Below, piece by piece: positions 1-64,000 of a DNA stretch of 64,000 bases; within the stretch, counting starts at the first letter, position 1; every line of letters starts with the position of its first letter. The position numbers and the translations under genes are program-made. The DNA comes from Tellurirhabdus rosea. Its GTDB lineage: Bacteria; Bacteroidota; Bacteroidia; Cytophagales; Spirosomataceae. Under the pieces are notes generated by a model. That model searched no databases, had not been told where the DNA came from, and was given only the letters and a program-made list of their open reading frames with translations. The stretch spans positions 4,932,282 through 4,996,281 of the forward strand of contig NZ_CP111085.1 in NCBI RefSeq assembly GCF_026278345.1, given 5' to 3'.

Positions 1-102
1 CTGCAGGATATCGAGGGCGTGAAGGCCATGCGGAAAGACATTCGCCTGAGCGAGCGCGACCCCAAGCTGAAAGAAATGTACGAGCAGTTCAAGGATTTCT
101 GA
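1..102 (+). CDS. Partial CDS, C-terminal end of an unrecognised protein
   Basis: An open frame enters from the left edge and ends at a TGA at 100-102. It gives 33 residues that are rich in charged residues and end in YEQFKDF. The frame is followed 20 bases later by a strong hairpin plus T-run, which supports it as the true 3' end of a gene. I cannot assign a family from this short tail. Confidence 0.6.
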   Translation: MQDIEGVKAMRKDIRLSERDPKLKEMYEQFKDF

Positions 103-121
103 GCTGCTCAGTCCGAAAAGC

Positions 122-157
122 AAAACGGCCGGGATGCAGTTCCGGCCGTTTTTTTAT
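122..157 (+). terminator. Rho-independent terminator
   Basis: An 11-base stem (122-132 paired with 142-152) has a 9-base loop, and the right arm runs into seven or more T residues. It closes the partial gene at the left edge and lies between convergent genes. Confidence 0.85.
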
Positions 158-183
158 GCTTTCGGGCCACGCCCGCAGAGGTT

Positions 184-570
184 TCAATTGTCGTAAACGA
201 GCCGGGTCCGCTTGCAGTCGCCCGTTTCAAACCGCAGGGACGAGCTCCATTTGCCCGTTTGCTTACCGTTCAGGGTCGCCACCGCGTCGAGCGAATAACT
301 TCCCTCCGGGCGCTGAATCCGGATCACCGAAACGCCCGTTTTGGTATCGCAGTCCGGGGTTGGTTTGGCCACCGTCCCGACAAACGGCTGGCCTATTCGG
401 CCCACTTCCTTGTCGTTGACGCGCACCGTCAGGTTGTCGAACTTACCGACGGGCATGTTCGTGTAAATCAGGTAGGTGCCCTGTTGAGGCTGCACTTCGG
501 CTTTGTCCTGGCAGCCGAACGCCGCGCCCAGTACCAGCAGCAGTGCTGCCATCTTTTTCATCGTTTTCAT
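184..570 (-). CDS. Small lipoprotein of unknown function
   Basis: The 128-residue product starts with a basic n-region and a hydrophobic stretch ending in a lipobox (AAFGC, Cys about residue 20), so it should be a lipoprotein. The mature part contains Cys residues and beta-rich sequence. It might bind a ligand or sit in the outer membrane, but no family was recognised. It lies 33 bases downstream of the curlin-repeat gene on the same strand, which suggests co-transcription and perhaps a role beside that fibre protein. The start could be either of two closely spaced Met codons. Confidence 0.75.
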   Translation of the reverse strand: MKTMKKMAALLLVLGAAFGCQDKAEVQPQQGTYLIYTNMPVGKFDNLTVRVNDKEVGRIGQPFVGTVAKPTPDCDTKTGVSVIRIQRPEGSYSLDAVATLNGKQTGKWSSSLRFETGDCKRTRLVYDN

Positions 571-603
571 TAGTAACGTGTTGTTTGGAATGGTTGAAGA
601 AAA

Positions 604-1530
604 TTAATTGCCGCCCTGCAGGCCGTTGGGGCTAACCTGGTTAATGATCAGGGTGTTGCTGTTGCCGGGCTGGGTGACGGTCACCGAATTGCCGTCGCCC
701 GCCTGCGTGAGATAAAACGTATTCGAGCCTCCGTCCTGCTGAAGGGTCGCTTCGTTGAAGGAGCCGGATTCCTGAAGGATGGAAGCGTAGTTGTTGAAGC
801 CGTTCTGTTTAACCTCCACAAAACCATCGTCGCCGAGCTGGTTGATGAAAATCTGGCTTTCGTCCGAGAAATTGCCCTGACGGGTTCGCGCGAAGTTGTT
901 GTCACCCGCCTGATTCACCAGGGCGTACGTACCGACCGCGCCGTAAATCTGCCATACATCCGCCTCGTTGAAATTTCCGGACTGGGTGATAAACGCTTCC
1001 TGGTTATACCCCTGCTGCCGGAGGGCGGCCGTGTTGTCGCTGCCTGTCTGGACCACCGACGCGAAGCTGAAATGGACTCCCGAATCGTCCTGGTGAATGG
1101 AGGCGGTGTTCCGGTCGCCTTCCTGCTGGATGGTAGCGTAGTTGTTCGACCCGCTCACCGTCTGGATGATATTGGCTTTGTTGTCGTTTCCCGGCTGGTA
1201 GATAAAGGCATTGTTGAAATCTCCAATCTGGGCAATGGACGCCTGGTTATCGTCCCCAAACTGCTGGATTTTGGCCGTGTTCTGCGAACCAACCCCGCCG
1301 CTCTGGAGAACGGCCGCCGTGTTGCCCGTGACCGGTCGGTCGGCGGTGCCCTGCTCGATGTACAGAGAGTGCTGGCTGTTGTTCTGATAAATGGACACGC
1401 TGTTCTGTCCGCCAAACTGGTCAACCTGCCCGAAGTTGTCATTGCCGGCCTGTTCGGCGGTTACGGTATTCTGGGCGTGCGCCATGGTCGAAAACAGGAG
1501 CAGGGCCGCGGGAATCACAATCTTTTTCAT
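604..1530 (-). CDS. Curlin-repeat (CsgA/CsgB-like) secreted amyloid protein
   Basis: The start was placed at the Met before KKIVIPAALLL because this gives a clean signal peptide ending near AHAQ. A longer frame begins 63 bases upstream but adds a non-secretory leader. The mature protein consists of about a dozen units of roughly 22 residues with the curlin pattern Q-x-G-x-x-N and I/V-x-Q (for example QIGDFNN, QPGNDNK, QAGDGNS). Such repeats stack into functional amyloid at the cell surface. It is much longer than enterobacterial CsgA (about 150 aa). No csgE/F/G-like secretion genes lie nearby. A LytTR/propeller-kinase pair sits directly upstream on the same strand, and a small lipoprotein follows 33 bases downstream. 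Confidence 0.85.
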   Translation of the reverse strand: MKKIVIPAALLLFSTMAHAQNTVTAEQAGNDNFGQVDQFGGQNSVSIYQNNSQHSLYIEQGTADRPVTGNTAAVLQSGGVGSQNTAKIQQFGDDNQASIAQIGDFNNAFIYQPGNDNKANIIQTVSGSNNYATIQQEGDRNTASIHQDDSGVHFSFASVVQTGSDNTAALRQQGYNQEAFITQSGNFNEADVWQIYGAVGTYALVNQAGDNNFARTRQGNFSDESQIFINQLGDDGFVEVKQNGFNNYASILQESGSFNEATLQQDGGSNTFYLTQAGDGNSVTVTQPGNSNTLIINQVSPNGLQGGN

Positions 1531-1689
1531 GGTATAAAAGAGAAGTAAATGGTTGGATGTGAGTTGATTAGTATTTGTTTTTTGACGGGTCAAAGTTGCG
1601 GACAGCTGGGCGGCCCGGCAAAAAAAGCGGGTCGAATGGTAGTAAGAACCGAAGGAAAAGGCCGGATGTGGGGAGGAAGCGTCGGAGGT

Positions 1690-4600
1690 TTACAGCAGGG
1701 GCACCTTCACCAGAAAGCGGTGTTCGTCGAACTGAACGGTCAGCGGCCGGTCGCTGAGGTAGCGGTACAGCGTCTGCAGACTTTCGAGGCCCTGCTGGTT
1801 GGAGGTTTCGACAAAAAGCTTGCGCTGGAGGTTGTTCTCCACCAGCAGATAGTCATCCTCGACGTACACCCGAATCGTCAGCGGGCTGTCGTCTTCCAGG
1901 GTGTTGTGCTTGATGGCGTTTTCAAACAGGTTCTGCAGCGTCACGGGCACAATGCTGCGCTGCCGGCAAGCCGCCGGGACGTCGATCAGCACACGCAGCG
2001 CGTCTTCGAAGCGGGATTGCTGCAGGTCGGTGTACTGCCGGACAAAGGCCAGTTCGTGTTCGAGGGGCACGGTTTCCTTATTGCGGCTTTGCAGGATGTA
2101 GCGGTAAATGGTCGATAATTTCTGGAGAAAAACGGACGCCTGCCGGGGTTCGGTCCGGATCAGGCTGTTGAGCGAGGTCAGGCTATTGAACAGAAAGTGC
2201 GGATTCAGGTGGTTGATCAGATTTTTGTACTGAATGTCCGTTTTGTCCCGTTCGAGGCGGGTGGCCTGCATCTGGAGGTGGTGCATCCGGGCGGTTTCGC
2301 GCGTCCGGTAACGGTAGAATCCGTAGGCCAGCCCGCCAAGCAGCAGCAGTAGCCCGGCCCGGAACCAGCCCGTCGCGTAGAAAGGCGTGGCGACGGTAAT
2401 CGCCAGCCGCGCCGGTTTGACAAATCCGGACCCCGACGTCGCCCGGACCAGAAAAGTGTAGCGGCCGCCCGGCAGTTTGGTATAGTTGGCGACCGTCCGG
2501 CTGCCCGCAGACACCCATTTTTCGTCGTAGCCTTCCAGTTTGTATGCATACGAATACGTCTGCTGCGGCTGGTTCAGCACGGCGTAACTGATGCTGAAGT
2601 TGTTGTCGGTCGTGCCGAGTTCGATACCGGGCTGCCCCGCCCGCACCAGCAGCGTCGTGTCCGGCAAATCCACCCGACTGATGAGAATCTGGGCCGAAGA
2701 CCACTTGCCGCTGAACCGCTCGGGCATGAACTCAATCAGGTAGCTCTGCATCGTGGTCAGGATGTGGCCGTTCCGCAGCGGAAACATGTAGTTCTCGTAT
2801 TCCGCCTCCGCATCGTTGAGCGGCAGTTCGAAGTTGTAAAGAGGCCCTCCCCCGGTCGAAAAAGCGGGTAACCGGCGCAGGGGCGAAGCGGCCCGGCCCG
2901 GCGGACGTTCGGGGCTAATGACGGCAAACTTGTTCATGGCGGCCACCCAGATTCGGCCGCTGGCATCCGGACACACGGCCTTGCACTCGGTCGAGCCCAG
3001 CCCGTCGAATTCCGTCCAGATTTTGTAGGCATTCTGCTCCGGTTGGTAGCGAATCACGCCCTGACCGGCGGCGGGCAGCCAGAACTGGTTCAGCGAATCC
3101 GGCTTGAAATGAAACAGGTATTCTTCGTAAACGCTGGCCTCTCCCGGCGGAACGGCCACAAATCGCTGTTCTTTTTCGGAGAAAAAAGCAAAGCCGCCCG
3201 GAAACACGTCCAGCCACAGCGTTCCCCGGCGGTCAAAAGCCGCCTGCCGCACAAAAAAGCGGTCCTGCGGGCCGGGCTGCGGCGGAATGGCATATTCGCG
3301 CCAGGCTCCCGTCCGGGGCCGGTAGCAGACCGCCCGGTTTTTCCTCCGGCCAAAAATCCAGAGCGAATCACCGGCCGCCAGCAGGTTGCTGACCTCGCCC
3401 AGCCGCCGACCGATCCGGGCCGCCTCGGGGAAAGGACGAAAGCGGGCACTGCGTTTGTCAAAGACCAGCAGCGAATAGCTCAGCAGAACGTAGAGTTGGC
3501 TTTTGTCCGGGGAAAAAACCAGCAGCGGCCGCCCAAAACCTTCCTCGCTCGGCGCCGGGGAGGGAATCCGCAAGGAAGTCAGGCGGCCCGAAAGGGGCTG
3601 GTAATGCAGCAGCTCGTTGGTCGCCGAACTGAGCCACCACGACCCGTCGTCGTCCTCCAGAAAGCCATTCAGGCCCCGGTCGTCCCGGAGCGAAGGACGC
3701 TGGCGGCCCAGATTATGCACCCGGTAGAAAGCCCGGTCGGGGTTGGTGTACGACAGGCCGTTGATGGTGCCGAGCCAGATGGTACCGTCTTCCTGCTGCC
3801 ACGCGGTCCAGAAAAAGTTGGCGGCAATCGAGGTGCGTTCCGCGGGGTCGTGGGCGAACTCGGTAAACCGTCCGCTGTTGGCCCGGCTCCAGAAAAGCGT
3901 GTGGTTCCAGGTGCTCATCCAGAGGTTGCGTGCCCGGTCCACAAAAAGAGTCGCCACCGGAAAAGCCGGTCGCCGCGGCCGGTCGGGCGGCACCAGCGTA
4001 CAGGCTACCCTCTGCCGCCCGAGGTCATACTGAACGATGTGTCCGGCCGAATTGTCGGCGAAATAAAGCGCGTCGCCGCTGAGCGCCAGGGCCGTGATTT
4101 CGTGGGCGGAGAAAAGCGCCGTCTGCCGGGTTTCGGTCCGAAAATTACGGAAGCGCCCCGTGGCGAAGTCCAGAAAGTTCACCCCGGCGGCCGTGGCAAT
4201 CCACAGGCCGTTGCGGGCACGGTCTTCCAGCAGGCTGTTTTTACTGATCGAGTTACTGGAAAGGGAATACGTATTCCGGGGTTGATGGAGATAATGAAAA
4301 AAACGCTGCGTGGCCGGATCGTAGCGGTAAAGCCCGAGCCGACTGCTGCAAAACCAGAGGTGCCCGTGCCGGTCGGCGAGCAGGTTGTAACAGGCGTTTA
4401 ATTTCTGCCCGTTGACCCGGCGAAAGTTCTGAAACCGGCCCAGTTGCGGGTCCAGACGGCTGATGCCTTCCGACGTTCCGACCCAGATGGAACCGTCCGG
4501 CGTCTGACAAACGGCGTGGACAATGTTGCTGGCCAGGGTCTCGGGCTGCCGGGGATGATGTTTGAAAACGGAAAAACGGCTCCCGTCGAACCGGTTGAGG

Positions 4601-4779
4601 CCGCTGTTGGTACCCACCCACAAAAAGCCGTCCCGGTCGCGGAAAAGAGTGTAAATGAGTTTGTGCGACAGTCCCTGCGCTTCCTGAATATGCCTGAATT
4701 CGAACGGCAGCGTCTGGCCCGGCACCGTCAGGCATAATCCGGAAAGCAGCAGCACCAGCAGCAGGCGAACGGGACTCAC
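1690..4779 (-). CDS. Beta-propeller sensor histidine kinase (LytS-type)
   Basis: The 1029-residue protein has a signal peptide and then a long run of two-component propeller repeats (motifs such as FLWVGTNSGLNRFD, SIWVGTSEGISRLD and HLWFCSS) over about residues 25-620. A Y_Y_Y-type beta-sandwich (about 720-790), one membrane segment (about 800-825) and a His_kinase domain follow. The phospho-acceptor lies in NPHFLFNSL, His about 861, and the ATPase N-box is ENAIKHN. It lacks the fused HTH seen in hybrid polysaccharide sensors, so it should signal through the LytTR regulator encoded 12 bases upstream. The likely role is periplasmic sensing; the ligand is unknown. Confidence 0.9.
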   Translation of the reverse strand: MSPVRLLLVLLLSGLCLTVPGQTLPFEFRHIQEAQGLSHKLIYTLFRDRDGFLWVGTNSGLNRFDGSRFSVFKHHPRQPETLASNIVHAVCQTPDGSIWVGTSEGISRLDPQLGRFQNFRRVNGQKLNACYNLLADRHGHLWFCSSRLGLYRYDPATQRFFHYLHQPRNTYSLSSNSISKNSLLEDRARNGLWIATAAGVNFLDFATGRFRNFRTETRQTALFSAHEITALALSGDALYFADNSAGHIVQYDLGRQRVACTLVPPDRPRRPAFPVATLFVDRARNLWMSTWNHTLFWSRANSGRFTEFAHDPAERTSIAANFFWTAWQQEDGTIWLGTINGLSYTNPDRAFYRVHNLGRQRPSLRDDRGLNGFLEDDDGSWWLSSATNELLHYQPLSGRLTSLRIPSPAPSEEGFGRPLLVFSPDKSQLYVLLSYSLLVFDKRSARFRPFPEAARIGRRLGEVSNLLAAGDSLWIFGRRKNRAVCYRPRTGAWREYAIPPQPGPQDRFFVRQAAFDRRGTLWLDVFPGGFAFFSEKEQRFVAVPPGEASVYEEYLFHFKPDSLNQFWLPAAGQGVIRYQPEQNAYKIWTEFDGLGSTECKAVCPDASGRIWVAAMNKFAVISPERPPGRAASPLRRLPAFSTGGGPLYNFELPLNDAEAEYENYMFPLRNGHILTTMQSYLIEFMPERFSGKWSSAQILISRVDLPDTTLLVRAGQPGIELGTTDNNFSISYAVLNQPQQTYSYAYKLEGYDEKWVSAGSRTVANYTKLPGGRYTFLVRATSGSGFVKPARLAITVATPFYATGWFRAGLLLLLGGLAYGFYRYRTRETARMHHLQMQATRLERDKTDIQYKNLINHLNPHFLFNSLTSLNSLIRTEPRQASVFLQKLSTIYRYILQSRNKETVPLEHELAFVRQYTDLQQSRFEDALRVLIDVPAACRQRSIVPVTLQNLFENAIKHNTLEDDSPLTIRVYVEDDYLLVENNLQRKLFVETSNQQGLESLQTLYRYLSDRPLTVQFDEHRFLVKVPLL

Positions 4780-4791
4780 GGCCGGCGCGGG

Positions 4792-5565
4792 TTAACGGTC
4801 CAGCCACCGTTTGAAGGCGGGCGCTTTCTGCCGGCTGATGTCGATCTGGACCGTCTGGTGGGGCGGACGGAGTTTCAGCACGAGCTTGGCGTTCTCCAGC
4901 GTTTTGACCTGCCCGATGGCGTCGTAGCTCACGATAAACTGGCGGTTGGCGCGGTAAAACAGGGCCGGGTCCAGCAGGTCTTCGATCTGTTCCAGCGACT
5001 CAAAATCCAGCGGATACCGGTCACCGGTCCGGGTGACCATAAAATTGATGGAGTCGTACTGGAAGAAGGCAATGTTGGCGGTTCGGACGGGCACCCAGCC
5101 TGTCCGGGCGTGGCCCAGAAACGTTTCCTTGTAGGCCGGTTTGAGGGCGGTCGGCTGGTGCAGCACATCCATCAGCCGGTGCAGATCGACGGGCAGCGAA
5201 GGCCTGGCTTTCAGCAGACTGCGGGCTTTCTGAATGGCGCGGCCCAGTTCGTCGGGGTCCACGGGCTTCAGCAGGTAATCGATGCCGTTGACCTTGAAGG
5301 CCTGAATGGCGTATTCGTTGTACGACGTGACAAAAATGATGGGGCAGGAAAGCTGGAATTTCTCAAAAACCTGAAAACTGACCCCGTCGGACAGTTGAAT
5401 GTCGGCAAAGACCACGTCCGGTTCGGCATTTTCGCCAAACCACCGCAACGCCGTTTTGACGCTGGGCAGGGTTTCGACAATGCGCACTTCTTCGTCCACT
5501 TCGGCGACCTTCATGGCAAATTCGCGGGCGACGAGTTTTTCATCTTCAAGGACAACTGCGTTCAT
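4792..5565 (-). CDS. LytTR-family response regulator
   Basis: An N-terminal receiver has the acidic pocket EDE at 7-9, phospho-acceptor Asp55 in FADIQL, and Lys in LLKPVD. It is followed by a LytTR DNA-binding domain at about residues 145-250. The start is the Met before NAVVLEDE, which places the receiver motif correctly; an upstream Met would add 24 unlikely residues. It is the first gene of a two-gene unit with the propeller kinase (12-base gap) and probably controls genes in response to it. The adjacent curlin gene is a plausible but unproven target. Confidence 0.92.
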   Translation of the reverse strand: MNAVVLEDEKLVAREFAMKVAEVDEEVRIVETLPSVKTALRWFGENAEPDVVFADIQLSDGVSFQVFEKFQLSCPIIFVTSYNEYAIQAFKVNGIDYLLKPVDPDELGRAIQKARSLLKARPSLPVDLHRLMDVLHQPTALKPAYKETFLGHARTGWVPVRTANIAFFQYDSINFMVTRTGDRYPLDFESLEQIEDLLDPALFYRANRQFIVSYDAIGQVKTLENAKLVLKLRPPHQTVQIDISRQKAPAFKRWLDR

Positions 5566-5817
5566 AACGGACGTGGATAGAGCCGGGAATGTTGCCAAAA
5601 CAGGGAAGAACCGGGATGGTCTGCAATTTTTTGTCACTCAATAGTCGCTTTGAGGTCGGGAAACGGGCAGAAACCGGATTGAGTGGTAGCGGTTTGGCCG
5701 CGACTGGTCTGGCCGGGCCGACCACTTAACGGCATTTTGCCGCCATTCGGGCAGAAAAAATTGAGGAACACCGGGCCGCCGCTCAACTTTGGACCACGAC
5801 CAGGACTTTCTTTTGAG

Positions 5818-6219
5818 ATGACAGCTGAAGAACTAACTACGGTAAAACAAACGTGGCGACTGCTCCGGCAGACGAACCCAACCCTGCTGGGTGACCTGTT
5901 TTTTGCCCGTTTGCAGGTCGAAAACCCTGCGCTGAGTAAACGGTACGGCGGTTTTTCAGGCACGCACTACGAAGAAGCGATCCGGATGGTGAGCACCATC
6001 GTGGCGCGGCTCGAACGGCTGGATACCCTGAGTTCCTACTGGCCGGTCATTGCCCGCTACTTCGATCTGTACGGAATTCGGCCGCTGTACTACGACTCAT
6101 GCTGCAATGCGCTGCTCTGGGCCATCCGCCAGGGACTGGGCCGCGACTGGACGCCGGGGGTGGAACAGGCGTGGCGGGCCTACTGCCGCCTTGTCTGCGA
6201 CTGCCTTGCCGACGCCTGA
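5818..6219 (+). CDS. Globin-like protein with apparent loss of the proximal heme His
   Basis: The 133-residue product matches the single-domain bacterial hemoglobin layout. It has an E/F-helix region (RMVSTIVARLERLDTL), a YGIRP turn, and a G/H-helix stretch (ALLWAIRQGLG, then WTPGVEQAWRAYC). The start is the ATG before TAEELTTVK; the open frame extends further upstream without globin sequence. In flavohemoglobin-like globins the heme-binding His lies four residues before the Gly of the YGV turn. Here that position is Phe in RYFDLYGI and no other His is nearby. The fold assignment is fairly secure, but heme binding is doubtful. Confidence 0.75.
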   Translation: MTAEELTTVKQTWRLLRQTNPTLLGDLFFARLQVENPALSKRYGGFSGTHYEEAIRMVSTIVARLERLDTLSSYWPVIARYFDLYGIRPLYYDSCCNALLWAIRQGLGRDWTPGVEQAWRAYCRLVCDCLADA

Positions 6220-6231
6220 GACGGTCAACCA

Positions 6232-6262
6232 GTGGTGGCACAACAGCGAGTCGTGCCACCAC
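6232..6262. terminator. Bidirectional hairpin between convergent genes
   Basis: A perfect 10-base inverted repeat (GTGGTGGCAC at 6232-6241 with GTGCCACCAC at 6253-6262) has an 11-base loop. It lies 12 bases after the globin stop and 11 before the protease stop. It has no T-run. Its core is shared with another convergent-junction hairpin at 55176-55221. Confidence 0.5.
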
Positions 6263-6273
6263 TGCCCCAACGC

Positions 6274-7800
6274 CTACTGCAACTGCGTCGCGGCGTTCAC
6301 GTTGATGCGTCCCCAGCCGAAATCCGGGTGCCGGTTCGGGAAATAGTTGGAAGCCGCCGCCAGTTTGCTGACGACCTGCTCACGCGTGAGGCCCGGATTC
6401 TGACCCCACACCAGCGTCGCCATTCCCGCCGTCGTGGCCGTGGCGACCGAGGAACCGCCGACCGTCGAGGGCGCGTCGCCGCTCATGGCCAGTGTAATCG
6501 GGTGACGGTCATTGCCGGCTTTTTCCATCACCACCACAAAATCGATCTGGCTGCCCTTGTGGCAGGCGTCGCAGGCGCTGTTCAGATTGTCCTGAACGCC
6601 CGTTACCGCCTGCACTTCGCTCATGCTGGCCGGGAACGTGACGCCCCACCAGCCCGCCGACCAGCCGAAGGAGGTGCCGCCCGCGCAGAACATCAGTTTG
6701 CCCCGGTTGAAGGCATACCGGATGGCATCCGCGATCTGCGAACTGCTCGTGACCCGTCCCAGCGAACTGCTGGTGATCCGGATGTCGCTGCGGTTGCCCG
6801 CCAGAATGTAGGCGTCCGAAACGCCCTTAACCTCCCGCGATTCGTCGATGAGCACATCGGCCACCGCCCGGACCGAAACCAGACTGGCGTTGTAGGCCAC
6901 ACCGATGGCCGCTCCGTCCGTACCGCGCGGCCCCACGGCGACCCCGGCCATTGCCGTTCCGTGGCCGCAGCCGTCGCGGGGCGTTTCGTCCGGCGACCAC
7001 CACCAGGCTTTCGGCATCGTGACCAGCCGTTCGACGGTCCGGCCGGTCGAAGCGCCCTGGTTGAAATTACCGGACAGATTATCCTGGTCGTAGCTGAGGC
7101 CGGTGTCGATAATCATCAGTTTCATGCCCGCGCCCGAAGTCCGGGTCCAGCCGTCCCGGATGCCGTGGAAGGGGTGGTTCCAGGAGGATTTGGACCCCGG
7201 CGATACCGTGGTGTAATCGGCTCCTTCCGCCAGCGGAATGTCCGCGATGTTGGAACCGCAGCCGCTGCTGGAGGCAACGCGGGCTTTTTTGTCGGACAGG
7301 GCCGGTTCGTAGCCCATCGGTTCGGCATAGCGCACGAGCGGAGAGCGGCGCAGCGCCTGAACGGTGGTCAGGTTTTTAACGCGGACGTTGACAACGGGCA
7401 GGGTCTGTTCCGTAAAGACCAGCAGGTCTTCCCGTTTCAGGGCCGGATTCGTTTTCCGCTCCTCGCTGAAAATGAGGTCAATCAGGGCTTCCCGGGCCGT
7501 TTTCCAGTCGCCTTCCTGAACGTTGATCGTGTGAATGACGGCGCGCAGGTCGGCATCGGCCGAGGCGGGTTTGTAGCCCACGGACATCACCTGATCGGAG
7601 TTTTGGAGGGCGCTCCAGACGGTCTGTTCCGAGGCCATGTCCCAGCGGAACTCACCGGTTTCCTTCAGCTTTTTCCAGATCATCGCGTCGATATCGGCCG
7701 GATTCTGAGCGGATTGGGAAACGGTTTCGGGGACTTTTAAATCATTCTGACAGCCATAGAGGGACGCTGCCAGCAAGGCAAGGATGTAGCGTTTTTTCAT
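6274..7800 (-). CDS. Subtilisin-like (S8) lipoprotein protease
   Basis: The 508-residue protein begins with a lipoprotein signal (ASLYGC, Cys 17). A propeptide-like region of about 200 residues precedes an S8 peptidase domain. The catalytic triad is visible: Asp232 in MIIDTGLS, His280 in GCGHGTAMAG, and Ser451 in GGSSVATAT. The C-terminus has the usual QVVSKL helix and an FGWGRINV segment. It should be a serine endopeptidase anchored to the outer membrane or exposed at the surface. It is monocistronic and convergent with the globin gene. The promoter region is the AT-rich stretch at 7801-7900, but no convincing -33/-7 pair was found there. Confidence 0.93.
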   Translation of the reverse strand: MKKRYILALLAASLYGCQNDLKVPETVSQSAQNPADIDAMIWKKLKETGEFRWDMASEQTVWSALQNSDQVMSVGYKPASADADLRAVIHTINVQEGDWKTAREALIDLIFSEERKTNPALKREDLLVFTEQTLPVVNVRVKNLTTVQALRRSPLVRYAEPMGYEPALSDKKARVASSSGCGSNIADIPLAEGADYTTVSPGSKSSWNHPFHGIRDGWTRTSGAGMKLMIIDTGLSYDQDNLSGNFNQGASTGRTVERLVTMPKAWWWSPDETPRDGCGHGTAMAGVAVGPRGTDGAAIGVAYNASLVSVRAVADVLIDESREVKGVSDAYILAGNRSDIRITSSSLGRVTSSSQIADAIRYAFNRGKLMFCAGGTSFGWSAGWWGVTFPASMSEVQAVTGVQDNLNSACDACHKGSQIDFVVVMEKAGNDRHPITLAMSGDAPSTVGGSSVATATTAGMATLVWGQNPGLTREQVVSKLAAASNYFPNRHPDFGWGRINVNAATQLQ

Positions 7801-8006
7801 AAACGAGCAGGAAAGGGTAGATGGAATAATCAGACGCCTAATTTTACAAAAAGAGAAGATTATTTTGTATTATTTTTATTAAGTGTAGCCGCGGGCCACT
7901 TTTCCTGTTCGGAACGTCCGGTAAGTCAGGAGGCGGTCCCCAAAATATTTTGAAGAGAGAGGGCCATATCTGCCGGAATGGCAAACTCCGCCGGGCTTAT
8001 TCCCGT

Positions 8007-8037
8007 TTTGTTTAATAAGAGTAAAATCGGATTTTTG
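8007..8037 (+). promoter_or_regulatory. Candidate Bacteroidota-type promoter for polA
   Basis: A TTTG at 8007-8010 is followed, after 19 bases, by GATTTTTG at 8030-8037. The latter matches the Bacteroidota -7 consensus TAnnTTTG except at its first base. The predicted start of transcription is about 30 bases upstream of the polA ATG at 8073. The rest of 7801-8072 is AT-rich intergenic DNA with nothing else recognised. Confidence 0.5.
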
Positions 8038-8072
8038 GCCTCCGGGAAAAATGCCCGGACCGCACGATTCAC

Positions 8073-11000
8073 ATGGCGAAACCAGAGAAAAAATTGTTCC
8101 TGCTGGATGCAATGGCGCTGATCTACCGCGCTCATTTTGCGTTCAACAAAGCTCCCCGTATCAACTCCAAGGGCATGAATACCAGCGTGGTGTTCGGCTT
8201 TGCCAACGCCCTGCTGGAAATTCTTCAGAAAGAGAAACCGACCCATATCGGCGTAGCCTTCGATTCGGGAAAGGCCACCTTCCGGCACGAAGCGTTCGCC
8301 GACTACAAAGGCACCCGCCAGGCCATGCCCGAAGACATCGGCATTGCCATTCCGTACGTCGTCCGGCTCATCGAAGGCATGGACATTCCCATCCTGAAAG
8401 TAGATGGCTTTGAAGCCGACGACGTGATCGGAACGCTCGCCAAGAAAGCTGCCCGCGCTGGTTTTGAGGTGTTTATGATGACGCCGGACAAGGATTTCGG
8501 GCAGCTCGTCGAAGAGCATATTCACATTTACAAGCCCGCCTTTATGGGCAAAGCCGCCGAAAAACTGGGCGTGACCGAAGTGCTCGACCGCTGGCAGATT
8601 CAGGAAATCAGCCAGGTGACGGACATGCTCGGGCTGGTCGGCGATTCGGTTGATAACATTCCGGGTATTCCGGGCATCGGCGAAAAAACGGCGCAGAAAC
8701 TGATTTCGGAATACGGCTCGGTCGAAAATCTGATCGCCAACGCCGACCAGCTGAAAGGCAAGCTGAAAGAAAACGTCGAAAAGTTTGCGCAGCAGGGCCT
8801 GCTCTCGAAGCAGCTCGCGACCATTCACATCGACGTGCCGATTGAATTTCACGAACAGAACCTCTGTTGCAGCCAGCCGAAGAAGGACGATCTGCTGAAG
8901 CTGCTGGACGAACTGGAGTTCCGGCAGCTGCGCAAACGACTGCTCGGCGACGACTACGACGACCCGAACCCGTTCCCGGCGGCCCCGGCCAAAGGCGGCC
9001 AGATGAGCCTGTTCGGCGGCGGCGACCTCGGGGCGGATACCCGTCCGGCTAAAGAGCCTTCCGGCGCTTCCGAACTGCCGTTTGTCTTCGACGACGGCGC
9101 GCGCAACGCCGCTCCACCGGCCCCGGCCGGCCGCCGTTCGGCCAAAACGCCCGTGACGCCCCCGGCCGCTTCCGGCTCCGCCGCCACGCCTTCCGAAGTG
9201 ACCGACCCCGCCACGCTCGAATCGGCCGACCAGTCGGGGACCGGCCGGACCCCGGACGGACGGCCCGCTTTCCTGTCGTACGAAATGGAGGAAGGGCAGG
9301 AGAGCCGGACCCCGGAGCGCCGCAAAGACATTTACTCGGTGGTGCACGACTACCGGCTCGTCGATACGCCCGAACTGCGGCAGAGTCTGGTGCACTACCT
9401 CGGCAAGCAGACCGAATTCTGTTTCGACTCCGAAACGACCTCTACGGACCCCGTCGAGGCGGACCTCGTCGGGCTGTCGTTTTCGTACTGCAAAGGCGAG
9501 GCGTTTTATGTGCCCGTTCCGCCGGACCGGGAGGAAGCCCAGGCCATTGTCGATGAGTTCAAGCCGGTGCTGGAGAATCCGGCGATTCAGAAAATCGGGC
9601 AGAACCTGAAATACGACCTGCTGATGCTGAAAAAATACGGCGTCGAAGTGCAGGGCAAGCTGTTCGATACAATGGTGGCGCACTACCTCATCGAACCGGA
9701 GCAGCGGCACAACATGGACATCATGGCGCTGACGTACCTCAATTACGCGCCGGTATCCATCGAATCGCTGATTGGTAAAAAAGGCCCGAAACAGCTCACC
9801 ATGCGCGACATCGACGTGCAGCGAGTGGTCGAATACGCGGGAGAGGACGCCGACGTGACGCTTCAACTGAAGGAGATTTTTGCCCAGAAATTAGAGGAAG
9901 TCCAGCTTACGAAGCTGTTCGAGCAGGTGGAAATGCCGCTGGTGCGGGTGCTGACGGATATGGAACTGGAAGGCGTGCGGGTGGACACGGCCGCGCTGGC
10001 CGAACTGTCGGCAACGCTCGAAACCGACATGAAAGGAGTGCAGCAGCAGATTTACGAAATGGCGGGAGGGCCGTTCAACATCGGGTCGCCGAAGCAGCTC
10101 GGCGAGATTCTGTTTGACAAACTGAAACTGGATAAAAACGCCAAAAAGACCAAAACGGGGCAGTACGCAACGGGCGAAGAGATTTTGTCGGAGCTGGAAG
10201 AGGAACACGAAATTGCCCGGAAGATTCTGGATTACCGCGAACTGGTCAAGCTGAAAAACACCTACGTGGACGCCCTGCCGCAACTGATCAGCAAACGCGA
10301 CGGCCGGATTCACACCTCGTTCAACCAGGCCGTGGCGGCTACCGGCCGTCTGTCGTCGACCAACCCGAACCTGCAAAACATCCCGATCCGGACGCCGCGG
10401 GGGCAGGAGATTCGGAAGGCGTTTGTGCCGCACGACGAAAACTTCCTGATCATGTCCGCCGACTATTCGCAGATCGAACTGCGCATCATGGCGGCTTTCA
10501 GCGGCGACCAGACCATGCTCGACGCCTTCAACAACGACATCGACATTCACACCCAGACGGCCAGCAAGGTCTTTCACGTACCGCTCGAAGAGGTGACGGG
10601 CGACATGCGGCGGAAGGCGAAAATGGTCAATTTCGGCATTATCTACGGTATTTCGTCGTTCGGGCTGGCCCGGCGGCTGAAGATTCCGCGCAAGGAAGCC
10701 TCCGAAATCATCCAGAACTATTTCACGGAGTTCCCGGCCATCAAGGAGTACATGGACCGCAGCATCGAGCAGGCCCGCGAACGGCAGTACGCCGAAACCA
10801 TTCTGGGGCGTCGCCGCTACCTGCGCGACATCAACTCCCGCAACATGACCGACCGGACGTTTGCCGAGCGCAACGCCATCAACGCCCCGATTCAGGGCAC
10901 GGCGGCGGACATGATCAAAATCGCGATGATCCGCATTGCCGACTACATCCGCGAAAATCGCCTGCAATCGCGCATGATCCTGACCGTGCATGACGAACTG

Positions 11001-11135
11001 GTTTTTGAGGTGCATAAGGACGAGGTGGAGCAGCTGAAAGGGAACGTCGAGGAAATCATGCGCACGGCGATTCCGCTGGCGGTGAAAATGGAGACGGGCA
11101 TCGGCATGGGCGCAAACTGGCTGGTAGCGCACTAA
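8073..11135 (+). CDS. polA: DNA polymerase I
   Basis: The 1020-residue three-domain Pol I has a 5'-3' exonuclease/FEN domain at about 1-295 (DAMALIYRAHF, GDSVDNIPGIPGIGEKTA). A 3'-5' proofreading domain at about 420-610 retains catalytic acidic residues (FDSET, NLKYD, GEDADV). The polymerase domain at about 630-1020 has motif A DYSQIELR, motif B RRKAKMVNFGIIYG and motif C VHDELVFE. The exonuclease motifs look intact, so it should excise RNA primers, proofread and fill gaps. A stretch at about 300-410 between the two nuclease domains is rich in Ala, Pro, Thr and Gly, lies outside the conserved domains and looks like a flexible linker. It makes the protein about 90 residues longer than E. coli Pol I (928 aa). 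Confidence 0.97.
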   Translation: MAKPEKKLFLLDAMALIYRAHFAFNKAPRINSKGMNTSVVFGFANALLEILQKEKPTHIGVAFDSGKATFRHEAFADYKGTRQAMPEDIGIAIPYVVRLIEGMDIPILKVDGFEADDVIGTLAKKAARAGFEVFMMTPDKDFGQLVEEHIHIYKPAFMGKAAEKLGVTEVLDRWQIQEISQVTDMLGLVGDSVDNIPGIPGIGEKTAQKLISEYGSVENLIANADQLKGKLKENVEKFAQQGLLSKQLATIHIDVPIEFHEQNLCCSQPKKDDLLKLLDELEFRQLRKRLLGDDYDDPNPFPAAPAKGGQMSLFGGGDLGADTRPAKEPSGASELPFVFDDGARNAAPPAPAGRRSAKTPVTPPAASGSAATPSEVTDPATLESADQSGTGRTPDGRPAFLSYEMEEGQESRTPERRKDIYSVVHDYRLVDTPELRQSLVHYLGKQTEFCFDSETTSTDPVEADLVGLSFSYCKGEAFYVPVPPDREEAQAIVDEFKPVLENPAIQKIGQNLKYDLLMLKKYGVEVQGKLFDTMVAHYLIEPEQRHNMDIMALTYLNYAPVSIESLIGKKGPKQLTMRDIDVQRVVEYAGEDADVTLQLKEIFAQKLEEVQLTKLFEQVEMPLVRVLTDMELEGVRVDTAALAELSATLETDMKGVQQQIYEMAGGPFNIGSPKQLGEILFDKLKLDKNAKKTKTGQYATGEEILSELEEEHEIARKILDYRELVKLKNTYVDALPQLISKRDGRIHTSFNQAVAATGRLSSTNPNLQNIPIRTPRGQEIRKAFVPHDENFLIMSADYSQIELRIMAAFSGDQTMLDAFNNDIDIHTQTASKVFHVPLEEVTGDMRRKAKMVNFGIIYGISSFGLARRLKIPRKEASEIIQNYFTEFPAIKEYMDRSIEQARERQYAETILGRRRYLRDINSRNMTDRTFAERNAINAPIQGTAADMIKIAMIRIADYIRENRLQSRMILTVHDELVFEVHKDEVEQLKGNVEEIMRTAIPLAVKMETGIGMGANWLVAH

Positions 11136-11157
11136 ACGGGAGTATTCCAAACGCGTC

Positions 11158-11185
11158 GGCCCGCTTCGCAGCTGCGAAGCGGGCC
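11158..11185 (+). terminator. Perfect 28-bp palindrome after polA, likely terminator
   Basis: The 14-base arms 11158-11171 and 11172-11185 are exactly complementary with no spacer. A T-rich but impure run follows. It lies 22 bases past the polA stop. The remaining intergenic DNA to 11425 has no clear feature apart from a TACCTTAG element near 11397 that might be a weak -7 box. Confidence 0.6.
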
Positions 11186-11425
11186 GTTGTGCTTTAGGGC
11201 GGCCGGACGTTTTTGGAAAGTGAAGCATACAACTCATGCGCTGATTTGCGTGATTCGGGCCCTTTGTGCGACGAGTGGAACCCTGCTCCGTTGGCCGCTT
11301 CCACTCCATGCGTTTGTTTTGTATCGTTCAAACAGCCCAAAGCCCGAACCCCGGAGAGTCGGACACGAAACAACGAGGCGAAATGAAGAGGTCTGTTACC
11401 TTAGCCTTAAAACAACGCTTTGCCG

Positions 11426-12457
11426 ATGAAGTCAGTGAATAGTTACCGGATCCGGATCATTGGAATTCTGGTTTTTGCCATCCTCCGGCTGGGTCTTATG
11501 GCCGCCGAAATCCTGAGCGGGGAGGCTCTCCCGCTGATTCTGGTGATCGACAATACGCTGGTGGCGGCGCTGATGATCTGGGAATCGAGCCGGGCGGTGG
11601 TGGTGTACATCCACCGGAAATACCCGCTCAGCGCCCTGTCGGGCCGGCGTTTCGGCCGGGAAGCCCTGCTGCTGGCCGTGGTCATCGCGCTGATTTTTTT
11701 CGCCCGGGCGATGGTCTACCGGCACTTTTACCCACAGGACACTGCCCCCGTGGCGTTCTACATTTTCGGGCTGTTTTACACCTACCTGTATGCGGTGCTG
11801 GCGGCCGCTTTTTACGAACTGCTCTTTTATATGGAAGCCTGGCAGAAAGCAAATCAGGAAGCCGAACAACTGAAGAAAGCTAACCTGATGAGCCAGCTGG
11901 ACTCGCTGAAAAATCAGGTGAAACCGCACTTTCTGTTCAACAGCCTCAACACGCTGACGGCCCTGGTGGAAAAAGACCAGGCGCAGGCGGTCCGGTTCAT
12001 CGCCGAACTCTCGAAGGTGTACCGCTACCTGCTCCAGAGCAACGAAAAAGAACTGATTTCGCTGACCAGCGAACTCCAGTTTGCGCAGGCTTATTTCTAC
12101 CTGCTGCAAACCCGCTTCGGCAACGGAATCTCGATGGACATCGCCGTGGACGAGGCGTACGCTGACAGCCAGATTCCGCCTCTGACGGTGCAGATGCTGC
12201 TCGAAAATGCGGTGAAGCACAATCAGGTATCCATCTCCAAACCGCTGCGGGTGCAGATTTCGGTGGAAGACGGACGCTGGCTGACCATCGCCAACAACAT
12301 CCAGCGCAAACGGACCAGCGTGCCGGGCAACGGGATGGGACTCAGCAATATCGCCGCCAAGTACCACCTGCTCAACCAGCCGGAAATGCACGTGATGGAC
12401 GGACCGGACCAGTTCGTCGTGAAAGTGCCGCTGCTGAAAAGCGGAGTGGTAATTTGA
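11426..12457 (+). CDS. LytS-type membrane sensor histidine kinase
   Basis: The product is about 343 residues. Four hydrophobic segments lie in the first 135 residues, then a short coiled coil. A His_kinase domain follows with phospho-acceptor His168 in VKPHFLFNSLN and an ATPase N-box ENAVKHN. A TTG six bases upstream is in frame, but the ATG was preferred. The C-terminus FVVKVPLL closely resembles the propeller kinase's FLVKVPLL, typical of the family. It is followed 41 bases later by its LytTR partner, so the two form a two-component system. The signal and the target genes are not evident. Confidence 0.93.
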   Translation: MKSVNSYRIRIIGILVFAILRLGLMAAEILSGEALPLILVIDNTLVAALMIWESSRAVVVYIHRKYPLSALSGRRFGREALLLAVVIALIFFARAMVYRHFYPQDTAPVAFYIFGLFYTYLYAVLAAAFYELLFYMEAWQKANQEAEQLKKANLMSQLDSLKNQVKPHFLFNSLNTLTALVEKDQAQAVRFIAELSKVYRYLLQSNEKELISLTSELQFAQAYFYLLQTRFGNGISMDIAVDEAYADSQIPPLTVQMLLENAVKHNQVSISKPLRVQISVEDGRWLTIANNIQRKRTSVPGNGMGLSNIAAKYHLLNQPEMHVMDGPDQFVVKVPLLKSGVVI

Positions 12458-12498
12458 AGTAAAAATCTGATTGTAAGTAGTATAGACTCTTTATCCTT

Positions 12499-13308
12499 AT
12501 GAATCTGTTTATTATCGAAGACGAAGTTGTCGCCGCCGAACGCATCCGCGAACTGGTGCAGCAGACCGAACCGGACGCCCGCATCGTGGGCTGGGCCGAC
12601 AGCATCGAAGACAGCGTGCTTTTCCTGCAAACGCACGGCATGGGCCCCGACGGCGCGCCGCATCCCGACAAGCCGGACCTGATTCTGATGGATATTGAAC
12701 TGGTGGACGGACAGAGCTTTGAGATCTTTCAGGAAGTAGAGGTGACCTGCCCGGTCATTTTCACCACCGCCTACGACGAATACGCGCTGCAGGCGTTTAA
12801 GGTCCACAGCATCGACTATCTGCTGAAGCCGATTCAGCGCGAGGAACTGCGGCAGAGCCTGGCCAAGTTCCGGCAACTCCGGTCGGTCTACAAACCGGCT
12901 TCTCCGGCCTTCGATGTCAACACGCTGATCGAAGAACTGCGGCGTTCGACGGCACCGGCGCCGGTCACCAGGCGCGAACATTTTCTGGTCAAGCAGGGCC
13001 AGCGCCTGATTTCGATCAGCGCCGGAGAGATAGCCTACTTCTACACCGAAGACCGGGTGACCTTTCTGAAAGCGCACGACGGCCGTTACTTCCCGATTGA
13101 CCAGACGCTCGAAGAAGTGGAGCAGCAGGTCGATGAACGGCAGTTTTTCCGGGCCAGCCGCCAGTATCTGGTCGAGCGCCGGGCCGTCAGCGGGGTGTAT
13201 GTGCACCTCAACGGCAAACTGAAAGTGACCGTCAAGCCCGTGGTAAACGACATGATTTTTGTAAGCCGCGACCGCGCCCCGGAGTTCAAGAAGTGGCTGG
13301 GAGCGTAA
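12499..13308 (+). CDS. LytTR-family response regulator
   Basis: The 269-residue protein has a receiver domain (EDE at 7-9, phospho-acceptor Asp65 in LMDIEL, Lys in LLKPIQ) and a C-terminal LytTR domain (about 165-265, with the pattern ISAGEIAYFYTEDR). A loop of about ten extra residues rich in Gly and Pro lies just before the phospho-acceptor strand. It pairs with the upstream LytS-type kinase. The gene just downstream encodes a membrane protein that might be a target, but nothing in the sequence proves it. Confidence 0.93.
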   Translation: MNLFIIEDEVVAAERIRELVQQTEPDARIVGWADSIEDSVLFLQTHGMGPDGAPHPDKPDLILMDIELVDGQSFEIFQEVEVTCPVIFTTAYDEYALQAFKVHSIDYLLKPIQREELRQSLAKFRQLRSVYKPASPAFDVNTLIEELRRSTAPAPVTRREHFLVKQGQRLISISAGEIAYFYTEDRVTFLKAHDGRYFPIDQTLEEVEQQVDERQFFRASRQYLVERRAVSGVYVHLNGKLKVTVKPVVNDMIFVSRDRAPEFKKWLGA

Positions 13309-13410
13309 AAAAGGCCGCGTTTCGCCGCGGGGCTGCGCTTTTGTCTTCCGGCGAAGCCAACTGTTCTGTAGTTAAGTGCCTGATTGCTGATTTTCTAAAC
13401 AACAAAAACG

Positions 13411-13983
13411 ATGAACAACAAAATGCTGGGCGCCGTGGCGCTGCTGGGGGCTCCTGCGATGGCCCTGGGAATCTGGATGGAAGAACGGTACGCCGAGGGG
13501 CTGCCTTCCTGGTGGCAGGGCGCCTGGGGTGTGCTGTACCTGACGGGCTTTATGGCCAGTATGCTGGCTTTTCGCCGCATGGAGGTGGCCGGAGAGAATC
13601 GGCTGGGCGGGCTGCTTCCGCGGCTGATGCTGGTAACGCTGACCATCGGCAACCTATCGAACCTCTGGCTGATGATAGCGCCGGAAAAGCGGACCACCTT
13701 TTATTTTGTGCTGGATGCGGGCTGGCCGCTGAGCCATGTGCTGATGCTGGTGTTCGGGATTCTGGTGGCCAAAGCCGGTGTGCTGCGGGGCTGGAAACGG
13801 TACGTGCCCCTGTTCTGCGGCGGCTGGCTGCCGCTGGCGATGGCGACCAAGATCGCGGACGCTTCCGCCCTCAGTTTTGTCTTCGGGAGCGTCTACAACG
13901 CCCTGGCCTGGTCGCTGCTCGCCCTGGTGGTTCTGACCAGCGCTTCTTCCCAAAATAGCTTCGCTGTAAAAGCTTTCCATTAA
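13411..13983 (+). CDS. Multi-pass membrane protein of unknown function
   Basis: The 190-residue product has about six hydrophobic helices and few charged residues. Short loops include MEERYAEGLP and APEKRTT. No transporter or enzyme motif was recognised. It lies 102 bases after the LytTR regulator on the same strand and 90 bases before a lipoprotein gene, so it may belong to either unit. The start ATG follows a run of A residues and gives a short positively charged N-terminus. Confidence 0.7.
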   Translation: MNNKMLGAVALLGAPAMALGIWMEERYAEGLPSWWQGAWGVLYLTGFMASMLAFRRMEVAGENRLGGLLPRLMLVTLTIGNLSNLWLMIAPEKRTTFYFVLDAGWPLSHVLMLVFGILVAKAGVLRGWKRYVPLFCGGWLPLAMATKIADASALSFVFGSVYNALAWSLLALVVLTSASSQNSFAVKAFH

Positions 13984-14073
13984 GTTTTAATAACCCAACA
14001 ACCCAAAGCGTGGACCCTAAAACGTCCTACGCCGGGCCTCGTACGTCCTTTTTTTAACAACAACTGATGAATC

Positions 14074-14607
14074 ATGAAAAAGTACCTGTTATCCGTCCTG
14101 ACGCTGCTGTCGCTGGCGACGGCCTGCACCCCGCTTGACGAGAAAATTGACCCGGCCATTCAAAGCAAAGTGCCTTCCGAGGCGCAGGGCCAATGGATGT
14201 GGGGCGCGTTCTCCCGCGACGATTTCAAAAACTACAACGGCACCATCAGCGGCAAACCGTTCGAACAGTGCTACGTGCTGGAATTGGCTCCGAACGGCGA
14301 ATTTGAGCAGTACGTCATTAATTCCGCCAGTAGTTACAGCTGCAAAACCGAGGCCTTTTCGTACTTCAAAGGCAAGGTGAAGTTCAACGAAGAGGAGGAG
14401 TCGTTTACGCTGACGCAGACGTACGGCAATTTTCGGGGGTATTATTCCTGCTACCCGAACAAAAACTTCCGGCGGGATGCCAAAGCCAGTGAGCTGAAAA
14501 CGACCAAATATTACTACAGCTACCAGACATCGGGCAACCGCCGGCTGATGGTGCTGCGGGCGACGCCGAACGATTCGCAGGGCATGTTTCTGACCTATTC
14601 GGAGTAA
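14074..14607 (+). CDS. Lipoprotein of unknown function
   Basis: The 177-residue product has a lipoprotein signal (SLATAC, Cys about residue 18). The mature part has several aromatic residues, a SYSCKTEAFSYFKG segment and a second pair of Cys. The pattern suggests a small beta-sheet domain of the kind found in many Bacteroidota lipocalin-like lipoproteins, but this is inference only. It ends 45 bases before a good terminator, so it closes its transcription unit. Confidence 0.75.
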   Translation: MKKYLLSVLTLLSLATACTPLDEKIDPAIQSKVPSEAQGQWMWGAFSRDDFKNYNGTISGKPFEQCYVLELAPNGEFEQYVINSASSYSCKTEAFSYFKGKVKFNEEEESFTLTQTYGNFRGYYSCYPNKNFRRDAKASELKTTKYYYSYQTSGNRRLMVLRATPNDSQGMFLTYSE

Positions 14608-14652
14608 AGACCGCCGGTTTTTACGGAGTGAATTGCTGTTTACAGTGTAATT

Positions 14653-14690
14653 AAAAGCGGTGCGGCTGATAGCTGTACCGCTTTTTGTTT
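14653..14690 (+). terminator. Rho-independent terminator
   Basis: AAAAGCGGT (14653-14661) pairs with ACCGCTTTT (14677-14685) around a 15-base loop and leads into a T-rich run. It separates the lipoprotein gene from the efflux locus. Confidence 0.8.
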
Positions 14691-14715
14691 GCGCACAATC
14701 CGTGCGAAATCGCAC
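14690..14715 (+). promoter_or_regulatory. Candidate enhancer (NtrC-type activator site) of the efflux locus
   Basis: GTGCGA-AA-TCGCAC at 14702-14715 is a perfect inverted repeat, and a third similar half-site, TGCGCAC, lies at 14690-14696. The site is about 55-80 bases upstream of the -24 element at 14770, a normal distance for a sigma-54 activator. Binding by the NtrC-type regulator encoded at 21284 is an inference. Confidence 0.5.
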
Positions 14716-14769
14716 AGTATCATCAAATATGTTTTTCGGTAAAAAGCTGATTTTTAATTGGTTGTTCGC

Positions 14770-14785
14770 TGGCACGTTCCTTGGC
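14770..14785 (+). promoter_or_regulatory. Candidate sigma-54 (-24/-12) promoter
   Basis: TGGCACG at 14770-14776 is a full match to the -24 half of the sigma-54 consensus. TTGG at 14781-14784 occupies the -12 position (consensus TTGC), so the conserved GC is either changed to GG or shifted by one base. The predicted start is about 20 bases before the adaptor ATG at 14815. Confidence 0.55.
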
Positions 14786-14814
14786 TTATAAATAGCGAAA
14801 CCGCAACAAACGCT

Positions 14815-16068
14815 ATGGACCGCGAACTGGCACCTGAACTTGTAACCAAATCCCGCCGCAAAACCTGGCTGATCGGCACCGTGGTCGTAACGGGCCTGGC
14901 CGCCTCTGTTTTCTGGTTCCGGGGGCTGCTGGAAACATCCGTGAATGCCGCCGAAATCCGGGTTGTCACCGCCGAAACGGGCCCCGTCGAAAACACCCTG
15001 AATGCTACCGGCGAAATCATTCCGGCCTACGAACAGATCATCACCAGCCCCATCCGGGCGAGCATCCGGCGGGTTCTGCTGACGCCCGGCACCCGCGTCC
15101 GGTCAGGTCAAGCCATCCTCGAACTGGACAAATCGCTGTCGCTGATCGAACTCGACAAACTGAAAGACCAGCTGGCTCTGAAGCGCAACAGCATCGACCA
15201 GCTCCGGATGAAACTGAACAAGGGCCTGTTCGATGCCGAAGTAGCCGACCAGATCAAATCCCTGAACATCAACAAGCTGAAGGCCGAACTGGAAGATGCC
15301 CGCCGCCTGCAGAAAGTCGGCGGACGCACGCAGGAAGATGTCACCCGCGCCGAAAACGCCCTGAAGATTGCCCTGCTGGAGAAGAAGCAGCTGGAAAACG
15401 ACCTCGGCTACAACCGGCAGTCGATGGGGGCGAGCCTCCGCGAGTCGCAGCTCCAGGCCGACATCGAAGGGCGCAACCTGAAAGAACTGGAATACAAACT
15501 CCGCCAGGCCGACATCCTGACCGACCGCGAAGGCGTGCTGACCTGGGTGAACGAGAACATTGGCACGGCCGTCAACGAGGGCGATATGCTGGCCAAGCTG
15601 GCCGATCTGGGTTCGTTCCGGGTCGATGGCTCCGCCTCGGATGTGTACGCTGACCGGGTGAAGCCGGGGCTGCCCGTGATCGTCAAGCTCAACGAACAGA
15701 GCCTGCGCGGCACCATTTCGCAGGTGAAGCCTGCGGTGAAGAACGGAATCGTGCAGTTTGCCGTGCAGCTCGACGACAACCGGCATACCTCGCTGCGGCC
15801 GAACATGAAGGTGGAAATTTTCATCGTGACCGAACGCAGCCCGCGGGCCATCCGGGTTGCCAACGGCCCGGCGTTCAAAGGCCCCCGGCGGCAGTCGCTT
15901 TTTGTCCTGAAAGACGCCCACACGGCCGAGCGGCGCGAGGTGGAAGTCGGGCTGTCCAATTTTGATTATGTCGAACTGAAAAGCGGCATTCAGGCGGGGG
16001 AGAAGGTGATCGTGACGGATTTGAGCAAATATGAGCACTTGCAGACGATAACAGTAAACAACAAATAG
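14815..16068 (+). CDS. HlyD/MacA-type periplasmic efflux adaptor
   Basis: The 417-residue protein has one N-terminal membrane helix (about 20-36) and an N-terminal biotinyl-lipoyl half (TSPIRASIRRVLLTPGTRVRSGQ region). A long alpha-helical hairpin follows (about 100-230), then the second lipoyl half (REGVLTWVNENIG) and beta-barrel/membrane-proximal domains. This is the adaptor that bridges an inner-membrane ABC exporter and a TolC-type channel. An upstream in-frame TTG exists, but the ATG at 14815 was chosen because it sits right after the sigma-54-like promoter. It is first in an export operon with the channel, ATPase and two permeases. Confidence 0.9.
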   Translation: MDRELAPELVTKSRRKTWLIGTVVVTGLAASVFWFRGLLETSVNAAEIRVVTAETGPVENTLNATGEIIPAYEQIITSPIRASIRRVLLTPGTRVRSGQAILELDKSLSLIELDKLKDQLALKRNSIDQLRMKLNKGLFDAEVADQIKSLNINKLKAELEDARRLQKVGGRTQEDVTRAENALKIALLEKKQLENDLGYNRQSMGASLRESQLQADIEGRNLKELEYKLRQADILTDREGVLTWVNENIGTAVNEGDMLAKLADLGSFRVDGSASDVYADRVKPGLPVIVKLNEQSLRGTISQVKPAVKNGIVQFAVQLDDNRHTSLRPNMKVEIFIVTERSPRAIRVANGPAFKGPRRQSLFVLKDAHTAERREVEVGLSNFDYVELKSGIQAGEKVIVTDLSKYEHLQTITVNNK

Positions 16069-16151
16069 AACCTGGATTACGCAGATTTTTCTGATTTAGC
16101 CGGATGTGTAAAGTTCAGCTTCAGAAGGGATGCGTAAGATTAATCACCGCC

Positions 16152-17600
16152 ATGAAAAAGCTTTTACTTCTCCTGCTTCCCTTTACCGCCTCGGCGCAGT
16201 CGCAGCTCCTGACACTGGAGGATGCGGTGGCGCTGGCCAAAAGCGGGTCGGTGGCGGCGCGGCAGGCCACAACCCAGAAGCAGACCAACTACTGGACGTA
16301 CCGGGCCTTTCTGGCGGATTTTAAGCCGCAGCTTAGCCTCAACGGCACGCTGCCCAGCTTTACGCGCTCGTTTGTCGAGGTGCAGCAGCCGGACGGAACG
16401 GTCAATTTTGTGCCCATTTCGAACAACAATTCGCTGGTGAACCTCTCGCTTTCACAAAGCATCTGGCAGACGGGCGGAACGGTTTTCGTTCAGAAGCAAC
16501 TGCAGCGGTTCGACGATTTTCAGCGGAACAACACGCTGTACAACGGCATCCCGTTCGGGGTCGGATTCGCCCAGCCGCTGTTTCGCTTTAACCCGATGAA
16601 ATGGGACCGCCGCATCGAGCCCCTGCGGTACAGCGAGGGCAATCAGAAAGCCATCGAAGACCTGGAACGCATCGGCCTGAACGCGACCGGCCTTTACTTC
16701 GATCTGCTGGTGGCGCAGGTGAACCTGCAGATTGCCGAAAAGAACCGGAGCAACAACGACACCCTGTTCCGGATTGCCCAGAAAAAACTGGAACTGGGAA
16801 AGATCAGCCAGAACGACCTGCTGCAACTGCAGCTCGGCGTGCTGACGGCGCAGAAAGACCTCGCTTCGGCCCGGCAGGCAGCGGAGGTGGCTTCGCTAAA
16901 ACTGCGGACGTACATGGGCATCCGGGAGGAAAATGGCGCCCAGCCCCGGCCGCTCGAACTGACGATTCCGGCCCGGCTCGAAGAATTTCCGGTCAACATG
17001 CAGCAGGCGCTCAAAGAAGCGTTTGCCAACCGGGCGGATGCCATCGCCTTCCAGCGGCGACTGCTGGAAGCCGAGCGCGACGTCAACAAAGCCCGGAAAG
17101 ACAACGGCCTCAACGCCACGCTGACCGCCGCTTTTGGCCTCTCGAACCGGGGTCGGCGGCCGACCGACGTGTACCAGCACCCGCAGGACCGGGAGTTTGT
17201 CGAAGTGCAGTTTACGCTTCCACTGGTGACCTACGGGCGCCAGCAGGCCCGCCTCGAAACGGCCCGGGCCAACGAACAACTCGCCCGACAGTCGGTGGAG
17301 CAGGACAAGCTGACCTTCGAACAGGAGGTCTACACCCAGGTCACGCTGCTGGACATGCTCCGGAAACAGGTCCGGCTGACGGCCGAAGCCGACGGGATCG
17401 CGGCGGCCCGGTATCAGATTGCCCAGGACCGCTTTCTGCTCAGCGACCTGAGCGTGACGGACCTCGGCATCGCCACCCAGGAAAAGGACCGTGCCAAACG
17501 GGACTATATTCTGGCCCTGCGCGACTACTGGCAGGCTTACCACACGCTCCGCCTGCTGACGCTTTACGATTTTGAACGAAATGAGAAAATAAAGTACTGA
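16152..17600 (+). CDS. TolC-family outer membrane efflux protein
   Basis: The 482-residue protein has a signal peptide (KKLLLLLLPFTASAQ) and two repeated TolC halves with long helices (for example RIAQKKLELGKISQNDLLQLQLG and a matching C-terminal region ending LTLYDFE). The start is the Met at the signal peptide; an upstream in-frame Met would add a non-secretory leader. It forms the outer membrane exit duct of the adaptor/ABC system encoded around it. The 83-base gap before it holds a diverged copy of the CGCAGATT-type intergenic sequence. Confidence 0.92.
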   Translation: MKKLLLLLLPFTASAQSQLLTLEDAVALAKSGSVAARQATTQKQTNYWTYRAFLADFKPQLSLNGTLPSFTRSFVEVQQPDGTVNFVPISNNNSLVNLSLSQSIWQTGGTVFVQKQLQRFDDFQRNNTLYNGIPFGVGFAQPLFRFNPMKWDRRIEPLRYSEGNQKAIEDLERIGLNATGLYFDLLVAQVNLQIAEKNRSNNDTLFRIAQKKLELGKISQNDLLQLQLGVLTAQKDLASARQAAEVASLKLRTYMGIREENGAQPRPLELTIPARLEEFPVNMQQALKEAFANRADAIAFQRRLLEAERDVNKARKDNGLNATLTAAFGLSNRGRRPTDVYQHPQDREFVEVQFTLPLVTYGRQQARLETARANEQLARQSVEQDKLTFEQEVYTQVTLLDMLRKQVRLTAEADGIAAARYQIAQDRFLLSDLSVTDLGIATQEKDRAKRDYILALRDYWQAYHTLRLLTLYDFERNEKIKY

Positions 17601-17613
17601 CGGGTTTCTCGGA

Positions 17614-17732
17614 GATTGTAGTTTCCCGCAGATGCCCGCAGATTTTAAGCGCAGATTTTCGCGGATTAATGCGCTGATAATTTGCGAGAATCTGCGTCTA
17701 AAATCTGCGGGCATCTGCGAGAAACCACAATC
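17614..17732. repeat. Intergenic self-complementary repeat, CGCAGATT class
   Basis: The left arm (about 17614-17659) and right arm (about 17683-17732) are complementary over most of their length and are built of the words CGCAGAT, CCGCAGATTTTA and GCGCAG. They surround a short AT-rich loop. It fills the junction between the TolC-like and ATPase genes, starting 13 bases after the stop. Confidence 0.85.
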
Positions 17733-17737
17733 TGCGG

Positions 17738-17775
17738 GAAACACCCCAAGCGTGGCGAAACACCCCAAGCGTGGC
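17738..17775. repeat. 19-bp tandem duplication
   Basis: GAAACACCCCAAGCGTGGC occurs twice in perfect tandem (17738-17756, 17757-17775), followed by GAAAC, 38 bases upstream of the ABC ATPase start. It might be a protein-binding site or a slippage product attached to the neighbouring inverted repeat. Confidence 0.85.
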
Positions 17776-17813
17776 GAAACAACACTCTTAAAAAACATAA
17801 CGGACAACAAATT

Positions 17814-18542
17814 ATGATCACCCTCACAAACATCGAGAAAGTGTACCGCACGAGTTCCATCGAAACGCTGGCGCTCAACAACGTCAACCTGAGCATCCGC
17901 CAGGGTGAGTTCGTTTCCATCATGGGGCCGTCGGGCTGCGGGAAATCGACGCTGATGAACATCATGGGGCTGCTCGATGAGCCGTCCAAAGGCAGTATCG
18001 CCATCGACGGCAAGCCCGTCGGCAGCTACCGCGACCGGGAACTGGCCCGCCTGCGCAACGAGAAGATCGGCTTTATCTTCCAGAGCTTCCACCTCATCAA
18101 CGACCTCTCGGTGCTGGACAACGTGGAGATTCCGCTGCTGTACCGCAAAGGGGATTCTCCCGGCAAATCCCGCCGCGACCTGGCAGCCGAGGCGCTCGAA
18201 AAAGTGGGCCTGAGCAACCGCATGAAGCACTTCCCGAACCAGCTTTCGGGCGGACAGAAGCAGCGGGTGGCCATCGCCCGCGCCATCGTCGGCGGACCGG
18301 AGATCATCCTCGCCGACGAACCGACCGGGAACCTCGACAGCGCTATGGGTCAGGAAATTATGAGCATCCTCCACGGCCTCAACCGCGAAGGCTCCACCAT
18401 CGTGATGGTTACCCACGACGAAACGATGGCCCGCCAGACCCACCGCCTCATCCGACTCTTCGACGGCTCGATGGTGGGAGATACGGAATTGAGGAATAGC
18501 GAATTACTGAATAGCGAATTGGCGAATAGGCTCCGCCAATAA
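17814..18542 (+). CDS. ABC transporter ATPase (MacB/LolD type)
   Basis: The 242-residue protein has Walker [11 protein letters not shown]-loop FQSFHLI, signature [14 protein letters not shown], Walker [14 protein letters not shown] and H-loop VTHDE, all intact. It powers the two FtsX-like permeases encoded next. The ATG at 17814 was chosen because the longer frame upstream translates the intergenic repeat. The last 18 or so residues (with [12 protein letters not shown]) are encoded by the left arm and loop of the following inverted repeat, so the C-terminal tail appears to be a repeat-derived extension. Homologues usually end near the RLFDG segment. Confidence 0.95.
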
Positions 18543-18592
18543 GATGTTCTGCAGAGCGTATTCGCCAATTCGCTATCCACTAATTCGCTATT
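18495..18592. repeat. Intergenic self-complementary repeat, AATAGCGAATT class
   Basis: The 34-base arms 18495-18528 and 18559-18592 are complementary except for three bases in the spacer between tandem words. The words are AATAGCGAATT and GGCGAATA. The loop contains GGCTCCGCC and TCTGCAGAG. The stop codon of the ATPase gene lies in the loop, so the left arm is coding. Confidence 0.9.
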
Positions 18593-18608
18593 AAAACTCT
18601 GGACTCTC

Positions 18609-19850
18609 ATGATTCTCAATTACATAAAAATCGCCTGGAAGGTGTTGCTGCGGCATCCGTTTTACACCTTCATCACGCTTTTCGGCATCAGCCTGACCCT
18701 GACGGTGCTGATGGTGCTGACCTCGTTTATCGATCACCTCGTCGGCAGTCATTACCCCGAAAACCGCCGCAACCGGATGCTGTACGTTCAGAAAGTGCAG
18801 CTGACGGACTCGCTAAAACAGTCGCGGAACATGGGCCCGGCCAGTTATGAATTCATGAAAAAATACGTGCTGACGCTGAAAACGCCCGAAAAGATCGGCA
18901 TTGCGACCATTTTTGGCAGCGCGAACGCCTATGTGAATGGGAAACGCATTAGCCTCAATACCAAGCTGACCAACGCCGGTTTCTGGGAGGTGACGGATTT
19001 TACCTTTCTGGAAGGCAAGCCATTCAACGAGCAGCATATCGCGAACGGCGACGCGGTGGCCGTCATTACCGACGACCTGAAACGGCAGTATTTTGAAGAC
19101 CCGACCCAGCCCGTGGTTGGAAAGTCCATCGAGGTGGACAACGTGACCTACCGCATTCTGGGCGTGGTGGAAGGGGTTCCGGTGACCCGTCCGAACACCT
19201 CCGCCGATATTTATTTTCCGTACAATGTGGGCAAAAGCAACTACCGCAACCCCGGCATGATGGGCAATTACACCGCCATGTTGCTGGCCCGGAAGCCGTC
19301 CGATTTTGCGGCCATTCAGGCGGAGTTCCAGAGCGTTATCAGCCGGATTCCACGTCCGCAGGAAAGCGACGGATTCAAGTTTTTCTACATTGACGTAAAA
19401 GCGGAGACTTTTCTGGAAAGTTTTCTCAGCAACGTCATTGAGCGCAATGCCTCCGGCTATTTCTACACGGTGGTCGGCCTGGTGATGCTCCTGTTTATGA
19501 GCCTTCCGGCGATCAACCTGGTGAATGTGAACGTCAGCCGGATCATGGAACGGGCCTCTGAAATCGGCATTCGGAAGGCGTTTGGAGCGCCTACGCGGAC
19601 GTTAATGGGCCAGTTTGTGATTGAAAACCTGTTCATCACCTTTATCGGCGGGGCCATTGCGCTTCTGCTTTCGACCCTCGTCATCTATCTCATCAACCAG
19701 AGCGGCTGGATTGCCCGGGCAGACCTGACCATCAACCTGTCGGTATTCCTGACCAGCCTGTTAGTCTGCTTTGTGTTCGGCCTGATGTCAGGAGTCGTCC
19801 CCGCCCTCCGGATGTCCAAACTGTCGATTGTGGAGGCGCTAAAATCTTAA
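18609..19850 (+). CDS. FtsX/MacB-like ABC permease
   Basis: The 413-residue protein has an N-terminal membrane helix (about 20-42) and a large periplasmic MacB-type core domain (about 45-280). Three C-terminal helices include the FtsX pattern ASEIGIRKAFGA. It lacks a fused ATPase and so depends on the separate ATPase upstream. It is the first of two consecutive permeases, which suggests a heterodimeric exporter. The start ATG is the first Met after the repeat. Confidence 0.9.
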   Translation: MILNYIKIAWKVLLRHPFYTFITLFGISLTLTVLMVLTSFIDHLVGSHYPENRRNRMLYVQKVQLTDSLKQSRNMGPASYEFMKKYVLTLKTPEKIGIATIFGSANAYVNGKRISLNTKLTNAGFWEVTDFTFLEGKPFNEQHIANGDAVAVITDDLKRQYFEDPTQPVVGKSIEVDNVTYRILGVVEGVPVTRPNTSADIYFPYNVGKSNYRNPGMMGNYTAMLLARKPSDFAAIQAEFQSVISRIPRPQESDGFKFFYIDVKAETFLESFLSNVIERNASGYFYTVVGLVMLLFMSLPAINLVNVNVSRIMERASEIGIRKAFGAPTRTLMGQFVIENLFITFIGGAIALLLSTLVIYLINQSGWIARADLTINLSVFLTSLLVCFVFGLMSGVVPALRMSKLSIVEALKS

Positions 19851-19982
19851 TGAGTGAATGAGTGAATGAGCGGTCCACCGCACCGGTGAATTGCTCTGCC
19901 GGATTTCAATTTCTGCGAAATATCTCACTTCACTCAATCGCCCATTTACTCACTCAATCACTCAATCATTCATTCACTCAAT
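19850..19982. repeat. Intergenic self-complementary repeat, ATGAGTGA class
   Basis: The left arm (19850-19870) is built of ATGAGTGA words. The right arm (about 19946-19982) is built of their complements, TCACTCAA and TCATTCA. The loop of about 75 bases contains GGTCCACCGCACC and CTCTGCCGG. It fills the gap between the two permease genes and ends 4 bases before the second start. Confidence 0.85.
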
Positions 19983-19986
19983 CAAA

Positions 19987-21156
19987 ATGCTACAACACCT
20001 CTTCAAACTCATGTGGAACAAGAAGCGGGCGCACGGCCTGCTGATTGTCGAAATACTGGCTTCGTTTCTGGTTCTGTTCGGCGTTTCCAGCCTGATCATT
20101 TACAACCTGCGGAATCACCAGCAGCCTATCGGTTTCGATTACCAGAACGTGTGGATCGTCGATCTGCGACCGTCGGATATGCCGGATTCCCTCCAGATAG
20201 AGGTCCGGCGCCAGCTGAAAGAGCGGGCCTTGAGCTATCCGCAGGTGGAAGCCGCCAGTTTTTCTACCAGCGTTACGCCGATGTCGATGAGTCGATCCAA
20301 CTCGAATCTTAGCTACAAAAAAGCCAGCACGATGGTCGATTTTGCGACTTTCGACGAAGACTTTGCGCGTACGCTGCGGATGCAGGTGGCGGAAGGCCGC
20401 CTGTTCAATAAAGCGGATGAAGCCGACCAGCTCCAGCCGGTCATCATCAACCGGGCCTTGCAGGAGAAGCTTTTTGGCGATGAACCGGCCCTGGGGAAAT
20501 TCCTGGGTGAAGGAAAAGAACGGCGGCGGATTGTAGGAATCATGGAATATTTCAAACAGCGCGGCGAGTATCAGGAAAACACGCCGGTCATGATTCAACT
20601 GGCCAAAGGGGAGGAAAAGAAATGGGTGAACAACCTGATGATTCGGGTAAAGCCCGGAACGGACGCCACGTTTGAAGCCCAGATGATGCGGGACTTCGGA
20701 AACATCGCCAAAGGCTGGAGCATGGACGTGACCTACATGGAGAAGCAGCGCGAAAACCAGCACAATCTGGTGATAGTGCCGGTGATCATTTTCCTGGTCG
20801 TCAGCGGGTTCCTGCTGATCAACGTCGCCCTGGGCCTGTTTGGCATTCTGAACCTGAACATCGCCAAACGCCGGGAAGAAATCGGCCTGCGGCGGGCACT
20901 GGGAGCCACGGCATCGGGCGTTTCCCGGCAGTTTGTCGGCGAAATCTGGGTGCTGGCGACGTTCGGGCTGCTGATCGGACTTATCTTTGCCGGACAGTTT
21001 CCGCTCATGAATGTCTTTGACCTGGAAGCGGGCGTTTACCTGCTCGCCATGCTGGTGTCGGTTCTGGTCATCTACGGCATCGTGACGCTCTGTGCCCTGT
21101 ACCCCAGCCGCCAGGCCGCGACGATCCAACCCGCCATGGCGCTGCATGAAGAATAA
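19987..21156 (+). CDS. FtsX/MacB-like ABC permease (second)
   Basis: The 389-residue protein has the same architecture as its neighbour: an N-terminal helix (about 18-40), a periplasmic domain, and three C-terminal helices with the pattern KRREEIGLRRALGAT. The start is the Met before LQHLFKLMW; a longer frame upstream only translates the repeat. Sequence identity with the first permease is low, so this looks like an old duplication or a true heterodimer. It should move a hydrophobic substrate or lipoprotein-like cargo through the HlyD/TolC conduit, as in MacB systems. The substrate is unknown. Confidence 0.9.
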   Translation: MLQHLFKLMWNKKRAHGLLIVEILASFLVLFGVSSLIIYNLRNHQQPIGFDYQNVWIVDLRPSDMPDSLQIEVRRQLKERALSYPQVEAASFSTSVTPMSMSRSNSNLSYKKASTMVDFATFDEDFARTLRMQVAEGRLFNKADEADQLQPVIINRALQEKLFGDEPALGKFLGEGKERRRIVGIMEYFKQRGEYQENTPVMIQLAKGEEKKWVNNLMIRVKPGTDATFEAQMMRDFGNIAKGWSMDVTYMEKQRENQHNLVIVPVIIFLVVSGFLLINVALGLFGILNLNIAKRREEIGLRRALGATASGVSRQFVGEIWVLATFGLLIGLIFAGQFPLMNVFDLEAGVYLLAMLVSVLVIYGIVTLCALYPSRQAATIQPAMALHEE

Positions 21157-21277
21157 TGAATAATGAATAATGAATGATGAATGATGAACCGCGGCGGCGG
21201 AACGAAATGAAGGAAGCGGGATTTTGTTGGGCGGGCACGATGTACAACTACCACTCAAAATTCATTATTCATTAATT
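21151..21277. repeat. Intergenic self-complementary repeat, AATAATG class
   Basis: The left arm (21151-21188) is built of GAATAATGAATAATG and GAATGATG words. The shorter right arm (about 21260-21277) reads TTCATTATTCATTAATT. The loop of about 70 bases has CCGCGGCGGCGG. The left arm overlaps the stop of the second permease. Confidence 0.8.
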
Positions 21278-21283
21278 AAAGCC

Positions 21284-22663
21284 ATGCTTCTGATCATTGA
21301 CGACGATATTGCCGTACAAACCTCGCTTTCCCTGCTGTTTCGGAAGGCGGGGTTTGCGGTGCTGACGGCGGATTCGCCGGACCGCGCCATCGACATTCTG
21401 ACCGCCGAGACGCCCGAACTCGTCGTGCTGGATATGAATTTTTCCATCGAAACCAGCGGGGAGGAGGGGCTACGGCTGCTCAATGTCATCCGGCGCATGC
21501 ACCCGTCCGTGCCCGTTATTCTGATTACCGGCTGGGGCAGCATCGAACTGGCGGTGCAGGGTATGAAGGCCGGTGCCCGTGACTTCATCACCAAACCCTG
21601 GCAGAACGACCACCTGCTACAATCCGTCCGGACCGCGCTCAATCTGGCCCAAACCGAACAGGGACCGACCGAAGAAAGCCGTTCGAATCGCCGGACCGCC
21701 CGGCAGCAGACGGGCTTCGAGCAGATTGTGGGGCAGGACGCCAGCCTGCTGGAAGTGCTCGAAACCATCAGCCGCGTAGCCCCGACCGATGCCTCCGTGC
21801 TGATTACGGGCGAAAGCGGAACCGGCAAGGAACTCATCGCCGAGGCGATCCACCAGAACAGCCGCCGCCGGACCAAACCCTTTGTGAAGGTGAATCTGGG
21901 CGGCATTTCGTCCACGCTGTTTGAAAGCGAACTCTTCGGCCACGTGCGCGGCGCGTTCACCGACGCCCGTTCCGACCGCACGGGCCGCTTCGAACTGGCC
22001 GATAAAGGCAGCATCTTTCTGGACGAGATCGGCGACCTTGACCCGGCCTCCCAGGTAAAACTGCTCCGCGTGCTGCAGGACCGGACATTCGAGCCGCTGG
22101 GCAGCAGCCGCAGCCGGACGGTGGACGTGCGCGTGATCTGCGCCACCAACCGGAATCTGGAGGAAATGGTCGAAAAGGGGCAGTTTCGGGAAGACCTGTT
22201 TTACCGCATCAACCTCATCACCGTTAAGCTGCCCGCCCTGCGCGAACGGCCCGGCGACATTCCGCTGCTGGTACAGTATTTCGTCAATAACCTGAAAGCC
22301 ATCTACGACCGGCCGCTGCTGCAGGTGAGTCCGGCGGCGATGAAATGGCTCCAGACCCTGCCGCTGCCCGGCAACATCCGGCAGCTGAAAAACGTGGTGG
22401 AACGGGCCGTTCTGCTGGCTACCCGCAACGTGCTGGAAGTAGAAGACTTTCAGCGGCACCTTTCCGGACAGGCACCCCAAACGGCCAGACTGCCGGGCGT
22501 GGGCCTGATGACGCTGGAGGAAATGGAGTACGAGATGATCCGCCGGGCTATGGAATTTCACCAGAACCGGGTAGCGCGGGTCGCGAAGGCGCTGGGCATT
22601 ACGCGGTTCGCACTATACCGAAGGCTGGAAAAGTACGGAATTGCGTATAATGCGGACGAGTAG
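21284..22663 (+). CDS. NtrC-family sigma-54-dependent response regulator
   Basis: The 459-residue protein has a receiver (DDD at 6-8, phospho-acceptor Asp50 in VVLDMNF). An AAA+ domain has Walker A GESGTGKE at 176-183 and the sigma-54 contact loop as GAFTDA, where the classical sequence is GAFTGA; intact Walker B and arginine-finger regions follow. A Fis-type HTH lies at the C-terminus (NRVARVAKALGITRFALYRRL). It should activate sigma-54 promoters when phosphorylated by the kinase encoded next. A candidate -24/-12 promoter with an upstream palindrome lies in front of the adaptor gene of this same locus. The start was set at the receiver's first Met. Confidence 0.93.
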   Translation: MLLIIDDDIAVQTSLSLLFRKAGFAVLTADSPDRAIDILTAETPELVVLDMNFSIETSGEEGLRLLNVIRRMHPSVPVILITGWGSIELAVQGMKAGARDFITKPWQNDHLLQSVRTALNLAQTEQGPTEESRSNRRTARQQTGFEQIVGQDASLLEVLETISRVAPTDASVLITGESGTGKELIAEAIHQNSRRRTKPFVKVNLGGISSTLFESELFGHVRGAFTDARSDRTGRFELADKGSIFLDEIGDLDPASQVKLLRVLQDRTFEPLGSSRSRTVDVRVICATNRNLEEMVEKGQFREDLFYRINLITVKLPALRERPGDIPLLVQYFVNNLKAIYDRPLLQVSPAAMKWLQTLPLPGNIRQLKNVVERAVLLATRNVLEVEDFQRHLSGQAPQTARLPGVGLMTLEEMEYEMIRRAMEFHQNRVARVAKALGITRFALYRRLEKYGIAYNADE

Positions 22664-22676
22664 TTCTCGCAGATTG

Positions 22677-22777
22677 TAGTTTCTCGCAGATTCTCGCAGA
22701 TTTCAAACGCAGATTCTCGCAGAGAAAGCCTCAGCGAAAATCTGCGTTTGAAATCTGTGAAAATCTGCGAGAAACCA
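22677..22777. repeat. Intergenic self-complementary repeat, CGCAGATT class
   Basis: The 44-base arms (about 22677-22720 and 22734-22777) are complementary with only a few mismatches and are built of TTTCTCGCAGATT and CAAACGCAGATT words. The 13-base loop contains GAAAGCCTC. It lies between the regulator and kinase genes and ends 7 bases before the kinase ATG. Confidence 0.9.
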
Positions 22778-22784
22778 CCAAACC

Positions 22785-24071
22785 ATGAAGCCCCGCCTCA
22801 GCACGACATACCTGGTTTACATTTTTCTGCTCCATGCCGCGCTGGTTTACCTCATTTTTCGCTGGCTGAAAGAAGACAAAATCCTGTTTATCGCTTCGGA
22901 GGCGCTCGTTTTTGTGTCGATTTACGTGGCGCTCCGCATCTACCGCAACTTTCAGAAACCCGCCGAATTCGTCGCGGCCGGCATCGAGCAGATCAAGGAC
23001 AAGGACTTTACGGTGAAGTTTGTCCCCACCGGCAACCGGGAGGTCGACGACCTTGTCCGGGTCTACAACCTGATGATCGACCAGCTTCGGCAGGAGCGGA
23101 CCCAGCAGCAGGAACAGCAGTTTTTCACGCGGCAACTGATCGACGCCTCGCCGATCGCCATTCTGATCTTTGACTACGACGGCCGTATTACCACCGCCAA
23201 CGCGGCCGCCTGCGAACTGTTCCAGAGCCGGTTCGAGGAGCTGGAGGCCCGGTCGCTGGCCGAAGTGCCCCATCCGCTCGTGTCTCAGCTCGCCGAACTG
23301 AAGGACGGCGAGACCCGGAGCGTGAAAGGCAGCGGCATCGAAACGTACCGGGTGCAAAGATCGCACTTCATGGACCGGGGCTTTCCCCGCTCGTTTCTGC
23401 TCATTGCCGAACTGACCAGCGAAATTCTGGAAACCGAAAAGAAAGCCTACAGCAAGGTGATCCGGATGATGGCCCACGAGGTCAACAACTCGATCGGGGC
23501 GGTCAATTCCATTCTGGATGTGGCCAAATCGGTGATGGAAGACGACGAAAGCGGCCTGAAATCCGCCGTGCAGGTGGCCATCGAGCGCAACGACCGGCTG
23601 AATCACTTCATGCGCCGGTTTGCCGATGTGGTGCGCCTGCCGCCGCCCAACCTCGCGCCCGGCGATCTGGGAAAGCTGGCCGCGGACGTCGTGCAACTCA
23701 TGCAGCCGCAGGCCGCTCGGGCGGGTGTCCGGCTCTCGTACACGCCACCGAAGCAGACGGTCCGGGTCGTGATGGATTCCGGGCAGATGGAGCAGGTGCT
23801 GGTCAACGTCGTCAAGAATGCGCTGGAAGCCTGTACGCCCGGCCAGTTCGTGGACGTTCAGGTAACGGCGCGGCAGCTCATCGTCCGGGACAACGGACTG
23901 CCCATTGACGCCGCGCTGAGTCAGAATCTGTTCAACCCTTTCTACAGCACCAAGCCCACCGGCCAGGGCATCGGCCTCACCCTCACCCGCGAAATCCTGC
24001 TCAACCACGGCTTTTCCTTCTCTCTCCGAACGGGGGAGGATGGGTGGACGGAGTTTGGAGTCAATTATTGA
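22785..24071 (+). CDS. NtrB/NtrY-like PAS sensor histidine kinase
   Basis: The 428-residue protein has two N-terminal membrane helices (about 8-25 and 32-50), a HAMP-like segment (about 55-110), a PAS domain (about 115-215), and a kinase core. The phospho-acceptor is His231 in MMAHEVNNSIG and the ATPase N-box is VKNALEA; the G-box is GQGIGLTL. The order and the neighbouring NtrC-type regulator make it the partner sensor of the efflux locus. With only short loops outside the membrane it probably senses an envelope or cytoplasmic cue. It is the last gene of the co-directional run. Confidence 0.93.
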   Translation: MKPRLSTTYLVYIFLLHAALVYLIFRWLKEDKILFIASEALVFVSIYVALRIYRNFQKPAEFVAAGIEQIKDKDFTVKFVPTGNREVDDLVRVYNLMIDQLRQERTQQQEQQFFTRQLIDASPIAILIFDYDGRITTANAAACELFQSRFEELEARSLAEVPHPLVSQLAELKDGETRSVKGSGIETYRVQRSHFMDRGFPRSFLLIAELTSEILETEKKAYSKVIRMMAHEVNNSIGAVNSILDVAKSVMEDDESGLKSAVQVAIERNDRLNHFMRRFADVVRLPPPNLAPGDLGKLAADVVQLMQPQAARAGVRLSYTPPKQTVRVVMDSGQMEQVLVNVVKNALEACTPGQFVDVQVTARQLIVRDNGLPIDAALSQNLFNPFYSTKPTGQGIGLTLTREILLNHGFSFSLRTGEDGWTEFGVNY

Positions 24072-24152
24072 ATGAGTGAATGACTGAATGACTGATTTGA
24101 GTCGGAGGGCCTAAACTGGCAGAGCTATCAGTCATTCAGTCATTCAGTCATT
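24071..24152. repeat. Intergenic self-complementary repeat, ATGACTGA class
   Basis: The 26-base arms 24071-24096 and 24127-24152 are complementary with one mismatch and are made of AATGACTG words. The loop holds GAGTCGGAGGGCC and GGCAGAGC. The left arm begins on the last base of the kinase stop codon. Confidence 0.92.
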
Positions 24153-24251
24153 AACAAAAGTCATCTCCTTCACGAACAATTAACAGCGTTTCGGGTCATG
24201 TAACTGTGTTTTTTTGCTATCGTTGTACCACCAAACCAGTCAACTGATTCC

Positions 24252-25118
24252 ATGAAAAATATTCTTATTCCCACTGACTTCTCCGATACGGCCGAACGGG
24301 CTTTGCAGTATGCCCGGATGCTGGCCCGGCCCTCGGGCGCGACGCTGACGCTGATGCACGTGACCCAGCCGTTTATTCCGGATACCACCCTGCCGACGGG
24401 CGAAATCGGGGCCGGGGTGTATGTGACCCAGGAACTGGAAGGCATTAGCGAAGCCCAGTTGAAAGAACTGGCTTCCGGACTCCAGGGCGAAGGATTCACC
24501 ACCCGGACGGAATACCGCATCGGGGCCGTTGAAGACGAAATCATCGCCGTGGCCGACGAGCAGAATCCCGAACTGATCGTGATCGGCCGCCACCATTTTG
24601 ATTCCTTCTTCGACCGGCTGGCGGGCAGCGCCGCCACCGACGTAGCCATGCAGGCCCATTGCCCGGTGCTGGTCGTGCCTTCGCCCGAAGAGGACGGAGG
24701 GGCCGTCGGGCCGTTCAGTCATATTGTGTACGCCACCCAGCTGGAATTCGACGAAAACGACATTCTGCGGCCCGTGGTCGATCTCACCCGCCGCTTCAAC
24801 GCCCGGCTGACCCTGCTGAAAGTGGAGGCCGACAACCAGCCCAACGTCTTCAACGACCAGGATTTCATCACCCAGATCGAAGCCGAATTCGGAGCAGAGC
24901 GCTTCGTTCAGGACCGCGTCCATGCCGACAGCGTGACCGAGGGGCTGACCCAATATTTGAAGGAAAACAAAGTGGACCTGCTGGTGATGGCTACCCGCGA
25001 ACGGGATTTCCTGAGCCGCCTGCTCAACCCGAGCCTGACCAAAAAAATGGTCAATACCGCCCAGGTGCCGGTGCTGGTTTTCCACCATAAAGACAATACG
25101 GGGGCCGATTTTGTGTAA
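24252..25118 (+). CDS. Universal stress protein, tandem-domain
   Basis: The 288-residue protein has two UspA-like domains (about 1-140 and 150-280). The first begins KNILIPTDFSDTAERAL and ends with CPVLVVP; the second ends with VPVLVFHHK. The classical nucleotide-binding run GxxGxxxxxxxxxG is replaced by a segment with DRLAGSAATDVA, so ATP binding is not assured. A related protein is encoded at 57099-57827 and has the same DRLAGSAA segment. A TATCGTTG at 24218-24225 resembles a -7 box, but no -33 element was found. Confidence 0.93.
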   Translation: MKNILIPTDFSDTAERALQYARMLARPSGATLTLMHVTQPFIPDTTLPTGEIGAGVYVTQELEGISEAQLKELASGLQGEGFTTRTEYRIGAVEDEIIAVADEQNPELIVIGRHHFDSFFDRLAGSAATDVAMQAHCPVLVVPSPEEDGGAVGPFSHIVYATQLEFDENDILRPVVDLTRRFNARLTLLKVEADNQPNVFNDQDFITQIEAEFGAERFVQDRVHADSVTEGLTQYLKENKVDLLVMATRERDFLSRLLNPSLTKKMVNTAQVPVLVFHHKDNTGADFV

Positions 25119-25142
25119 ACGGCAGCGCGCCAGAGCCCCGCG

Positions 25143-25180
25143 AGTGGCAAAGCCCTGAGCGAATCGGGCGCTTTGCCACT
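25143..25180. repeat. Intergenic inverted repeat, AGTGGCAAAGC class
   Basis: A perfect 11-base pair (25143-25153 and 25170-25180) has a 16-base GC-rich loop. The word TTTGCCACT recurs as TTTGCCACTC at 25196-25205. It may act as a terminator for the stress-protein gene, although there is no long T-run. Confidence 0.7.
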
Positions 25181-25195
25181 TTGCTATTTTGTGCC

Positions 25196-25225
25196 TTTGC
25201 CACTCACCAAAACTGCCTACCTTTA
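25196..25225 (+). promoter_or_regulatory. Candidate Bacteroidota-type promoter for corA
   Basis: TTTG at 25196-25199 and TACCTTTA at 25218-25225 (seven of eight matches to TAnnTTTG) are separated by 18 bases. They lie about 22 bases upstream of the ATG at 25248, a good position for the start of a short leader. Confidence 0.5.
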
Positions 25226-25247
25226 CGGGCCAATTCCCATTGCCCGT

Positions 25248-26327
25248 ATGTCGAGACGTCATTCGAAGAAAACAGCCCTTAAAACGGCGGGAACCTCACC
25301 CGGTTCGCTGATTTATGTTGGAAACGAGAAGAAATTTGAAACCGAAATCGACCTGATTGAATACAATGCGGATTCGTACCGGGTGGAACCGATTCTGGAC
25401 CTGAACGCCTGCCGCCTGCCCAACGGGCAGCCCGTAACGACCTGGCTGAGCGTCGACGGCATTCACGAACCGGACGTGATCGGCGGCATCGGGCAGCGGT
25501 ACGGCATTCACCCCCTGGCGCTGGAGGATATTCTGAATACCCTGCAAAAGCCCAAAATCGAGTACTTCGACGATAAATACCTGTTTATCACGCTCAAAAT
25601 GCTGCATTACGGAAAGACCACGCAGGAGGTCGATCCGGAGCATCTGAGCTTTATTCTCGGAAAAAACTTCGTGATTTCTTTTCAGGAAAAACGGCAGCAC
25701 GACGTATTCAAGCCCGTTCTGACGCGCATCGAGGCGTCGGCCGGCAAGACGCGCCGCAACGGGCCGGATTACCTGCTCTACGCGCTGATGGACCTGGTCG
25801 TGGACCACTATTTTGTGGTTATGGAAGAATTTGGCGACCGCATCGAGGTGCTGGAAAACAGCATTATCCAGCAGGTGGCCGGCCAGCAGACGCTCACCCG
25901 GCTCTACGGTCTGAAACGCGAACTGGCCAACATGCGCCGACAGGTCTGGCCCGTGCGCGAAATCGTCAACAGCCTGCTGCTGGAAGACAGCCCGCTCGTC
26001 AACCAGACCACGATGCCGTACCTGCGGGACCTGCACGACCACATCATCCAGGTCGTGGAAACGATCGACTCGTATCGCGAACAGACAACCAGCCTCCTCG
26101 ACGTGTACCTGTCCACGTTAAGCAACCGCATGAACTCGGTCATGAAGACGCTGACAATCATTTCGTCCATCTTCATTCCGCTGACATTCATCGCGGGCGT
26201 CTACGGAATGAACTTCGAATACATGCCCGAACTGAAATCCCCGTACGGCTACTGGGCCACGCTGGGCGTTATGCTGCTGATCGCCGTTGGCTCGGTGATT
26301 TATTTCCGAAGAAGAGGATGGATGTGA
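25248..26327 (+). CDS. corA: CorA-family magnesium/cobalt transporter
   Basis: The 359-residue protein has a large cytoplasmic N-terminal domain and a long helix before two C-terminal membrane segments. The diagnostic motif YGMNFEYMPEL lies between them (GMN selectivity motif plus MPEL loop). It forms a homopentameric Mg2+ channel in the inner membrane. The start at 25248 follows a candidate promoter; an in-frame upstream start at 25173 would place the leader inside the promoter. The C-terminus is the usual basic YFRRRGWM. Confidence 0.95.
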   Translation: MSRRHSKKTALKTAGTSPGSLIYVGNEKKFETEIDLIEYNADSYRVEPILDLNACRLPNGQPVTTWLSVDGIHEPDVIGGIGQRYGIHPLALEDILNTLQKPKIEYFDDKYLFITLKMLHYGKTTQEVDPEHLSFILGKNFVISFQEKRQHDVFKPVLTRIEASAGKTRRNGPDYLLYALMDLVVDHYFVVMEEFGDRIEVLENSIIQQVAGQQTLTRLYGLKRELANMRRQVWPVREIVNSLLLEDSPLVNQTTMPYLRDLHDHIIQVVETIDSYREQTTSLLDVYLSTLSNRMNSVMKTLTIISSIFIPLTFIAGVYGMNFEYMPELKSPYGYWATLGVMLLIAVGSVIYFRRRGWM

Positions 26328-26428
26328 AGGGAGGAGGAAGGGGAGGAAAGGACGAAGGGACGAAAGGAACAGCCTTCTGCTTTTGCGCCCCCCTTTCCTC
26401 CCTTTCTTCCCCTTCCTCCCCCTTTCCC
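26328..26428. repeat. Intergenic purine/pyrimidine inverted repeat
   Basis: A purine-only arm (26328-26350, words GGGAGGA and GGAAAGG) faces a pyrimidine-only arm (about 26391-26428, words CCTTTCCTCCC and CCCCTTCC). A loop containing GCCTTCTGC separates them. Pairing is good but the right arm is longer. The arm begins right after the corA stop. Mirror-like purine tracts of this sort can also form triplex structures. Confidence 0.75.
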
Positions 26429-26440
26429 AATTTTTACGCT

Positions 26441-28867
26441 ATGACTGACGATTTGATTCCCCTGACCGACTCCCGCCAGCTGCTTTTTCCGGGCCGGTCC
26501 GTGTTTTTTGCCATTCGGGGAGAACGGCACGACGGGCACCGCTTTATTGGTGAGCTTTACCGGAAAGGCGTGCGGCAATTTGTGGTCGAATCGGCCGCCC
26601 TGACTCCGGAACGTCGTCAGGAGCTGGCGACCTATCCCGACGCCCATTTCGAAGAGACCGAAAGCAGCCTCAAACTTTTGCAGCAGCGGGCGGCCGCGAA
26701 GCGGAGCCAGTTTGCGATTCCGGTGGTGGGCATCACGGGCAGCAACGGCAAAACCATCGTCAAGGAGTGGCTAGCGCAGGTGCTGGAGCCGGATTTCCGG
26801 ATTCAGAAAAGTCCCAAAAGCTACAATTCGCAGATCGGCGTCCCCCTTTCGGTCTGGCCGCTGAACGAAGCTCACACGCTCGGCATTTTTGAAGCGGGCA
26901 TTTCGCGGCCGTTCGAGATGCAGGCGCTCCAGCCGATCATCGACCCGACCATCGGAATTTTTACCAACATCGGTCCGGCCCACGACGAAGGGTTTCGCAG
27001 CCGGAAGCAGAAAGTGGCCGAGAAGCTCCGCTTGTTTACCGGGGCGAAAGCGCTGATTTACCGGAAAGATTATTCCGAAATCGACGAAGAAATCAACCTG
27101 CTGCTGAAAGCCGTCAATCCCGGTATCCGGCTCGTGGACTGGTCCACGGAAGGGAAAGGCAGCGTGCCGGTGCAGGTGGAGAAAAAATCTTCCGGCAGCG
27201 TGCTCCGCCTAACCTGGGACGGCCGGGCCTATACCGTTCCGGTTCCATTTTCCAACGAGGCTTCGCTCGAAAACGCGACGCATGCCCTGCTCGCAGCCCT
27301 GTTGCTGGGCGTGACCGACGAAGCGGTGCTGCAGCGGCGGTTCGGTCGGCTGCGGCCGGTCTCGATGCGGCTTGAACTCAAAGAGGGCATTCACCGGAAT
27401 CTGCTCATCGACGATACCTACAACAACGACCTGGCGGGGCTAGCCATCGCCCTCAATTTCCTGACCCAGCAGGACGCCACCCGGCAGAAAGTGCTGGTGC
27501 TGTCCGACCTGCTGGAAACGGGCCTCCCCCCCGACGAACTGTATCCCATCATCAGCCAGCTGGTGGCCGAAAAAGGCGTGGCCCAGTTGGTGGGCGTCGG
27601 TCCGCAACTGGCGGCTCACCGGGATCTTTTCCCGGCGACGGCGCAGTTTTTCGCCTCGACGGAAGAGCTGCTGCAATCGGGGAAGCTGGATAGCCTGTAC
27701 GATTCGGTGGTGCTGGTGAAAGGGGCGCGGCCGTTCGCCTTCGAGCGGCTGGTGAACCGGCTCCTGCAGAAAATGCACCAGACGGTCCTCGAAATCAACC
27801 TGGACGCGCTGACGCACAACCTTAATTTTTACCGCAACAAGGTGGGGCCGCAGACGCGGATCATGGTGATGGTCAAAGCGTTTGCCTACGGAAGCGGCAG
27901 CGCCGAAGTAGCCAGCCTGCTGCAATACCACCGGGTGGATTATCTAGCCGTGGCCTACGCCGACGAGGGGGTTTTTCTGCGCCAGAACGGCATTACGCTC
28001 CCGATCATGGTGATGAACCCGTCGCCGGAAACCTTCGCCAGTCTGCTCGAATACGACCTGGAACCGGAAATCTACAGCTTCCGGATTCTGGACGAATGGA
28101 TCGATGCAAGCCGCGGCCGGCCGGCCCCGCCGATTCACCTGAAGCTGGATACGGGCATGCACCGGCTGGGTTTTTTGCCGGAGGAATTGCCCCAGTTATG
28201 CGAAAAGCTGAAACAGAGTCCGCCGCTGCGGGTCGCGTCGGTATTCAGTCACCTCGTGGGGGCGGATGAGGCGGCGCACAACCCCTTTTCGCAGCAGCAA
28301 TACGAATGGTTCCGGGAAGGGGCGACCCGCCTGACGGACGTGCTCGGCTACCCGCCGCTGCGGCACCTGCTCAATTCGGCGGGCATTATCCGTTTCCCGG
28401 AGTACAAACTGGACATGGTCCGGCTGGGCATCGGCCTGTACGGCGTGGAAGCGAGCCGGATGGAGGTCGGCCAACTGCTGCCGGTTGGTACGCTCAAGAC
28501 GGTGATCAGCCAGGTGAAGACCCTGCGCGCGGGCGAAACCGTGGGGTACAGCCGCCGGGGACAACTGGCGCGCGACGGCCGGATTGCGACCATCGCCATT
28601 GGCTACGCCGACGGCTTCGACCGTCGCCTAGGCAACGGAAACGGCCAGGTGCTGGTCAACGGGGTCCTGTGCCCGACCATCGGCAACGTCTGTATGGACA
28701 TGACCATGATCGACGTCACGGAAGCCCCGGCGCAGGAAGGCGACGAAGTGATCATCTTCGGCCGCGACCTCTCCATTACCGACCTCGCCACCCGCATGCA
28801 CACCATCCCGTACGAAATCCTGACCGGGGTGAATGAGCGGGTGAAGCGGGTGTTCTTTAGGGAATGA
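26441..28867 (+). CDS. Bifunctional MurF-alanine racemase
   Basis: The 808-residue fusion joins UDP-MurNAc-tripeptide:D-Ala-D-Ala ligase to a PLP-dependent alanine racemase. The MurF part (about 1-445) has the ATP motif VVGITGSNGKT near residue 100. The racemase part (about 450-808) has the PLP lysine in VKAFAYGSGS near residue 480, the VGYSRRG segment and the C-terminal YEILTGVNERV. It supplies and attaches D-Ala units in peptidoglycan synthesis. Such fusions are typical of Bacteroidota. The start is at MTDDLIPL; the frame extends upstream through the purine/pyrimidine repeat, which is unlikely to be translated. The stop codon lies inside the next inverted repeat. Confidence 0.95.
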   Translation: MTDDLIPLTDSRQLLFPGRSVFFAIRGERHDGHRFIGELYRKGVRQFVVESAALTPERRQELATYPDAHFEETESSLKLLQQRAAAKRSQFAIPVVGITGSNGKTIVKEWLAQVLEPDFRIQKSPKSYNSQIGVPLSVWPLNEAHTLGIFEAGISRPFEMQALQPIIDPTIGIFTNIGPAHDEGFRSRKQKVAEKLRLFTGAKALIYRKDYSEIDEEINLLLKAVNPGIRLVDWSTEGKGSVPVQVEKKSSGSVLRLTWDGRAYTVPVPFSNEASLENATHALLAALLLGVTDEAVLQRRFGRLRPVSMRLELKEGIHRNLLIDDTYNNDLAGLAIALNFLTQQDATRQKVLVLSDLLETGLPPDELYPIISQLVAEKGVAQLVGVGPQLAAHRDLFPATAQFFASTEELLQSGKLDSLYDSVVLVKGARPFAFERLVNRLLQKMHQTVLEINLDALTHNLNFYRNKVGPQTRIMVMVKAFAYGSGSAEVASLLQYHRVDYLAVAYADEGVFLRQNGITLPIMVMNPSPETFASLLEYDLEPEIYSFRILDEWIDASRGRPAPPIHLKLDTGMHRLGFLPEELPQLCEKLKQSPPLRVASVFSHLVGADEAAHNPFSQQQYEWFREGATRLTDVLGYPPLRHLLNSAGIIRFPEYKLDMVRLGIGLYGVEASRMEVGQLLPVGTLKTVISQVKTLRAGETVGYSRRGQLARDGRIATIAIGYADGFDRRLGNGNGQVLVNGVLCPTIGNVCMDMTMIDVTEAPAQEGDEVIIFGRDLSITDLATRMHTIPYEILTGVNERVKRVFFRE

Positions 28868-28962
28868 TTGAATGACTGAATGACTGAATGACTGAATAGC
28901 TCCGCGGATTTTAGCACTGCGAAGCTATTCAGTCATTCAGTCATTCAGTCATTCAATCATTC
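28862..28962. repeat. Perfect 40-bp inverted repeat, ATGACTGA class
   Basis: Arms 28862-28901 and 28923-28962 are exactly complementary over 40 bases and consist of AATGACTG words ending in GAATAGCT. The 21-base loop has CCGCGG and CTGCGA. The left arm contains the MurF-Alr stop codon, and the right arm ends 7 bases before the stop of the convergent gene. It could serve as a terminator for both, though it has no T-run. Confidence 0.95.
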
Positions 28963-28969
28963 AGTCATT

Positions 28970-29668
28970 TTATTTCGGTCCTCTGCCTTTGACGTCTTCG
29001 ACGGCTTTTTTCTTGGTTTCGAGTTCGGCGAGGACGGAGGTTTGTTCGGTTTTGTTGGTTTCGGTTTCTTTTTCGAGGCGTTTGAGTTCGGCGGCGTTTT
29101 CTTCGAGGCGTTTTTTCAGGTTTTCGGCTTCCCGCTTGTTGCGCTCGATGTCCCGGACGAGCTTTTCGCCGGTCTTCACGCTTTTTTCGTGGCGTTTCTG
29201 GGTTTCGGTGAAAGCGAGTTCGGCCAGCCGGAGTTCATTGTTGTACTGCGTCCGGGCGGCAAAATCTTTGAGGAGCTTTTCCAGCTCGTTATACTCCGGC
29301 GAGCCGACGGTGACGAAATTGCCGCTTCCCAGATCGGCCGCGACGAAGAGCGTGGCCTTGTCGCGGGCGGAAGACAGTTTGCTCAGAAAATTGACCGGAT
29401 TGGGCGAAAGGCTCTTGATGTCGGCCGAGGGAACTTTGGCGATGCCGCCCCGACCGGTGACCACCCGTCCGAACGTTTTCACCAGCGTTTCCCATTCTTT
29501 TTCGACAAACTTGCCTTCGATCGGGATCTGAATGGTCAGGCCCTTTACGTCCTGCTGGTCGATTTTTTCGGTGCCGGAGTAGACCGCCTGGCCGAAAGCG
29601 GCCGCAACGGGGAGGAGGAGGCCCAGACAAAAGGCCGCAAGGCGGAGGATAGGGGACAGATTTTTCAT
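28970..29668 (-). CDS. Secreted coiled-coil protein of unknown function
   Basis: The 232-residue protein has a signal peptide (about 1-27, ending AAFGQ), a globular stretch (about 28-130), and a highly charged helical C-terminal half (about 135-232) rich in Glu, Lys and Arg heptads. This suggests a periplasmic protein with a long coiled coil. No family was recognised. It starts 3 bases after the stop of the upstream methyltransferase gene, so the two are translationally coupled or at least co-transcribed. Confidence 0.75.
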   Translation of the reverse strand: MKNLSPILRLAAFCLGLLLPVAAAFGQAVYSGTEKIDQQDVKGLTIQIPIEGKFVEKEWETLVKTFGRVVTGRGGIAKVPSADIKSLSPNPVNFLSKLSSARDKATLFVAADLGSGNFVTVGSPEYNELEKLLKDFAARTQYNNELRLAELAFTETQKRHEKSVKTGEKLVRDIERNKREAENLKKRLEENAAELKRLEKETETNKTEQTSVLAELETKKKAVEDVKGRGPK

Positions 29669-29671
29669 CGG

Positions 29672-30871
29672 TTAACGAAAAGGTTTTCTGGTAATAATCA
29701 AAGGTCGGGAGCCGTCCTGCAGCGTGGTCGCAAACAGGTAATGGTCGCCGCCGTCGGCCAGCCCCAGCTTTTTGCGGAGCCCGTCGGCGGTTTCCGGAAA
29801 GTTCCGGACCGTCAGGCTGGCCCGGCGCTCGGGAAGGGCCGCCTGAACCGCTTTCCGGTCGGGCCTGACCACGTCCAGAATTTCGAACGAACGCCCCGGA
29901 AAGTGGTCGGGCAGCGTACTGGACGTGTAGAGGTGACTGTTAGCCGCCAGTTTCCGCAGACCGTACCGGGCCGCCAGCACCCGGAAGGCCCCCGCTTTCA
30001 ATAGGGATGCGTTTGGCTCGAAAAGGTAACGTTCCGGCGGCCCAAAAGCGACGTCCACTTTCTTTTCCTCTGACCGCAGGAAGCGAAAAAGCTCGTCTTC
30101 CCCGTTGCTTTTCAGGTTGACCGCCGTAACCTGTACCTCGGTCGGCTCCTTATCCTGATGGATTAAAAATAACACCTCTTTACAATCATTGTCAACCGAA
30201 ACGACGTGTAATTCGGCCACCTTGTCGAGGGTACGCAGGGCGGCTTCAATGTCGATCAGCGGCGACGTTTTGATCAGGGCGTGGCGGGCTTTGGGCAGCA
30301 GGGGAAGCCAGTCCGACACGGCCGGTTCACAGTCTTCCAGCCGGACGAGTTTTCCGCCCCGTTCGTCGCGGCGGGCGGGGTCGAGGTAAACCCAGTCGAT
30401 GGGCGCTGCGGTTTCACGAAGAAAGGAAACGCCGTTTTCGGCCCGAATTTCCAGGTTTCGGGCGCCCAGCAGCGGCAGGTTATGGGCGGCGAGTTCGGCC
30501 AGGTGGGGCTGCTGTTCGAGGTAGATGGCCCGTTCGGCGTACCGGGCGAAGGCCAGCGTATCGACGCCCATGCCGCCGGTCAGGTCGGCCACGACGCCTG
30601 CGGTTCCCGGCGGGGCCAGAAGGTCGGCCTTGTAAGCGGCCGTCCGTTCGGAAGACGCCTGTTCGACCGAAACCGGCGGCGGAAAAACCACGTCCGGGTG
30701 GGCGTACCAGGTGGGCAGCTTGGTCCGGGCTTTCTTGCGGGCGGTGAGCTGCGCGGCGAGGTATTTCATGCGTTCCGGCGCGAAAGTGCGGTTGCGAAGT
30801 AACAGCGTGGCCGGGTCGTCAGTTATATGTATCTGGAGAAATGTTTTTTCCTCTTCATTCAGAAGGACCAT
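29672..30871 (-). CDS. SAM-dependent methyltransferase with THUMP-like C-terminal domain
   Basis: The 399-residue protein has a Rossmann methyltransferase core with motif I VADLTGGMGVDTLAFA and a D/N-P-P-type motif replaced by VYLDPARRD. The C-terminal region resembles the THUMP-like domain family often annotated in Bacteroidota. It probably methylates RNA, but the substrate is unknown. It is the first gene of a two-gene unit with the coiled-coil protein and is divergent from the SulP gene across a 137-base gap. Confidence 0.85.
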   Translation of the reverse strand: MVLLNEEEKTFLQIHITDDPATLLLRNRTFAPERMKYLAAQLTARKKARTKLPTWYAHPDVVFPPPVSVEQASSERTAAYKADLLAPPGTAGVVADLTGGMGVDTLAFARYAERAIYLEQQPHLAELAAHNLPLLGARNLEIRAENGVSFLRETAAPIDWVYLDPARRDERGGKLVRLEDCEPAVSDWLPLLPKARHALIKTSPLIDIEAALRTLDKVAELHVVSVDNDCKEVLFLIHQDKEPTEVQVTAVNLKSNGEDELFRFLRSEEKKVDVAFGPPERYLFEPNASLLKAGAFRVLAARYGLRKLAANSHLYTSSTLPDHFPGRSFEILDVVRPDRKAVQAALPERRASLTVRNFPETADGLRKKLGLADGGDHYLFATTLQDGSRPLIITRKPFR

Positions 30872-31008
30872 AGGTAAGGATTGGATGAATATTCAGGCTA
30901 CCGCATGAAATGCGGGTTAAAAACGTTGTTATTTTGTCTTTCAATACCACAGATTATATCGCCGTCCAAGTTACGGCTATCCTCTAACAACCATACTAAC
31001 TGTAGATA

Positions 31009-32655
31009 ATGACTTTTCTTAAACCTTTAAAATCCCTGTCTGATTATCAGGCAGGATTCCTGCGGGCCGATTTTCCGGCCGGGCTTTCGGTCTTTCTGGT
31101 AGCCCTGCCACTTTGCCTCGGCATTGCGCTGGCATCCGGAGCGCCTTTGTTTTCGGGGCTGGTGGCGGGTATCATTGGGGGAATAATTGTGGGATTTCTG
31201 TCCGGCTCGGAAGTGAGTGTCAGCGGCCCGGCGGCTGGTCTGGCCGTCATTGTGGCCGACAACATCCGGCAACTGGGTTCCTTTGAAGCGTTTCTGCTGG
31301 CGGTGGCCCTGGCCGGGGTCATTCAGCTTGTACTCGGTGTGCTGCGGGCCGGTCGGTTCAGCGGTTACTTCCCGGACAGTGTGATCAAAGGCATGCTGGT
31401 CGCCATCGGGGTCGTAATTGTGCTCAAACAGATTCCGCACGCACTCGGCCGGGACAACGATTACGAAGGCGAGTTTGCTTTTCAGCAGCTGGCCGATGGC
31501 GAAAACACCATCTCCGAAATTTACCGGGCCATCGAAACGGCCAGCATCGGAGCCGTTATGATTAGTCTGGTTTCCTTTATCATCCTGATCGGCTGGGAAA
31601 AAATAGGCGGCAGAGGTTTCAATTTTGTCCGGCTGCTGCCCGGCGCTTTGCTGGCCGTAGTGGCGGGCGTGCTCCTGAACGAGGCTTTCCGGGTGTATGC
31701 ACCGGCCTGGTATCTGGGCGACTCGGCCCACCAGCACATGGTGCAGATTCCGCAGATCAAAGCCGGTGCGAGCGTCTTCTCCATCTTTGACTTCCCGGAC
31801 CTGAGCCAGTTCTCCAACCCCAGAATTTACCTGACCGCGCTGACCATCGCCATCGTGGCGAGCCTCGAAACCCTGCTGAACCTGGAAGCGGCGGACCGGC
31901 TTGATCCCCTGCGCCGGGTTTCGTCGCCGGATCAGGAACTGGTGGCGCAGGGACTTGGCAACCTGGTGTCGGGTCTGGTGGGTGGCCTGCCCGTCACGTC
32001 GGTCGTTGTCCGCACGTCGGCCAACATCTACGGCGGGACGCGGACCCGGGTGTCGGCCATTATCCACGGCGTGCTGCTGGCGCTGGCGGTCTTCCTGACG
32101 GCGCCGCTGCTGAACCGGATTCCGCTGGCCTGTCTGGCGGCCGTGCTGATCATGGTCGGCTACAAACTGGCGAAACCGGCGGTGTTCAGGGCCATCTACC
32201 GGCAGGGCTTCAACCAGTTCGTGCCGTTCATGGTCACGGTGCTCGGCATTGTGTTTACGGACCTGCTGACCGGCATCGGCATCGGGCTGGTCGTCGGTAT
32301 TTTCTTTGTTCTGTACACCAATAATCAGAAAGCGTTTATCGTCGTCCGGGACGGGCAGCACGTGCTGATCAAGTTTATCAAGGACATTTATTTTATCCAC
32401 AAACCGCAGATCAAGGAAGCGCTCCGGTCGCTGCAGCCGGGAGACTCCGTCATTGTGGATGGACACCGGGCCACTTTCATCGACACGGATGTTCAGACCA
32501 TGCTGAAGGAGTTTCGGGAAACGGCACGTTCCCAGAAAATCAGCTACGAGATTTCGAGTGTCACCCCTAACAAATCAACTAACCAAAAGTATGCAAGATC
32601 ACGAAAAACTGCTCTTGGCCAACAAAGCCTGGGTACAGGAACAGCTGGAGCATGA
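31009..32655 (+). CDS. SulP-family anion transporter
   Basis: The 548-residue membrane protein has the SulP signature region near the N-terminus ([20 protein letters not shown] and [14 protein letters not shown]) and about 10-12 hydrophobic helices. A C-terminal STAS-like domain follows from about residue 445. Because the next gene encodes carbonic anhydrase and overlaps it, bicarbonate is a likely substrate (as in BicA and related SulP proteins), with sulfate as the alternative. Its last 22 codons overlap the carbonic anhydrase start in another frame. Confidence 0.9.
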
Positions 32656-33271
32656 CCCATATTTTTTCGATAAACTGTCGGCAGGCCAGAGTCCCAAATT
32701 CCTCTGGATCGGCTGCGCCGACAGCCGCGTACCGGCCGAACAAATCACCGGAACCCGGCCGGGCGACCTCTTTGTGCAGCGGAACGTAGCCAACCTGGTG
32801 GTCCATACCGACATGAACATGCTTAGCGTGCTCCAGTACGCGGTGGAAGTGCTGAAGGTAGAACACATCATCGTCTGCGGGCACTACGGCTGCGGCGGCG
32901 TGAAGGCGGCCATGAGCAAGCACGATTTCGGGCTGATCAACAAGTGGCTGCGGAACATCAAGGACGTGTACCGCATGAACGCCCGCGAACTCAACGGCAT
33001 CGAGGACGAAAACAAGCGCTTCGACCGGCTGGTGGAACTGAACGTCATGGAGCAGGTCTACAACATCGCCCAGACGACCATTGTGCAGTACTCGTGGGCG
33101 ATGGATAACCGGCCGAGCATCCACGGCTGGGTCTTCGATCTGAAGACGGGCCTTATCAAGACGGTACAGCACATGCCGCCTAACTCGAAGGTGGATGAAA
33201 TCTATCAGTACGACTTCACGGAAGCAAACAGCAGCCACCAACTGCCTTTGTTTCAGGCAGCCGGGAAATAA
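32591..33271 (+). CDS. Beta-class carbonic anhydrase
   Basis: The 226-residue enzyme interconverts CO2 and bicarbonate. Zinc ligands are Cys42, His98 and Cys101 (GCADSR and CGHYGCGG); the Asp44-Arg46 pair is also present. The ATG at 32591 was chosen because it begins the conserved N-terminus (MQDHEKLL) of this subfamily; a longer frame exists. The gene overlaps the SulP transporter by 65 bases in a different frame, which suggests translational coupling of transport and CO2/HCO3- conversion. Confidence 0.95.
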
Positions 33272-33290
33272 GCGGGGCTGAACGGGCCTC

Positions 33291-33349
33291 AGGCCGAAAG
33301 GCGGTGCGGAAAGGACGCCTGTTGTCCTTTCTGCACCGCCTTTCGGCCT
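33291..33349 (+). terminator. Strong rho-independent terminator
   Basis: A stem of 26 pairs (33291-33316 with 33324-33349) has one mismatch and a 7-base loop. It closes the SulP/carbonic anhydrase unit. T-rich sequence follows. Confidence 0.85.
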
Positions 33350-33392
33350 TTTCTGTTTCCATAGGTTTATTTTAGCATTATCCGGCGATTGG

Positions 33393-33425
33393 ATTGACTC
33401 ATTTTGCTAAATTGCTATATATTTG
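33393..33425 (+). promoter_or_regulatory. Candidate Bacteroidota-type promoter
   Basis: TATATTTG at 33418-33425 is an exact match to TAnnTTTG. ATTG at 33393-33396 sits 21 bases upstream in the -33 position. The ATG of the zinc-ribbon gene follows at 33458. Confidence 0.6.
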
Positions 33426-33457
33426 CTAAAAAAATATAGAAAAATCCGGCCCGCCTT

Positions 33458-33877
33458 ATGCCTTCCCTGAAATGTCCTAAATGCGATTCAGTCGATACCG
33501 TTCGGAACGGAATTGTAAACGATCGCCAGCGATTTCGCTGCAAAAAGTGCAATTATAACTTCACTGTAGACAAATTGGGGAAGGGCATTAGTACCTATTA
33601 TGTCATCAAGGCCCTGCAGTTGTATATCGAAGGCGTCAGCTTCCGCGAAATTGAACGATTATTGGGCATCAGCCACGTTTCGGTCATGAACTGGGTGAAA
33701 AAGTACCAGATCCGGGTGCCCGAGAAGAATGTGTATCATCCGACGTACAAGATACTGAACCATAAGGAATTAGCCGAATTTTTCGCCAATCGCGACAACG
33801 TGACGAGCGCGGGCATGATCGTGACCGAACTGGGTGACAAATTCATGCTGATCAAGTGGGAGCGGTTCAAAGAATAA
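33458..33877 (+). CDS. Orphan InsA-like zinc-ribbon/HTH protein
   Basis: The 139-residue product has a zinc ribbon (Cys6, Cys9, Cys28, Cys31 in CPKC...CKKC) followed by a helix-turn-helix (about 53-78, FREIERLLGISHVSVMNWV). This is the layout of InsA, the DNA-binding regulator protein of IS1-type elements. There is no InsB-like catalytic frame after it, and no flanking terminal inverted repeats were seen. It has its own good promoter and a distinct C-terminal tail (about 80-139). It is probably a domesticated DNA-binding protein, but a remnant insertion sequence cannot be excluded. Confidence 0.75.
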   Translation: MPSLKCPKCDSVDTVRNGIVNDRQRFRCKKCNYNFTVDKLGKGISTYYVIKALQLYIEGVSFREIERLLGISHVSVMNWVKKYQIRVPEKNVYHPTYKILNHKELAEFFANRDNVTSAGMIVTELGDKFMLIKWERFKE

Positions 33878-34011
33878 TATTTGCCTCCGGGTTCGGTCGG
33901 CAGCATTCTATACTTTTTTAGCGCAGCTATTGCAATCATTTCATTGGTAATAAAAAAGAAAGGAGTTTTGATTCACTACGATGAACCAAAGCTTCCTTAT
34001 ACCCTTAACCA

Positions 34012-35424
34012 ATGAAAAAGTTCTACGCTTACCTGCTGGCCTTTGCCTTCTTTCTGGGCGGAGGTATGAGCGCCGCCGTCAAAGGCCAGGGTTCTGCCGA
34101 ATACGGCTCCGGTCTGAAGTTTAACCTGAACCCGGAGGGCACCAAGTACATGCGCCTGATTATGTGGAACCAGATCTGGTTCCGGCACACGCAGATGAAT
34201 CCCGGCACGACCGTCAACGGCACACCGGCCTCCACGGCCACCGACGTGGGAGCCCGCCGCCTGCGGATGCTGGCCTACGCGCAGATTACGCCGCGCTACC
34301 TGATTCTGATGCACTTCGGCATTAATAACCAGACGTTCGTCAACGGCGGGGCGGCCGGTACGAGCGGCACGGGCGGCTACGGCCAGGGCAAGAAGCCGGG
34401 ACTGTTTTTCCACGACGTCTGGAACGAATACGCCGTGGTTCCGACCAAAGACCCACTGACGGGCAAGGTCAACAAAGCGACGCTGGCGGTCGGGGCGGGG
34501 CTCCACTACTGGCACGGCATTTCGCGCATGACCTCCGCCTCCACGCTGAACTTCCTGGCCGTGGACGCGCCGATCTTCAACTGGCCGCTGATCGAAAACT
34601 CCGACCAGTTTGCCCGTCTGTTCGGGATTTATGCCAAAGGGAAAATCGGCAAGCTGGAGTACCGGCTGAACTACAACAAGCCGTTTGCCACCAACCTGAC
34701 GCCGCCGACCAACGGGACCACGGTGGTCCAGAACGTGGCCGTGGACAACAACGGCGTAAGTAAAATGTCGTATGGTGGCTACTTTGAGTACCAGTTTCTG
34801 GACCAGGAAGCCAACGTACTGCCGTTCAAGGTGGGCACCTACATCGGGACGAAGCAGGTGCTGAACATCGGGGCCGGTTTCTATCACCAGCCCGACGGCA
34901 CCCAGAGCGTCCGCAATGGCCTCACCCGGAAGCACGACATCAGCCTGTTTGCGGTGGACCTGTTTGCCGACCTGCCGTTTGGCAATAAAGACAAGAATAT
35001 GGCGGTTACGACTTACAGCACGTTGTATAAATACAATTTCGGACCGAATTACCTGCGCAACCTCGGCATCATGAACGAGGGCGCTACCGACCCGAAATTT
35101 ATGGACCGCCGTTCGCTGTCGGGTCCCGGCAACGCCCGCCCGATGATCGGCACCGGCACCATCTGGTACACCCAGGCGGGACTGCTGCTGCCTAAGGGCG
35201 ACAAATCGAAGGTGCGGGTGCAGCCCTTTGCGGCCTACGCCGTAAAAGATTTCGAGGCGCTGGGAAAAACGGGCAACTATTACGACATGGGCTGTAATTT
35301 CTATATCGACGGCCACCACGCCAAGATCACGCCGCAGTACTCGACCCGGCCCGTGTATCTGGATGCCAACACCATCAGCGGCTCAAAAGGGGAGTTTATC
35401 CTGCAGGCGCAGATTTATTTGTAA
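34012..35424 (+). CDS. Porin-like outer membrane protein
   Basis: The 470-residue protein has a signal peptide (about 1-26, ending KGQG) and a mature part dominated by alternating beta strands with aromatic girdles (for example KYMRLIMWNQIWFR and a C-terminal FILQAQIYL). This fits a beta-barrel porin. The final aromatic-rich strand is intact. It precedes an MFS transporter gene on the same strand and probably supplies its substrate across the outer membrane. No substrate-specific motif was recognised. Confidence 0.85.
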   Translation: MKKFYAYLLAFAFFLGGGMSAAVKGQGSAEYGSGLKFNLNPEGTKYMRLIMWNQIWFRHTQMNPGTTVNGTPASTATDVGARRLRMLAYAQITPRYLILMHFGINNQTFVNGGAAGTSGTGGYGQGKKPGLFFHDVWNEYAVVPTKDPLTGKVNKATLAVGAGLHYWHGISRMTSASTLNFLAVDAPIFNWPLIENSDQFARLFGIYAKGKIGKLEYRLNYNKPFATNLTPPTNGTTVVQNVAVDNNGVSKMSYGGYFEYQFLDQEANVLPFKVGTYIGTKQVLNIGAGFYHQPDGTQSVRNGLTRKHDISLFAVDLFADLPFGNKDKNMAVTTYSTLYKYNFGPNYLRNLGIMNEGATDPKFMDRRSLSGPGNARPMIGTGTIWYTQAGLLLPKGDKSKVRVQPFAAYAVKDFEALGKTGNYYDMGCNFYIDGHHAKITPQYSTRPVYLDANTISGSKGEFILQAQIYL

Positions 35425-35438
35425 CCGTAGAAAATGGA

Positions 35439-35520
35439 TAGTGGTCAGTGGCTCCGCCGTTTCCGGACGAAATTACTAATCGCTATTCACTGACCGCTAA
35501 CCGCTATTCACTGACCACTA
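35439..35520. repeat. Intergenic self-complementary repeat, CACTGACC class
   Basis: TAGTGGTCAGTG (35439-35450) pairs exactly with CACTGACCACTA (35509-35520). The right side also carries two direct copies of CGCTATTCACTGACC (35481-35495 and 35502-35516). The loop begins GCTCCGCCG. It lies between the porin and MFS genes. Confidence 0.85.
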
Positions 35521-35544
35521 AATTCTTAACCCTTATCTTTTCCT

Positions 35545-37119
35545 ATGATTACAGATTCGAAACCCCAAACCACGCACCCGGTCGACAGCCGCAAAACGCT
35601 GTTCAGCGTGATCTCGGCCTCGTCGGTGGGGACGCTCATTGAGTGGTACGATTTTTACATCTTCGGTTCGCTGGCGACCGTGCTTTCCACCAAGTTTTTC
35701 CCGGAAGGCAACCCCACGGCGGCGTTTCTGTCGACGCTGGCAACCTTTGCGGCGGGCTTTGTGGTCCGTCCGTTCGGGGCGCTGTTCTTCGGGCGGCTGG
35801 GCGACCTGATCGGCCGGAAATATACCTTCATGGTGACGCTGCTGCTGATGGGCGGAGCCACGTTTGCCATCGGTCTGGTGCCGAGCTACGAAACCATCGG
35901 CTTTCTGGCCCCGGCGCTGGTGCTGATTCTGCGGTTGCTCCAGGGCCTTGCGCTGGGCGGCGAATACGGCGGGGCCGCTACCTACGTGGCCGAGCACTCC
36001 CCCGATAAGGAACGCGGTTTCTGGACGTCGTGGATTCAGACGACCGCCACCGTCGGCCTGTTTGTCTCACTGCTGGTGATTATGCTGACGCGCATGTCGG
36101 TCTCGAAAGAAGCCTTCGACGACTGGGGCTGGCGCGTGCCGTTCTGGGCGTCGATCATCATGGTCGGGGTGTCCTACATCATCCGCCGGAACATGCACGA
36201 ATCGCCGCTGTTTGCCAAGGTAAAGGCCGAAGGCAAAGCTTCGACCAACCCGCTGAAGGAAAGCTTCGGCAACAAACTGAACTTCAAGTTCGTGCTGCTG
36301 GCGCTGTTTGGGGCCACGATGGGGCAGGGCGTGGTCTGGTACACCGGGCAGTTCTACGCCATGAGCTTTATCGAAAAGGTCTGTAACGTCGATAAAATGC
36401 AGTCGGATGGTCTGATGACGATTGCGCTGCTGATGGGTACGCCGTTCTTTGTGGTCTTCGGCTGGCTGTCGGACAAAATCGGCCGGAAGGGCATTATGCT
36501 GGCGGGTATGCTGATCGCCGTGCTGACCTACCGCCCGATCTACGAGAAGATGTACCAGACCACCAATCTGAAGAATAAAACGGAAATCACCGAAAAGACG
36601 ACTTCCCGCACCCAGACGGCCCCCGACCCGAAAGAAGCGGGCGGCACCATCACGACGCTGACCGTAACCAGAGAATACACCGATGGGACGCAGCTCTTGG
36701 AAGTGACCAAGACCAAAGCCTCGGGCGCTCCCGAAGTGAAAAAGACCCTGACGCTGAACGATTCGGACAAATGGATGCTGATTTTCCTCGTCTTCATCCA
36801 GGTGCTGTACGTGACGATGGTGTACGGCCCGATTGCCGCCTTCCTGGTCGAAATGTTCCCGACCAAGATTCGCTACACGTCGATGTCGCTGCCGTACCAT
36901 ATCGGTAACGGGGTGTTCGGCGGTCTGCTGCCCGCAGTAGCCACGTACCTGGCGACGAAGGCCAAAGATGCCAATGCGGTCGCCGAGAAAGCCGGGGCGG
37001 CCCTGCCCAACGCCGCGCCGTATCTGGAAGGACTCTGGTACCCGATCATCGTTGCCTCCGTCTGCTTCGTCATCGGCCTGCTCTACATCAACGGGCGGGA
37101 TATGGAGATTGATGATTAA
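35545..37119 (+). CDS. MHS-type MFS transporter with inserted soluble loop
   Basis: The 524-residue protein has 12 predicted helices and metabolite:H+ symporter motifs (SSVGTLIEWYDFYIFG at the first helix, GRLGDLIGRKYTF between helices 2 and 3, and FPTKIRYTS late). An extra hydrophilic segment of about 65 residues (about 340-405) rich in Thr and Lys interrupts the cytoplasmic or periplasmic loop between late helices; typical MHS proteins lack it. Members of this family import organic acids, proline/betaine and similar solutes with protons. It follows the porin and precedes a small membrane protein gene. Confidence 0.92.
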   Translation: MITDSKPQTTHPVDSRKTLFSVISASSVGTLIEWYDFYIFGSLATVLSTKFFPEGNPTAAFLSTLATFAAGFVVRPFGALFFGRLGDLIGRKYTFMVTLLLMGGATFAIGLVPSYETIGFLAPALVLILRLLQGLALGGEYGGAATYVAEHSPDKERGFWTSWIQTTATVGLFVSLLVIMLTRMSVSKEAFDDWGWRVPFWASIIMVGVSYIIRRNMHESPLFAKVKAEGKASTNPLKESFGNKLNFKFVLLALFGATMGQGVVWYTGQFYAMSFIEKVCNVDKMQSDGLMTIALLMGTPFFVVFGWLSDKIGRKGIMLAGMLIAVLTYRPIYEKMYQTTNLKNKTEITEKTTSRTQTAPDPKEAGGTITTLTVTREYTDGTQLLEVTKTKASGAPEVKKTLTLNDSDKWMLIFLVFIQVLYVTMVYGPIAAFLVEMFPTKIRYTSMSLPYHIGNGVFGGLLPAVATYLATKAKDANAVAEKAGAALPNAAPYLEGLWYPIIVASVCFVIGLLYINGRDMEIDD

Positions 37120-37132
37120 GCCAAGTGGTTCA

Positions 37133-37219
37133 GGGTTTATAGTTTACAGTTTATGGTTGATCAATCAGCCGAAACCTGCATGCAACAACTAAAAACCCTA
37201 AACTATAAACCATAAACTA
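37133..37219. repeat. Intergenic self-complementary repeat, TAAACTATAAAC class
   Basis: The left side (37133-37158) has AGGGTTTATAGTTT and AGTTTATGG. The right side (about 37193-37219) has the complementary words AAACTATAAACC and CCATAAACT, but in rearranged order. The loop holds CAGCCGAAACCTGCATGC. It fills the junction after the MFS gene. Confidence 0.75.
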
Positions 37220-37229
37220 ATTCAAAGAC

Positions 37230-37454
37230 ATGAACAAGATCAAACGCATATTTGGAATTCTCTGGCTGGCGATTGCGGCGGCGGCTGGCTACTTTGGGGT
37301 CGTGGAATTCGGCCTGCCCAAACTGGCTTCCGGCAAACAGGAAGACCTCGTTTTCGGAATTATCATCCTGTTTATCCTGATGCCCATCATCGTAGGCGGC
37401 CTGCTGACGTTCGGAATGTATTCCTTACAAGGGGAATATGATCTAGAATCGTAA
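37230..37454 (+). CDS. Small two-helix membrane protein (DUF6814-like)
   Basis: The 74-residue protein has two hydrophobic helices (about 8-28 and 41-65) and ends in a short acidic tail. Small proteins of this kind often follow MHS/MFS transporter genes in Cytophagales and are annotated as a domain of unknown function; that name is from memory. A role as a transporter accessory subunit is inferred only from position. Confidence 0.7.
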   Translation: MNKIKRIFGILWLAIAAAAGYFGVVEFGLPKLASGKQEDLVFGIIILFILMPIIVGGLLTFGMYSLQGEYDLES

Positions 37455-37476
37455 TATCGCCGTGTTGTACGGGTTA

Positions 37477-37553
37477 GTGGTCAGTACTGTAGTGATCAGG
37501 GGTTCCGCCGTTACCCGGGTGAGCGGAGCACCAGCCACTACAGCACTGACCAC
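37477..37553. repeat. Intergenic self-complementary repeat, GTGGTCAGTACTG class
   Basis: The 18-base arms 37477-37494 and 37536-37553 are complementary with one mismatch. The loop contains GGTTCCGCCG and GAGCGGAGC. The words GTGGTCAGT and ACTGACCAC are shared with the repeat at 35439-35520. Confidence 0.85.
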
Positions 37554-37580
37554 TTCCGACTGTTTACCGCCCACTGGTTT

Positions 37581-37790
37581 ATGAAATCGTACCGCCTCTT
37601 TTTTCTATTCGTGCTTTTCCTGCTGCTGTTCAACGAGCCGGTGCTGTCGATTGTCAACCGGGCGGAACTGGTGGCGGGAATTCCGCTTTTGTACCTGTAT
37701 GTTCTGGTGCTGTGGCTGGTGCTGATTGGCGCCATCGCCTACGCGCTGTATCAATCGGAGGCCACCGAAGAAGCGACCGTAGATGAGTAA
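37581..37790 (+). CDS. Small membrane protein preceding the SSS-type kinase
   Basis: The 69-residue protein has two hydrophobic helices and an acidic C-terminus. Its stop codon overlaps the start of the next gene by 8 bases (the sequence ATGAGTAA serves both), so translation is coupled. In symporter-like transporters such as the DUF4212/SSS pairs a tiny subunit precedes the large one. This protein may be an analogous partner of the kinase's transporter domain, but that is an inference. Confidence 0.75.
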   Translation: MKSYRLFFLFVLFLLLFNEPVLSIVNRAELVAGIPLLYLYVLVLWLVLIGAIAYALYQSEATEEATVDE

Positions 37791-40482
37791 CCTGACGCTG
37801 CTGGTAAGTGCCCTGCTGTACCTGAGTCTGCTGTTCTGGATCGCCTACCGCGCCGAACAGCGGAGTCGGCAGGGGCGCAGTCTGGTCAACAATCCGTACA
37901 TCTATGCCCTGTCGCTGGCCGTGTACTGCACCGCCTGGACGTTTTACGGCAGCGTCGGGCGGGCCACGTCGGAAGGCATTCAGTTTCTGGCCGTTTACGT
38001 GGGACCGACCATCACGGCCCCGCTCTGGTGGATCGTGCTGCGCAAGACGATTCGCATCTGCAAAGCCCAGCGGATTACCAGCATCGCCGACTTTGTCTCC
38101 GCCCGATACGGCAAGAACCGGACGCTCGGCGTGCTGGTGACGGTGCTGTCGGTGATGGGCATCATTCCCTACATTTCCATTCAGTTGAAGGCCGTTTCGG
38201 GCAGCGTGGCGGTGCTTTCGGGCGAAGCCGGCGGGCAGACCGGGCTTCGGCACGACCAGTCGCTGCTGATTACGCTCTTTCTGGCGGTCTTTACGATTCT
38301 GTTCGGGGCCCGCAAACTGGAAGCCACCGAACGCCACGAAGGACTGGTGACGGCCATCGCCTTCGAATCGCTCGTCAAACTGGTGGCTTTCCTGAGCGTG
38401 GGGGCCTTTGTCACCTTCGGCCTTTTCAACGGGCCGGGCGAGATTTTTGAGCGCGCCAGCCAGCTTCCCGAACTCCGCGAACGCTTTACGCAGGGCCCCG
38501 GTTATTCCTCCGGCGACTGGTTCTGGTACTGCCTGCTGTCGGCGGTGGCGGTGCTTTTTCTGCCGCGTCAGTTTCAGGTGGCGGTGGTCGAAAACGTCAA
38601 CGAGGCCCATCTGAACAAAGCCATGTGGCTCTTTCCGCTCTACCTGTTTCTCATCAATCTGTTTGTGCTGCCCCTCGCTTTTGGCGGAAAACTGCTGCTG
38701 GCGGCCGGGGTCAATGCGGATACCTACGTGCTGAGTCTGCCCCTGATGGCGGGCCAGAAAGGGCTGGTGCTGCTGGCCTACATCGGCGGATTTTCGGCGG
38801 CCACCAGCATGATCATCGTCGAGGCGACGGCCCTGAGCGTCATGATTTCCAACAACGTGGTGATGCCCCTGCTGGTCAGTCTGCCCGGACTGCAACGGTG
38901 GTTCGGACCCGGGTCGAGCGTTTTTGTCATCAACACGCGGCGGCTGGCGATCATGGTCCTGCTGCTGCTGGCTTATTTTTACTACCGCGAAGTGGCGGAT
39001 TATTTTTCGCTGGTATCGGTCGGAATGATTTCGTTTGCGGCGGTGGCGCAGTTTGCTCCGGCCATCATCGGCGGCATTTACTGGAAACGCGGCGCCCAGT
39101 TCGGCGCCATCACCGGACTGGTAGCCGGGATGCTCATCTGGTTTTACACGCTCATTGTGCCGACGCTGGTGCCGGTGGGTTTTCTGCCCGCTTCCCTCAT
39201 GACCGAAGGACCGTTCGGCATCTGGGCTTTGAGGCCACAGGCTCTCTTCGGCCTGGATTCCCTCAGTCCGATTTCCCACGCGGTTTTCTGGTCGCTGTTC
39301 ATCAATACGGCGCTCTACGTCTGGGGGTCGCTCCACCGGGCGCAGAGTTCGCTGGATCATAACCAGGCGGTTCTTTTTGTGGATGTCTTCCGGTACCGCT
39401 CGGCCGTCGAATCGTCGGTGGTCTGGAAAGGCAAGGCGCTGGTGACGGACCTGCGGGCGCTGCTGGCCCGTTTTTTCGGCGACGACCGGTCCAACCGGCT
39501 CATCGAGCGCTACGTCCGCCGTAACGGCCTCAACGTCGTTCAGCCCTATGCGGACCCGCGGCTGGTGACCTATACCGAAAAGCTGCTGGCGGGTGCCATC
39601 GGCACGGCCTCAGCCCGCATCCTGGTGGCCTCGGTGGCTAAAGAAGAGCCGATTTCGGTGGAAGAGGTCATCCGGATTCTGAAAAATTCGCAGGAACTGC
39701 TGGCGGTCAACAAAGAGCTGAAGCGCAAGTCGGCGGAACTGGAACAACTCACCCAGCAGCTCAGCGAAGCGAACGAACGCCTGAAACGGGCCGACCAGCA
39801 GAAAGACGATTTCCTGTCGACGGTCACGCACGAAATCCGGACGCCCATCACCAGCGTCCGGGCGCTCTCCGAAATCCTGCACGATACGCCGGACATGGAC
39901 CTCGCGACCCGGCAGCATTTTCTGGAAACCATCATCAAGGAATCCGAGCGGCTCACGCGGCTGATCAACCAGGTGCTTGACCTGGAGCGGATCGAGTCGG
40001 GGCGGCACAAACTGGTGCGCGAGCCCGTTTCCCTGCCGGAGATCATCCAGGATTCGGTCGAAGCCGTCGCCCAGCTGGCCGCCGAAAAACACATCCGGCT
40101 CCACTACCGCCCGACCGACCAGCCGCTGACGGTGGAGGCCGACCGCGACCGGATGCAGCAGGTCCTGATCAACCTGCTTTCCAACGCCATCAAGTTCAGT
40201 CCCGCCGAAACCGGCGAAATTGCCGTCCGGACGGAACTCCGGAACGGCCACTGCCTTGTCAGCGTGGCCGACAATGGGCAGGGCATCGACCCCGCTTACC
40301 AGAAACTGATTTTTGAAAAGTTCTACCAGGCTCACGACAAAGCCGTCCGGAAGCCAAAAGGCAGCGGCCTGGGACTGGCTATTTCGAAAAAAATCATAGA
40401 ATTGCACCATGGAAACCTGACCGTGGAAAGTAGGCCGGGCCAGGGATCGACGTTTACGTTTGAACTTCCCGTGGCTGAATGA
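37783..40482 (+). CDS. Sodium:solute-symporter-domain sensor histidine kinase
   Basis: The 899-residue protein has an N-terminal SSS transporter domain (about 1-490, roughly 13 helices). A linker with a coiled coil (about 640-675) leads to a kinase core with the phospho-acceptor His683 in VTHEIRTPITS, N-box LSNAIKFS, and G-boxes DNGQGI and GSGLGLAI. This is the CbrA/CrbS architecture, in which a transporter-like module senses or imports a carbon source and the kinase controls its use. A single receiver protein is encoded after it, and acs lies further downstream. The GC-rich gene looks native. Confidence 0.95.
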   Translation: MSNLTLLVSALLYLSLLFWIAYRAEQRSRQGRSLVNNPYIYALSLAVYCTAWTFYGSVGRATSEGIQFLAVYVGPTITAPLWWIVLRKTIRICKAQRITSIADFVSARYGKNRTLGVLVTVLSVMGIIPYISIQLKAVSGSVAVLSGEAGGQTGLRHDQSLLITLFLAVFTILFGARKLEATERHEGLVTAIAFESLVKLVAFLSVGAFVTFGLFNGPGEIFERASQLPELRERFTQGPGYSSGDWFWYCLLSAVAVLFLPRQFQVAVVENVNEAHLNKAMWLFPLYLFLINLFVLPLAFGGKLLLAAGVNADTYVLSLPLMAGQKGLVLLAYIGGFSAATSMIIVEATALSVMISNNVVMPLLVSLPGLQRWFGPGSSVFVINTRRLAIMVLLLLAYFYYREVADYFSLVSVGMISFAAVAQFAPAIIGGIYWKRGAQFGAITGLVAGMLIWFYTLIVPTLVPVGFLPASLMTEGPFGIWALRPQALFGLDSLSPISHAVFWSLFINTALYVWGSLHRAQSSLDHNQAVLFVDVFRYRSAVESSVVWKGKALVTDLRALLARFFGDDRSNRLIERYVRRNGLNVVQPYADPRLVTYTEKLLAGAIGTASARILVASVAKEEPISVEEVIRILKNSQELLAVNKELKRKSAELEQLTQQLSEANERLKRADQQKDDFLSTVTHEIRTPITSVRALSEILHDTPDMDLATRQHFLETIIKESERLTRLINQVLDLERIESGRHKLVREPVSLPEIIQDSVEAVAQLAAEKHIRLHYRPTDQPLTVEADRDRMQQVLINLLSNAIKFSPAETGEIAVRTELRNGHCLVSVADNGQGIDPAYQKLIFEKFYQAHDKAVRKPKGSGLGLAISKKIIELHHGNLTVESRPGQGSTFTFELPVAE

Positions 40483-40574
40483 CTGAATGACCGAATGACT
40501 GAACGCTTCGCAGCGCCAAAGTTGGTGCAGTCATTCAACCATTCAGTCATTCAACCATTTAGTCATTCAATCAT
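40475..40574. repeat. Intergenic self-complementary repeat, ATGACTGA class
   Basis: The left arm (about 40475-40504) has GAATGACTGAATGACCGAATGACTGA. The right side (about 40527-40574) has TCATTCAACCATTCAGTCATTC words. Pairing is imperfect. The loop reads GCTTCGCAGCGCC. The kinase stop codon lies inside the left arm, and the right arm ends 5 bases before the receiver gene ATG. Confidence 0.85.
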
Positions 40575-40579
40575 TCCCT

Positions 40580-40945
40580 ATGAAAGTCCTCATTGCTGAC
40601 GATGAACCGAATATCCTGCTGTCGCTGGAGTTTTTGATGAAAAAGGAAGGATACCGGGTTTTTATCGCCCGCGACGGGAAGGAAGCGTACGACCTGATTC
40701 AGCAGGAAATGCCCGATCTGCTGCTGCTCGACATCATGATGCCCGGCATGGACGGGTACGAACTGTGCCGTTTTGTCAAAAACACGGAAGGCTTCCGGCA
40801 CATGAAGGTGATTTTCCTCAGTGCCAAAAGCAAAGAGGCCGACCTGAAAAAAGGCTACGAAGCGGGCGCGGACCTCTACCTCCCCAAACCTTTCTCCACC
40901 CGCGAACTGGTGGCCAAAGTGGCGGAAATGAGCGCACAGGCGTAG
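40580..40945 (+). CDS. Single-domain response regulator (receiver only)
   Basis: The 121-residue CheY-like protein has the acidic pocket DDE at 7-9, a phospho-acceptor Asp in LLLDIMMPGMDG, the Thr/Ser switch in IFLSAKS, and Lys in LPKPFS. It has no output domain. It follows the SSS-type kinase and is almost certainly its partner, so output must go through protein-protein contact or another regulator. In CrbSR systems the regulator has a LuxR HTH, so this one differs. Confidence 0.93.
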   Translation: MKVLIADDEPNILLSLEFLMKKEGYRVFIARDGKEAYDLIQQEMPDLLLLDIMMPGMDGYELCRFVKNTEGFRHMKVIFLSAKSKEADLKKGYEAGADLYLPKPFSTRELVAKVAEMSAQA

Positions 40946-40959
40946 CTTTCAGGCTTTCG

Positions 40960-41508
40960 TTAGCCCCGCAGCACTTCGTAGCGGCTCTGCACCATCCCGT
41001 TGGCGAAGGTTCTGGTTTCGGTATGCCGCAGATGCACGTCCGACCCCAGCGGACCAAACAGCGGCAGCCCTTCGCCCAGCAGGACCGGCAGCCGGGTGAG
41101 CGTCAGCGAATCGACCAGACCATCGCGCAGAAACCGCTGGATGGTCACTCCGCCGTCGATATAGATATGCCGACCGCCCTGTTCGGCGACGGTCTTCAAT
41201 AGCTCGGCCGGGGGCATAGCCAGCACCGTTACCTTTTCCCGCAACGCTTCCGGGGGCTCGATGCCCGTGCTGCTCAGAACGATCACCCGCTTGCCTTCGT
41301 AGGGCCAGGCGTCGAACGTCAGCACTTTCTCGAACGTCATCCGCCCGGTCACCAGCGTGTCGATGGAATCATAAAAGGTCTGATAGCCAAAATCCTCTCC
41401 GGGCAGAGCGTAGCGTTCGTCCGTCAGCCAGTCGATTTCGCCGTTCGGGCGGGCAATGAAGCCATCCTGGCTCAGGCCGATAAAGACAGAGACTTTAGGG
41501 TGTGTCAT
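40960..41508 (-). CDS. Dihydrofolate reductase family protein (RibD C-terminal-like)
   Basis: The 182-residue protein has the RibD_C/DHFR-like fold signature (VSVFIGLSQDGFIARPNGEIDWL at the N-terminus, TLVTGRMTFEKVL, and a YIDGGVTIQRFL nucleotide-binding loop). It is an NADPH-dependent reductase-like protein of the YwjB/YyaP type; the substrate is unknown. It is convergent with the receiver gene, and a CGCAGATT-class repeat lies just upstream of its start. Confidence 0.92.
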   Translation of the reverse strand: MTHPKVSVFIGLSQDGFIARPNGEIDWLTDERYALPGEDFGYQTFYDSIDTLVTGRMTFEKVLTFDAWPYEGKRVIVLSSTGIEPPEALREKVTVLAMPPAELLKTVAEQGGRHIYIDGGVTIQRFLRDGLVDSLTLTRLPVLLGEGLPLFGPLGSDVHLRHTETRTFANGMVQSRYEVLRG

Positions 41509-41515
41509 GGGTATA

Positions 41516-41606
41516 TTTCTCGCAGATTTTCGCTGATTTCATTTTTTCTACGTCGCAGCGGCGAACCGTAAATCTGCGTCCAAAATCAGCGTAAATCTGC
41601 GAGAAA
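41516..41606. repeat. Intergenic self-complementary repeat, CGCAGATT class
   Basis: The 26-base arms 41516-41541 and 41581-41606 are complementary at all but two or three positions and use TTTCTCGCAGATTT and CGCTGATTT words. The loop includes GTCGCAGCGGCG. It lies in the divergent region between the reductase gene and the GH9 gene. Confidence 0.88.
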
Positions 41607-41813
41607 CAAAACGAAAAATCCACGAGCAACCAACTTTTTCGCTCCACCGATTCAGCCCGTTTTTCCGCCAATTCGCCCCTGCTTTCTATCGGTTCATGCA
41701 TGAATGCGTACTCATCCGTGCGGGTGAGCGGTAGCTTGCGGCGTCTTTTATTCCCCGAAAAGCGTGCTGTACCCTGTAAACACCCCGGAGGGGAGCGGGG
41801 GATTTTATTTTTT

Positions 41814-44800
41814 ATGAAACAACAAATTCTATGGACTCTGGTCTGGCTGCTGATGGCGTTCAGAAGCCTGGCCGCCCCACCCACCACCACGGAAGCCATC
41901 CGGATCGACCAGTTCGGGTATTTGCAGAACGCCCGGAAAGTGGCGGTCATCATCAACCCGCAGGTCGGTTCCAACGCCAACCGGCCGTTTCAGGCGAGTA
42001 CGGGTGCCAACCAGTACCAGGTCCGCCGCTGGACCGACGATGCGGTGGTGTTCAGCGGGACGATCCAGGCGTGGAAAGACGGCGTCACGCAGACCCAGTC
42101 GGGCGACAAGGGCTGGTGGTTCGACTTTTCGACGGTTAACACGCCCGGTTCGTACTACATTTTTGATGTGGGTAACAACGTCGGTTCCTACCGTTTCGAG
42201 ATTGGCGATGCTGTTTACAACGAAGTGCTGAAAGCCGCCGTCCGGACGTATTTCTACCAGCGGATTAATTTTGCCAAGCAGCCGCCGTTCACCGACCCCA
42301 AATGGGCCGACGCCGCCACGCACGAAGGCCCGGAGCAGGACCGCGCAGCCCGGAGCCGCTTTGCCAAGACCGACCCCCGCACGGCCAAAGACCTGCACGG
42401 CGGCTGGATGGATGCCGGTGACATGAACAAATACGTGACGTTTGCCGAGGAGCCCGTCGTCATTCTGCTCGAATCGTACCGCCTGAACCCGTCCGTTTTT
42501 ACGGATAATTTCAACATTCCCGAATCCGGAAACGGTATTCCCGACATTCTGGACGAGGTGAAATGGGAACTCGACTTCATGAAGCGCATGCAGGACGCCA
42601 CCGGCACGGGCGGACTGTTCCTGAAAGTCGGGGTGGACAATTACAACGAAACCAACCCGCCCAGCGCCGACCGGCGGCCCCGCTACTACCTGCCCGAATG
42701 CACTTCCTCGACGCTCTCTGGCGCGGCCATGTTTGCCGTCGGCGGAGCGGTGTACCGGAATATTCCGGCCCTGAATGCCTACGCCCAGGACCTCATCGCC
42801 CGCGCCGAACGCGCTTTTGCCCGTGGCCGCGAAACGACGAACGGGTTCACGACCTTCCAGACAGCCTGCGACGACGGCGACATCAAATCCGGCGATTCGG
42901 ACAAACCCGCCAGCATCCAGTTGCAGTCGGCGGTGGTGGCGGCGATTTACCTGTTCGAGGCGACGGGCAAGGCCGAGTACCGGACGTTTGTGGATGACTA
43001 CCACAGCCGCATCGACCCCATTGCCAACGAGTGGTGGGGACCGTACCTGATGCACGTTCACACGGCGCTGCTGCGTTACGCCGCCAACCCGGCCGCTACG
43101 CCTTCTGTCGCCTCGCTGATTCGCAGTCGGAAAGCCCAGAACAACGGCGTGCTGTCGATCAACGATTACAACGCCCGCAACGACCTCTACCGGGCTTACA
43201 TGGCCGACGCGCAATACCACTGGGGCAGCAACCAGGTCCGCGGAAATGCCGGGATGCTGAACATGGACTTTGCGGATTTCAACATCAACCCGTCGAACAA
43301 GGCGCTGTACAAAGAAGTAGCGGCCGAATACCTGCACTGGTTCCACGGCGTGAACGCCCAGGGGAAGGTGATGCTGTCGAACATGTACGCCTTTGGGGCC
43401 GATAATTCGCAGAACGAAATCTACCACACCTGGTTTGCCCACGGCACCGAATGGGACAACGCCCTGACCTCGCCCCGCGGTCCGGCCCCCGGCTACCTCA
43501 CGGGCGGCCCCAACCACATGGACCAGTACGACGGAACGGTCGGCGACATCCGAAACGAGCCGTTGCAGAAGCGTTACCGCGACTGGAACACCGGTTTTCC
43601 GGAAAATTCGTGGATTTTCACCGAAGTCGCCATCTACAACCAGGCTCCGTACATCGCCCTGCTGAGCCGACTGATGACGCCGACCACCGACCCGACCGAT
43701 ACCGAGGCGCCCACGGCCCCGTCGAATCTGGTGGCTTCGGACCTTTCACCCTATTCGGTGAAACTGAGCTGGAACGCTTCGGTGGACAACCGGGCGGTGA
43801 CCGCCTACGAAATCTACCGCGACGGCACAAAAGCGGCCGAAACGCCGCAGACGTTCATCAGCATCGAGACACTGGCACCGGGCACGGATTACGTCTTTAC
43901 GGTAAAAGCCATCGACTTCTCGGCCAACCGCTCGGCGGCGAGCAATGCCGTGAACGTCAGCACGCCCGCGCCCAGTCCGAACGATTATATTCTTTACGGC
44001 GATGCGCTGCGGCACACGCTGCAAAACTGGTCGTGGGGCAGCACCAGCAACACCGCGAACACCGACCCCGTGAAGATGGGCGAAAAGTCCCTGAAAGTGG
44101 ACGTGACCGCCGCCTGGGGGGCGCTGAGTCTGCGTAACAGCGAGATTCTGCAAACGGCCAATTATCCCGGCGGTGTGCAGTTCTGGTTTTACGGTTCGGA
44201 AAAGGCCGTGCGCGTCACGGTGAACACCACCGAAACGGCCGAACCGTCGAACTCCTACCGGATTTCGGCCGAGCCGAACACCTGGACGCTGGTCCGGATT
44301 CCGTGGAGCGAGTGGGGTAGTCCGTCGCAGATTCAGCGGATCAACATCATGGATGGCTCGGGCGGTCCGCAGAGCTTCGTGATCGACGACCTGCGTCTGA
44401 TCGCCGGAGCCAGCACCCCCGACACCCAGGCCCCGACCACGCCCGGAAACCTAATGGCCTCCGACGTGACCGGCAACAGCCTGAAACTCTCCTGGACGGC
44501 TTCGACAGACAACATCGGCGTGGCGGCTTATGAAGTTTACCGCAACGGCACCCTGTTAAACGGTAACGTGACGGGCACTTCGCTGGACGTGACGGGCCTC
44601 ACCTGCACGACGACCTATAATTTTGCGGTTCGGGCCAAAGACGCCGCCGGAAACGGGTCGCCGAATACGCCCGCTATTTACGTTACGACGCCTTACTGTC
44701 CGACCAATGATACGCAGGCCCCAAGCGTTCCGACGAACCTGACGGCGACCAATGTCACCGCCAGCGGCCTAACTCTGAGCTGGACGGCTTCAGGCGATAA

Positions 44801-46700
44801 CGTTGGCGTGACGGCCTACGAGGTGTATCAGGGGACAACGCTGGTCAACGGCACGGTCAACGGAACGTCGCTTTACCTTTCAGGGCTAAGTTGTAATACG
44901 GCCTATACTTTTACCGTAAAAGCCAAAGATGCCGCCGGAAACGTGTCTCCTGCCAGTATGGGCCTGAGCGTCACCACGCTGACCTGCGTGGATAACGAGG
45001 CTCCGACCGTACCGACGAACCTTGCGGCGAGCAACGTCACGGCCAACGGCCTGACCCTGAACTGGACGGCTTCGACGGACAACGTGGGCGTGACCGCCTA
45101 CGAAGTGTACGGGAACGGCACGCTGCTGAACGGCAATGTCACCGGCACCACGTTGAACATCGGCAACCTGACCTGCGGGACGGCCTACACGTTCACCGTA
45201 CTGGCCAGAGACGCGGCGGGCAACAAATCGGCCCAGAGTGCGGCGGCGAGCGCCACCACCGCCGGATGCCCGCCCACCGGCACGGACCTGGTGTACGACG
45301 AGGCGCTGAATACCGGCTGGCAGGAATGGTCGTGGTCGGTAGAGCGGAATTATTCGGCCACAAATCCGGTCAAAGCGGGGCAGCACGCGCTGGCGATCAC
45401 TTATACCGACGGCTGGGGCGGCTGGTCGGTGATCCGCAACACGCACTTCGTCACGACACCGCAGACGGTCGTTCGGTTCTGGATTTATGCCACGACCAAT
45501 AAAACGATTGGGGTGTACACCAATGCCGAAAACGAAAGCCAGCAGAGCCCGGCGGTCTCCTTCGTGCCCACGCCGAACACCTGGCAGGAAGTGGTCATTA
45601 CGATGGCACAACTGGGCAATCCGGCCCGGATCAGGCGCATCACCGTGCAGTCGCAGGCGTCCGGAACCAACCAGATTTATCTCGATAACCTGCGCCTCGA
45701 ACCGTCTTTCGGCGTATCGGCCAGCAACGTCACGGCCACGGGCCTGCGCCTGAACTGGACGGCTCCGGCGGAAATCAGCGCGGCCAGCTACGACGTGTAC
45801 CGCAACGGAACGCTGCTAAACGGGAACGTCACCGGAACTTCGCTGGACGTGACGGGCCTGACCTGCGGAACGGCTTACGCTTTTAACGTGATAGCGAAGG
45901 AAGCGACCGGCACCCGGACTGTGCAGAGTGTGCCCCTGAGCGCCACGACCACCGCCTGCCCGAATTCCTCGGCGGTCGAAATGATTTACGACGATGCCTT
46001 CAATACCGGCTGGCAGGAGTGGTCGTGGTCGCTGAGTGCCAATTACAACAGCACCAACCCGGTTAAAGCGGGGCAGAAGGCGCTGGCGCTGAGTTACAGC
46101 GGCGGCTGGGGCGGCTGGTCGATCATTCGCAACAGCCACTTCACGCCGACGCCGCAGACCACGGTTCGGTTCTGGCTGTACGCCACCACCAACAAGACCC
46201 TCAACGTGATGACTTATGCCGAAAACGAAAGCCAGATGAGCCGGACGGTTTCCTTCGTCCCGACGCCGAACACCTGGCAGGAGGTCGTCATTACGATGCC
46301 GCAGCTGGGCAATCCGGCTAAAATCAAACGGCTGGTCGTGCAGTCGGGGGCTTCCGGGGCCAACCTGATCCACCTCGATAACGTCCGCTTCGAAACGCCC
46401 AACAGCGGGGCGCGGATAGCCTCGGCTTCGGCGGAACTGCCCGGGGGGAGCCGGATGACCGTCAGCCCGAACCCGAGTAACGGCCCGGTGCGCATCCGGG
46501 TCGTTGCCAGCGAAGGCGGGGAGGCGAGGCTGAGCATTGTCGATCAGGCCGGTGTGCCGGTCTACAGCCAGATGGTGTCGTCGCAGGTCGGGGAGAACGA
46601 GTATACGCCCGATCTGAGCCAGGCCCCCGCCGGTGTTTACCTGGTGCAGTGGCAGACGCAGACCCACCGACTTGTCCAGCGGCTGGTGCTGATCAAATAA
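41814..46700 (+). CDS. Secreted multidomain glycoside hydrolase family 9 (cellulase-like) with T9SS sorting domain
   Basis: The 1628-residue protein has a signal peptide (about 1-22), an Ig-like CelD_N domain (about 25-110) and a GH9 catalytic domain (about 120-615). The GH9 metal/nucleophile motif DAGD is at 200-203, a His lies about residue 538, and the catalytic acid Glu604 lies in FTEVAIYNQA. After these come a Fn3 domain (about 630-722), a carbohydrate-binding-like beta-sandwich (about 724-862), three tandem Fn3 domains (about 869-1157), a second sandwich (about 1158-1300), a fifth Fn3, a third sandwich (about 1385-1528), and a C-terminal type IX secretion sorting domain. The start was placed at the signal peptide. 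It should cleave beta-glucans outside the cell. Confidence 0.93.
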   Translation: MKQQILWTLVWLLMAFRSLAAPPTTTEAIRIDQFGYLQNARKVAVIINPQVGSNANRPFQASTGANQYQVRRWTDDAVVFSGTIQAWKDGVTQTQSGDKGWWFDFSTVNTPGSYYIFDVGNNVGSYRFEIGDAVYNEVLKAAVRTYFYQRINFAKQPPFTDPKWADAATHEGPEQDRAARSRFAKTDPRTAKDLHGGWMDAGDMNKYVTFAEEPVVILLESYRLNPSVFTDNFNIPESGNGIPDILDEVKWELDFMKRMQDATGTGGLFLKVGVDNYNETNPPSADRRPRYYLPECTSSTLSGAAMFAVGGAVYRNIPALNAYAQDLIARAERAFARGRETTNGFTTFQTACDDGDIKSGDSDKPASIQLQSAVVAAIYLFEATGKAEYRTFVDDYHSRIDPIANEWWGPYLMHVHTALLRYAANPAATPSVASLIRSRKAQNNGVLSINDYNARNDLYRAYMADAQYHWGSNQVRGNAGMLNMDFADFNINPSNKALYKEVAAEYLHWFHGVNAQGKVMLSNMYAFGADNSQNEIYHTWFAHGTEWDNALTSPRGPAPGYLTGGPNHMDQYDGTVGDIRNEPLQKRYRDWNTGFPENSWIFTEVAIYNQAPYIALLSRLMTPTTDPTDTEAPTAPSNLVASDLSPYSVKLSWNASVDNRAVTAYEIYRDGTKAAETPQTFISIETLAPGTDYVFTVKAIDFSANRSAASNAVNVSTPAPSPNDYILYGDALRHTLQNWSWGSTSNTANTDPVKMGEKSLKVDVTAAWGALSLRNSEILQTANYPGGVQFWFYGSEKAVRVTVNTTETAEPSNSYRISAEPNTWTLVRIPWSEWGSPSQIQRINIMDGSGGPQSFVIDDLRLIAGASTPDTQAPTTPGNLMASDVTGNSLKLSWTASTDNIGVAAYEVYRNGTLLNGNVTGTSLDVTGLTCTTTYNFAVRAKDAAGNGSPNTPAIYVTTPYCPTNDTQAPSVPTNLTATNVTASGLTLSWTASGDNVGVTAYEVYQGTTLVNGTVNGTSLYLSGLSCNTAYTFTVKAKDAAGNVSPASMGLSVTTLTCVDNEAPTVPTNLAASNVTANGLTLNWTASTDNVGVTAYEVYGNGTLLNGNVTGTTLNIGNLTCGTAYTFTVLARDAAGNKSAQSAAASATTAGCPPTGTDLVYDEALNTGWQEWSWSVERNYSATNPVKAGQHALAITYTDGWGGWSVIRNTHFVTTPQTVVRFWIYATTNKTIGVYTNAENESQQSPAVSFVPTPNTWQEVVITMAQLGNPARIRRITVQSQASGTNQIYLDNLRLEPSFGVSASNVTATGLRLNWTAPAEISAASYDVYRNGTLLNGNVTGTSLDVTGLTCGTAYAFNVIAKEATGTRTVQSVPLSATTTACPNSSAVEMIYDDAFNTGWQEWSWSLSANYNSTNPVKAGQKALALSYSGGWGGWSIIRNSHFTPTPQTTVRFWLYATTNKTLNVMTYAENESQMSRTVSFVPTPNTWQEVVITMPQLGNPAKIKRLVVQSGASGANLIHLDNVRFETPNSGARIASASAELPGGSRMTVSPNPSNGPVRIRVVASEGGEARLSIVDQAGVPVYSQMVSSQVGENEYTPDLSQAPAGVYLVQWQTQTHRLVQRLVLIK
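44419..46390. repeat. Intragenic Fn3 / carbohydrate-binding module duplications
   Basis: Within the GH9 gene the Fn3 unit starting with the APTxPxNLxAS pattern is repeated, and the segment encoding NGTLLNGNVTGTSLDVTGLTC occurs nearly unchanged at about 44546 and 45805. The binding-like module with NTGWQEWSWS occurs twice (about 45286-45700 and 45967-46390) with high similarity (NTWQEVVIT, LGNPA). These are recent duplications inside one gene. Confidence 0.88.
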
Positions 46701-46739
46701 GCTTTAAGAGCCCACTTTAGTGGATTGTTGATAATTCGG

Positions 46740-46778
46740 AACCGCCGTATTTCCATTGAGAAGACGGCGGTTTTTGTT
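46740..46778 (+). terminator. Rho-independent terminator
   Basis: AACCGCCGT (46740-46748) pairs with ACGGCGGTT (46764-46772), followed by T-rich sequence. It closes the GH9 gene. Downstream, TACTTTTC and TACCTTTA elements before acs resemble -7 boxes but lack clear -33 partners. Confidence 0.85.
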
Positions 46779-46925
46779 TTTTGCGCACTCAAGCATAGAA
46801 GCCTTGTTCTTCTTCGAAGAAACTATATCATTTTAGCAAAGTTTTCTGCGTATATCCCTACTTTTCCCTAAAACCTTTCTACCTTTAACCATCCGTTTAT
46901 CATTATTCCTTTACCGTGTTGAATT

Positions 46926-48833
<1,908 letters not shown>

Positions 48834-48860
48834 GACACTCTATTTTGGGTTTTGATTGGT

Positions 48861-48890
48861 AAAAGCGCCGGGCCGTTGTCCGGCGTTTTT
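48861..48890 (+). terminator. Rho-independent terminator
   Basis: The left side 48861-48871 and the right side CCGGCGTTTTT (about 48880-48890) form a G/C-rich stem with one bulged base, followed by TTATT. It ends acs, and the AT-rich island starts shortly after. Confidence 0.85.
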
Positions 48891-49013
48891 ATTGGGGAAG
48901 AGGTTGGGGCATGTTTGGGTTGATAAAAGCCGTTGAAGGGTTTGTGGTTTATCTTAATTTATTGATTTATAGGATATTAATTAAAATTCGGCGGCTTTAA
49001 CAGAAGCTGATTT

Positions 49014-49021
49014 TACTTTTG
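49014..49021 (+). promoter_or_regulatory. Candidate -7 box for the AT-rich two-gene unit
   Basis: TACTTTTG is an exact match to TAnnTTTG and lies 74 bases upstream of the DGxQR gene. No clear TTTG element was found 19-21 bases upstream, so this is a partial promoter assignment. The gap 48891-49094 is otherwise AT-rich DNA without another recognised feature. Confidence 0.4.
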
Positions 49022-49094
49022 GCCGGGTAGTTGTTATTTTGTCAAAACTTTCGGCTATTTATGAGTTGCAGCAAGTAAAAAACATTTCAGAATT

Positions 49095-50117
49095 ATGTAC
49101 ATACATACAATTGACTACGACAAAGTAATTAAAAGCAGGTATGTTACTGCGGTAACAAATTATAGATATGCACTAAATTATCTCGTCCCATTAATAGACC
49201 GTCTGGATATTCAAAGAAATATCCAGGATAGCAAATTCTATAGCCGACTTGAAAGGGACTTGGTGAAAGGTTGCATTATGCCGCCTTTAACACTTGCTTT
49301 TATCGACCAGAATGCCATAAACATTGAGGATAGTAAGGCCTTTTCGATATATTTCGAAGAGAATATAAAGGAAGGATTTATACTTGATGGTATCCAAAGG
49401 CTAAACACATTGCAGCGAACCTTTAAAAAATATGATGGCGAATTGGATTTAAACAGAAACCTTTATTTGAATATAGTAATATGTTCTTCAATGGACAATT
49501 TGCTTTATCGAATGATTACGCTTAATAATGGCCAAAAACCAATGTCTGCACGTCATCAAATTGAAATATTGACAGCTAATTTATTTGAATTTGAAGGCTC
49601 GGAAATGCCAATATTTACAGAACGTGAAGCTAAAAGGTTAAAAATAAAAGTGGCATTTAATAAAAGTGATTTTATAAAAGGATATTTAGGATTTTTAGCC
49701 AACTCAACAAACATAGAAAACCAAAAAATCATTGAGGAAAAGCTGGATGAGCTAATTGCTGATAAAATTCTTGATTCAAATATTACCGAAGATGAACTTG
49801 AATTCTCAGATATAGTTGGTATTATTAATAGATTTAGTACAAATGATAGATTGTTCAAGTGGTTCAAAAACGCAAATAATTTTATTGGGTTCTGTGTAGG
49901 GATAAAGTCAAATTATCAAGTCATAAATTCAACTAAAACAGAGTCGTTTAATGACTCCGTTCGTCTATTCGAGCAGGCTTTTGAATCTTTCAATTTTTCG
50001 AAAATAAAAGTTGGCAGAATTCGTAGGAACTTAGTAAGCTATTTTATAAAGAATTATGGTGAACTTAGTAATACTGATGTTTTAGATTTAGTTGACATTT
50101 TATCGCAAGTCGATTGA
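49095..50117 (+). CDS. DGxQR-motif protein (ParB-like fold; DUF262/DGQHR-like)
   Basis: The 340-residue product carries LDGIQRLNTL (Asp98 to Arg102), matching the DGQQR/DGQHR signature of DUF262 and DndB-like ParB-fold proteins. It also has a later NNGQKPMS segment (144-151), the second conserved block of this group. These families appear in restriction-like systems (GmrSD, Dnd, BREX-associated). Codon and base use are AT-rich, unlike all genes up to acs. The next gene starts one base after its stop, so the two form a coupled pair. Whether it is a nuclease, an NTPase or a regulator is not shown. Confidence 0.8.
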   Translation: MYIHTIDYDKVIKSRYVTAVTNYRYALNYLVPLIDRLDIQRNIQDSKFYSRLERDLVKGCIMPPLTLAFIDQNAINIEDSKAFSIYFEENIKEGFILDGIQRLNTLQRTFKKYDGELDLNRNLYLNIVICSSMDNLLYRMITLNNGQKPMSARHQIEILTANLFEFEGSEMPIFTEREAKRLKIKVAFNKSDFIKGYLGFLANSTNIENQKIIEEKLDELIADKILDSNITEDELEFSDIVGIINRFSTNDRLFKWFKNANNFIGFCVGIKSNYQVINSTKTESFNDSVRLFEQAFESFNFSKIKVGRIRRNLVSYFIKNYGELSNTDVLDLVDILSQVD

Positions 50118-50118
50118 T

Positions 50119-51030
50119 ATGACAGCATTCGAACCCTTTTCGTTCAAGGAGTGCTTGCCGCCAAGGTCTCATTCCGCATTGTCACCAATTTTACATGTTA
50201 AGCCGAAGCAGAATTCCGAAGTTTTACTTTTACGTTTACTCTCAGGTACATTAGACCTTAAAAATAATACAACAGGTATATTAATAAATCAAAGGAACAA
50301 CTACACATTATTTGACTTTAGGCCAAATCAAAGAATATCCGCAACGGTAATACTTAATGTATTCTCAATAGATGGAATTAGTGAAGCAAAAGTTTTCAAC
50401 TACTATAAAGAGTGTTTCAAGTTTGGGAATCGTAATCTATTTAAAAACTTATTACTTGAACTGAGTAATTATTTTTATCAAACTCAAAAGAAATCTCATG
50501 CGACTGCATTCTTGCACTTATACCGTTCATTTGAGTTAATCTCTTACTGTTTTCCTTTATTTTATGCATCTAAGTCTACAAGTTATGAAAAGACGTTTAT
50601 AAGCTTAAAAGAATATTTTTCAAAGGCTGATGGGGAGAGACCTTTTTTTAAAAAATTTGTACATGATCATTTATTTGCAAGCGATTTACGACTAGACCAG
50701 ACTTTACCAATAAAAATTACAGCTCCTAAGCCCGAGCTACAAAAACAGTACTTCGATGCACTAAAAAGGTTATGCGATGCCAATTCGAATATTGACGTTA
50801 AGTCTGCAACACCAAACATAGAAATTGTAATATCAAGAAAAGGCTTAACTAGTCTTATAATTGATTTAAGGAATAGATACTTTCATTTATTGACGGGAGA
50901 TTTTAACGACAACTTTAGCTCTGGTGAATTAGCCGAAATTGATCAGTGTTTTGTTTTATTAAATGACATAATATTAAATTGGCTATCTGTTATTTATTTT
51001 CAGATAGTGAAAAAAACAATAAGCCCATGA
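50119..51030 (+). CDS. HEPN-motif protein coupled to the DGxQR gene
   Basis: The 303-residue, AT-rich gene has one recognisable motif near the C-terminus: R251-N-R-Y-F-H256. This fits the R(N)xxxH signature of HEPN ribonucleases, and helical sequence follows it (GELAEIDQCFVLLNDIILNW), as in ApeA/Abi-type HEPN domains. The first two thirds are not recognised. The start is one base after the previous stop; an alternative start overlapping that gene is in frame. The partner and base composition suggest a defence or toxin-antitoxin type module, which is inference. Confidence 0.7.
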   Translation: MTAFEPFSFKECLPPRSHSALSPILHVKPKQNSEVLLLRLLSGTLDLKNNTTGILINQRNNYTLFDFRPNQRISATVILNVFSIDGISEAKVFNYYKECFKFGNRNLFKNLLLELSNYFYQTQKKSHATAFLHLYRSFELISYCFPLFYASKSTSYEKTFISLKEYFSKADGERPFFKKFVHDHLFASDLRLDQTLPIKITAPKPELQKQYFDALKRLCDANSNIDVKSATPNIEIVISRKGLTSLIIDLRNRYFHLLTGDFNDNFSSGELAEIDQCFVLLNDIILNWLSVIYFQIVKKTISP

Positions 51031-51081
51031 TATAGCAATTCACAAATAAACTTTCTTTGGTAAGCCAGCCCTCGCTCTACC

Positions 51082-51255
51082 ATGATTCACCACCAATTCG
51101 CAGAGCGGGCCAGACGGGTTTTGGCGGAAGACCCAACGGTTATCGGCCTGTCCGTGGCTGGCTCCTGGCTGACCAACGAACTTGACTAATTCTCCGACCT
51201 TGACCTTGTCTTGGTTACAAAAACGAAAATTTTCACCGACCGGGAGGTTCCTTAA
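51082..51255 (+). pseudogene. Remnant of a nucleotidyltransferase (MNT) gene with a nonsense codon
   Basis: The frame from ATG 51082 reads an MNT N-terminus with the conserved run GSW..ELD, then TAA at 51187-51189, then continues in the same frame as FSDLDLVLVT up to a second stop at 51253-51255. Intact homologues have DE[YF]SDLDL here, so a single G-to-T change of a Glu codon is a simple explanation. The rest of the protein is missing. It looks like an aminoglycoside-type nucleotidyltransferase fragment and lies 51 bases after the HEPN gene. Confidence 0.85.
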
Positions 51256-51288
51256 TCTTCTAAACAACGCCAATATTCTGTTCGTGAT

Positions 51289-51768
51289 ATGATCTTTATG
51301 ACACAAACCATATTTTACACCGACTTTAAAACCTTACGATCAGCCTACATCGAGGTAAAGTCGTTTATTGAAAAAGAAGCTGGCGACGAGGTGTCTTCGT
51401 TGAACACTAAAATTGAAGATGATTTAGGCTGTGCAGGGGACGATAATTATGAACTCCTTGAAAAGTTCGTCGCTAAATATAAATTGGACGCTACTGGGTT
51501 TAAATATTCAAAACACTTTCTTTCAGAAGGCGAACTTTTTGGTTCTGGGGCGGCACTTTTGACACTTTTGGCGTTGCCTTTTGTAATTACGTTTCGGTTG
51601 ATTAAGGGGTTAACGCGTGGAAAGGTTGACCTAAACAAAGCCAATTTAATTCCTGATTGGCAGCGGCAAACAACAGACATAACATTCGGTGACCTGTTGA
51701 CCTGGTATCTAACCGGTCAATACAACCTTCGGGCAAACGTTGTGGTACGATTAGGAAACGCCGGATAA
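51289..51768 (+). CDS. DUF1493-like protein
   Basis: The 159-residue product has an acyl-carrier-like helical N-terminal half with the pattern KIEDDLGCAGDD.YELLEKF and a C-terminal half with one hydrophobic segment (about 85-105). This resembles DUF1493-type proteins; the match is by eye. Two Met codons near the start (51289 and 51298) are equally plausible. It is of intermediate GC content and sits at the right edge of the AT-rich island. Its function is unknown. Confidence 0.65.
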   Translation: MIFMTQTIFYTDFKTLRSAYIEVKSFIEKEAGDEVSSLNTKIEDDLGCAGDDNYELLEKFVAKYKLDATGFKYSKHFLSEGELFGSGAALLTLLALPFVITFRLIKGLTRGKVDLNKANLIPDWQRQTTDITFGDLLTWYLTGQYNLRANVVVRLGNAG

Positions 51769-51910
51769 CTAGAGTTTGCCGCAATAACTGCTGATCGCCA
51801 ACAGCCTTTCGGGATGGAAGCCCGCCGAATGCCACGACTGCCGCAAACGCCGGGCAGAACGAATCAGGCAATAGGGCCGTTAGGGAATGAGCATTAACGA
51901 ATAAACGACT

Positions 51911-52675
51911 ATGTCAATAACCAGAGAAGCGGAACTGATTGGGATGCAGAAAGCCAGCGAAGCGGTTGCCTACACCCTGAAGGAAATGCGAAAGTATGCC
52001 CGGCCCGGCATGACGACTAAAGAGCTGGACAGTTACGGGGCCGCCATCCTTTCGGACTTTGGTGCCAAATCCGCTCCGTATGTAACCTACGGCTTTCCGG
52101 GCTGGACCTGCATCAGCGTCAATCATGAGTTTTGCCACGGAATTCCGTCCGACAACCGAATCCTGAAAGAGGGCGATCTGGTGAATATCGATGTTTCGGC
52201 CGAACTCGATGGGTTCTGGTCGGACAATGGCGGCTCGTTTGTCCTCGGGGAAGACGTCAACCGGCACCAGAAACTCGTAGACGCTTCCCGGCAGATTTTG
52301 CAGAAAGCCATCGCCAACATCAAAGGCGGGGTGCGCATCTCGGACATTGGGCATCTGATGGAAACCGAAGCCAAAAAACGGGGCTACAAGGTCATTAAAA
52401 ACCTCACCGGCCACGGAATCGGACGAAGCCTGCACGAAGAACCGGGCGAAATCGCGAATTACAGGGACCGTTCCAATACGACCAGATTCCGGAAAAACTC
52501 CGTCGTGGCCATTGAAACCTTTATCGCCACCACGTCCACCTACGCCGAAACCCTGAACGACGGCTGGACACTGGTGGGCAACAAAGGCGGCTTTATGGCA
52601 CAACACGAACATACGATTGTCGTGACGGACGGGAAGCCCATCATTCTGACCGAAAAGAATGACATCTGGAATTGA
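51911..52675 (+). CDS. map: Type I methionine aminopeptidase
   Basis: The 254-residue enzyme removes N-terminal Met. Metal ligands are visible: two Asp in NIDVSAELDGFWSDNG, His in GHGIGRSLHEEP, Glu in AIETFIA and Glu in QHEHTIVV. The domain is the plain catalytic core without a zinc-finger extension. It is not in a ribosomal-protein context, so it may be a second, accessory copy beside the mobile-looking island; that is a guess. Confidence 0.95.
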   Translation: MSITREAELIGMQKASEAVAYTLKEMRKYARPGMTTKELDSYGAAILSDFGAKSAPYVTYGFPGWTCISVNHEFCHGIPSDNRILKEGDLVNIDVSAELDGFWSDNGGSFVLGEDVNRHQKLVDASRQILQKAIANIKGGVRISDIGHLMETEAKKRGYKVIKNLTGHGIGRSLHEEPGEIANYRDRSNTTRFRKNSVVAIETFIATTSTYAETLNDGWTLVGNKGGFMAQHEHTIVVTDGKPIILTEKNDIWN

Positions 52676-52815
52676 TTCAACCGTTTCCAGACTAGCCATT
52701 GCTTACTGCGCCCTGCGGGTGGCGGAGGCGTTGCGCGTTTAGGACGTCTGGCTTTCGGAAATAGTACTCACTCGTGGCCCTGCCTCAGTCGTGGTACGAG
52801 CCTCGCCGGTTAGCC

Positions 52816-53562
52816 TTAAAACGTCAAACTGTAACCAACATACGCATACGTGATCGAAAGCCGCACCCGCTCGGCCTTGGGGTAAAAGAATTTAGCAAGC
52901 CCAAGTTTGATAGAGCTTCTCCCTAACTCGACCCGTCCGCCCGCAGTAAACAGGATGATCTGCGAAAAATTCTTTTTTGCCGAATTCGTTTCCGCGTATT
53001 GATTCTGCGTGATAAAATGAAAGCCTCTGACTATTTTTCGGCTATAACTAACACTCGCCGTACTCTTGACCTGATCGGGTAAATTGATGGTCCAGTTGGT
53101 GTCGAAATCGCCAAGCAGGTACTTGCCCCGCACCGTGCCGACGCCCAGGGTCAGATGGCTGTTGGGGTTCCCATGCGTGAGCAGCAATTGAGGAAAGAAT
53201 AGATACCCCTTGTTGTCCCGTCGCCCATAACCAAGCTGGGAGTAAGTCACAGAGGCCGCTATCGCCAGCTTTTCAGACAGGGGAAGGCTGTATTGAGCCC
53301 TCAGGTAAAAAGGCGGACGTTTAAGCGGAATAAGGGACAGGCCGCCCGCCAGCAACAGACGGTTCGTCACACTATATTGAATTCCGTTTACCAGAATGTA
53401 ATGGTTGTTATAAACGAAAGTGCCTTTGGGCGGCGTCAGGGCGCTGGGTTGAAAGAAGTACGAAGTATAGGAAGCGTTGGTTACGGAGGTGTCTTTCTGA
53501 CTAAACCCTTCGCTGGAAAAAAGTAACGCAATGAAGAAAAAGAAACAGCGGGGTATTGTCAT
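52816..53562 (-). CDS. Outer membrane beta-barrel protein, unknown
   Basis: The 248-residue protein has a signal peptide (about 1-21, ending GFSQK) and alternating aromatic/hydrophobic beta strands to a final YVGYSLTF. This ends in a C-terminal aromatic residue, as outer membrane barrels do. There is no recognised family. It is monocistronic; the AraC-type gene upstream lies 150 bases away on the same strand. The regions on both sides (52676-52815 and 53563-53712) have no feature I recognise. Confidence 0.8.
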   Translation of the reverse strand: MTIPRCFFFFIALLFSSEGFSQKDTSVTNASYTSYFFQPSALTPPKGTFVYNNHYILVNGIQYSVTNRLLLAGGLSLIPLKRPPFYLRAQYSLPLSEKLAIAASVTYSQLGYGRRDNKGYLFFPQLLLTHGNPNSHLTLGVGTVRGKYLLGDFDTNWTINLPDQVKSTASVSYSRKIVRGFHFITQNQYAETNSAKKNFSQIILFTAGGRVELGRSSIKLGLAKFFYPKAERVRLSITYAYVGYSLTF

Positions 53563-53712
53563 GTACCAAAGTGGTCAACCTTGAAGGCTGGCGTAAAAGA
53601 ATTCCTAAAGATAGGCAAAAAGAGTCCTTGATTTGCAGGAGATTGATTCTTCGGTAAGAATCCGCTGGTGGGACGCCCCTGCGTTCCGGTGCCACGGCTT
53701 TAAGTCTGTGAG

Positions 53713-54717
53713 CTACATCGCCAGTTCTTTCAAAGGCTCCTCCGGTTGGCTTCGAAACCGATGCCGCATCCTTTCCGGGGTGGTGCCAAACCATTTTTTA
53801 AACGCGTGGAGGAAGGCGGCGGGTTCGGAATAGCCCAGAATATAGGAAATCGAGGCAATACTGTATTGCTCGTGCCGGAGCAGAAACGAACAAAGATCTT
53901 TTTTCAAAACTTCCAGCACCTCCCGGAACGTGACGTTTTCGGCCTCCAGCCTCCTTTGCAGGGTCCGGGGCGTCATGCACAGGGTCTCACAAAGCCGCCG
54001 AATGTCCGGTAACTTCGGGTCCGACAGGGCGAGCATCGTGACTTTTACGCGGTTGGCGAAGCTGCTGTCCGGCTTAACCTCTTCGATCATTTTCAGATAC
54101 TGTGGGACGAGCAACTCCAGATGCAACCGCGCGTGACTCCGCATTCCGGCCTTCAGCACGCCGGGCTCGAACGAAACGGCAAACGCTTCGCTCTTAGACC
54201 AGCCTGTTGGATAATGGGCATCGTGGAACGGCGAGCCCAGACAAAGCTTTGGGTCCTGCTCCGACATCATCCGGATTTCCCGGGCGATGATGGTACAAAC
54301 GTTTTCCAGAATGACGCGGTTAAGGGCGGCCTTGCCATCGAGGATTTCCAGGGTCACCGTCGCCCGTTCGGGCGTGAGCTGCATGGACGCGCTGACAAGG
54401 GGCAGGGTGGCCGCGAGGTAAGAACCCAGATAATGCAGTGCCTCAGAAAGGGTGGTCGTCTGGAGCGAAATCTGGTAAATCAACCCGAGCAACTTCATGG
54501 AAATAAAGTTGCCCGCCTTAATTCCCCAGAGCGGATCGCCGAGTTTTTCGTGGACCGTTTCCAGAACAGCGTAAAAATCATTTGTACGGATCAGGGCCGT
54601 ATCGCTCCCGGGATCGGGCGGTAGTCCGTCGATGGATTTTAGCAACGGATTCACCGCCACGCCTCTTACCTGCGCGTATTCGGTGAAATTTTTGAGATGG
54701 GAGGCCAGTACGTTCAT
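53713..54717 (-). CDS. AraC-family transcriptional regulator
   Basis: The product is about 334 residues. The N-terminal region resembles the arabinose-binding/OruR-type domain of regulators that respond to amino acids or fatty acids, and the C-terminal pair of HTHs reads SIASISYILGYSEPAAFLHAFKKWFG. The Met at 54717 was chosen; another Met six codons upstream is in frame. It is divergent from a small membrane protein gene with 69 bases between starts, so it may control that gene. Confidence 0.92.
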   Translation of the reverse strand: MNVLASHLKNFTEYAQVRGVAVNPLLKSIDGLPPDPGSDTALIRTNDFYAVLETVHEKLGDPLWGIKAGNFISMKLLGLIYQISLQTTTLSEALHYLGSYLAATLPLVSASMQLTPERATVTLEILDGKAALNRVILENVCTIIAREIRMMSEQDPKLCLGSPFHDAHYPTGWSKSEAFAVSFEPGVLKAGMRSHARLHLELLVPQYLKMIEEVKPDSSFANRVKVTMLALSDPKLPDIRRLCETLCMTPRTLQRRLEAENVTFREVLEVLKKDLCSFLLRHEQYSIASISYILGYSEPAAFLHAFKKWFGTTPERMRHRFRSQPEEPLKELAM

Positions 54718-54756
54718 TTTGTCGCAAACTATCAATTTCGTCCGGAAAGTCGGGTC

Positions 54757-54764
54757 TAGTTTTG
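54757..54764 (+). promoter_or_regulatory. Candidate -7 box for the membrane protein gene
   Basis: TAGTTTTG matches TAnnTTTG exactly and sits 22 bases before the ATG at 54787. A TTTC 17 bases upstream is the only -33-like element. It lies in the short divergent region next to the AraC-type regulator. Confidence 0.45.
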
Positions 54765-54786
54765 CACAGTACTAAAACAAAACACC

Positions 54787-55170
54787 ATGGCAACTTTACG
54801 AAATGTTCTGTTAATCAACGCGCTGAGTTCAGGAGCAACGGGCCTTCTTTTGATTTTTCTGCCGGGCTACATAGCTGGGCTGTTCGGCACTTCGACGCAA
54901 ATGCCTTTTGTGGCGGTCGGTATGTTTCTTCTGGTTTTTGCGCTGTTGGTTTTTAGCCAGTCCAGACGAAATCCGCTGCGTAAAGGGTGGGTGAAGTTTA
55001 TCATTGCGCTCGATATGATCTGGGTGGTCGAAAGCCTGATTATTGTTTTCCCTCAGCTTTTTAACCTGTCATTTCTGGGCTATGCGCTCATTGCCGCAGT
55101 AGCTGGCTGGGTGGCTTTGATGGCTGTCCTGCAAATAAACGGGCTGCGGCAACTTCCTCAGGCCGGTTAA
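54787..55170 (+). CDS. Four-helix membrane protein, unknown
   Basis: The 127-residue protein has four hydrophobic helices (about 5-30, 36-57, 70-90, 97-118) and short basic loops. No conserved catalytic residue was recognised. Its divergent neighbour is an AraC-type regulator, suggesting inducible expression. It is followed by a GC-rich hairpin that closes a convergent junction. Confidence 0.75.
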   Translation: MATLRNVLLINALSSGATGLLLIFLPGYIAGLFGTSTQMPFVAVGMFLLVFALLVFSQSRRNPLRKGWVKFIIALDMIWVVESLIIVFPQLFNLSFLGYALIAAVAGWVALMAVLQINGLRQLPQAG

Positions 55171-55175
55171 CCCAT

Positions 55176-55221
55176 CCGGTGGCACGACCGCCGGGCAGCC
55201 CCGAGACAGTCGTGCCACCGG
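55176..55221. terminator. Hairpin between convergent genes
   Basis: A perfect 13-base inverted repeat (55176-55188 with 55209-55221) has a 20-base loop. It shares the core GGTGGCAC/GTCGTGCCACC with the hairpin at 6232-6262. It sits between the membrane protein stop and the acyl-CoA ligase stop. Confidence 0.6.
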
Positions 55222-55226
55222 TCCTC

Positions 55227-57026
55227 TCAGGCGTACATCCCCGCTACCAGCGACCCGTAGCGCTCCAGAATCACCCGGCGTTTGAGCTTTAGCGTGGGCG
55301 TCAGTTCGCCGCCTTCGATGGTCCATTCCTTCGGCAGCAGCCGGAATTTTTTGATCTGCTCGACGGGGTTGAAATGCTGGTTGTACTGCTGAACGGCCTC
55401 CTTGATCTTTTTGAAAACGCTTTCGTCGTTAATGACTTCCGTATCGCCGGGATAAGGCCGGTTCTCCTCCGAAAACCACTGCCGGATGGCCGCAAACGAA
55501 GGCACGATCAGGGCCGAAACGAACTTCTGGCCTTCGCCCACGACCATCATCTGCTCAATCCAGCGGCTTTCCACCATCTTGTTTTCGATGGGCTGCGGGG
55601 CCACGTACTTGCCGCCGCTCGTCTTGAAGAGTTCTTTTTTACGGTCGGTAATTTTCAGGAATTTAGCATCGACCATCATGCCGATGTCACCCGTCCGGAG
55701 CCAGCCGTCGGGCGTCATGACCTCGGCCGTCAGGTCGGGGCGTTTGTAATAGCCCATCATCACGTTCGGCCCTTTGACCATAATTTCGCCGTCTTCGGCA
55801 AAACGCACGTCCACGTCTTTTAGCAGCGGTCCGACCGAGCCGAACAGCCGCCCGGATTCGACGAAGCGGTTGCCGCTGATGACCGGCGAGGTTTCCGTCA
55901 GGCCGTAGCCTTCCATGACGATAACTTTAGCCGCCGCAAAAATCCGCAGCAGCCGCACCTGACAGGCCGCCGCGCCGGTGATCACCGCCCGGACATTGCC
56001 GCCCAGCGCTTCCCGCCACTTGCTGAAGATTAGGCGGTCGGCCAGTGCCAGTTGCAGGCGGTAGGCGAGGGGCTGCGTCTGGTTTATCTCGAAACGCGTA
56101 GCCAGGCCCAGCGCCCAGAAAAACAGCTTTTTCTGAACCGGCGGCAGACTGTTGCCTTTCGCCAGAATACCTTCGTACACCTTCTCCAGCAGCCGCGGAA
56201 CGGTCGTGAACACCGTTGGTTTTACTTCCCGCAGGTTTTCGCCGATGGTATCCATGCTTTCGGCATAATAAATCGAAGCGCCGGAGTAGATATAACAATA
56301 CGTCGCGGTTCGTTCGAAGGCGTGGTTGAGCGGGAGAAAACTCAAGGCCCGCCTGCCCTGAATGCCGATTTCCTCGAATAGTTCGAAACTGCTGAAAACG
56401 TTGCTCAGAATGTTCCGGTGCGAGAGCATGACACCCTTCGGCGTGCCGGTGGTGCCGGACGTGTACAGAATCGTGGCCAACTCGTCGGTCTGAATGAGCC
56501 GGTTCAGCCCGTCCAGCTGCGAGGCCAGTTCGGGGGTGGGGTCAATGAGCAGTTCGTTCCAGGACCGCGCCCCGGCGATGGGAGCAAACGAAAAGATATC
56601 TTTCAGCTCCGGCAGTTTATCGCGCAAGCCGGCCACTTTCCGGAACATGACTTCATCGTCCACAAAAACGGTTGTCACGGCCGCATCCTGCAGCACGAAT
56701 TGTAATTCAGCCGCATTGATCGTCGGATAAATGGGCACAAGCACCCCGCCCGCCTGCTGTACGGCCAGGTCCACGATGACCCATTCGGGCCGGTTACGAC
56801 TCAGGATGCCGACTTTGCTTCGTCCTTCCAGCGTCCCGTCGCCGTAGGAAACGCCCGTCCGCAGCAGGCCGGCGCTCAACTGCCGGGTCAGCGTCTGCAC
56901 GTCCGAAGTGGCGTAGGTTTTCCACTGGCCGCCTCCGTCTTTGGCCGCCAGCATGTCGGGCAGCGGATGATTTTCGGCCTGGAAGCGGAGGCAGTCGAAT
57001 AAGCGGGCAGGTTGTGGCGAGGTCAT
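55227..57026 (-). CDS. Long-chain acyl-CoA synthetase (AMP-binding)
   Basis: The 599-residue enzyme activates fatty acids to acyl-CoA. Motifs include TILYTSGTTGTPKGVMLSH, GYGLTETSPVI and a late RKKELFKTSGG with the catalytic lysine region. The start was placed at MTSPQPARLF; an upstream in-frame Met adds 20 residues with no homology. It is of the FadD15/long-chain group by length and order. The stop is 6 bases from the preceding hairpin. Confidence 0.93.
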   Translation of the reverse strand: MTSPQPARLFDCLRFQAENHPLPDMLAAKDGGGQWKTYATSDVQTLTRQLSAGLLRTGVSYGDGTLEGRSKVGILSRNRPEWVIVDLAVQQAGGVLVPIYPTINAAELQFVLQDAAVTTVFVDDEVMFRKVAGLRDKLPELKDIFSFAPIAGARSWNELLIDPTPELASQLDGLNRLIQTDELATILYTSGTTGTPKGVMLSHRNILSNVFSSFELFEEIGIQGRRALSFLPLNHAFERTATYCYIYSGASIYYAESMDTIGENLREVKPTVFTTVPRLLEKVYEGILAKGNSLPPVQKKLFFWALGLATRFEINQTQPLAYRLQLALADRLIFSKWREALGGNVRAVITGAAACQVRLLRIFAAAKVIVMEGYGLTETSPVISGNRFVESGRLFGSVGPLLKDVDVRFAEDGEIMVKGPNVMMGYYKRPDLTAEVMTPDGWLRTGDIGMMVDAKFLKITDRKKELFKTSGGKYVAPQPIENKMVESRWIEQMMVVGEGQKFVSALIVPSFAAIRQWFSEENRPYPGDTEVINDESVFKKIKEAVQQYNQHFNPVEQIKKFRLLPKEWTIEGGELTPTLKLKRRVILERYGSLVAGMYA

Positions 57027-57098
57027 ACGTAAAAAGTGCCCATTCTGTGACAAACGGGCGTTTTTAGTCAGGTCGCAAAGAAACAACGAAATTCGGAA

Positions 57099-57827
57099 CT
57101 ATGCGTTTTTCGGCTGCGGATGATAGATCAGCACCGGCACTTCGGAACGGGAAAGCAGCCGCTGCACCGGGTCCGTTGAAAACAGACCGCCGCGTTTGTA
57201 ATCCATCACCACCACCAGATCGGGCCGCTGGCTTTCAATCTGTTCGAGCGTCAGAAAATGGAGGCTGGCATCCGGAAACGCTTCCACGATGTCGGACGTC
57301 TGCCGGGAGGCCTCCGCCTGGGTCGAATCCTGCTGCATCAGATACGCGATGGTGCTGACCTGCGCGGGGCGGGCGGCTCTGTTGTCGTCCGACGCAGGCA
57401 CATACAGCACGGGGGTCACGGCGTCGCGGGCCACGTCCATCGCCGCCGACCCGGCCAGGCGGTCAAAAAAGGTGCTGACGTTGTCGCGGGAGGTGATGAT
57501 CAGGTCGGCATTGTGCTCGGCGGCGGCGTCCAGAATTTCCTTTTCGACGGAGCCGGTCCGCCAGTCACCCGTCGCTACGAGCCCCTCGGCCAGCAACTGG
57601 TTGACAAACGTTTCGAGCGTCTGTCGGCTGATGTCCACCACATCCTGCGAAGCGGCTACTCCGACGCCGGGGCCGTTGAGGCTGGGCAGCGAGGTGTCGG
57701 CCACCATCGGCTGGTAGATGTGCAGGACCGTGATGGTCGCTTTGAATTGCCGGGCCAGCAGCCGGACCCAGTCCAGAGCCGGGTGCGCCGCGTCAGTAAG
57801 GTCGGTCGGAAAGAGAATGTTGCGCAT
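57099..57827 (-). CDS. Universal stress protein
   Basis: The 242-residue protein is an UspA-like domain (RNILFPTDLTDAAHPAL) with an incomplete second half. It shares the DRLAGSAAMDVA segment with the larger stress protein at 24252-25118, pointing to paralogy. The nucleotide-binding glycine pattern is not obvious. A private inverted repeat lies just upstream of its start. Confidence 0.9.
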   Translation of the reverse strand: MRNILFPTDLTDAAHPALDWVRLLARQFKATITVLHIYQPMVADTSLPSLNGPGVGVAASQDVVDISRQTLETFVNQLLAEGLVATGDWRTGSVEKEILDAAAEHNADLIITSRDNVSTFFDRLAGSAAMDVARDAVTPVLYVPASDDNRAARPAQVSTIAYLMQQDSTQAEASRQTSDIVEAFPDASLHFLTLEQIESQRPDLVVVMDYKRGGLFSTDPVQRLLSRSEVPVLIYHPQPKNA

Positions 57828-57832
57828 GGGGG

Positions 57833-57940
57833 TAGCGTTTAAGGTTTAACGTTTAACGCGCTCTGCCCCTCGTGAAAATCTGCGTTGAGGCGAAGCCACC
57901 GCAGCGGCGGACCGCGTTAAACGTTAAACGTTAAACGTTC
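57833..57940. repeat. Intergenic self-complementary repeat, GTTTAACG class
   Basis: The left arm (57833-57860) is built of GTTTAAGGTTTAACG. The right arm (57913-57940) is built of CGTTAAACGTTAAACG. Pairing covers all but a few positions. The loop holds CTGCGTTGAGGCGAAGCC and CCGCAGCGGCGG. It lies between the stress-protein start and the next gene's stop. Confidence 0.88.
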
Positions 57941-57975
57941 AACATTTTCCCCATAAACTGAGCCAACGCCCTTTT

Positions 57976-58710
57976 TTACCGGGTGAACTGGTAGCGCAGA
58001 CCTGCCTGGCCGCCGAGTCCCCAGCCGAAACCGCCCGTGACGCGGTCGGGGCCGTTGGCAAACCAAATGGCCCGGCCGGTCATGACGAGCGCAAGGCGCG
58101 GGGTCAGCGGGGCATCGAAGCCCAGTGTGGGAGCCAGCGAGAAGAGGACGGGCGTGGCCCGTTCGGCAAAATATGCCTCGACGTCGCGTTTCAGTTCGGG
58201 CAGATTCAATTCGGCGGAGGAAAACCGTTCGGGCAGGAAATCGGCCGTCTGCCGGCCCGCCGTCCGGATGTCGGAGCGAATTTGAAGTCCGATAATGGCC
58301 CGCGCTTTCCGGGAAAAAACCGGCCGGTAATACAGTCCCAGCGGAACGGAGAGGTAATAATCGCGGGTGGTCACGTCGGTCAGGACTCCCCGCTCGGGAA
58401 TCGGCGCGCTGGAGTTGACCGCCTGTTTGACCACCGCTATTTCCGAGTTAAAACCTGTGTTCGTGTAGCGCCGCGAATGCCCTAATCCCGCCGAAAACGC
58501 CCATTTGGAAGAAATTGGAAACAAAACCTGCACCGAAGGCGAGAAGGCCGCGCTGCCGCTGCTGACCTTGTCGCTGGAAGGCTTCAACGGCTGACCGGCG
58601 TCCGTAACCCGGGAAACCAGTTCCAGGTCGAGGGGCGATACGGTCACGGAAACCTGGGCCGAGGCCGTGAACGCGGAGAGCAGAAAGGCGAGAAAGGTAG
58701 CTTTTTTCAT
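57976..58710 (-). CDS. Outer membrane beta-barrel protein, unknown
   Basis: The 244-residue protein has a signal peptide (about 1-18, ending TASAQ) and a beta-rich mature part ending in LRYQFTR. The pattern suggests a small barrel of the PorT/OmpW type, but no clear family match was made. It is divergent from the decarboxylase gene with 129 bases between starts. Confidence 0.75.
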   Translation of the reverse strand: MKKATFLAFLLSAFTASAQVSVTVSPLDLELVSRVTDAGQPLKPSSDKVSSGSAAFSPSVQVLFPISSKWAFSAGLGHSRRYTNTGFNSEIAVVKQAVNSSAPIPERGVLTDVTTRDYYLSVPLGLYYRPVFSRKARAIIGLQIRSDIRTAGRQTADFLPERFSSAELNLPELKRDVEAYFAERATPVLFSLAPTLGFDAPLTPRLALVMTGRAIWFANGPDRVTGGFGWGLGGQAGLRYQFTR

Positions 58711-58839
58711 GAGTCAAATGTAAGATTATTCGTCCGTTAATACAGGCAGATTGCCCCGTTTTGAGTAAGCGGATAAAGCAAAACCGTTGCGCCGCCCGCC
58801 CGATTTTTTGTACCTTGACCGCCCATCAAAACCGCAATT

Positions 58840-60225
58840 ATGGAGCCCGCAACCTCTGCCGCCCTTCTCGACAAACTGAGCCACGAAATTCAGGATTTTT
58901 TTGACAATCCGACCTCTGTATCGCCCACCGTCACCGCCGCCGAACTCCGGCAACACCTGAGCCGCTTTACCTTCGACCAGCCGCTGGAGGCGGAAACCGT
59001 GTTCGACGAAGTCCGGCAGATGATGCGGGCCTGGAACGTGCAGATTTCGCATCCCCGCTATTTTGGCCTGTTCAACCCGGCCCCGACCCGGCCCGCCATC
59101 GTGGCCGATGCCCTCACGGCCGTCTACAACCCGCAGATGGCCGCCTGGTCGCACGCCCCGGCCGCCAACGAAATCGAGCGGCATACGCTGCACCACGTCG
59201 CCCGGAAACTGGGCCTTCCGACGGAAACGGTGGCCGCGAATTTTACGTCGGGCGGCTCCGAAGCCAATCATACCGCCGTGCTGGTGGCGCTGGCGCACCA
59301 TTTTCCGCAAACGCTCGAAGACGGCCTGTTTGCCCTGAGCAAACGCCCCGCTGTGTACGTCTCGGAACTGGCGCACAACTCGTTCGACAAAATCGTCAAG
59401 CACGTCGGGTTGGGGCTGGGTGCCCTGCGGCCGGTGCCCGTCGATGCCTCGCTGCGGATGGACGTGGCGGCGCTGAAAACCCTTCTGAAAGCCGACGAAC
59501 AGGCGGGATTAGAGCCGTTTCTGGTCGTCGGTACGGCGGGTGTCACCTCGACGGGCACCATCGACCCGCTGCCGGAACTGGCGGAAATCTGCCGGACCAA
59601 CGGGCTGTGGTTCCACGTCGATGCGGCTTGGGCCGGAGCCGCGGCGTTCTCCGAAACGTTGAAACCGGCCCTGCGGGGCATCGAAAGCGCCGACTCCGTG
59701 ACGGTCGACGCGCACAAGTGGTTCAACCTGACGATGGGGGCGGGCATGTTCTTTACGCCGCATCAGGAAAGCGTTCGGGCCGCGTTCAACGTCCGGGCGG
59801 ATTACATGCCCGCCAGCGAAGCGGATGTGGCCGTGCCGTACCTGACCACCCTGCAATGGTCCCGGCGCTTTACCGGACTAAAACTGTTTATGACGCTGGC
59901 CGAACTGGGCGACGAAGCCGTGGCGGCGATGCTCGACCACCAGGCCGAACTGGGGCATTATTGCCGAAAGTGCCTGTCTGATAACGGCTGGATTGTTGTC
60001 AACGAGACACCGCTGCCGGTGGTTAATTTCACACATCCGGCGATTCGCTCGGGGGCCGTTTCCGTCGAAACCATCCTTGAAAAAGTGTATGCCGGGGGCG
60101 ATTTGTGGATTTCGTCCGTCACGCTTCGGGGTGAAAAAGCCTTCCGTTTCTGCGTGACGAATTACAAATCCACGACCGCCGACGTGGATGTGCTGATGCG
60201 GGCGTTAAATTCGTTTGTCGGCTAA
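58840..60225 (+). CDS. PLP-dependent amino acid decarboxylase (group II)
   Basis: The 461-residue enzyme has the PLP lysine Lys293 in VDAHKWFN, the cofactor-binding HVDAAWAG and a substrate-binding N-terminal region with SHPRYFGLFNP. This is the aromatic-L-amino-acid/tyrosine/glutamate decarboxylase fold; substrate cannot be fixed by eye. It makes an amine from an amino acid in the cytoplasm. GTTG and TACCTTGA elements just upstream could be a weak promoter. Confidence 0.92.
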   Translation: MEPATSAALLDKLSHEIQDFFDNPTSVSPTVTAAELRQHLSRFTFDQPLEAETVFDEVRQMMRAWNVQISHPRYFGLFNPAPTRPAIVADALTAVYNPQMAAWSHAPAANEIERHTLHHVARKLGLPTETVAANFTSGGSEANHTAVLVALAHHFPQTLEDGLFALSKRPAVYVSELAHNSFDKIVKHVGLGLGALRPVPVDASLRMDVAALKTLLKADEQAGLEPFLVVGTAGVTSTGTIDPLPELAEICRTNGLWFHVDAAWAGAAAFSETLKPALRGIESADSVTVDAHKWFNLTMGAGMFFTPHQESVRAAFNVRADYMPASEADVAVPYLTTLQWSRRFTGLKLFMTLAELGDEAVAAMLDHQAELGHYCRKCLSDNGWIVVNETPLPVVNFTHPAIRSGAVSVETILEKVYAGGDLWISSVTLRGEKAFRFCVTNYKSTTADVDVLMRALNSFVG

Positions 60226-60354
60226 CGCCTGGCTGCCCCTGTCGGGAAAGGTGATTCGTGGCTGGATGCACACCGGATAAACTCTTTCTGGACGGAGTAA
60301 ACATTTTGATTTATCGGTAATAAACCTCTGGCCGCTTTTTGGAATCAGTAGGGT

Positions 60355-61512
60355 ATGAAACAACTGTCCTCCCACTCGTCTGTCTGGTTTTTTGGGCTGC
60401 TGCTCTGGCTGAGCGGTTGTTCGGCCGGAGAAAGCGCCCTTAAAAACGGGAATTACGATTCGGCTGTTCTGTCGGCGGTCGGCAGACTGCGGCAGAAACC
60501 GGAGCATGCCACGGCGCAGAAAGTGCTAAGCCAGGCTTTTCGGGCGGCGTATGAGCAGCGGCAAAATGCGATTCTTCGTCTCAGCCGGTCGGCAGAGCCT
60601 TTTCGCTGGGAACGGGTCCTGCCGGAGTACCAGAAACTGCAGAAGCTGGGCGATGCCATCAACGCCTGCCCGACCTGCCCGGAACGGGTGTCCGGCTTCC
60701 CGCTGGATTTCCGGGACCGACTGGGCGAGGTCCGGGAGCTGGCCGCCGCGGACCGCTACCGGGCGGCGGAGGAGGCCTTCGCCTACCGCGAAACGGACCG
60801 GCAGGCCGCCCGCGAGGCCGTGCTGCAGTTTCAGAAGGCGAGCCAATGGGTGCCGAACTACCGGGATGCCGACGGCCGGGCGGCGGATGCGCTGTACTTC
60901 GCGGCCTTCCGGCTGGTCATTGAACCCATGCGGCCTTCCGTGGAAATTTCCAGCTCGGAATACGACGAACTCCAGCGGGACATCTTCCGGAACCTGGACC
61001 AGAGCGGGCCGCCTTCGCAATTTGTGCGCTACTACATGCCGGGCGTCACCCCCGAACCCGGCCGAATGCCGAATCACGTCATCCAGAGCTTTGTCGCCAA
61101 TTACGTATCCCGCCGGGAGAGCATCACCTCGGCGTCGGCTACCGTAGAGAGTTCGCAGAAATACAAAGTGGGAACGAAGAAAATCAACGACTCGACGGTG
61201 GTGGATGTGATGGAAACCGTCAAAGGAACCCTTACCACCCACCGCATTACCGTAGTGGCCCGGCTCGACCTGCGCATCCGGGCGCTCGACCCCGGCGCGG
61301 AACGGGTGGCCTGGGAAGACGAACTGACCGAGGTTGAGGAGTGGGCCGACGAGTGGGAAACGTTCAGCGGCGACCAGCGCGCCCTCAATGGTAAAAGTTT
61401 GAAGACCAGATCACTCCTGGTGCCCAGCACCTGGCAACTCTACAGCAACCTCAGTTCCTCGATGGCTTCATCGGTCAGCCGGAAACTCCGGTACATGTAC
61501 CGCGATCACTGA
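60355..61512 (+). CDS. Lipoprotein with helical repeats, unknown
   Basis: The 385-residue protein has a lipoprotein signal (WLSGCSAG). The N-terminal part (about 25-180) resembles TPR-like helical pairs (ALKNGNYDSAVLSAVGRL, ADRYRAAEEAFAYRE). The C-terminal half is beta-rich and has no recognised family. It is likely an outer membrane or periplasmic factor. The start ATG follows a short AT-rich leader. Confidence 0.8.
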   Translation: MKQLSSHSSVWFFGLLLWLSGCSAGESALKNGNYDSAVLSAVGRLRQKPEHATAQKVLSQAFRAAYEQRQNAILRLSRSAEPFRWERVLPEYQKLQKLGDAINACPTCPERVSGFPLDFRDRLGEVRELAAADRYRAAEEAFAYRETDRQAAREAVLQFQKASQWVPNYRDADGRAADALYFAAFRLVIEPMRPSVEISSSEYDELQRDIFRNLDQSGPPSQFVRYYMPGVTPEPGRMPNHVIQSFVANYVSRRESITSASATVESSQKYKVGTKKINDSTVVDVMETVKGTLTTHRITVVARLDLRIRALDPGAERVAWEDELTEVEEWADEWETFSGDQRALNGKSLKTRSLLVPSTWQLYSNLSSSMASSVSRKLRYMYRDH

Positions 61513-61581
61513 AAGTCCGCAAGATTCGGGTTGGGAGACCGCCGGGGGCGCGGTATCTTTGAACAAAGATCAACTACGGCC

Positions 61582-62460
61582 ATGCTGGAAACCAGTCCGA
61601 CCTACCAACAGATTGCCCGGGCCATCGAATACCTGATGGCGAATTATCAGCAGCAGCCTTCCCTGTTTGAGGCCGCCGAAACCGCCAGTCTGAGCGAATA
61701 CCATTTTCAGCGGCTGTTCACCGACTGGGCGGGCGTGAGCCCGAAGAAATTTCTGCAGTATCTGACCCTGACGCACGCCCGCGATCAGCTCCGGCACGGC
61801 CTGACCGTGGCCGAGGTGGCCGAGCAGGCCGGGCTTTCCGGGACGGGCCGCCTGCACGATCTGTTTGTAACGCTGGAAGGGCTCACGCCCGGCCAGGCGC
61901 GGCAGGGCGGGGCGGGGCTGGCGCTGCGGTACGGCGTCTTCGACAGTCCGTTCGGGCCGTATGCGCTGGGGGCGTTTGGCGATAAAATTGCCAGACTGGA
62001 TTTTCTGGAAGAAGGCGATATTGGCGAAACCATCACCGAACGCATGGCCGCTTACTGGCCCGCCGCTACGCTGGTGGCGGATCCGGTGGGCCTGCAGCCG
62101 CTGGCCGATTCCATCTTCACGGCCACTCCCGCCCGTCCGCTTCGGCTGCTGGTGCGCGGCTCGGACTTTCAGGTGAAAGTGTGGGAGGCGCTGCTGAAAA
62201 TTCCCGAAGGGCGCGTGGTCAGTTACGACCAGCTGGCCGCTGCGGTGGGCATGCCGACGGCTTCGCGGGCGGTTGGGACGGCGGTGGGGGCCAACCCGGT
62301 GGGGTATCTGATTCCCTGCCACCGGGTTATCCGGAAAACGGGGATTTTTGGGCAGTACCGCTGGGGGAGCCTGCGAAAAACGGCCATGCTCGGCTGGGAG
62401 GCCGCCCGGACGCAGCCCGCCGAAAAACAGATGTCCGCAGAGGCCCCGTTTCTTTCCTGA
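61582..62460 (+). CDS. Ada-like AraC-HTH/O6-alkylguanine-DNA alkyltransferase
   Basis: The 292-residue protein joins an AraC-type HTH (about 8-100) to a methylguanine-DNA methyltransferase domain. Alkyl acceptor Cys246 lies in IPCHRVIRKTG, and DNA-binding wing sequence precedes it (PTASRAVGTAVGANPV). It lacks the N-terminal zinc-Cys domain of E. coli Ada, so it may sense damage in another way. The start is the Met before LETSP; the ORF upstream has no homology. It overlaps in function with the glycosylase gene 54 bases downstream. Confidence 0.95.
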   Translation: MLETSPTYQQIARAIEYLMANYQQQPSLFEAAETASLSEYHFQRLFTDWAGVSPKKFLQYLTLTHARDQLRHGLTVAEVAEQAGLSGTGRLHDLFVTLEGLTPGQARQGGAGLALRYGVFDSPFGPYALGAFGDKIARLDFLEEGDIGETITERMAAYWPAATLVADPVGLQPLADSIFTATPARPLRLLVRGSDFQVKVWEALLKIPEGRVVSYDQLAAAVGMPTASRAVGTAVGANPVGYLIPCHRVIRKTGIFGQYRWGSLRKTAMLGWEAARTQPAEKQMSAEAPFLS

Positions 62461-62514
62461 ATACCTTATTTTCAATCCGTGGCGTTCCATCAACCGCGCC
62501 GCTGGCTACACTGC

Positions 62515-63126
62515 ATGGAGAATACAATTCCCCCGATATTGCTGCAGGACCCCGTTCTGGCCCGTATTATTGACACAACACCCGCTCCGAAGGTGACGAT
62601 GGAGGAGAATGTACCCGACCGGGTGTACCTCGCTCTGCTCGAAAGCATCGTTTCGCAGCAGATTTCGGTCAAGGCCGCTGACTCTATTTTTGCGCGTTTC
62701 CGGGCACTTTTTCCGGATCAGTATCCGCACCCCGACCAGCTGCTCAGCCTGCCCACCGAAACGCTGCGGGGCGCGGGCCTGTCGGGGCAGAAGGTCATTT
62801 ATCTCAAAAGCGTCGCGGAGTTTGCCCTGCAGAACCGCCTGGACCTGCCTTTTCTGAACGGCCTTAGTGACGACGAGATCGTGAACTACCTGGTTCCCAT
62901 CAAAGGCGTCGGGCGGTGGACGGTCGAAATGATGCTGATGTTCGTGCTGGACCGGCCGGACGTGTTTCCGGTGGACGATCTGGTCATCCGCCAGAAAATG
63001 GTCCGCGCCTACGAACTGACCGAAACGGGCCGACCGCTCTACAAACGGCTGCACGACATCGCCGAAGCCTGGCGCCCTCACCGCACGCTGGCGTGCCGGT
63101 ATTTGTGGCGGTGGAAAGGGGAATGA
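62515..63126 (+). CDS. DNA-3-methyladenine glycosylase II-like (AlkA-type)
   Basis: The 203-residue HhH-GPD glycosylase removes alkylated bases. The HhH motif LVPIKGVGRWTVEMM is followed by the catalytic Asp155 region FPVDDLV. A GTG 12 codons upstream is in frame, but the ATG was chosen. It is short compared with E. coli AlkA (282 aa) and lacks the N-terminal domain of that protein. Together with the Ada-like gene it forms an alkylation-repair pair. Confidence 0.93.
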   Translation: MENTIPPILLQDPVLARIIDTTPAPKVTMEENVPDRVYLALLESIVSQQISVKAADSIFARFRALFPDQYPHPDQLLSLPTETLRGAGLSGQKVIYLKSVAEFALQNRLDLPFLNGLSDDEIVNYLVPIKGVGRWTVEMMLMFVLDRPDVFPVDDLVIRQKMVRAYELTETGRPLYKRLHDIAEAWRPHRTLACRYLWRWKGE

Positions 63127-63209
63127 TTGAATGACTGAATGACTGAATAGCTTCGCAGAGCTGGAATGTGCGAAGCCATTCAATCATTCAGTCATTCATC
63201 ATTCAGTCA
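63121..63209. repeat. Intergenic self-complementary repeat, ATGACTGA class
   Basis: The left arm (about 63121-63149, GAATGATTGAATGACTG words) pairs imperfectly with the right arm (about 63176-63209, CATTCAATCATTCAGTCATTC words). An inner perfect stem, CTTCGCA with TGCGAAG, lies in the loop. It contains the glycosylase stop codon and ends at the stop of the convergent metallophosphoesterase gene. Confidence 0.88.
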
Positions 63210-64000
63210 TTACACCTTCGTGTCCGCGAATTGCCGGATTTCCGGGTGGACAAACAGCGTTTCCAGCCGCAGATCGCCGTTGGTCCGGTTGACGGTCCAG
63301 GCTTCGGACACGACCGTGAGATTGTTCTGGTCGATGTAATCCAGTTTGACGGTTTTGCCCTGAATGGTCATGAGCGCGAATCCGTTGTAGCCGACATCCC
63401 GCCGTTTCAGCCGTTCGCGGACGCGCTGGTCGTGCAGGCGCAGCTTGTTTTCGTGGCCCTGGTCCGGCGCATCGATTTCGACCGGCATACCGCCGATGCC
63501 GACGCAGCGCCCCCAGGCCCGGATGCCGTCGGACAACCCGTGCTGGTCGTAAAACGTGAGCCGGTGCTCGTGGCCCCAGATCCAGACAACGGGCCGGTCG
63601 GCCTCGCCAAAAATTTCCCGCAACTGCTTTCCGACGATCGGGTGGTCGTCCCGGAACGAAGAATAATAAGGGTGGTGGCTGAGCAGGATAATGCCCCGGG
63701 TGTCGGTGGGGTCGCCGAGCTTTACGATGTTTTTGAGCCAGGCCACCTGTTCCTCGCGCAGCTGGCAATCGGGTTTGAAGAGCACTTCCAGAAACGGCCG
63801 GTTGGTGGAGGTGTAGCCCGTGTCGAGGCCGATAATCCGCCAATGTTCGTGTTCGAGGCAGAAAAAACCGGCCTGCTGGGTGGCCACCGCGCCGTTTTTG
63901 CGGATTTTCATGGCCGGAAGCAGCTTTTCGAAATAGGCGCGCCCGTTGCTGTACATCTCGTGGTTGCCCGAAAGCGCCAGACTGCCGTGGCTGCCGTAGT
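63210..64000 (-). CDS. Metallophosphoesterase, partial (5' end beyond the window)
   Basis: The frame runs off the right edge; the visible 263 residues include GNHEMY (a phosphodiester-binding block), LLSHHPYYS and WGHEHRL (metal-binding His blocks). This is a calcineurin-like phosphoesterase. The first metal-binding block is missing because it lies upstream of the window. The phosphoester it cleaves is unknown. It is convergent with the glycosylase gene. Confidence 0.9.
   Translation of the reverse strand, partial: YGSHGSLALSGNHEMYSNGRAYFEKLLPAMKIRKNGAVATQQAGFFCLEHEHWRIIGLDTGYTSTNRPFLEVLFKPDCQLREEQVAWLKNIVKLGDPTDTRGIILLSHHPYYSSFRDDHPIVGKQLREIFGEADRPVVWIWGHEHRLTFYDQHGLSDGIRAWGRCVGIGGMPVEIDAPDQGHENKLRLHDQRVRERLKRRDVGYNGFALMTIQGKTVKLDYIDQNNLTVVSEAWTVNRTNGDLRLETLFVHPEIRQFADTKV

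Follow-up and report, generated by a model that had tools for sequence, protein, structure and literature searches.

A compact, divergent Dazbog-type gene pair with a probable HEPN-type ribonuclease in Tellurirhabdus rosea

Introduction

Dazbog is reportedly an anti-phage system formed by DzbA and DzbB and is said to go back to Millman et al. 2022. Of these two proteins, DzbA contains a domain of the DUF262 type, and without DzbA defence is lost; the system can be triggered by methylases of phages (PMC10952713, PMC12409349). Reviews still give the mechanism of Dazbog as unknown, and no link between Dazbog and HEPN proteins was found in the literature that we searched. Folds of the DUF262/ParB kind bind nucleotides; HEPN domains that carry an Rx4-6H motif act as RNases independently of metal (PMC10952713, PMC3710099). 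The two are combined in PD-T4-2 of E. coli, which consists of a DUF262 protein and a HEPN protein of the family PF18735 (PMC10952713). In addition, the HEPN families RiboL-PSP-HEPN and MAE_28990 were noted in 2013 to occur in operons with ParB genes (PMC3710099); their likeness to the locus described here lies in this HEPN-ParB association. The locus is a pair of genes, designated A and B, in a 64,000-nucleotide stretch of the Tellurirhabdus rosea genome, which is the whole stretch analysed and is referred to below as the window.

Locus and base composition

Genes A and B were both intact and encoded on the same strand, with exactly one base between the stop of A and the start of B (Table 1). 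The ATG at 50119 was taken as the start of gene B; the TTG start proposed by the ORF caller, at 50092, lies upstream of this ATG. A product of 303 aa is likewise encoded by the closest relatives of gene B (loci L002 and L003). The first-pass annotation of this DNA had described an AT-rich module of two genes one base apart, and this description was confirmed: the GC content was 31.6% for gene A and 32.0% for gene B (32% for the module) vs. 60% for acs and 57% for the window. Away from the module, the GC content of 1.9 kb stretches of the window was 49% at its lowest. Of the two line counts given in that annotation, 14 G/C of 60 at 49621–49680 was exact, and the acs line contained 40 G/C instead of 41.

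The gene acs is located upstream of the module, and a degraded stretch followed by map is located downstream. In the one congener examined, acs was followed by a different sequence and the pair was absent. Among 223 genomes of the family, three had gene B, one of them being the genome that contains the window. Taken together, the low GC content, the absence of the pair from the congener, and this sporadic occurrence fit a recent event, and the pair was probably acquired horizontally. Scans for promoters, terminators, and repeats revealed nothing beyond the level expected by chance, and neither a tRNA nor clear insertion repeats were found. The remnant of a nucleotidyltransferase-like gene adjoining the module reads MIHHQFAERARRVLAEDPTVIGLSVAGSWLTNELD from its ATG and looks like a pseudogene, with an in-frame TAA at 51187 within the GSW...D-x-D signature. 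The 159-aa ORF between the module and map matched Pfam DUF1493 with 21.5 bits at a cut-off of 21.

Table 1. Coordinates of the genes, motifs, and adjoining features, numbered from the first letter of the window
Feature	Coordinates	Strand	Description
gene A	49095..50117	+	340 aa; DzbA-type protein, DUF262-like, predicted ParB/Srx fold
QR			residues 40–41 of gene A; conserved
DGIQR	49386..49400	+	residues 98–102 of gene A; D98, G99, Q101, R102 invariant in 41 relatives
LLYRMITLNNGQKPM...HQ			residues 136–155 of gene A; conserved
gene B	50119..51030	+	303 aa; probable HEPN-type ribonuclease, probable remote relative of DzbB
YRSFE	50521..50535	+	residues 135–139 of gene B; Y135 and E139 in 44/44; inside model helix 127–151
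RNRYFH	50869..50886	+	residues 251–256 of gene B; Rx4H of the predicted HEPN active site
nucleotidyltransferase-like remnant	51082..51260	+	probable-looking pseudogene
159-aa ORF	51289..51768	+	DUF1493 match

Gene A is a DzbA-type protein

The sole match of gene A among the PADLOC models was DzbA (4.7e-47). The same model was matched by all 41 relatives of gene A, and any other single model by five of them at most; DpdB was a weak extra match in five of the 41. Alignment with canonical DzbA from four genomes by hhalign gave 100% probability and an E of 9e-47 over 314 columns. The QR, DGxQR, and LLYRM-LNNGQKPM-HQ blocks were invariant in the 41 relatives, and canonical DzbA carries these motifs too. 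The first-pass annotation had not recognised the pair as a named system; since gene A is a clear relative of DzbA, the two genes make up a divergent module of the Dazbog type.

Gene A matched Pfam GmrSD_N (PF03235, DUF262) with 20.3 bits, below the cut-off of 33.2, and is therefore filed as DUF262-like and not as a member of DUF262; canonical DzbA also scored below this cut-off, with 22–31 bits. The AF2 model of gene A had a pLDDT of 80 and a pTM of 0.58. A Foldseek search with this model yielded no significant match in PDB; the top of the list was occupied by ParB, Noc, BrxU, KorB, SspE, and PadC, all of which have ParB/Srx-type folds. A PDB sequence search returned a single coiled-coil chance match. 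As judged from the profile matches and the model, gene A is a DzbA-type, DUF262-like protein with a predicted ParB fold, in agreement with its initial placement in the ParB-like/DUF262-related group.

Gene B is probably a HEPN-type ribonuclease

In HEPN domains as described, helix 3 ends in Rx4-6H, the R of which is followed by a polar residue; helix 2 bears an acidic residue, and inserts occur between helices 2 and 3 (PMC3710099). In 44 gene B sequences, E114, Y135, E139, P146, N252, and H256 were invariant, and position 251 was occupied by R in 43 of them, with K in the other. The sequence with K (L023, 5123–6067; KNRYFH), the sole compact B with this replacement, retained the remaining motif residues. 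The DGIQR and NNGQKPMS blocks of gene A and RNRYFH of gene B, pointed out in the first-pass annotation, are present as stated; they are not chance occurrences, as DGxQR and LNNGQKPM are invariant among the relatives of A and the R, N, and H of the third motif are conserved to the extent just given.

The AF2 model of gene B (pLDDT 91, pTM 0.90) consisted of helices 105–123 and 127–151, the latter containing E139, an insert, and helices 240–259 and 274–301. RNRYFH formed the C-terminal end of helix 240–259, ahead of a loop and the last helix. Each of the HEPN features listed above is found in gene B, the topology being that read from the secondary structure of the model only. E139, in the predicted second-helix motif, is a candidate for the acidic active-site residue. 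Gene B itself had no family match in the profile libraries, Pfam and the DzbB model of PADLOC included, and PDB sequence search gave chance matches only. When gene B was compared with the ApeA and RiboL-PSP HEPN alignments by hhalign, only the motif was aligned and the result was not significant (P 0.31 and 0.53, respectively). Weak matches among the relatives of gene B were to Cas13-ApeA, Csx1/Csm6, Cas13a, HEPN_Apea, and Csm6 HEPN models. Foldseek with the gene B model found neither a HEPN protein nor any other significant match in PDB or BFVD, so the HEPN fold of B is a prediction. Profile search and structure prediction, proposed at the outset for both proteins, assigned gene A to DzbA, with ParB-like folds as the nearest but not significant structural matches, and gave gene B no family of its own; the early HEPN reading of B was supported by sequence features and model topology and not by the fold search. 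From these features and the model, we regard gene B as a probable HEPN-type ribonuclease.

Comparison with canonical Dazbog

Canonical Dazbog loci were collected from genomes, plasmids, and viral contigs. In all 57 compact loci, and in those canonical loci that have a complete partner, A was followed directly by B on the same strand. In both kinds, the first gene contains DGxQR and LN(N/T/S/A)GQxPM, and its partner contains Rx4H near the C-terminus, preceded by F-x3-Y-x2-E. The compact proteins are shorter: A is 340 aa vs. about 380–420 aa in canonical loci, and B is about 300 aa vs. 330–460 aa. The DzbB model matched canonical partners but not the window B, and among the 44 relatives of B it matched three (best 2.9e-5). 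A search requiring both Dazbog models would therefore miss the compact pair.

Profiles of compact and canonical B nevertheless gave a weak match by hhalign (P 2.6e-4 vs. 0.17 for the decoy) over 152 co-linear columns, in which F-x3-Y-x2-E and RNxxxH were joined in order. Rx4H in the last quarter of the protein was found in 25 of 25 canonical partners, against a mean of 2.0 in shuffled sequences, and in 65 of 66 compact partners, against a mean of 4.9. Of seven canonical-type DzbB proteins scanned, three weakly matched Pfam HEPN_Apea (0.0026 to 0.03). Gene B is probably a DzbB, at best a remote one, as far as the profiles can tell. Going by the Rx4H counts, HEPN-like effectors may occur throughout Dazbog; with the profile alignment and the HEPN_Apea matches added, such an effector appears to be shared by the DzbA-DzbB group in the wider sense.

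The phylogenetic tree was built from 92 A proteins (64 compact and 28 canonical) and is unrooted. Compact and canonical A were placed on opposite sides of one branch with support of 100/100 and a stem of 2.24 changes per column; being unrooted, the tree is compatible both with compact A as a sister to canonical A and with one nested in the other. The compact pairs thus form a well-supported clade set apart from canonical Dazbog by this branch, and we consider them a compact variant of Dazbog, so far unlabelled. The clade includes members of seven phyla, namely Bacteroidota, Pseudomonadota, Bacillota, Verrucomicrobiota, Cyanobacteriota, Thermodesulfobacteriota, and Balneolota, and would go uncalled by a two-model Dazbog search. 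One genome (G435) harboured a canonical Dazbog pair together with a compact pair (L061/L105 and L111).

Pairing and distribution

Genome scanning with gene A yielded 56 loci. A homologue of B was located directly downstream of A in every scanned locus covering both genes, and in 57 of 57 compact loci examined. Pairwise distances of A and B were correlated (rho 0.52 vs. at most 0.11 in 200 permutations). The pair is therefore a mobile, co-evolving two-gene module that has spread horizontally and not a core operon; with B in so few genomes of the family, the widespread core operon named in the first-pass annotation as the opposite outcome does not apply. Eight loci were found in viral contigs, which may be prophages, and tblastn of gene A against phage records (1e-3) gave no match. 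In one viral-contig copy (L077, 842–2725), B was split into three short ORFs of 151, 100, and 77 aa, possibly an inactivated effector or a sequencing error.

Genomic neighbourhood

The 120 neighbours of the pair matched 215 PADLOC models vs. 49 for 120 random Bacteroidota genes; this tally counts models and is inflated by redundant methylase models, and the control is from Bacteroidota only. The neighbours also include many housekeeping genes, and the enrichment of defence genes is suggestive only. The defence-island setting expected earlier is thus hinted at for the relatives and does not hold for the window copy, which is flanked by acs and map without a recognisable defence island. On a plasmid of Lactiplantibacillus plantarum (L073, 4590–13002), a compact pair is followed immediately downstream by a complete operon for type I restriction-modification. 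On a Moritella plasmid (L074, 1420–7362), 15 bases separate a DNA cytosine methyltransferase gene from the canonical-type pair that follows it, and a MvaI/BcnI-type restriction enzyme is encoded nearby. By a narrow motif search, a C5-methylase was found beside the pair in three of 69 compact and one of 28 canonical loci and is therefore not a general feature of the pair.

Possible function and alternative explanations

We consider it likely that the pair is a compact, divergent Dazbog-type module in which gene A acts as a DNA sensor gating the HEPN ribonuclease encoded by gene B. Gene A would probably bind a nucleotide and would sense something about the incoming DNA, plausibly how it is modified; it would either hold gene B inactive or activate it. 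Gene B, probably a metal-independent HEPN ribonuclease, would then cut RNA, and the infected cell would no longer support phage growth, an abortive outcome. The first-pass annotation had proposed such a DNA sensor with an RNA-cutting effector, a mechanism that the present results support in part; the two motifs and the design were right, and the link to Dazbog was missed.

Among other systems, PD-T4-2 resembles the pair in the broad design of a DUF262-like protein with a HEPN protein. It was rejected: no PF18735 match was found in the window B or among the families of its 44 relatives, hhalign of B with PF18735 proteins was no better than with a decoy (P 0.53), and no PD-T4 model was among the PADLOC matches of gene A or its relatives. 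ApeA-type HEPN proteins resemble gene B in having a helix that ends in RNxxxH and an acidic residue upstream of it, and canonical DzbB weakly matches HEPN_Apea; however, ApeA is a single-gene system in its own right, and the window B was not matched. GmrSD, BrxU, and SspE are DUF262-DUF1524 enzymes. They resemble gene A in its ParB/Srx-fold, DUF262-type motifs, whereas the pair has no DUF1524/HNH nuclease and has a separate HEPN-like partner.

This last difference bears on a type IV restriction-like activity, in which A would drive cleavage of modified DNA as GmrSD, BrxU, and SspE do, with B as an accessory or nucleic-acid-binding protein. The DUF262-type motifs of A, the presence of BrxU and SspE among its closest folds, and the restriction-modification genes adjoining some relatives all suit it, but A is too short for the DUF1524/HNH half, no such domain was matched, and the conserved catalytic-looking residues sit in B and are of the HEPN type; we regard it as very unlikely. 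Unlikely to a lesser degree is a defence system distinct from Dazbog, with nothing but the DzbA-type module in common; B would then be an independent HEPN family, recruited to the same partner, and the trigger would be another one. The long and fully supported stem of compact A, the shorter length of both compact proteins, and the weak similarity of B to DzbB would agree with this, as would the co-occurrence of both kinds in G435, which suits non-redundant functions. However, F-x3-Y-x2-E and RNxxxH are co-linear in B and canonical DzbB and the gene order is shared, which speaks for A and B having descended together from a common ancestor with canonical Dazbog. Least likely, in our judgement, is a toxin-antitoxin pair kept for its own sake, with B as the toxin and A as an antitoxin free of phage-specific sensing. 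Two small, co-transcribed-looking genes that are mobile, sporadic, and sometimes on plasmids would look like this, yet A is homologous to a protein required for Dazbog defence, and it is large, with strictly conserved putative ligand-binding motifs, unlike most antitoxins.

Returning to the Dazbog-type reading, it may tentatively be extended, with somewhat less than even confidence, to canonical and compact DzbA-DzbB as one design, in which a nucleotide-dependent ParB/Srx-fold sensor would gate a metal-independent HEPN ribonuclease and phage DNA modification would be what is sensed. If true, Dazbog would thereby gain its first mechanism, and the compact clade, with members in at least seven phyla, would represent a second type of Dazbog that has so far gone unannotated. 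For Dazbog as a whole, the pair yields a prediction that concerns R251/H256 and E139 of B and DGxQR of A.

In 62 pairs, mean pairwise identity was 25% for B vs. 43% for A, i.e., B evolves much faster. This is unexpected if A is the variable sensor; gene B may be pressed by phage inhibitors or may make the specific contacts.
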